From Streptomyces sp. NRRL WC-3742 (GTDB taxonomy: Bacteria; Actinomycetota; Actinomycetes; Streptomycetales; Streptomycetaceae), in the NCBI RefSeq assembly GCF_000720635.1, contig NZ_JOCF01000111.1:1-16732 (forward strand): a stretch of 16,732 nucleotides of DNA, written 5' to 3'. Positions 1 to 16,732 of this stretch are shown here, one piece after another (position 1 is the stretch's first letter; the number at the start of each line of letters is the position of its first letter). The position numbers and the translations under genes are program-made. The notes under the pieces were generated by a model that saw nothing but the letters and a program-made list of their open reading frames with translations, did no database searches and was not told where the DNA came from.

Positions 1-1
1 C

Positions 2-1234
2 GGGGGGGGGCGGGGGCGGGGGCGGCGGGGGTTGCTGGTCGGGGCCGGGGTGCTGGCGGCGGGTGGGGCGCTGTGGGCGCTGGGCCGTTCGGGCGAGGGG
101 GCGGCGCCGGGGCCGAAGCCGAGGCCGGGGCCGACGGCGCTGTCCGGGCCGGCGCCGCTGTGGACGTACCGGGGGCCGGAGGCGATGACCCCGGAGCGGC
201 TGGTCCGCCCGCCGGGGCGGCCGGTGTACCTGTCCGCAGGGGGCCTCCAGGTGATCGACCCGGCCTCCGGCGAGGCCGCGCGGCTGCTCGCCTTCGACCG
301 GCCGGACCCGCGGTGGCCGAGCGACGCCGAGCGGCTCGGCAAGGTCGTCCTCGGGCCCGAGTACCTCTACAGCTCCACCTCCTTCGGCCACCTCGACGCC
401 CGCCACTTCACCGACCCGGCCCGCGACTGGAGCCTGCCGCTGCCTCCCGAGCTGGTCGGCGCGGCCGAGCACTCCGGCCCGGCGCCCACCAATGTGCCGA
501 CCCTGTCCGCCTGCGAGAACGGCGTCCTGTACGGCTCCGTCTGGGACCGCTACCAGGGCGAGGAGACCGGGCCCGACAACCTGGTCTTCGCGCTGCGCCT
601 GGCCGACCGATCCCTCCTGTGGACCGTCCACGAAACGCACGGCGAGCAGCCGGTCGCCACCACCGCCGACGGCACCCGCACCGTCTGCGTGCGCAGCCTC
701 GGCAACCGGGCCGCGCTCGTCGTGCGCGACGCCGCCGACGGCCGGGAGCTGTGGACGGCACCCGGAGACGAGGACCTGCGCTGGTGCACCGCCGGCCCCC
801 GGCAGGTGTTCGTCCCGGACGGCAACGGCGGGGTGCGCGCCCTGCGCCCGAGCGGCGAGGCGCAGTGGACGCACTCCCCCGCCAGGGGCGAGTCCTGGCG
901 GGCGCTGCCGCCGCTGGTGGACGGGGCGCAGGTGTACGTCCCGCGCGACGACGGCCTGGTCACCGCGCACGGCACGGACAGCGGCGCGGTGCGCTGGACG
1001 GCCCGGATGCCCTTCCTGCTGGACCGCCGCAGCCGCCCGGTGGTCGTCGGCCCGACCCTGTTCGTGCCGGGGACGGCGGCCGGCGGGGTCTGCGCGGTGG
1101 ACACCGCGAGCGGGCGCACCCTGTGGACGTTCCGCGACTCGGGCCCCGGCCGGGACGTCTGGGCGCTGGCCGCCGACGCCGAGCGCCTCTACGCCGGGCA
1201 CGACGACGTCCTGCACGCCCTGCCCCTGCGCTGA
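2..1234 (+). CDS. PQQ-like beta-propeller protein, 5' end outside window
   Basis: The frame is open from the left edge, so the beginning of the gene is missing; about 410 residues are visible. The visible N-terminus is a Gly/Arg-rich stretch, then RRG and a hydrophobic segment (LLVGAGVLAAGGALWALG), then a Pro-rich linker. This looks like a membrane anchor leading to an outer domain. The rest is a series of propeller blades with the PQQ-repeat signature, for example AVDTASGRTLWTF, RDAADGRELWTA and HGTDSGAVRWTA. In Streptomyces this anchor-linker-propeller arrangement is common at the C-terminus of Ser/Thr protein kinases and in stand-alone lipid- or membrane-anchored PQQ proteins. Which of the two applies cannot be decided without upstream sequence. 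A TTG at 32 could act as a start, but it lies inside the Arg/hydrophobic anchor and has no ribosome site. The stop codon lies in the first unit of a 14-bp tandem repeat. Confidence 0.75.
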   Translation, partial: GGGRGRGRRGLLVGAGVLAAGGALWALGRSGEGAAPGPKPRPGPTALSGPAPLWTYRGPEAMTPERLVRPPGRPVYLSAGGLQVIDPASGEAARLLAFDRPDPRWPSDAERLGKVVLGPEYLYSSTSFGHLDARHFTDPARDWSLPLPPELVGAAEHSGPAPTNVPTLSACENGVLYGSVWDRYQGEETGPDNLVFALRLADRSLLWTVHETHGEQPVATTADGTRTVCVRSLGNRAALVVRDAADGRELWTAPGDEDLRWCTAGPRQVFVPDGNGGVRALRPSGEAQWTHSPARGESWRALPPLVDGAQVYVPRDDGLVTAHGTDSGAVRWTARMPFLLDRRSRPVVVGPTLFVPGTAAGGVCAVDTASGRTLWTFRDSGPGRDVWALAADAERLYAGHDDVLHALPLR

Positions 1235-1279
1235 CCGAACTGCACTGACCGAACTGCGCCGACCCGGACTGCGCTGACC
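1231..1279 (+). repeat. 14-bp tandem repeat spanning a stop codon
   Basis: Units CTGACCGAACTGCA (1231-1244) and CTGACCGAACTGCG (1245-1258) are followed by a degenerate unit (1259-1273) and a partial unit CTGACC (1274-1279). The TGA at 1232 is the stop of the propeller gene. The copies at 1246 and 1275 place TGA in the other two frames. Confidence 0.8.
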
Positions 1280-1313
1280 ACACGACAGCCTGATTCAACG
1301 AGAGGACGGCCGT

Positions 1314-1948
1314 ATGCAGGTACGCCCGATCTCCCCCGAGAAGCTGACCGAGCTGCTCGCCGAGCGCATCGCCGCCCTGCCCGGCGCGGGCGGGCGCCAC
1401 CTGCGGGTCGCCGTGGACGGCGCCGACGCCGCCCGCCCCGGCGAGCTGGCCGACGCCTGGTGGAGCCGCTGCGGCTGCGGGGCCTGCCCGCGCTGCGTGT
1501 CCCGGCCGCCGGGTTCCTGCGCCCGGCCTCGATCCGGCTGGAGTACGGCCACCGGGACGCGGACGCCTTCCACGACCTGTGGCTGGACGACGGCGCCCTC
1601 GCGCGCGAGGTGCTGGACCCGCTGGAGCCCGGTGGCAGCGGCCGCGTCCTGCCCTCGCTGCGCGACCCCGCCACCGACCGTTCCACCCGCGCCCCGTACG
1701 TCCAACTGCCGCCCGGCGGCGTGCTGTTGCTGGACGGGCCGATGCTGCTGGGCCGCTGGCTGCCGCTGGAGCTGACCGTCCACCTGGCGCTCTCCCCCGC
1801 CGCGCTGGCCCGCCGCACCCCGGCGGAGGAGCGGTGGACGCTGCCCGCCTTCGCCCGCTACGAGGAGGAGACGGGCCCGGCCGAGGCGGCGGACCTCACC
1901 GTCCGGATGGACGACCCGCGCCACCCCGCGCTGGTCGAGCGCCCGTGA
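1314..1948 (+). pseudogene. Uridine-kinase-like protein, one-base frameshift
   Basis: The ATG at 1314 follows a GAGAGGA ribosome site. The first 48 codons (MQVRPISPEKLTELLAERIA... to ELADA) are in one frame. From CTG at 1457 the homologous protein continues in another frame (LVEPLRLRGLPALRVPAAGFLRPASIRLEYGHRDADAFHDLW...) to TGA at 1946-1948. Adding one C in GACGCCTGG (1455-1457) joins the halves into about 211 residues, which I recall as the usual size of the small Streptomyces proteins annotated as uridine kinase. Features include FLRPAS, a DAFHDLWLDDGAL stretch, LPPGGVLLLDGPMLLG and RRTPAEERWTLPAFARYEEE. The nucleotide-binding loop position (VAVDGADAARPGELADA) lacks the GxxxxGK[ST] lysine, so even an intact protein may not be a classical kinase. 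Its 3' end overlaps the convergent glycosylase gene by 53 bp. Whether the break is real or a sequencing error is open. Confidence 0.7.
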
Positions 1949-2744
1949 CCTCCGGCGCGGGGCCGCGCTGGCAGAACGGGCACCAGAACACCACCCGGTC
2001 GTAGGGCGGCTCCCCCTGACGAGCCGTCAGGACCGGGGTGACGCACCGGGGGCAGGGCCGCCCGGCCCGGCCGTAGACCCAGTGCCGGTAGCCGGGGCGC
2101 AGGTCGCCGGTGGTGATGTGGCCGGGGCGCAGCTTGTTGGCCTCGAGCATCTGCCGGGCGCGCTCCACCAGCCGGTCGGGGTGCGGGAGTTCGCCGATGG
2201 CCGTCCACGGGGTGAGCCCGGCGACGAAGCAGAGTTCGTTGGCGTAGACGTTGCCGATCCCGGCGAGGTTGCGCTGGTCGAGGAGGGCTTCGACGAGCGG
2301 GCGGGAGGGGCGGGCGAGGAGGCGGCGTACGGCCTCGACCGGGTCCCAGTCGGGGCCGAGGAGGTCGGGGCCGAGGCGGTCGACGATGCGTGACTCGTCG
2401 GTGGTGCGCAGGAGTTCGACGACGGGCAGCCGGTAGCCGACGGCGGTGCCGCGTTCGGTGCCGAGGACGGCGCGGATCTGGTGGGCGGGCCCGCCGGTCC
2501 AGCGTTCGCCGGGGCTATAGACCTCCCAGCGGCCGTCCATCCGCAGGTGGGTGTGGAGGGTGAGGCCGCCTTCGAGGCGGGTGAGCATGTGCTTGCCGCG
2601 GGGGCGGACCTCGAGCACCCGGCGCCCGGCGAGGTCGGCGGTGGCGTGCGCGGGGACGCGCAGTTCGGCGTGGGTCAGCGGCCGTCCGGCGAGGGTCTCG
2701 TGCAGCCGGGCCGCCTCGCGGTAGACGGAGTCACCTTCGGGCAT
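1896..2744 (-). CDS. Fpg/Nei-family DNA glycosylase (endonuclease VIII-like)
   Basis: A 282-residue base-excision repair enzyme that removes oxidised bases and nicks the abasic strand. I chose the ATG at 2744 because the mature family N-terminus must be PEGD/PELP: it gives MPEGDSVYREA, with catalytic Pro2 and Glu3, and a GGAGG ribosome site lies upstream. An in-frame start five codons earlier (2759) would bury the catalytic proline. Other family marks are the beta-lysine in RPRGKHML (about 53-60), the helix-two-turn-helix LLDQRNLAGIGNVYANELCF, and a C-terminal zinc finger with CPRC and CPFCQ. The last about 15 residues after the finger are Arg/Gly/Pro-rich and overlap the convergent uridine-kinase-like gene. 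The stress-protein gene lies 54 bp upstream on the same strand, so co-transcription is possible; a weak 6-bp stem (2778-2783 with 2792-2797) sits in that gap. Confidence 0.92.
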   Translation of the reverse strand: MPEGDSVYREAARLHETLAGRPLTHAELRVPAHATADLAGRRVLEVRPRGKHMLTRLEGGLTLHTHLRMDGRWEVYSPGERWTGGPAHQIRAVLGTERGTAVGYRLPVVELLRTTDESRIVDRLGPDLLGPDWDPVEAVRRLLARPSRPLVEALLDQRNLAGIGNVYANELCFVAGLTPWTAIGELPHPDRLVERARQMLEANKLRPGHITTGDLRPGYRHWVYGRAGRPCPRCVTPVLTARQGEPPYDRVVFWCPFCQRGPAPEVTGARPARGGAGRPSGR

Positions 2745-2798
2745 GTCTCCATCCTCCACCGCGGGGCGGCCCCACCGCGCACCGGCCCCCAGGTGCGG

Positions 2799-3248
2799 CT
2801 ACGCCGCGACGGCGCCTTCGCGGACGACGGTCACCGGGCAGGGCGCGTGCTCGGTGACGTGGCGGCTGACGGAGCCGAGCAGCACGCCGGAGAACCCGCC
2901 GAGGCCCCGGCTGCCGACGACGAGCAGCGCGGCGCCCTTGGCGGCCGAGAGCAGGGCCTGCGGGGCGCCGCCGGGCACCACGTCGCGGGTGATCGTGACG
3001 CCCGGCTCCGTGCCGGCGACCTTCTCGATCGCCTGGGCGAGGGTCTGGCCCGCGATCTCCTCGGGGTTGAAGGTCTCGGCGGTGGGGACGCCCTGGCCGC
3101 CCCAGCCGTAGAAGGCGGGGTACTCCCAGGCGGCGACGGCGTGGATCGTGCCGCCGACGGCCCTGGCGTAGTCGAGCGCCCACTTCAGCGCCTGCTCGGA
3201 GGCGGGCGAGCCGTCCACGCCGACGACGATCCGGGGGTTGGCACTCAT
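2799..3248 (-). CDS. Universal stress protein (UspA family)
   Basis: A 149-residue single-domain Usp. The start is the ATG at 3248 (MSANPRIVVGVDGS), preceded by GAAGGAG at good spacing; the longer in-frame start at 3290 lies within the putative promoter. The N-terminal VVGVDGSPASEQALKWA strand/loop and the C-terminal GSRGLGGFSGVLLGSVS motif match the ATP-binding type (G-x2-G-x9-G-S), so nucleotide binding is expected. The end, HAPCPVTVV, is typical of the family. Such proteins are cytoplasmic stress-response factors, often induced by redox stress, oxygen limitation or arrest. A redox-sigma-like promoter lies just upstream, and a DNA repair glycosylase lies downstream on the same strand. Confidence 0.93.
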   Translation of the reverse strand: MSANPRIVVGVDGSPASEQALKWALDYARAVGGTIHAVAAWEYPAFYGWGGQGVPTAETFNPEEIAGQTLAQAIEKVAGTEPGVTITRDVVPGGAPQALLSAAKGAALLVVGSRGLGGFSGVLLGSVSRHVTEHAPCPVTVVREGAVAA

Positions 3249-3285
3249 GGTGTTGCTCCTTCGGTCGGGTTCGCTCATTCCTTCG

Positions 3286-3311
3286 AACATAGATCAGATC
3301 GGCCCTGTTCC
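3286..3311 (-). promoter_or_regulatory. Candidate promoter of the universal stress gene
   Basis: Reading on the minus strand, GGAAC (3311-3307), 18 bases, then GTT (3288-3286), close to the Streptomyces SigR pattern GGAAT-N18/19-GTT. The GTT is also part of TATGTT (3291-3286), which fits a TANNNT -10 box. It ends 37 bp upstream of the chosen start codon. One mismatch to the SigR -35 makes this a candidate only. Confidence 0.4.
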
Positions 3312-3333
3312 CGGCGATTGCCACGCCGCTGAA

Positions 3334-3355
3334 GCTGTTTCACCTTCGAAGCAGC
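3334..3355 (-). terminator. Hairpin after the M43 protease gene
   Basis: Arms GCTGTTTC (3334-3341) and GAAGCAGC (3348-3355) pair with one wobble/mismatch around a 6-base loop, 11 bp beyond the protease stop. No T-run follows, which is usual for GC-rich actinobacteria. It lies between the protease and the upstream region of the stress gene. Confidence 0.4.
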
Positions 3356-3365
3356 GCCCCCGACA

Positions 3366-4349
3366 TCAGCTGCGGTAGGCCGCCCAGGAGTTCGCCATCC
3401 GCTGCGCCTGCCCGGGGGTGAACTGGGTCATGCACTCGTCGTAGCTGTAGTCCATGAAGTTGTGGATCGGGTCGAGCCCCTTCCCCGGGCAGGTGTCGCG
3501 GCCCTCGGGGCAGCCGTAGGCGGCGCTGCGCTCGGGCGGGGTGTCGTCCACGTAGTCGCCCGGGAGCAGGCAGCCGCCCTGGAAGGTGTGGAAGAGGCCG
3601 AGCCAGTGGCCGGTCTCGTGGGTGGCGGTGTTGCCCTGGTTGTAGTGGGTGGCGGGGCCGCCGGGCAGGGAGTCGTCCAGGACGACCACGCCGTCGTCGG
3701 ACGGGTCGGAGCGGTAGGCGCTGGGGAAGGTCGCCCAGCCGAGCAGGGACTGGCCGAGGTGGGCGGTGTAGAGGTTGAGGGTGCCCTGGTCGCCCTTGCG
3801 CAGGGCCGACTTCATGGCCTTCTCGGCCGCCGAGCCGGGGGTCATGCCGTTGTACCAGCCGGCGTTGTCGGTCCACTCGGTCCCAGCCAGTTCGAAGTGG
3901 AACCGGGTGTCGGTGCTGCCCGCGCCCTGGCCGCCGTAGGTGGCGTTGAGGTGGTCGATCTGGGCGTCGACGGCGCCCTGGTCGAGCAGGCCCGCGGCCC
4001 CGTCGTGGATCACGTGGACGTACACCGGCACGGTGGTCGGCACGGCGGCGAGCGGCACGTGGGCGGAGGCGAGCCGGGCCAGCCGGTCGTCCAGGTCGGC
4101 CTGCATGGCCTTCGCCTCGGCGGGGCCGACGGCGTTCGGGTCCTTGCCGGACGGGCCGCCGGCCGGCTTGCGGGCGGCGGCGTCGTAGCCGTCGCAGGCG
4201 GCCGGGACGGCATGGACGGCAGGCCCGGCCGCCGCGGCGTGGTGCGCGACGGGCGCCGCGAACTGGCTCAGACCGGCCGCGGCGACCAGCGCGGCGGCGC
4301 AGGGGAACAGGCGAGGGGTCCGCGGGCGCACCCGGGGAGAACGGCGCAT
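3366..4349 (-). CDS. Secreted zinc metalloprotease, family M43-like
   Basis: A 327-residue exported endopeptidase. The ATG at 4349 is chosen over the frame open further upstream because it is preceded by AGGAGC and begins a signal peptide: Arg-rich [13 protein letters not shown], then a hydrophobic stretch, then Ala-rich cleavage sites near residues 35-42. The zinc site [11 protein letters not shown] (244-254) matches the metzincin consensus HExxHxxGxxH, and [11 protein letters not shown] supplies the Met-turn (Met299). Cysteines flanking the active site (GGC, YGC, DTC, DEC) fit the conserved disulfides of pappalysin/cytophagalysin-type M43 enzymes. The middle part has YVHVIHD and [10 protein letters not shown], both typical of the family. 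The reading frame has no stop between this gene and the ATPase upstream, but the signal peptide and ribosome site argue for a separate gene. The substrate is unknown. Confidence 0.9.
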
Positions 4350-4438
4350 CGGCGCTCCTGACAAGGGAGTTGACGGAGGGTCGGCCGCGCCCCGGGCCCG
4401 CCCGGCGGCGTGCGCAACAACCTGCGCGCCCGCGTGCG

Positions 4439-4498
4439 GTACGACGTGCCGTACGGCACGCGGAACGACACGCGAAACGGCACGCGCGACGACAGGCG
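4439..4498 (-). repeat. Degenerate 12-bp tandem repeat upstream of the protease
   Basis: Five units of 12 bp read on the plus strand as GTACGACGTGCC, GTACGGCACGCG, GAACGACACGCG, AAACGGCACGCG and CGACGACAGGCG. They fill much of the 203-bp gap between the ATPase stop (4553) and the protease start (4349), which contains no other gene. A perfect 16-bp palindrome spans the first two units. Confidence 0.7.
4445..4460. promoter_or_regulatory. Perfect 16-bp palindrome, candidate operator
   Basis: CGTGCCGTACGGCACG is identical to its reverse complement. It lies 96 bp upstream of the protease start, inside the 12-bp repeat block. A dimeric repressor or activator site is possible. It could also be a by-product of the alternating repeat sequence. 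Confidence 0.4.
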
Positions 4499-4552
4499 AC
4501 GGCGTGCGAACGCGTACGGGACGGACGCGCGGGAGCCGCGGACCCGCCGAGA

Positions 4553-5219
4553 CTACGACGCGGTGAAGTCGATCTCCCGCAGGGCGCGCGGCGGCGCGGT
4601 CGAGTACCACCGCCGACGCACAGCCGGCCGGCAGTCCCGCCGCGAGCAGCCGGGCGACGGCTCCCCGGTGCCGGGTGAAGGCGTAGCGCGAGACGCCCTG
4701 CCCGCGCCGGCGCTGCCCGTCGCGGGCCTCGTCCGGGTCGGCGTCCAGCACCAGCAGGTGCACCCGCCTCCCCTGCCGGGCGGCGGCGCGGCACAGCCAC
4801 GCCCGTACCCACGGCAGGGTGCCGCAGTCGTGCACGGCGAGCGCCCCGCCGGCCAGTACGGCGCGGCGCAGCCGCCGGTAGTGGGCGAGCCGGACGAGGG
4901 GGCGGTAGAGGGCGTACGGGAGGCGGGCGGGCAGGCGGGCCGCGTACTCGGCGCGCACCAGCTGGGAGTCGACCAGCGGGGCGCACACGCAGCGGTGCAT
5001 CAGGGTGCTCTTCCCGCTGCCGGGCAGGCCGGAGACGACGAGGAGGTCACCGGCGGGGTAGTGCAGGGCGGCGGGCCCGGGGCCACGTAACTCGTGCCGC
5101 CCGGCGCGGACGGTTTGGACGGTATGGACAGTGTGGACGGTCCGGACAGTGAGCGACTCGGCCGGGCGGGGCGGCGGCACGCGGGGCGCCGCCGCCCGTC
5201 TCGCTCCCGTCCCGGCCAT
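4553..5219 (-). pseudogene. Small P-loop ATPase/kinase-like protein, frameshift near 3' end
   Basis: The ATG at 5219 follows a GGGGGAGAG ribosome site. The protein has a variable, repeat-containing N-terminus (1-39), then [19 protein letters not shown] and a Walker A motif GLPGSGKS (64-71), followed by the adenylate-kinase-fold features [29 protein letters not shown] and [17 protein letters not shown]. This matches a small cytosolic AAA/zeta-toxin-like ATPase common in Streptomyces; its substrate is unknown. Up to LDRAAAR the frame is normal. It then runs without a stop through the intergenic gap into the protease. Removing one base from GGG at 4582-4584 yields LREIDFTAS and a TAG at 4553-4555, giving 221 residues, the ending expected from memory of the family. 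A one-base insertion or sequence error is therefore likely. Apart from its last codons the ATPase core is intact. Confidence 0.7.
5106..5150 (-). repeat. In-frame 9-bp tandem repeat in the ATPase N-terminus
   Basis: Five 9-bp units of the form NNGGACRGT (plus strand) lie in the coding region and encode [14 protein letters not shown] (residues 25-38). The period is a multiple of three, so copy-number change would not break the frame. The segment precedes the conserved domain and is probably a flexible or strand-like extension. Confidence 0.8.
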
Positions 5220-5243
5220 CGGCTCTCCCCCGGTGGTTCACCC

Positions 5244-5278
5244 TTCCTGGGAGCATCGCGCATTCCCAAGAAAGAGTA
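5244..5278 (-). promoter_or_regulatory. Candidate promoter and operator of the ATPase gene
   Basis: On the minus strand, TACTCT (5278-5273) fits a -10 box within an unusually A/T-rich patch. Immediately downstream is an inverted repeat with arms TTCCTGGGA (5244-5252) and TCCCAAGAA (5264-5272), eight of nine bases paired and an 11-base spacer. The repeat lies where the transcript would start, 25 bp before the start codon region. It could be a repressor site or a leader hairpin. No good -35 box is seen. Confidence 0.35.
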
Positions 5279-5317
5279 AAGACCCGTGGTCAGAGCCGCA
5301 CGGCGCCGGACAGGACC

Positions 5318-6244
5318 TCAGGCGAGCTGCGGGGCGACCTCGGAGGCGATGACCTCCAGGTGGTCGAGGTCCTGCAGGTCGAGGATCTGCAGGTAGATCC
5401 GCTGGCTGCCGGCCTCCGCGTACCGGCCGATCTTCTCCGCGACCTCGGCCGGGGTGCCCGCCAGGCCGTTGGCCTTGAGCTCGTTCACCTCGCGGCCGAT
5501 GGCGGCGGCCCGGCGGGCCACCTCGGCGTCGTCGCGGCCGACGCAGGCGACCAGGGCGTTGGAGTACACCAGGTCGTCGCCGGAGCGCCCGGCCTGCTCG
5601 ACGGCGGCGCGCACGCGGGCGAAGTGGCCGGCGGAGTCCTCGGCGGAGACGAACGGCAGGTTGAACTCGTCGGCGAAGCGTGCGGCCAGCGCCGGGGTGC
5701 GCTTGGCCCCGGTGCCGCCGACCAGCACCGGGATGCGGTCCTGGGCGGGCTTGGGCAGGGCGGGCGAGTCGGTGAGGGTGTAGTACTCCCCGGCGAAGTC
5801 GAAGGTGTCGCCGAGCTTGGTGTTCCAGAGACCGGTGATGACGGCCAGCTGCTCCTCCAGCCGCCCGAACTTCTCCTTGGGGAACGGGATGCCGTACGCG
5901 GCGTGCTCGGCCCCGTACCAGCCGGCGCCGAGGCCGAACTCGACGCGGCCCCCGCTCATCGCGTCCACCTGGGCGACCTGGATCGCGGTGACGCCGGGCA
6001 GGCGGAAGGTGGCGGCGGTCATCAGGGTGCCCAGGCGGATGGTGCTGGTGTCGCGGGCGAGCCCGGCCAGGGTGATCCAGGCGTCGGTGGGGCCGGGCAG
6101 GCCGTCGACGTCGCCCATCTTGAGGTAGTGGTCGGAGCGGAAGAAGGCGCTGAACACGCCGAGTTCCTCGGCGGCGCGGGCCACCGAGAGGAGGGTGTCG
6201 TAGCTCGCGCCCTGCTGGGGTTCGGTGAACACTCGAAGATCCAT
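5318..6244 (-). CDS. LLM-class F420-dependent oxidoreductase
   Basis: A 308-residue luciferase-like monooxygenase-fold enzyme. It starts [19 protein letters not shown] and contains the family stretches [51 protein letters not shown] (split by a short loop) and [24 protein letters not shown]. These form the TIM barrel that binds reduced deazaflavin F420 or, in some members, FMN. F420 is the likelier cofactor in an actinomycete. The substrate cannot be read from sequence. The ATG at 6244 aligns with the family start; an ATG three codons upstream (6253) is an alternative, and neither has a strong ribosome site. It is divergent from the small gene at 6386 across 141 bp. Confidence 0.88.
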
Positions 6245-6373
6245 ACGGGCCATTCTGGTACGGATCGCCCCCGGGGCGCGGCACGGAACCGGCCAACCAC
6301 GGGAGACGGCCGGGGTGGCCAAGGTCTCAGCACGGAACCGTCACGGGCGGCCGGTCGGACCCGCGCGCTCGCC

Positions 6374-6379
6374 TACCGT
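6374..6379 (+). promoter_or_regulatory. Leaderless-type -10 box
   Basis: TACCGT ends six bases before the ATG at 6386, so transcription would begin at or next to the start codon. No Shine-Dalgarno sequence is present in this gap (GGACGG). This geometry is the hallmark of leaderless actinobacterial genes. No convincing -35 is seen. Confidence 0.6.
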
Positions 6380-6385
6380 GGACGG

Positions 6386-6736
6386 ATGTTCGCGACCTCC
6401 GACGACTCCTTCCGGCGCTCCCCCGACGAGCCGGCCGGCTGCCCGCTGCCCGGCATCGTGGCCGCCTTCACGCCCCGGCTGGCCGAGTTCGCCTTCGAGC
6501 CCGGCTTCGTCGCGGCCGTCGACCAGCACGCCTCGATGCTGCGCGAACTGCTGTACGCGCAGGGGCCGGAGCTCGCGCCCCGGCCCCTGGACCGTGAGGA
6601 ACTGTCGGACTACGCGCTGGGCTTCCTGGACGCGCTCGCCGAGATCGGCTGGCGGGAACCGGTCGGCCACGACTACGCCGTGCTCCGGCTGACCGCGATC
6701 TGCTGGCTGGTGCGCGAGCAGGGGCTGCTCGTCTGA
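6386..6736 (+). CDS. Small conserved actinobacterial protein of unknown function
   Basis: 116 residues ([16 protein letters not shown]... to [11 protein letters not shown]), soluble, acidic and probably all-helical, without signal peptide or membrane segment. Distinct stretches are [39 protein letters not shown] (about 19-57, read in pieces) and [15 protein letters not shown] recall similar short proteins in Streptomyces genomes annotated as a DUF family, but cannot name the family with confidence. The ATG at 6386 is supported by the -10 box placed for a leaderless transcript. A much longer open frame extends upstream, but it runs antisense through the oxidoreductase gene and is not coding. 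Its 3' end faces the channel-like gene with a 6-bp gap. Confidence 0.72.
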
Positions 6737-6742
6737 AGCGTT

Positions 6743-7540
6743 CTACCGCTCCTCGATGCCCGGGGCCGGGGAGCCGCCCGGGCCGGTCTGGGCGGTCGGG
6801 TTCACCGGCTGGTTGGCCAGGGCGTCGGAGCGGCCGGCCTGGTAGGCGCTGCCGCGCAGCCGGGCGGTCTCCCGCTCGGCGCCGTCCAGCCAGCGCTCCC
6901 AGCGCTGGCGCATCGGCATGATCAGGCCGCCGCCGACGCCGACCACCAGCACGCCGGTGATGGTGGCGAGCACCGCGATCAGCACCGGGCCCGTGATCGC
7001 GGTGGCGATCCCGGCCTGGCCGAGGGCCGCGATCACGCCGAGCGCCACGATGAACGCCCAGACCAGGGTGGAGACGGTCCGGCCGTACGAGGCGGCGGCG
7101 AGCGAGTTGCGGACGATGTCGCGCACGCCGTTGGCGATGGCCATGGCGACCACCAGGATGACGACGGCGACGATGCCCCTGGGCAGCCAGGCGACGATGC
7201 TGTGGATCATCACACTGATCGGGTTCGGCCCGAAGACGCCGAACGCCAGCTGCAGCGTCATCAGCAGCACCGCGTAGTAGACGATCTTGCAGACGATTCC
7301 GGTCAGGTCGTACTTGGACCCGCTCAGGTAGCGGTCCATCCCGGCCCTCTCGGCGACCCTCTCGGAGCCGATCCTGCGCAGCACGCGGTCCAGCACCTTG
7401 GCGATCGCCTTCGCGACGAACCACCCGATGACCAGGATCGCCAGGAAGGCGATGAACTGCGGAATGAACTTGGCGATCTTGTTCCAGGCTTCGGTGAAGC
7501 CCGATCCGAAGTCGACGGAGAGTGCGAGCTGCTGAGCCAC
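6743..7540 (-). CDS. Membrane protein with mechanosensitive-channel TM-helix repeats
   Basis: A 265-residue inner-membrane protein. The GTG at 7540 follows GGAGG with 5-base spacing and gives VAQQLALSVDFGSGFTEAW; the open frame continues far upstream but without support. Five hydrophobic segments are visible at about 26-48, 80-103, 118-138, 156-176 and 181-207, with the conserved family pattern AFLAILVIGWFVAKAIAKVL and VVVILVVAMAIANGVRDIV-like helices. This resembles the conserved TM-helix family related to small-conductance mechanosensitive channels (CmpX-like). The MscS beta domain is absent, and the C-terminus is a Gly/Pro/Gln-rich tail. The role is probably envelope or osmotic stress, but channel activity is unproven. 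It is divergent from the hydrolase gene. Confidence 0.85.
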   Translation of the reverse strand: MAQQLALSVDFGSGFTEAWNKIAKFIPQFIAFLAILVIGWFVAKAIAKVLDRVLRRIGSERVAERAGMDRYLSGSKYDLTGIVCKIVYYAVLLMTLQLAFGVFGPNPISVMIHSIVAWLPRGIVAVVILVVAMAIANGVRDIVRNSLAAASYGRTVSTLVWAFIVALGVIAALGQAGIATAITGPVLIAVLATITGVLVVGVGGGLIMPMRQRWERWLDGAERETARLRGSAYQAGRSDALANQPVNPTAQTGPGGSPAPGIEER

Positions 7541-7685
7541 GGAGTCCTCCACTCGGTGAGCACGACGCGACCGACGGCGCCGGGCGGCCCCCCACCCTTC
7601 GTGGATAGCAGCCGCCCGCCGGGACCGCGCGCGCCCGGTGCCCGGGATGGTCCCCTCGGGTGAACACGCCCGGCGGGCGCGCGCG

Positions 7686-7691
7686 TACAGT
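7686..7691 (+). promoter_or_regulatory. -10 box upstream of the alpha/beta hydrolase
   Basis: TACAGT fits TANNNT and lies 23 bases before the GTG start, leaving a short leader with a GGTCCGAGG ribosome site. A -35 hexamer at normal spacing is not clear. The divergent intergenic region 7541-7714 (174 bp) holds nothing else recognisable. Confidence 0.45.
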
Positions 7692-7714
7692 GGCAGCGGC
7701 GAAAGGGTCCGAGG

Positions 7715-8551
7715 GTGAGCATCGGCGAGGCGGACAGCGGTACGGCGGCGAGCGGCGCGACGGCGGACATGACGGTCGCGGACATGACGGTCGCGGGCGG
7801 TTCGGTCACGGACGGTACGACCGCGGGCCACCTGGCGCTCTCCTGGCGGGCCCTGCCCGAGCGGCCCCGGGCCGCGGTCCTGGTGCTGCACGGCGGCGAG
7901 GAGCACAACCTCGCCCGGCCGGGAGCCGTCAACCTGCCGCTGCTGCGGATGCACGGCTTCCTGCGGCCGCTGGCCCGCCAGGCCGCGCAGGACCGAATCG
8001 CGGTGGGCACCGTCCGCTACCGGCACCGGGGCTGGAACGGCCCGCGCGCCGACGCGGCCCGGGACGCGCTGGCCGCGCTGGACGAGCTCGCGGAGCAGCT
8101 CGGTCCGGTGCCGACGATCCTGATCGGCCACTCCATGGGCGGGCGGGCCGCCCTCCAGGCCGGCGGGCACCCGGCGGTGACCGGGCTCGTCGTCCTCGCC
8201 CCCTGGTGCCCGCCGCAGGACCCGTGCGAGCAGCTGGCCGGGCGGGACGTGCTGATGCTGCACGGCGACCGGGACCGGGTGACCCCGCCCGCCGACACCC
8301 TGGCCTTCGCCGCCCGCAGCCGCGCCGCCGGCGCCCGGGTCTGCGGCTACACCGTCGGCGGCAGCGGACACGCGATGCTCCAGCGCCTGCCCGACTGGCA
8401 CCGCGCCACCACCCGCCTCACCGGCGCCCTCCTCGGCCTGCGGCCCCTGCCCGCCGAGACGGCCTCCGCACTCGCCCTGCCCCCGGCCTCCGGCGAGGCG
8501 CTCACCCTGCCCCTGCCCCGCCAGCCGCGCAGGACCCCGGCCAACCCCTGA
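7715..8551 (+). CDS. Alpha/beta hydrolase
   Basis: A 278-residue serine hydrolase. After a low-complexity N-terminus (1-37) the fold begins with AAVLVLHGGEEHN (oxyanion-hole HGG). The nucleophile elbow is GHSMGG (Ser140), the acid is in LHGDRDRVTPP (Asp187), and the histidine is in GGSGHAML (His219), so the triad is complete. The core resembles small dienelactone-hydrolase/lysophospholipase-like cytosolic esterases; the substrate cannot be inferred. The GTG at 7715 is supported by the upstream -10 and purine-rich site. The start could instead be one of the ATG codons at the repeat (7769, 7784), which would remove most of the non-conserved extension. There is no signal peptide. The stop codon lies in the first unit of a 14-bp repeat. 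Confidence 0.85.
   Translation: MSIGEADSGTAASGATADMTVADMTVAGGSVTDGTTAGHLALSWRALPERPRAAVLVLHGGEEHNLARPGAVNLPLLRMHGFLRPLARQAAQDRIAVGTVRYRHRGWNGPRADAARDALAALDELAEQLGPVPTILIGHSMGGRAALQAGGHPAVTGLVVLAPWCPPQDPCEQLAGRDVLMLHGDRDRVTPPADTLAFAARSRAAGARVCGYTVGGSGHAMLQRLPDWHRATTRLTGALLGLRPLPAETASALALPPASGEALTLPLPRQPRRTPANP
7763..7822 (+). repeat. In-frame 15-bp tandem repeat in the hydrolase N-terminus
   Basis: Two identical units GCGGACATGACGGTC (7763-7777, 7778-7792) are followed by two diverged units (7793-7807, 7808-7822). They encode ADMTV, ADMTV, AGGSV and TDGTT. The period preserves the frame, and the repeat lies upstream of the catalytic domain. Confidence 0.85.
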
Positions 8552-8596
8552 CGGCCAACCCCTGACGGCCAATCTCTGACGGCCAATCTCTGGCGG
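8541..8596 (+). repeat. 14-bp tandem repeat spanning a stop codon
   Basis: Four units: CCAACCCCTGACGG twice, CCAATCTCTGACGG, then CCAATCTCTGGCGG. The first unit holds the hydrolase stop (TGA 8549-8551). The TGAs at 8563 and 8577 fall in the remaining two frames. Apart from this repeat I see no clear element between the hydrolase and the ribosome site of the next gene. Confidence 0.9.
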
Positions 8597-8716
8597 CCGG
8601 CCCCGGCATCGCTCGAACGCCCGGTGTCGCTCGCGCGGGCGGGCGGGGTGCATGACCGACCATCGGGAATGGTTCGTCGGCGACCCTCCCGGGTCGAGGG
8701 CCGGAAGGAGCGGTGG

Positions 8717-11020
8717 ATGGGCAGGATGCGGTGGGTCGGGAGTTCGCTGAGGGTGGTGCTCGTGACGGCGTCGCTGCTGGGAGCGGGGGTGGCCGGGCCC
8801 GGTGCGGCGCGCGCCCTCGACGCGGAGCCGGCGGCGGCGAGCGAGCCGCTGTTCGCACCGAAGGTGGCGTACAAGGCGGGTGACTACCCGTTCGAGGTGG
8901 CCCTCGGGGACTTCCACGGGAGCGGCCGCCTCGACATCGTGGCGAGCAACAACTACGACAACACCGTCTCGCTCTTCCCCGGCAACGGCGACGGGACGTT
9001 CGCGGCGCCGGCGACGATCCCGGTCGGCGAGATGCCCGGCAACCTGCTGACCGGGCGGTTCACCGGCAGCGGGCGGACGGACCTCGCGGTGGCCGTCGGC
9101 ACGCACCCGGTGAGCAACGTCGGCTCCGTCGAGGTGCGCCTGGGCAACGGCGACGGGACGTTCCAGCCCGTGCGCAGCTACGCCGTGGGGGCGTCCCCGA
9201 AGGGGCTCGCCTCGGCGGACCTGCGGGGCCTCGGGCGGCTCGACCTGGTGACCGTCAACAGGAACGACAACACGGCGTCGGTGCTGCTGGGCAACGGCGA
9301 CGGCACCTTCCAGCCCCAGCAGAGCTACCCGGTGGGCAACGACCCGGAGGGCCTGGCCCTCGCCGACCTCGACGGCGACGGCCGCATCGACCTGGTGGCC
9401 GCCAACGCCCAGGACGGCACGGTCTCGGTGCTGCGGGGCAACGGCGACGGCACCTTCCAGCCCCAGCGCACCTACCCAGTCGGCCGGTTCCCCCTGGCCG
9501 TGGCCGTCGGCGACCTGCGCGGCGTCGGGCACCCCGACCTGGCCGTGGCGGTGGCAGGGGCGGACGCCTTCGCCGTCCTGCCGGGCAACGGGGACGGCAC
9601 CTTCGGCGCGCCGACCGTGATTCCGCTGGAGAAGCAGGCGTTCCCCTCCGAAGTGGCGATCGCCGACCTCGACGGCGACGGCCACCGCGACCTGGTCGGC
9701 GGAGTCAACAACGCCAACGTGTCGGTGCTGCTCGGCAACGGCGACGGCACCTTCCAGCCGCGGCAGGACTACCGGATCTCGGCGTTCGGGGCGCGCGTGG
9801 CCATCGGTGACCTCAACGGCGACGGCAGACCGGACGTCGTCGCCGGCGACGACAGCTCCGTCGACGTCCTGCTGAACATCGCCAGACGCCACGTCACCAC
9901 CACCCTCGGCTCCGACCCCGACCCCTCCGCCTACGGACAGCCGGTCACCCTCACCGCCACCGTCTGCCCCGACCTGGCCACCACCGGGACCCCGACCGGC
10001 ACGGTGACCTTCCGCGACGGGACGACGGTGCTGGGCACCGCTCCCGTGCGGGCGAGCGGCGGCTGCGGCGCCGCGACGCTCGCCACCTCCGCCCTGGGGG
10101 TCGGGCCGCACGACCTCACCGCCGAGTACGGCGGCGACGCCACCTTCCTCGGCGCCACCTCCGGGGTGCTCATCCAGCGGGTCACCCGGGCGGCCGTCGT
10201 CACCACGATCTCCTCCTCACCCGACCCGGCGTCCTTCGGCAGCCCGGTCACCTTCACCGACACCGTCTGCCCGGCGCCGACCAGCACCGGCCCCGCCTCC
10301 CCGCCGAGCGGCACGGTCACCTTCTCCGACGGCTCCACGACCATCGGAACCGGCACCCTCGCCCCTGGGGGAGGCCCCAACTGCGCGACCACGCACATCA
10401 GTTGGTCCCACCTGCTGCCCGGATCCCACACCGTCACGGCCCAGTACCCGGGTGACGACGCCTACCTCCCGGGCGCACCGGAGAGCATCGCCCAGCAGGT
10501 CGGCTGCGATCGCACGATCACCGGCCCGGCCGGGTCCGTCCTCGCCACCGGCACGAGCACCTGCCTGGTGGACGCCACCGCCGACGCGGTGGTGGTGCGG
10601 CCGGGGGCGGCGCTGTTCGTCTCCCGCTCGACGGTCGGCACCATCGCCTCGCGCGGCGCCTCCTTCCTCGGCGTGTGCGCGAGCACCGTCACCGGATCCG
10701 TGCAGGTCGTCGGCTCCACGGGGTTCGTGGTGATCGGCGACCCGGTGGACGAGGGCTGCGCCGGCAACCGGATCGACGGCTCGGTCGTCCTCAAGGACAA
10801 CACCGGTGGGCTGGTCCTCGACGACGACCGGATCGGCGGCAGCACCGTCGTCGACGGCACCACCGGCGCGGGCCCGTTCCCGCGCGACGACCGGGCGCTG
10901 ATCACGGCGAACACCGTCGGCGGCTCGCTGGCCTGCTCCGGCAACACCCCGCCGCCGGGCGACGACGGACGGCCGAACACCGTCGTCGGCCCGCGCACCG
11001 GGCAGTGCGCGAACCTCTGA
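8717..11020 (+). CDS. Secreted FG-GAP/VCBS-repeat protein with Ig-like domains
   Basis: 767 residues. The ATG at 8717 follows GGAAGGAG; a GTG frame 31 codons upstream has no such site. A signal peptide (hydrophobic 12-30, cleavage probably after AARA) leads to seven FG-GAP/VCBS propeller repeats (about 44-390), six ending in GNGDGTF and several containing DLDGDG-type calcium loops. Two bacterial Ig-like domains follow (about 390-490 and 490-595; PTGTVTFRDGTTVLG and PSGTVTFSDGSTTIG), each with paired cysteines. The C-terminal about 170 residues (from CDRTITGPAG) have short repeated strands such as STVTGSVQVVGSTGFVVIGD and end SLACSGNTPPPGDDG...GQCANL, a probable beta-solenoid domain seen in Streptomyces exoproteins. 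There is no sortase motif or catalytic signature. The likely role is surface adhesion, carbohydrate binding or scaffolding. Base use is uniform with the neighbours. Confidence 0.9.
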   Translation: MGRMRWVGSSLRVVLVTASLLGAGVAGPGAARALDAEPAAASEPLFAPKVAYKAGDYPFEVALGDFHGSGRLDIVASNNYDNTVSLFPGNGDGTFAAPATIPVGEMPGNLLTGRFTGSGRTDLAVAVGTHPVSNVGSVEVRLGNGDGTFQPVRSYAVGASPKGLASADLRGLGRLDLVTVNRNDNTASVLLGNGDGTFQPQQSYPVGNDPEGLALADLDGDGRIDLVAANAQDGTVSVLRGNGDGTFQPQRTYPVGRFPLAVAVGDLRGVGHPDLAVAVAGADAFAVLPGNGDGTFGAPTVIPLEKQAFPSEVAIADLDGDGHRDLVGGVNNANVSVLLGNGDGTFQPRQDYRISAFGARVAIGDLNGDGRPDVVAGDDSSVDVLLNIARRHVTTTLGSDPDPSAYGQPVTLTATVCPDLATTGTPTGTVTFRDGTTVLGTAPVRASGGCGAATLATSALGVGPHDLTAEYGGDATFLGATSGVLIQRVTRAAVVTTISSSPDPASFGSPVTFTDTVCPAPTSTGPASPPSGTVTFSDGSTTIGTGTLAPGGGPNCATTHISWSHLLPGSHTVTAQYPGDDAYLPGAPESIAQQVGCDRTITGPAGSVLATGTSTCLVDATADAVVVRPGAALFVSRSTVGTIASRGASFLGVCASTVTGSVQVVGSTGFVVIGDPVDEGCAGNRIDGSVVLKDNTGGLVLDDDRIGGSTVVDGTTGAGPFPRDDRALITANTVGGSLACSGNTPPPGDDGRPNTVVGPRTGQCANL

Positions 11021-11027
11021 CAGACCG

Positions 11028-11926
11028 TCAGTCCACCGCCGTGGCGCGGGCGAGGGCGGCGGCGCGGATCTCGGAGGGGCCACAGGCCCACACCAGGAGC
11101 CCCCGCCGGCCCCGGCCAGCGGGCGGTCCCAGGCCGCGCGCACCAACCGGGGGCGCCGGACGGCGAGTTCGGCCCGCGCCCAGGGCGGCAGGAGGCCGAT
11201 GGAGGCGTTCGTCAGGATCCGTACGGCGGCCCGCTCGCGCCTGCTGCGCCCGAACCCGCGCAGCAGGCGCAGCACCTCCAGCGCCGGCGGGGTGACCGCC
11301 AACTCCGGGCGCAGGCGCGCCAGACAGGCCCGCACCTCGGCGCGGGAGCGGGGCACCTCGCGGGCGCCGAGGCGCTCGGCGACGAGGGCGGCCTCGGCGT
11401 AGTAGCGGTCGCACTCGGCGGCGGTCAGGGGGGTCCGGGCGAACGCCTGGTAGCCGGTCAGGAAGCAGACCACCTCGGCGGTGTGCACCCAGGTGAGCAG
11501 GTGCGGGTCGTCCGCGCGGTAGGGGCGGCCGTCCGGCGCGGTGCCGCTGATCCGGGGGTGAATGCGACGCACTCCCGCGATCGCCCGCTCGGCCGCCTCC
11601 GTGGAGCCCAGCGTGGTGGTGGAGACGAACCGAGCCGTGCGGTGCAGCCGGCCCGTCGGGTCCTGCCGGAAGTCCGAGTGGGCGTCGACGGCGGCCATCG
11701 CCAGCGGGTGCAGCGACTGCAGCAGCAGGGCCGCGAACCCGCCCACCAGCATCCCGGCCGGGTGCCCGTGCACCCGCCACACCATGCTGGAGGGCCCGAA
11801 GAGCCCGGGATCGCCGGCCGGTCGGTCGTAGCGCTCCAGGTGCAGGTCGTCCCCGTGCACGGTCGCGTTGATCTCGGCCAGCAGCCTCGCCCGCACCGCC
11901 GCCACCGGCGTACGCCACCCGTCCAT
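11028..11926 (-). pseudogene. MpaB-type oxygenase (DUF2236 family), frameshift near 3' end
   Basis: The N-terminal part (MDGWRTPVAAVRARLLAEINATVHG...) contains the DUF2236/MpaB/latex-clearing-protein landmarks: GPSSMVWRVHGHPAGMLVG, LLQSLHPLAMAAVDAHSDF, HRTARFVSTTTLGS, RRIHPRISG and LTWVHTAEVVCFL. The histidines of these motifs are candidate haem or metal ligands. After AWDRPLAGAGG the frame changes. The expected ending LLVWACGPSEIRAAALARATAVD, with its TGA at 11028-11030, lies in another frame. Adding one base to the five-C run at 11100-11104 joins them into 299 residues. Uncorrected, the frame runs antisense through the next gene. The start is ATG 11926 or the adjacent GTG 11929, both served by GGGGGAGG. 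It is convergent with the FG-GAP gene with a 7-bp gap. Families of this type oxidise diverse substrates, and none can be assigned here. Confidence 0.75.
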
Positions 11927-11960
11927 CACGCCCGCCCCTCCCCCGTCCGGCCACGCTCCC

Positions 11961-11975
11961 GCCGATCGTATCGGC
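11961..11975 (-). promoter_or_regulatory. Candidate -10 box within an inverted repeat, MpaB-type gene
   Basis: GCCGAT-CGT-ATCGGC is a perfect 6-bp inverted repeat. On the minus strand it contains TACGAT (11970-11965), a TANNNT -10 box located 39 bp upstream of the ATG at 11926. Overlap of a symmetric site with a -10 box suggests repression, but no -35 is clear. Confidence 0.35.
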
Positions 11976-12120
11976 CGTGACGTGCCCCGCCCCGGCGGGT
12001 GCAGTGGCGCGGATCACACCGGAATGCGGGCGGCCCGTGAAATGCGGCGGCCACCACGGTGGTTGGCACGGCAGTCACCCGCGTCCCCGCGCACATCACC
12101 GCCACCTCCGAGGAATCCTC

Positions 12121-13248
12121 ATGACCGTCTCCGCGAACCCGGCCTCCCGCGCGGCCGAGATCCTCTCCCGGCCCGTCACGATCAACGGGCTGACCGTCCC
12201 CAACCGCATCGTCATGGCGCCGATGACGCGCAGCTTCTCCCCCCAGGGCGTGCCCGGCGAGAACGTGAGCGCGTACTACGCCCGCCGCGCCGCCGCGGGC
12301 GTGGGCCTGATCGTCACCGAGGGGACGTACGTCGGCCACGAGTCCGCCGGGGAGAGCGCCCAGATCCCGCGCTTCGACGGCGAGGAGCAGCTCGCCGGGT
12401 GGGCCCGCGTCGCCGAGGAGGTCCACGCGGCGGGCGGCACGATCGTGCCGCAGCTCTGGCACGTCGGCATGGTCCGCAAGCAGGGCAAGCCGCCGTTCAA
12501 CGACGCCCCCGCCATCGGCCCGTCCGGCATCACCCTGGACGGCGCCGAGGGCGAGGGGCGGGCGATGACCCGCGCCGACCTGGACGCCGTGATCGGCGCG
12601 TTCGCGCAGGCCGCCGCGTCCGCCGAGCGGATCGGCTTCGACGGCGTCGAACTGCACGGCGCCCACGGCTACCTGATCGACCAGTTCCTGTGGGAGCACA
12701 CCAACCGCCGCACCGACGCCTACGGCGGCGACCCGGTCGCCCGGACGAAGTTCGCGGCCGAGGTCGTCGCCGCCGTGCGCGCCGCCGTCTCCCCGGAGTT
12801 CCCGGTGATCTTCCGCTACTCGCAGTGGAAGGCCGGCGCCTACGACGCCCGCATCGCCGGGAACCCGCAGGAGCTGGAGTCGATCCTCACGCCGCTCGCC
12901 GAGGCCGGGGTCGACGCCTTCCACGCCTCCACCCGCCGCTACTGGATCCCGGAGTTCGAGGGCTCGGACCTCAACCTGGCCGGCTGGACCAGGAAGCTCA
13001 CCGGCCGCCCGGCCATCACCGTCGGCTCGGTCGGACTCGACGGCGACGTCGTCCGCGCCTTCGCGGGCGAGGGCGCGGGGGTCGAGGGCATCGACAAGCT
13101 CCTCGACCGGCTGGAGCGCGACGAGTTCGACCTCGTCGCCGTCGGCCGCGCCCTGCTCCAGGACCCGCAGTGGGCTGCCAAGGTCCTCTCGGGGCGCCTC
13201 GACGAGCTGCAGGCGTACAGCGCGGCGTCGCTGCGCACCCTGAGCTGA
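12121..13248 (+). CDS. Old Yellow Enzyme family FMN ene-reductase
   Basis: 375 residues. The ATG at 12121 follows CCGAGGAAT at a normal distance. It is an FMN-binding TIM-barrel NADH:flavin oxidoreductase/alkene reductase that would reduce activated C=C bonds with NAD(P)H. Family marks in order: PVTINGLTVPNRIVMAPMTR (about 18-37), IVTEGTYV, PQLWHVGM (110-117), AMTRADLDAVIGAFAQAA, FDGVELHGAHGYLIDQFL (173-190; His179/His182 pair for substrate carbonyl binding), NRRTDAYGG (195-203), and near the end PAITVGSVGL and AVGRALLQDPQWA for FMN phosphate binding. Length and motifs are complete. It probably acts in cytosolic detoxification or secondary metabolism. It is divergent from the MpaB-type gene, and its stop codon opens a short repeat followed by a strong terminator. 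Confidence 0.93.
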   Translation: MTVSANPASRAAEILSRPVTINGLTVPNRIVMAPMTRSFSPQGVPGENVSAYYARRAAAGVGLIVTEGTYVGHESAGESAQIPRFDGEEQLAGWARVAEEVHAAGGTIVPQLWHVGMVRKQGKPPFNDAPAIGPSGITLDGAEGEGRAMTRADLDAVIGAFAQAAASAERIGFDGVELHGAHGYLIDQFLWEHTNRRTDAYGGDPVARTKFAAEVVAAVRAAVSPEFPVIFRYSQWKAGAYDARIAGNPQELESILTPLAEAGVDAFHASTRRYWIPEFEGSDLNLAGWTRKLTGRPAITVGSVGLDGDVVRAFAGEGAGVEGIDKLLDRLERDEFDLVAVGRALLQDPQWAAKVLSGRLDELQAYSAASLRTLS

Positions 13249-13296
13249 GCACCCTTCGCCGACCACCGCGAACTGAGCACCCAGAGCTGAGCACCA
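13243..13296 (+). repeat. Short repeat of about 14 bp spanning a stop codon
   Basis: GAGCTGAGCACCC (13243-13255), a degenerate unit, GAACTGAGCACCC (13270-13282) and GAGCTGAGCACCA (13284-13296); the last two start 14 bp apart. The first copy contains the ene-reductase stop (TGA 13246-13248), and the other copies repeat the TGA at 13274 (another frame) and 13288. Confidence 0.75.
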
Positions 13297-13299
13297 AAC

Positions 13300-13335
13300 C
13301 GGTGGCCCGTCGTGCGAAGACACGACGGGCCACCG
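13300..13335. terminator. Strong bidirectional terminator hairpin
   Basis: CGGTGGCCCGTCGTG (13300-13314) pairs perfectly over 15 bp with 13321-13335 around the loop CGAAGA. It lies between the convergent ene-reductase and MTA phosphorylase genes, so it can serve both. Confidence 0.88.
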
Positions 13336-13341
13336 CCGCCC

Positions 13342-14118
13342 CTACTCGGCCTGCCCGTCGCGGTGTTCCTGCTCGGCCGACCTGCCGTCCAGGACCTGGC
13401 CGTCCAGGGCATGGGAGCACGGGCAGTCCCGCTCGGCGGGCAGGTTCTCCAGCGCCTTGAACAGCACCGTCCGCAGCCGGTCCACGTTATCGGCGAAGAC
13501 CTCCAGCACCTCGGCGTGGGTGACGCCCTCGCCGCTCGCCACACCGGCGTCGTGGTCGGTGACCAGTGCCAACGAGGCGTAGCAGAGGCCCAGTTCACGG
13601 GCCAGGACGGCCTCGGGGTGGCCGGTCATGCCGACCACCGACCAGCCGTTGGCCGCGTACCAGCGGGACTCGGCGCGGGTGGAGAAGCGCGGCCCCTCGA
13701 TCACCACGAGCGTGCCGCCGTCGACCGGCTCCCAGGCTTCGGCGGCGGCCGCGTCCAGGACGGCCCGCCGCCCGACCGGGCAGTACGGGTCCGCCATCGG
13801 CACGTGCACCACCTCGGGCACCGAGCCTCCCCCAGCCTCCGGCCGGGGGGACCCCCATGCCAGCGGCAGCCCGTCGTAGAAGGTCTGCGCCCGGCCCGAG
13901 GTCCGGTCCACGAACTGGTCCGGCACCAGCAGCGTGCCCGGCCCGTACTCCGGCCGCAGCCCGCCCACCGCGCACGGCCCGAGCACCTGCCGCACGCCCA
14001 GCGAGTGCAGCGCCCACAGGTTGGCCCGGTAGTTGATCCGGTGCGGGGGCAGCCGGTGCCAGCGCCCGTGCCGGGGCAGGAACGCCACCGTGCGCCCGGC
14101 CACCTCGCCCGGGGCCAC
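13342..14118 (-). pseudogene. MTA phosphorylase family, N-terminally truncated
   Basis: Most of an S-methyl-5'-thioadenosine phosphorylase is present: VAFLPRHGRWHRLPPHRINYRANLWAL (read in pieces), LGPCAVGGLRPEYGPGTLLVPDQFVDRT, VIEGPRFSTRAESRWY, VVGMTGHPEAVLARELGLCYASLALVTD and EVFADNVDRLR. The family normally begins about 45-50 residues earlier with a GVIGGSGFY phosphate-binding strand. Here that part is absent. Homology-like sequence (EGEPAPTVAPGEVAG) reaches back only to the stop of the methyltransferase gene at 14147. The only start is GTG 14118, without a ribosome site, so any translation would depend on coupling. Without the phosphate loop, activity is doubtful. An 11-residue extra segment (AWGSPRPEAGG), encoded by an inserted palindromic element, interrupts the loop after YDGLPL. 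It was probably once a methionine-salvage enzyme. Confidence 0.7.
13827..13857. repeat. Streptomyces-type short palindromic repeat inside the MTAP gene
   Basis: A 31-bp C-run/G-run element with core CCTCCGGCCGGGGGGAC and outer CTCCCCC and CCCCCA. From memory it matches a short palindromic repeat dispersed in Streptomyces genomes, usually between genes. Here it sits in the coding frame and adds about 11 codons. Confidence 0.6.
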
Positions 14119-14146
14119 TGTAGGAGCCGGCTCGCCCTCGGGCGGC

Positions 14147-14980
14147 TCAGGCGGTGCGCCGAGGGCGGGCCACCAGCATGACGGCGTCGTCGCCGATCCG
14201 GTCGGTGCCGGTGGCGAAGTGCTCGCGCAGCGGCGGCAGCAGGGCTTCGCGCAGGGCGGCGAGCTTGGGGTGGCCGGGGTTCCAGTACCCGGCCAGGGCC
14301 TCGGCGGCGGCCCGGGACTTGGCCTCGGCGCCCTCCTCCGGGAAGACGACGTCGACGCGGGCCCGGGTCAACGAGACGTCCGCGAAGCCGTGTTCGGCGA
14401 GGAGGTGGGCCGCGCGGTCGAGCAGGTAGCCCTGGTGGTCCTCGGGTTCGCCGAGCAGAGCGGCGCAGGTGCGGTTCCACAGCGCGATCAGCTCGTTGTC
14501 GGGCGCGCCCTGGACGAGGACGACCTTGGCCTCGGGGTGCGAGGCGTCGACCGTGCGGGCCATCTCGGTCACCGCCATGTCGGGGTCGTCGGTGTAGTGC
14601 AGCAGCCAGGTGGCGACGGCTGCGTCGAACTCGCCGTCGCCCAGCGGCAGTTCCTCGGCCCAGCCCGGCAGGACGGTGACGCCGTGCTCGGCGAGCGGCC
14701 GCATGGCGGCCGCGCGGGCGAGGTGCGGCTCCACGGTGGTGACCGCACCGAGGCGGTCGGCGACGGCCCGCGCGACCGCGCCCGTGCCGCCGCCGATCTC
14801 CACGACGCGCCGGTTGCCCGCGAGGGTGTCGACGACCAGGGCGATGTCGTGGCGCTCGCAGCGGGCCTCCATGCCGAGCCAGCCCTGCTCGCTCAGCCCG
14901 TGCGCGCCCCGGTAGTCGAGGGGCAGCGGGTACGGGCCGGCCAGCGAGTCGAGGGGTCGGACGGTGGATTCCATGGTCAT
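14147..14980 (-). CDS. Class I SAM-dependent methyltransferase
   Basis: 277 residues. The ATG at 14980 (MTMESTVRPL) has GAGGAGC nine to ten bases upstream; TTG 14983 and ATG 14974 are alternatives. It has a Rossmann-fold SAM-binding motif I VVEIGGGTGAVARAVADRL (59-77), an acidic motif at TVEPHLARAAAM, motif III-like LPLGDGEFDAAVATWLLHY, and a complete C-terminal region ending ARPRRTA. It resembles the ubiquinone/small-molecule methyltransferase group (Methyltransf_25/11); the acceptor is unknown. It directly abuts the truncated MTA phosphorylase, whose missing N-terminus ends at this gene's stop codon. A possible -10 box TAGTGT lies at 15034-15029; a -35 is not clear. The region 14981-15223 holds no convincing gene. 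Confidence 0.87.
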   Translation of the reverse strand: MTMESTVRPLDSLAGPYPLPLDYRGAHGLSEQGWLGMEARCERHDIALVVDTLAGNRRVVEIGGGTGAVARAVADRLGAVTTVEPHLARAAAMRPLAEHGVTVLPGWAEELPLGDGEFDAAVATWLLHYTDDPDMAVTEMARTVDASHPEAKVVLVQGAPDNELIALWNRTCAALLGEPEDHQGYLLDRAAHLLAEHGFADVSLTRARVDVVFPEEGAEAKSRAAAEALAGYWNPGHPKLAALREALLPPLREHFATGTDRIGDDAVMLVARPRRTA

Positions 14981-15178
14981 CAAGGGGTGCTCCTCGTTCC
15001 GGACGTGGGGATCATCGAACCGGCCCGGACACTACACTGAGGAATCATCCCAACACCGTCGGTCGTCAAGGCGCGTTGACATATGCCCGCATCCCCCCGA
15101 GGCTCCCCGTCCCATGACCAGCGGCACTGACGAAAACCTCTCCCACTACTTCGCGTACCGCGACCACCGCCTCCCGAC

Positions 15179-15216
15179 GGGCCGGCGCCACCCCCCGCTC
15201 GAGGCGGCGCCGGCCC
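15179..15216 (-). terminator. Terminator hairpin of the PheS-like gene
   Basis: GGGCCGGCGCC (15179-15189) pairs perfectly with GGCGCCGGCCC (15206-15216) around a 16-base loop. It begins 7 bp beyond the stop of the PheS-like gene. Confidence 0.8.
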
Positions 15217-15223
15217 ATGGCCG

Positions 15224-16360
15224 TCAGCGCTCGCCCGCCGCCCACTGGTGGGCGCTGCCCTGGTGGACGGCCGCGTAGACGCGGTCGCGCAGCAGGTTGG
15301 CGTCATGGTCGGTGAGTGTGCGCCCGAGGTGGCGCAGGACCACCTTCAGCAGGACGTTCTTCTGCTCCGGGCGGGCGCCGAGCCGCGCCAGGGCCTGCGG
15401 TGGGAGATCGGTGCACGGCGTCTCGGCGAGGATCTCCACCGTCTCCACGCAGTCGGCGTCCGGCCCGAGGGCGTCGCGGACCCGGTCCCCGAGGTCCTCC
15501 GCCAGGTCGTCGCGGTCGACGGCGACCGACAGGTCCCGGCGGACCGCAGGCATCGCCGACACCGGCCGGTACGGGGTCAGGTCGGTCATCTGGGCGGCGA
15601 CGGACGGCTCGGCCGAACGCAGGATGCGGATGTCCGGAACGCCCTTGAGCAGCATCAGCATCCGGTCCAGCCCCATCCCGAGCGCGAGACCGCTCCACTC
15701 GGCCCCCAACCCGGCACGCTCCAGCACCCGGGGGTGCGCCAGGCCGCACTCCGCGACCTCGATCCACTCCCCGTCGCACTCCACGTCCACCTGACGGCCC
15801 GACAGGGTGTACGGGTGGACGCGGTCCTCGTGGCGGTGCTTCGCCCCGGGCAGGAGCGCCTCGACGAGAGTCGTCACCATCCCGTCCAGGTCGGCGGTGG
15901 TCAGGGCGGCCGGGCGGCGGCTGAGCCGCCACAGGTCGAGCTGGTGGGGCGTGCCCGTGTGCAGCCGGTCGATGCTGTCGCGGCGGTAGACCAGCCCCGG
16001 GCAGGCCAGGAGCACGTCGTCGGAGGAGTCCCGGGGCTGCTCCGCAGCCAGGGCACGCAGCGCGGCCGGGACAAGGGCGCTGGAGTGACTGCGCAACATG
16101 AGCCGGTCGTCGACGGTACGGGTGTAGCGGGTGTCGCGGGTGATGTCGTCGCTGCGGTAGCCGAGGTTGTCGTAGTTGTCCTCGACCGTGACGGTGCGCT
16201 CGCCGCGCCACCAGCGGACCTGGCAGCCCCACTCCTCCGCCAGCGCGTCGACGGCCCGGGCGAGGACGAGTTGGAGGGCGTGCGGTCCGGCGGCGGGATC
16301 GCTGAGGTCCCGGACGGAGAGGTCACGGGCAAGGTGTTCGGCGGAGAGATGAGCAGACAT
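15224..16360 (-). CDS. srmL: PheS-related ligase with fused FDX-ACB domain (SrmL-like)
   Basis: 378 residues. The ATG at 16360 follows AGGAGG. It is a class II aminoacyl-tRNA-synthetase catalytic core related to PheRS alpha: motif 1 LMLRSHSSA (87-95), motif 2 VYRRDSIDRLHTGTPHQLD (124-142, Arg126), motif 3 GLALGMGLDR (224-233). A C-terminal ferredoxin-fold anticodon-binding-like domain follows (264-366; PAVRRDLSVAVD, RTLTDHDANLLRDRV). Bacterial PheS lacks this C-terminal domain, which normally closes PheT; the arrangement recalls monomeric mitochondrial PheRS. The PheS N-terminal coiled coil and any PheT partner are absent here. The substrate pocket differs from PheS: FPF of FPFTEPS is HPY here (182-184), and LGCGMVHP is AECGLAHP (203-210). 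RefSeq, as I recall, names this Streptomyces family 'PheS-related mystery ligase SrmL'; its substrate is unknown. It lies about 250 bp downstream of an rRNA operon. Confidence 0.8.
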   Translation of the reverse strand: MSAHLSAEHLARDLSVRDLSDPAAGPHALQLVLARAVDALAEEWGCQVRWWRGERTVTVEDNYDNLGYRSDDITRDTRYTRTVDDRLMLRSHSSALVPAALRALAAEQPRDSSDDVLLACPGLVYRRDSIDRLHTGTPHQLDLWRLSRRPAALTTADLDGMVTTLVEALLPGAKHRHEDRVHPYTLSGRQVDVECDGEWIEVAECGLAHPRVLERAGLGAEWSGLALGMGLDRMLMLLKGVPDIRILRSAEPSVAAQMTDLTPYRPVSAMPAVRRDLSVAVDRDDLAEDLGDRVRDALGPDADCVETVEILAETPCTDLPPQALARLGARPEQKNVLLKVVLRHLGRTLTDHDANLLRDRVYAAVHQGSAHQWAAGER

Positions 16361-16606
16361 GCGTTCGGCCTCCTGGCCAAGAGCGGTGACGGGGACTCAC
16401 GCCCCCCAGCCCCTGGGCTCCACCGCTCGACGGGGCCGGCCCGACTCAGCTCCCGAGACGTGGCGAAGTCCGACCCCTGCGGCGCCCTTCGGGGGCCAGG
16501 GGGCCGGTAAATCGGCGAATGATCGCTACGACGGCCACACGAGGACTGTAGCCCGGCCGCCCGAGGCCCGTCTCCTCGTTTTCTGCTCCGGGCTCCCGGA
16601 AACGCA
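16361..16606 (-). other. Gap between rRNA terminator and PheS-like gene
   Basis: No gene is recognised in these 246 bp. A GC-rich hairpin can form from about 16474 to 16502, with outer arms CCCCTG and CAGGGG and an inner GGCGCCC-TTC-GGGGGCC stem. It lies in the leader region of the PheS-like gene and could be a second terminator or an attenuator. No clear promoter is visible. Confidence 0.4.
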
Positions 16607-16641
16607 AAGAACCCCCATCCGGAATCCGGATGAGGGTTCTT
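16607..16641 (-). terminator. rRNA operon terminator
   Basis: AAGAACCCCCATCCG (16607-16621) pairs with CGGATGAGGGTTCTT (16627-16641) with one wobble and a 5-base loop, just after the 5S rRNA 3' end. On the transcribed strand it is followed by TTGCGTTT, a modest T-rich tail. Confidence 0.9.
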
Positions 16642-16649
16642 CACAATGA

Positions 16650-16732
16650 TTGTTCGGCGGCGTCCTACTCTCCCACAGGGTCCCCCCTGCAGTACCATCG
16701 GCGCTACGAGGCTTAGCTTCCGGGTTCGGAAT
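16650..16732 (-). rRNA. rrf: 5S ribosomal RNA, 3' part
   Basis: The reverse complement reads ATTCCGAACCCGGAAGCTAA, then GCGCCGATGGTACTGCAGGG, GACCCTGTGGGAGAGTAGGA and CGCCGCCGAACA, the conserved actinobacterial 5S sequence. The first about 35 bases lie beyond the right edge. The exact 3' end is uncertain by a few bases. Confidence 0.95.

Follow-up and report, generated by a model that had tools for sequence, protein, structure and literature searches.

We propose that SrmL, encoded on the minus strand of the window (the whole 16,732-nucleotide stretch of Streptomyces sp. NRRL WC-3742 DNA that was analysed), is probably an auxiliary, single-chain, mitochondrial-like phenylalanyl-tRNA synthetase (PheRS) that is induced through a Phe-codon leader when Phe-tRNA is short, a reading to which we give a probability of roughly 0.7. 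Three lines of evidence lead to it: the architecture of the protein, the Phe leaders found in Actinomycetota, on a Pseudomonadota plasmid and in phages, and the serS gene that accompanies srmL in a megaphage. It offers a testable function for a family that has been named only as a mystery ligase.

SrmL, its domains and its pocket

The srmL ORF (15224..16360, minus strand) encodes 378 residues from an ATG start, preceded by a Shine-Dalgarno sequence, AGGAGG, read from the sequence at 16369..16374 of the same strand. In a profile search the protein scored 519.5 bits against NCBIfam NF051887, 'PheS-related mystery ligase SrmL' (cut-off 300), over positions 1-349 of 349, and it is a full member of that family. 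The cut-offs for bacterial PheS (TIGR00468; 98 versus 237.45 bits) and mitochondrial PheS (TIGR00469; 106.6 versus 258.35 bits) were not reached. A class II PheS-like core (about residues 25-262; Pfam PF01409, 4.3e-31) is followed by a C-terminal FDX-ACB fold (about 268-366), and in a whole-chain fold comparison the SrmL model (1..371) matched residues 26..415 of the mitochondrial PheRS chain. An earlier note on this DNA had named the fused FDX-ACB domain, and the fold match, which covers this region, bears it out, although PF03147 gave 26.8 bits against a cut-off of 31.1 (it is nonetheless listed as precomputed for SrmL). As the note had also stated, neither a PheT-like part nor a coiled coil was seen within the 378 residues, and the architecture, with core and FDX-ACB joined in a single chain and no PheT, is that of single-chain, mitochondrial-type PheRS.

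The homologue listings comprised 120 of thousands of matches, and 74 sequences, including the window protein, were taken into an alignment (A2). R126/R127 of motif 2 and R233 of motif 3 are invariant in it, as are H182, Y184, T185, E204, C205 and G206. The arginines, together with PF01409 and the fold, mark SrmL as a class II aminoacyl-tRNA synthetase, and the earlier description of a stand-alone PheS-like ligase with its class II motifs and catalytic residues intact appears sound. The pocket reads HPY and AECG in place of the FPF and LGCG of bacterial and organellar PheRS, again as first described, and with H182, D142 and E204 it is more polar than that of bacterial PheS. Cytosolic PheRS likewise lacks FPF/LGCG, having NPY and GNSG instead in our sequence comparison, and excerpts of a review say the same of bona fide cytosolic PheRS (PMC3275996). 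In the tree, a check that the note had proposed, SrmL groups outside the PheS clade on a 100/100 branch, and its own branch is very long (2.57).

The note had also asked for a housekeeping pair elsewhere in the genome (8.74 Mb, 233 contigs). One was found on contig C51, where pheS (290 bits) adjoins pheT (614 bits), and since this separate pair is present SrmL is an extra. In the housekeeping PheS (L001, 1476-2628), LRTQTS and FRQVEG stand at the places taken by HTS and FHQ in most of the six PheS that we compared. Two further PheS-like paralogues in the family (L036 and L037), lacking the FDX-ACB end, carry the pockets YPYTEPS/IIGAG and FPYATPG/IMGGG. A different single-chain PheS-FDX-ACB protein, with a canonical FPF/LGCG pocket, lies on a 91-kb viral contig (L091, 2965-3975) and passes the mitochondrial PheRS cut-off (TIGR00469, 346.7 versus 258.35 bits); its closest relatives among the matches listed include plant organellar PheRS and many metagenomic proteins of 330-345 residues. 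A phage or bacterial source of organellar PheRS is a testable idea.

The Phe-codon leader and its RNA

When the upstream regions of 50 actinobacterial loci (the window, L003-L011 and L043-L082) were read, every one proved to have a short ORF containing a Phe codon ahead of srmL. The window leader ORF (16446..16538, minus strand) starts with GTG and reads (M)AVVAIIRRFTGPLAPEGRRRGRTSPRLGS*, with its control codon, TTT, at the conserved position (16509..16511, minus strand); leader peptides elsewhere include MPGQRWFSGPRSANVRRPEGAHA, MLGVRRFIRPRLAVPAAGANRRALT and MTYRTRFGRPPTVAD. Each actinobacterial leader has a single Phe codon, within the motif F-x-x-P in 49 of the 50 and R-x-F-x-x-P in 41. Across all SrmL loci a Phe codon occupies the control position of the leader in 55 of 57, the ORFs having been selected by demanding Phe near the start, and no such leader was found upstream of SrmL in the remaining two, L088 and L090. 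Left out of these counts were L012 (a fragment), L084 (the second piece of L083), and L002 and L013-L028, short duplicates from genomes that already enter the count as the window or L043-L057. The conservation suggests that the leader is translated, and a short leader with a control codon is a feature that SrmL loci share with trp-type ribosome-mediated attenuators. Of the 55 loci, 49 use TTT as the control codon and 6 use TTC, although among the 2930 Phe codons of the genes called at 26 of these loci TTT is found 63 times (2.15%); the presence of either codon at the same place points to the amino acid as what counts.

A -10-like element, TACAGT (16545..16550, minus strand), lies 6 nt before the leader start codon in the window, and TANNNT ends 6 or 7 nt before it in 43 of the 50 loci (24 and 19, respectively). 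Given that this spacing leads one to expect a leaderless transcript, transcription probably starts at the leader start codon. The exceptions are six Actinoplanes loci and L082, whose leader starts were set by hand because they failed the strict -10 test. The combined signature of TANNNT and Phe leader was absent from all 323 other genes compared at 26 of these loci, even with any Phe counted, and from all 10 housekeeping pheS loci. With a crude gene caller's own starts it was seen in only 10 of 24 SrmL genes, because the caller mis-sets starts. Allowing up to 3 mismatches, the leader pattern occurs once each in 15 of 70 genomes of the genus, the same 15 that carry SrmL.

Leaders were also read in more distant relatives: MAASQRRRFPCPPVVRGVERRSR in a genome of another class (G816), MSWQQRFSSPRPGNGRGVLDVRL in Glutamicibacter, and MNNRSHRFSRPWVRSDQDRAARA in Azotobacter, followed by a GC hairpin and TTTTCTTTT. 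The most telling are those of two AT-rich relatives, a phage (L087, MNTNTTFNFFFSHKMV) and a contig (L089, MNMLNKNNFSFFMFDFFGTQARGAILLKE), in both of which a hairpin with a T run comes after the leader. Terminators are visible behind the leader in Azotobacter (L085), L087, L089 and five of the six Actinoplanes loci; no T-run terminator was seen behind the window leader. Searches of the leader for Rfam families, the T-box included, gave nothing over threshold, and the weak matches look like chance.

In the window, arm 1 (16492..16504, minus strand) begins 4 nt behind the Phe codon and is complementary over 13 nt to arm 4 (16401..16413, minus strand); the gap from Phe codon to helix is 3 to 5 nt in 45 of 53 loci. 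Arms were compared in 12 loci, for which 12 of 27 distinct helix pairs were used after near-copies, the six Actinoplanes loci and L072 (no helix met at that place) were dropped. In this set pairing holds in 106 of 108 anchored cells, whereas re-dealt arms average 91 and reach at most 101, and two-sided changes of pair type occur at 6 of 9 arm positions; both figures are biased, each helix having been picked for pairing. In a close set of 13 loci the arms pair in 96.8% of cells, compared with 36-55% when slid; since these arms are almost invariant, covariation in this set does not exceed that of shuffles. At lowest energy the window leader folds into a hairpin directly behind the Phe codon and, apart from it, a domain further downstream, and its stability is not unusual (z -1.7). 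When a stalled ribosome was simulated at the 16 of 55 loci that passed a start and Shine-Dalgarno filter, exposure of the SrmL Shine-Dalgarno showed no consistent change (5 up, 7 down), a negative result for translational output through its accessibility.

We envisage the following mechanism. As a single chain that joins a PheS-type catalytic core to an anticodon-binding (FDX-ACB) domain of its own, SrmL would do without PheT or an editing domain and be held in reserve alongside housekeeping pheST, and its mRNA would begin at the start codon of the leader peptide. With Phe-tRNA plentiful, ribosomes would clear the leader Phe codon and the downstream RNA would adopt a non-permissive fold. With Phe-tRNA short, whether from an inhibited or damaged PheRS or from Phe starvation, a ribosome would stall at that codon and cover arm 1, the RNA would refold, and SrmL would be made. 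The Phe-tRNA sensor is the well supported part of this scheme; Phe as substrate, tRNA-Phe as acceptor and the direction of the switch are inferred, and in GC-rich lineages the switch may act on transcription or on translation. Counting against the scheme are the inconsistent Shine-Dalgarno exposure, the lack of a T-run terminator in the window leader, the close-set covariation no higher than in shuffles and the window z of -1.7.

A 5S gene precedes the leader and srmL, in line with the note, which had placed srmL after an rRNA operon and suggested that rRNA read-through could tie its expression to growth. Read-through itself is disfavoured by the gene's own -10-like element, which like the leader had escaped the note, and by the intrinsic terminator of the rRNA operon (16606..16642, minus strand; 17-bp stem, z -4.5), a strong terminator lying between the 5S gene and the leader promoter, on account of which we rejected it.

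Distribution and the weighing of other readings

SrmL over cut-off was found in 16 of 394 genomes of the window's family, 15 of them in its genus; at the level of the class it was found in 26 of 394 genomes, representing 8 of 138 genera. In a phylum-wide set of 296 genomes it was found over cut-off in the window's own genome only, and G816 has a diverged copy in two pieces with an apparent one-base frame break between them. Synechococcus elongatus, a control genome, gave an NF051887 match at E <= 1e-50 but below cut-off, so cyanobacteria seem to have a relative; TIGR00469 at E 1e-40 matched nowhere, this genome included, and carries no information. Plasmids bear relatives in Azotobacter chroococcum (51.5% identity; 514.7 bits against NF051887), Glutamicibacter nicotianae (51.2%; 524.0 bits) and Corynebacterium diphtheriae (partial), and a 634-kb uncultured phage carries one at 39% identity. 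Two phage copies scored 423.4 and 434.3 bits, also above cut-off, and several of 120 listed relatives of the phage copy lie on contigs longer than 500 kb. No relative came up when viral sequences were scanned with a single phage query; with an alignment (A1) as query there were 4 loci.

Neighbours were compared on crude gene calls: blocks of them are common to 12 of the 15 re-fetched family loci (L046-L057), L045 shares one gene family with these, the window and L003, L004, L005, L043 and L044 have no shared neighbours, and the Actinoplanes loci form two further groups. The neighbour comparison that the note had suggested thus turned up at least six unrelated neighbourhoods and no conserved partner; an operon partner for srmL was rejected, and srmL behaves as a solitary gene that has moved. 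Elsewhere in the window, one ORF (3366-5219) joins an AAA_33 ATPase match to a Peptidase_M43 match, and ARAGORN reports a candidate tRNA-Gly (11109-11187, anticodon acc) that may be a pseudogene or chance. On a 508-kb viral contig (L088, 121-4089) serS, a short hisS-like ORF and SrmL stand in a row, with SrmL beginning at the end of the hisS-like ORF (150 bits, cut-off 286.75) and a full serS further upstream (440 bits, cut-off 301.65). On a 517-kb viral contig (L090, 1850-2992) the ORF ahead of SrmL contains a stretch resembling polynucleotide kinase (Pnkp, 54 bits, far below cut-off), possibly for tRNA repair. On the Glutamicibacter plasmid, which came from sludge around a pharmaceutical factory, an annotated Cmx/CmrA chloramphenicol exporter precedes SrmL (L086, 3323-4504).

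The earlier note had read the changed pocket as a sign of an unusual substrate or a non-tRNA role. That inference found no support; set against it are the Phe-codon leaders at 55 of 57 loci, the Phe-rich leaders and terminators of the huge-phage and viral-contig relatives, the mitochondrial PheRS fold of the whole chain and the precedent of cytosolic PheRS. A repurposed ligase that charges no tRNA, modifying a protein or making an amide instead, would suit the changed pocket and the database name, yet SrmL keeps an anticodon-binding domain positioned as in mitochondrial PheRS, follows a Phe-codon leader and stands beside serS in a phage, and we consider such a ligase very improbable. It is unlikely, too, that SrmL selects a Phe-like compound, or charges tRNA-Phe with one (for example a hydroxylated or otherwise modified Phe): the constant His, Tyr, Asp and Glu of the more polar pocket and the long-branched clade would fit, but cytosolic PheRS uses Phe despite similar replacements, the proposed sensor reads charging of tRNA-Phe, and the six or more neighbourhoods (crude gene calls) hold no recurring biosynthetic genes.

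The leader might instead be a drug-sensing stall peptide, like those of erm and cmx genes, with SrmL made when an antibiotic stalls ribosomes on it. The further conserved residues of the GC-rich leaders (R-x-F-x-x-P, 41 of 50) and the Cmx exporter next door on the Glutamicibacter plasmid speak for this. However, Phe is the sole residue common to the 55 leaders (chosen, it is true, for Phe), the two AT-rich leaders keep Phe runs and not the flanking residues, and the codons for R and P, being inside or next to the pairing arm, may be conserved as RNA, so that drug sensing strikes us as distinctly unlikely. The auxiliary PheRS has points against it as well, namely scores that miss the curated cut-offs of both PheS and mitochondrial PheS, the very long branch of its own and the polar pocket; for its Phe sensor there are the single Phe codon of each actinobacterial leader, the picking of ORFs for Phe, and L088 and L090, which lack the leader.

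Beyond an auxiliary role, SrmL may, as a tentative hypothesis, be a spare PheRS that tolerates inhibitors, is spread by plasmids and by huge phages, and is induced by its attenuator when the normal PheRS is poisoned, as the sporadic spread, the plasmids and the one neighbouring chloramphenicol exporter suggest. If so, natural PheRS inhibitors would be common in soil and water, and bacteria and phages would be using a mitochondrial-style single-chain PheRS otherwise described from organelles; SrmL would hint at undiscovered natural inhibitors of an antibiotic target and at a route to resistance relevant to drug developers. Genetic-code work could use so small a single-chain enzyme.

Comparison with known systems

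The papers listed for 'SrmL' concern other meanings of the name, and the listings of a literature search for a bacterial PheS-FDX-ACB fusion or an SrmL leader contained none. The NF051887 line names no function and contains neither the leader nor the function proposed here. SrmL differs from bacterial PheS (TIGR00468), a subunit of an (alpha-beta)2 enzyme, in having no adjoining PheT and no N-terminal coiled coil, and in having its own ACB domain and a changed pocket. Compared with single-chain mitochondrial and organellar PheRS (FARS2; TIGR00469) it shows about 26% identity, forms a separate clade, scores below the TIGR00469 cut-off, and has a pocket of HPY/ECG/HQ-D rather than FPF/LGCG/HQ-E. 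Excerpts of a review describe single-chain PheRS as the mitochondrial form (PMC3275996); here the architecture is seen in bacteria as well as in huge phages, and nearly all SrmL loci examined have Phe-codon leaders.

The auxiliary TrpRS1 of Streptomyces coelicolor is ribosome-attenuated, and SrmL resembles it as a second synthetase of actinobacteria with proposed induction by ribosomes that stall at the cognate codon. The two differ in that TrpRS1 is an ordinary TrpRS, whereas the architecture of SrmL differs from that of the housekeeping enzyme. In the leader of E. coli pheST (pheM), Phe codons in a leader peptide stand ahead of the PheRS gene. Excerpted passages tie TrpRS1 to indolmycin resistance and state that bacteria keep drug-resistant second synthetases (PMC9437257), and others report that huge phages carry up to 15 tRNA synthetases (PMC7162821). 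Excerpts of PMC1262725 cite gamma-proteobacterial pheST as an attenuator, report actinobacterial trpS and leuS as attenuated, and report no conserved RNA structure at the phenylalanine operons of Actinobacteria; pheS is not named in those of PMC2965389. The SrmL leaders share with that of E. coli pheST the placing of Phe codons before a PheRS gene, and those of the AT-rich relatives L087 and L089 look alike to it, whereas the actinobacterial ones differ in their single Phe codon, leaderless start and GC-rich arms.
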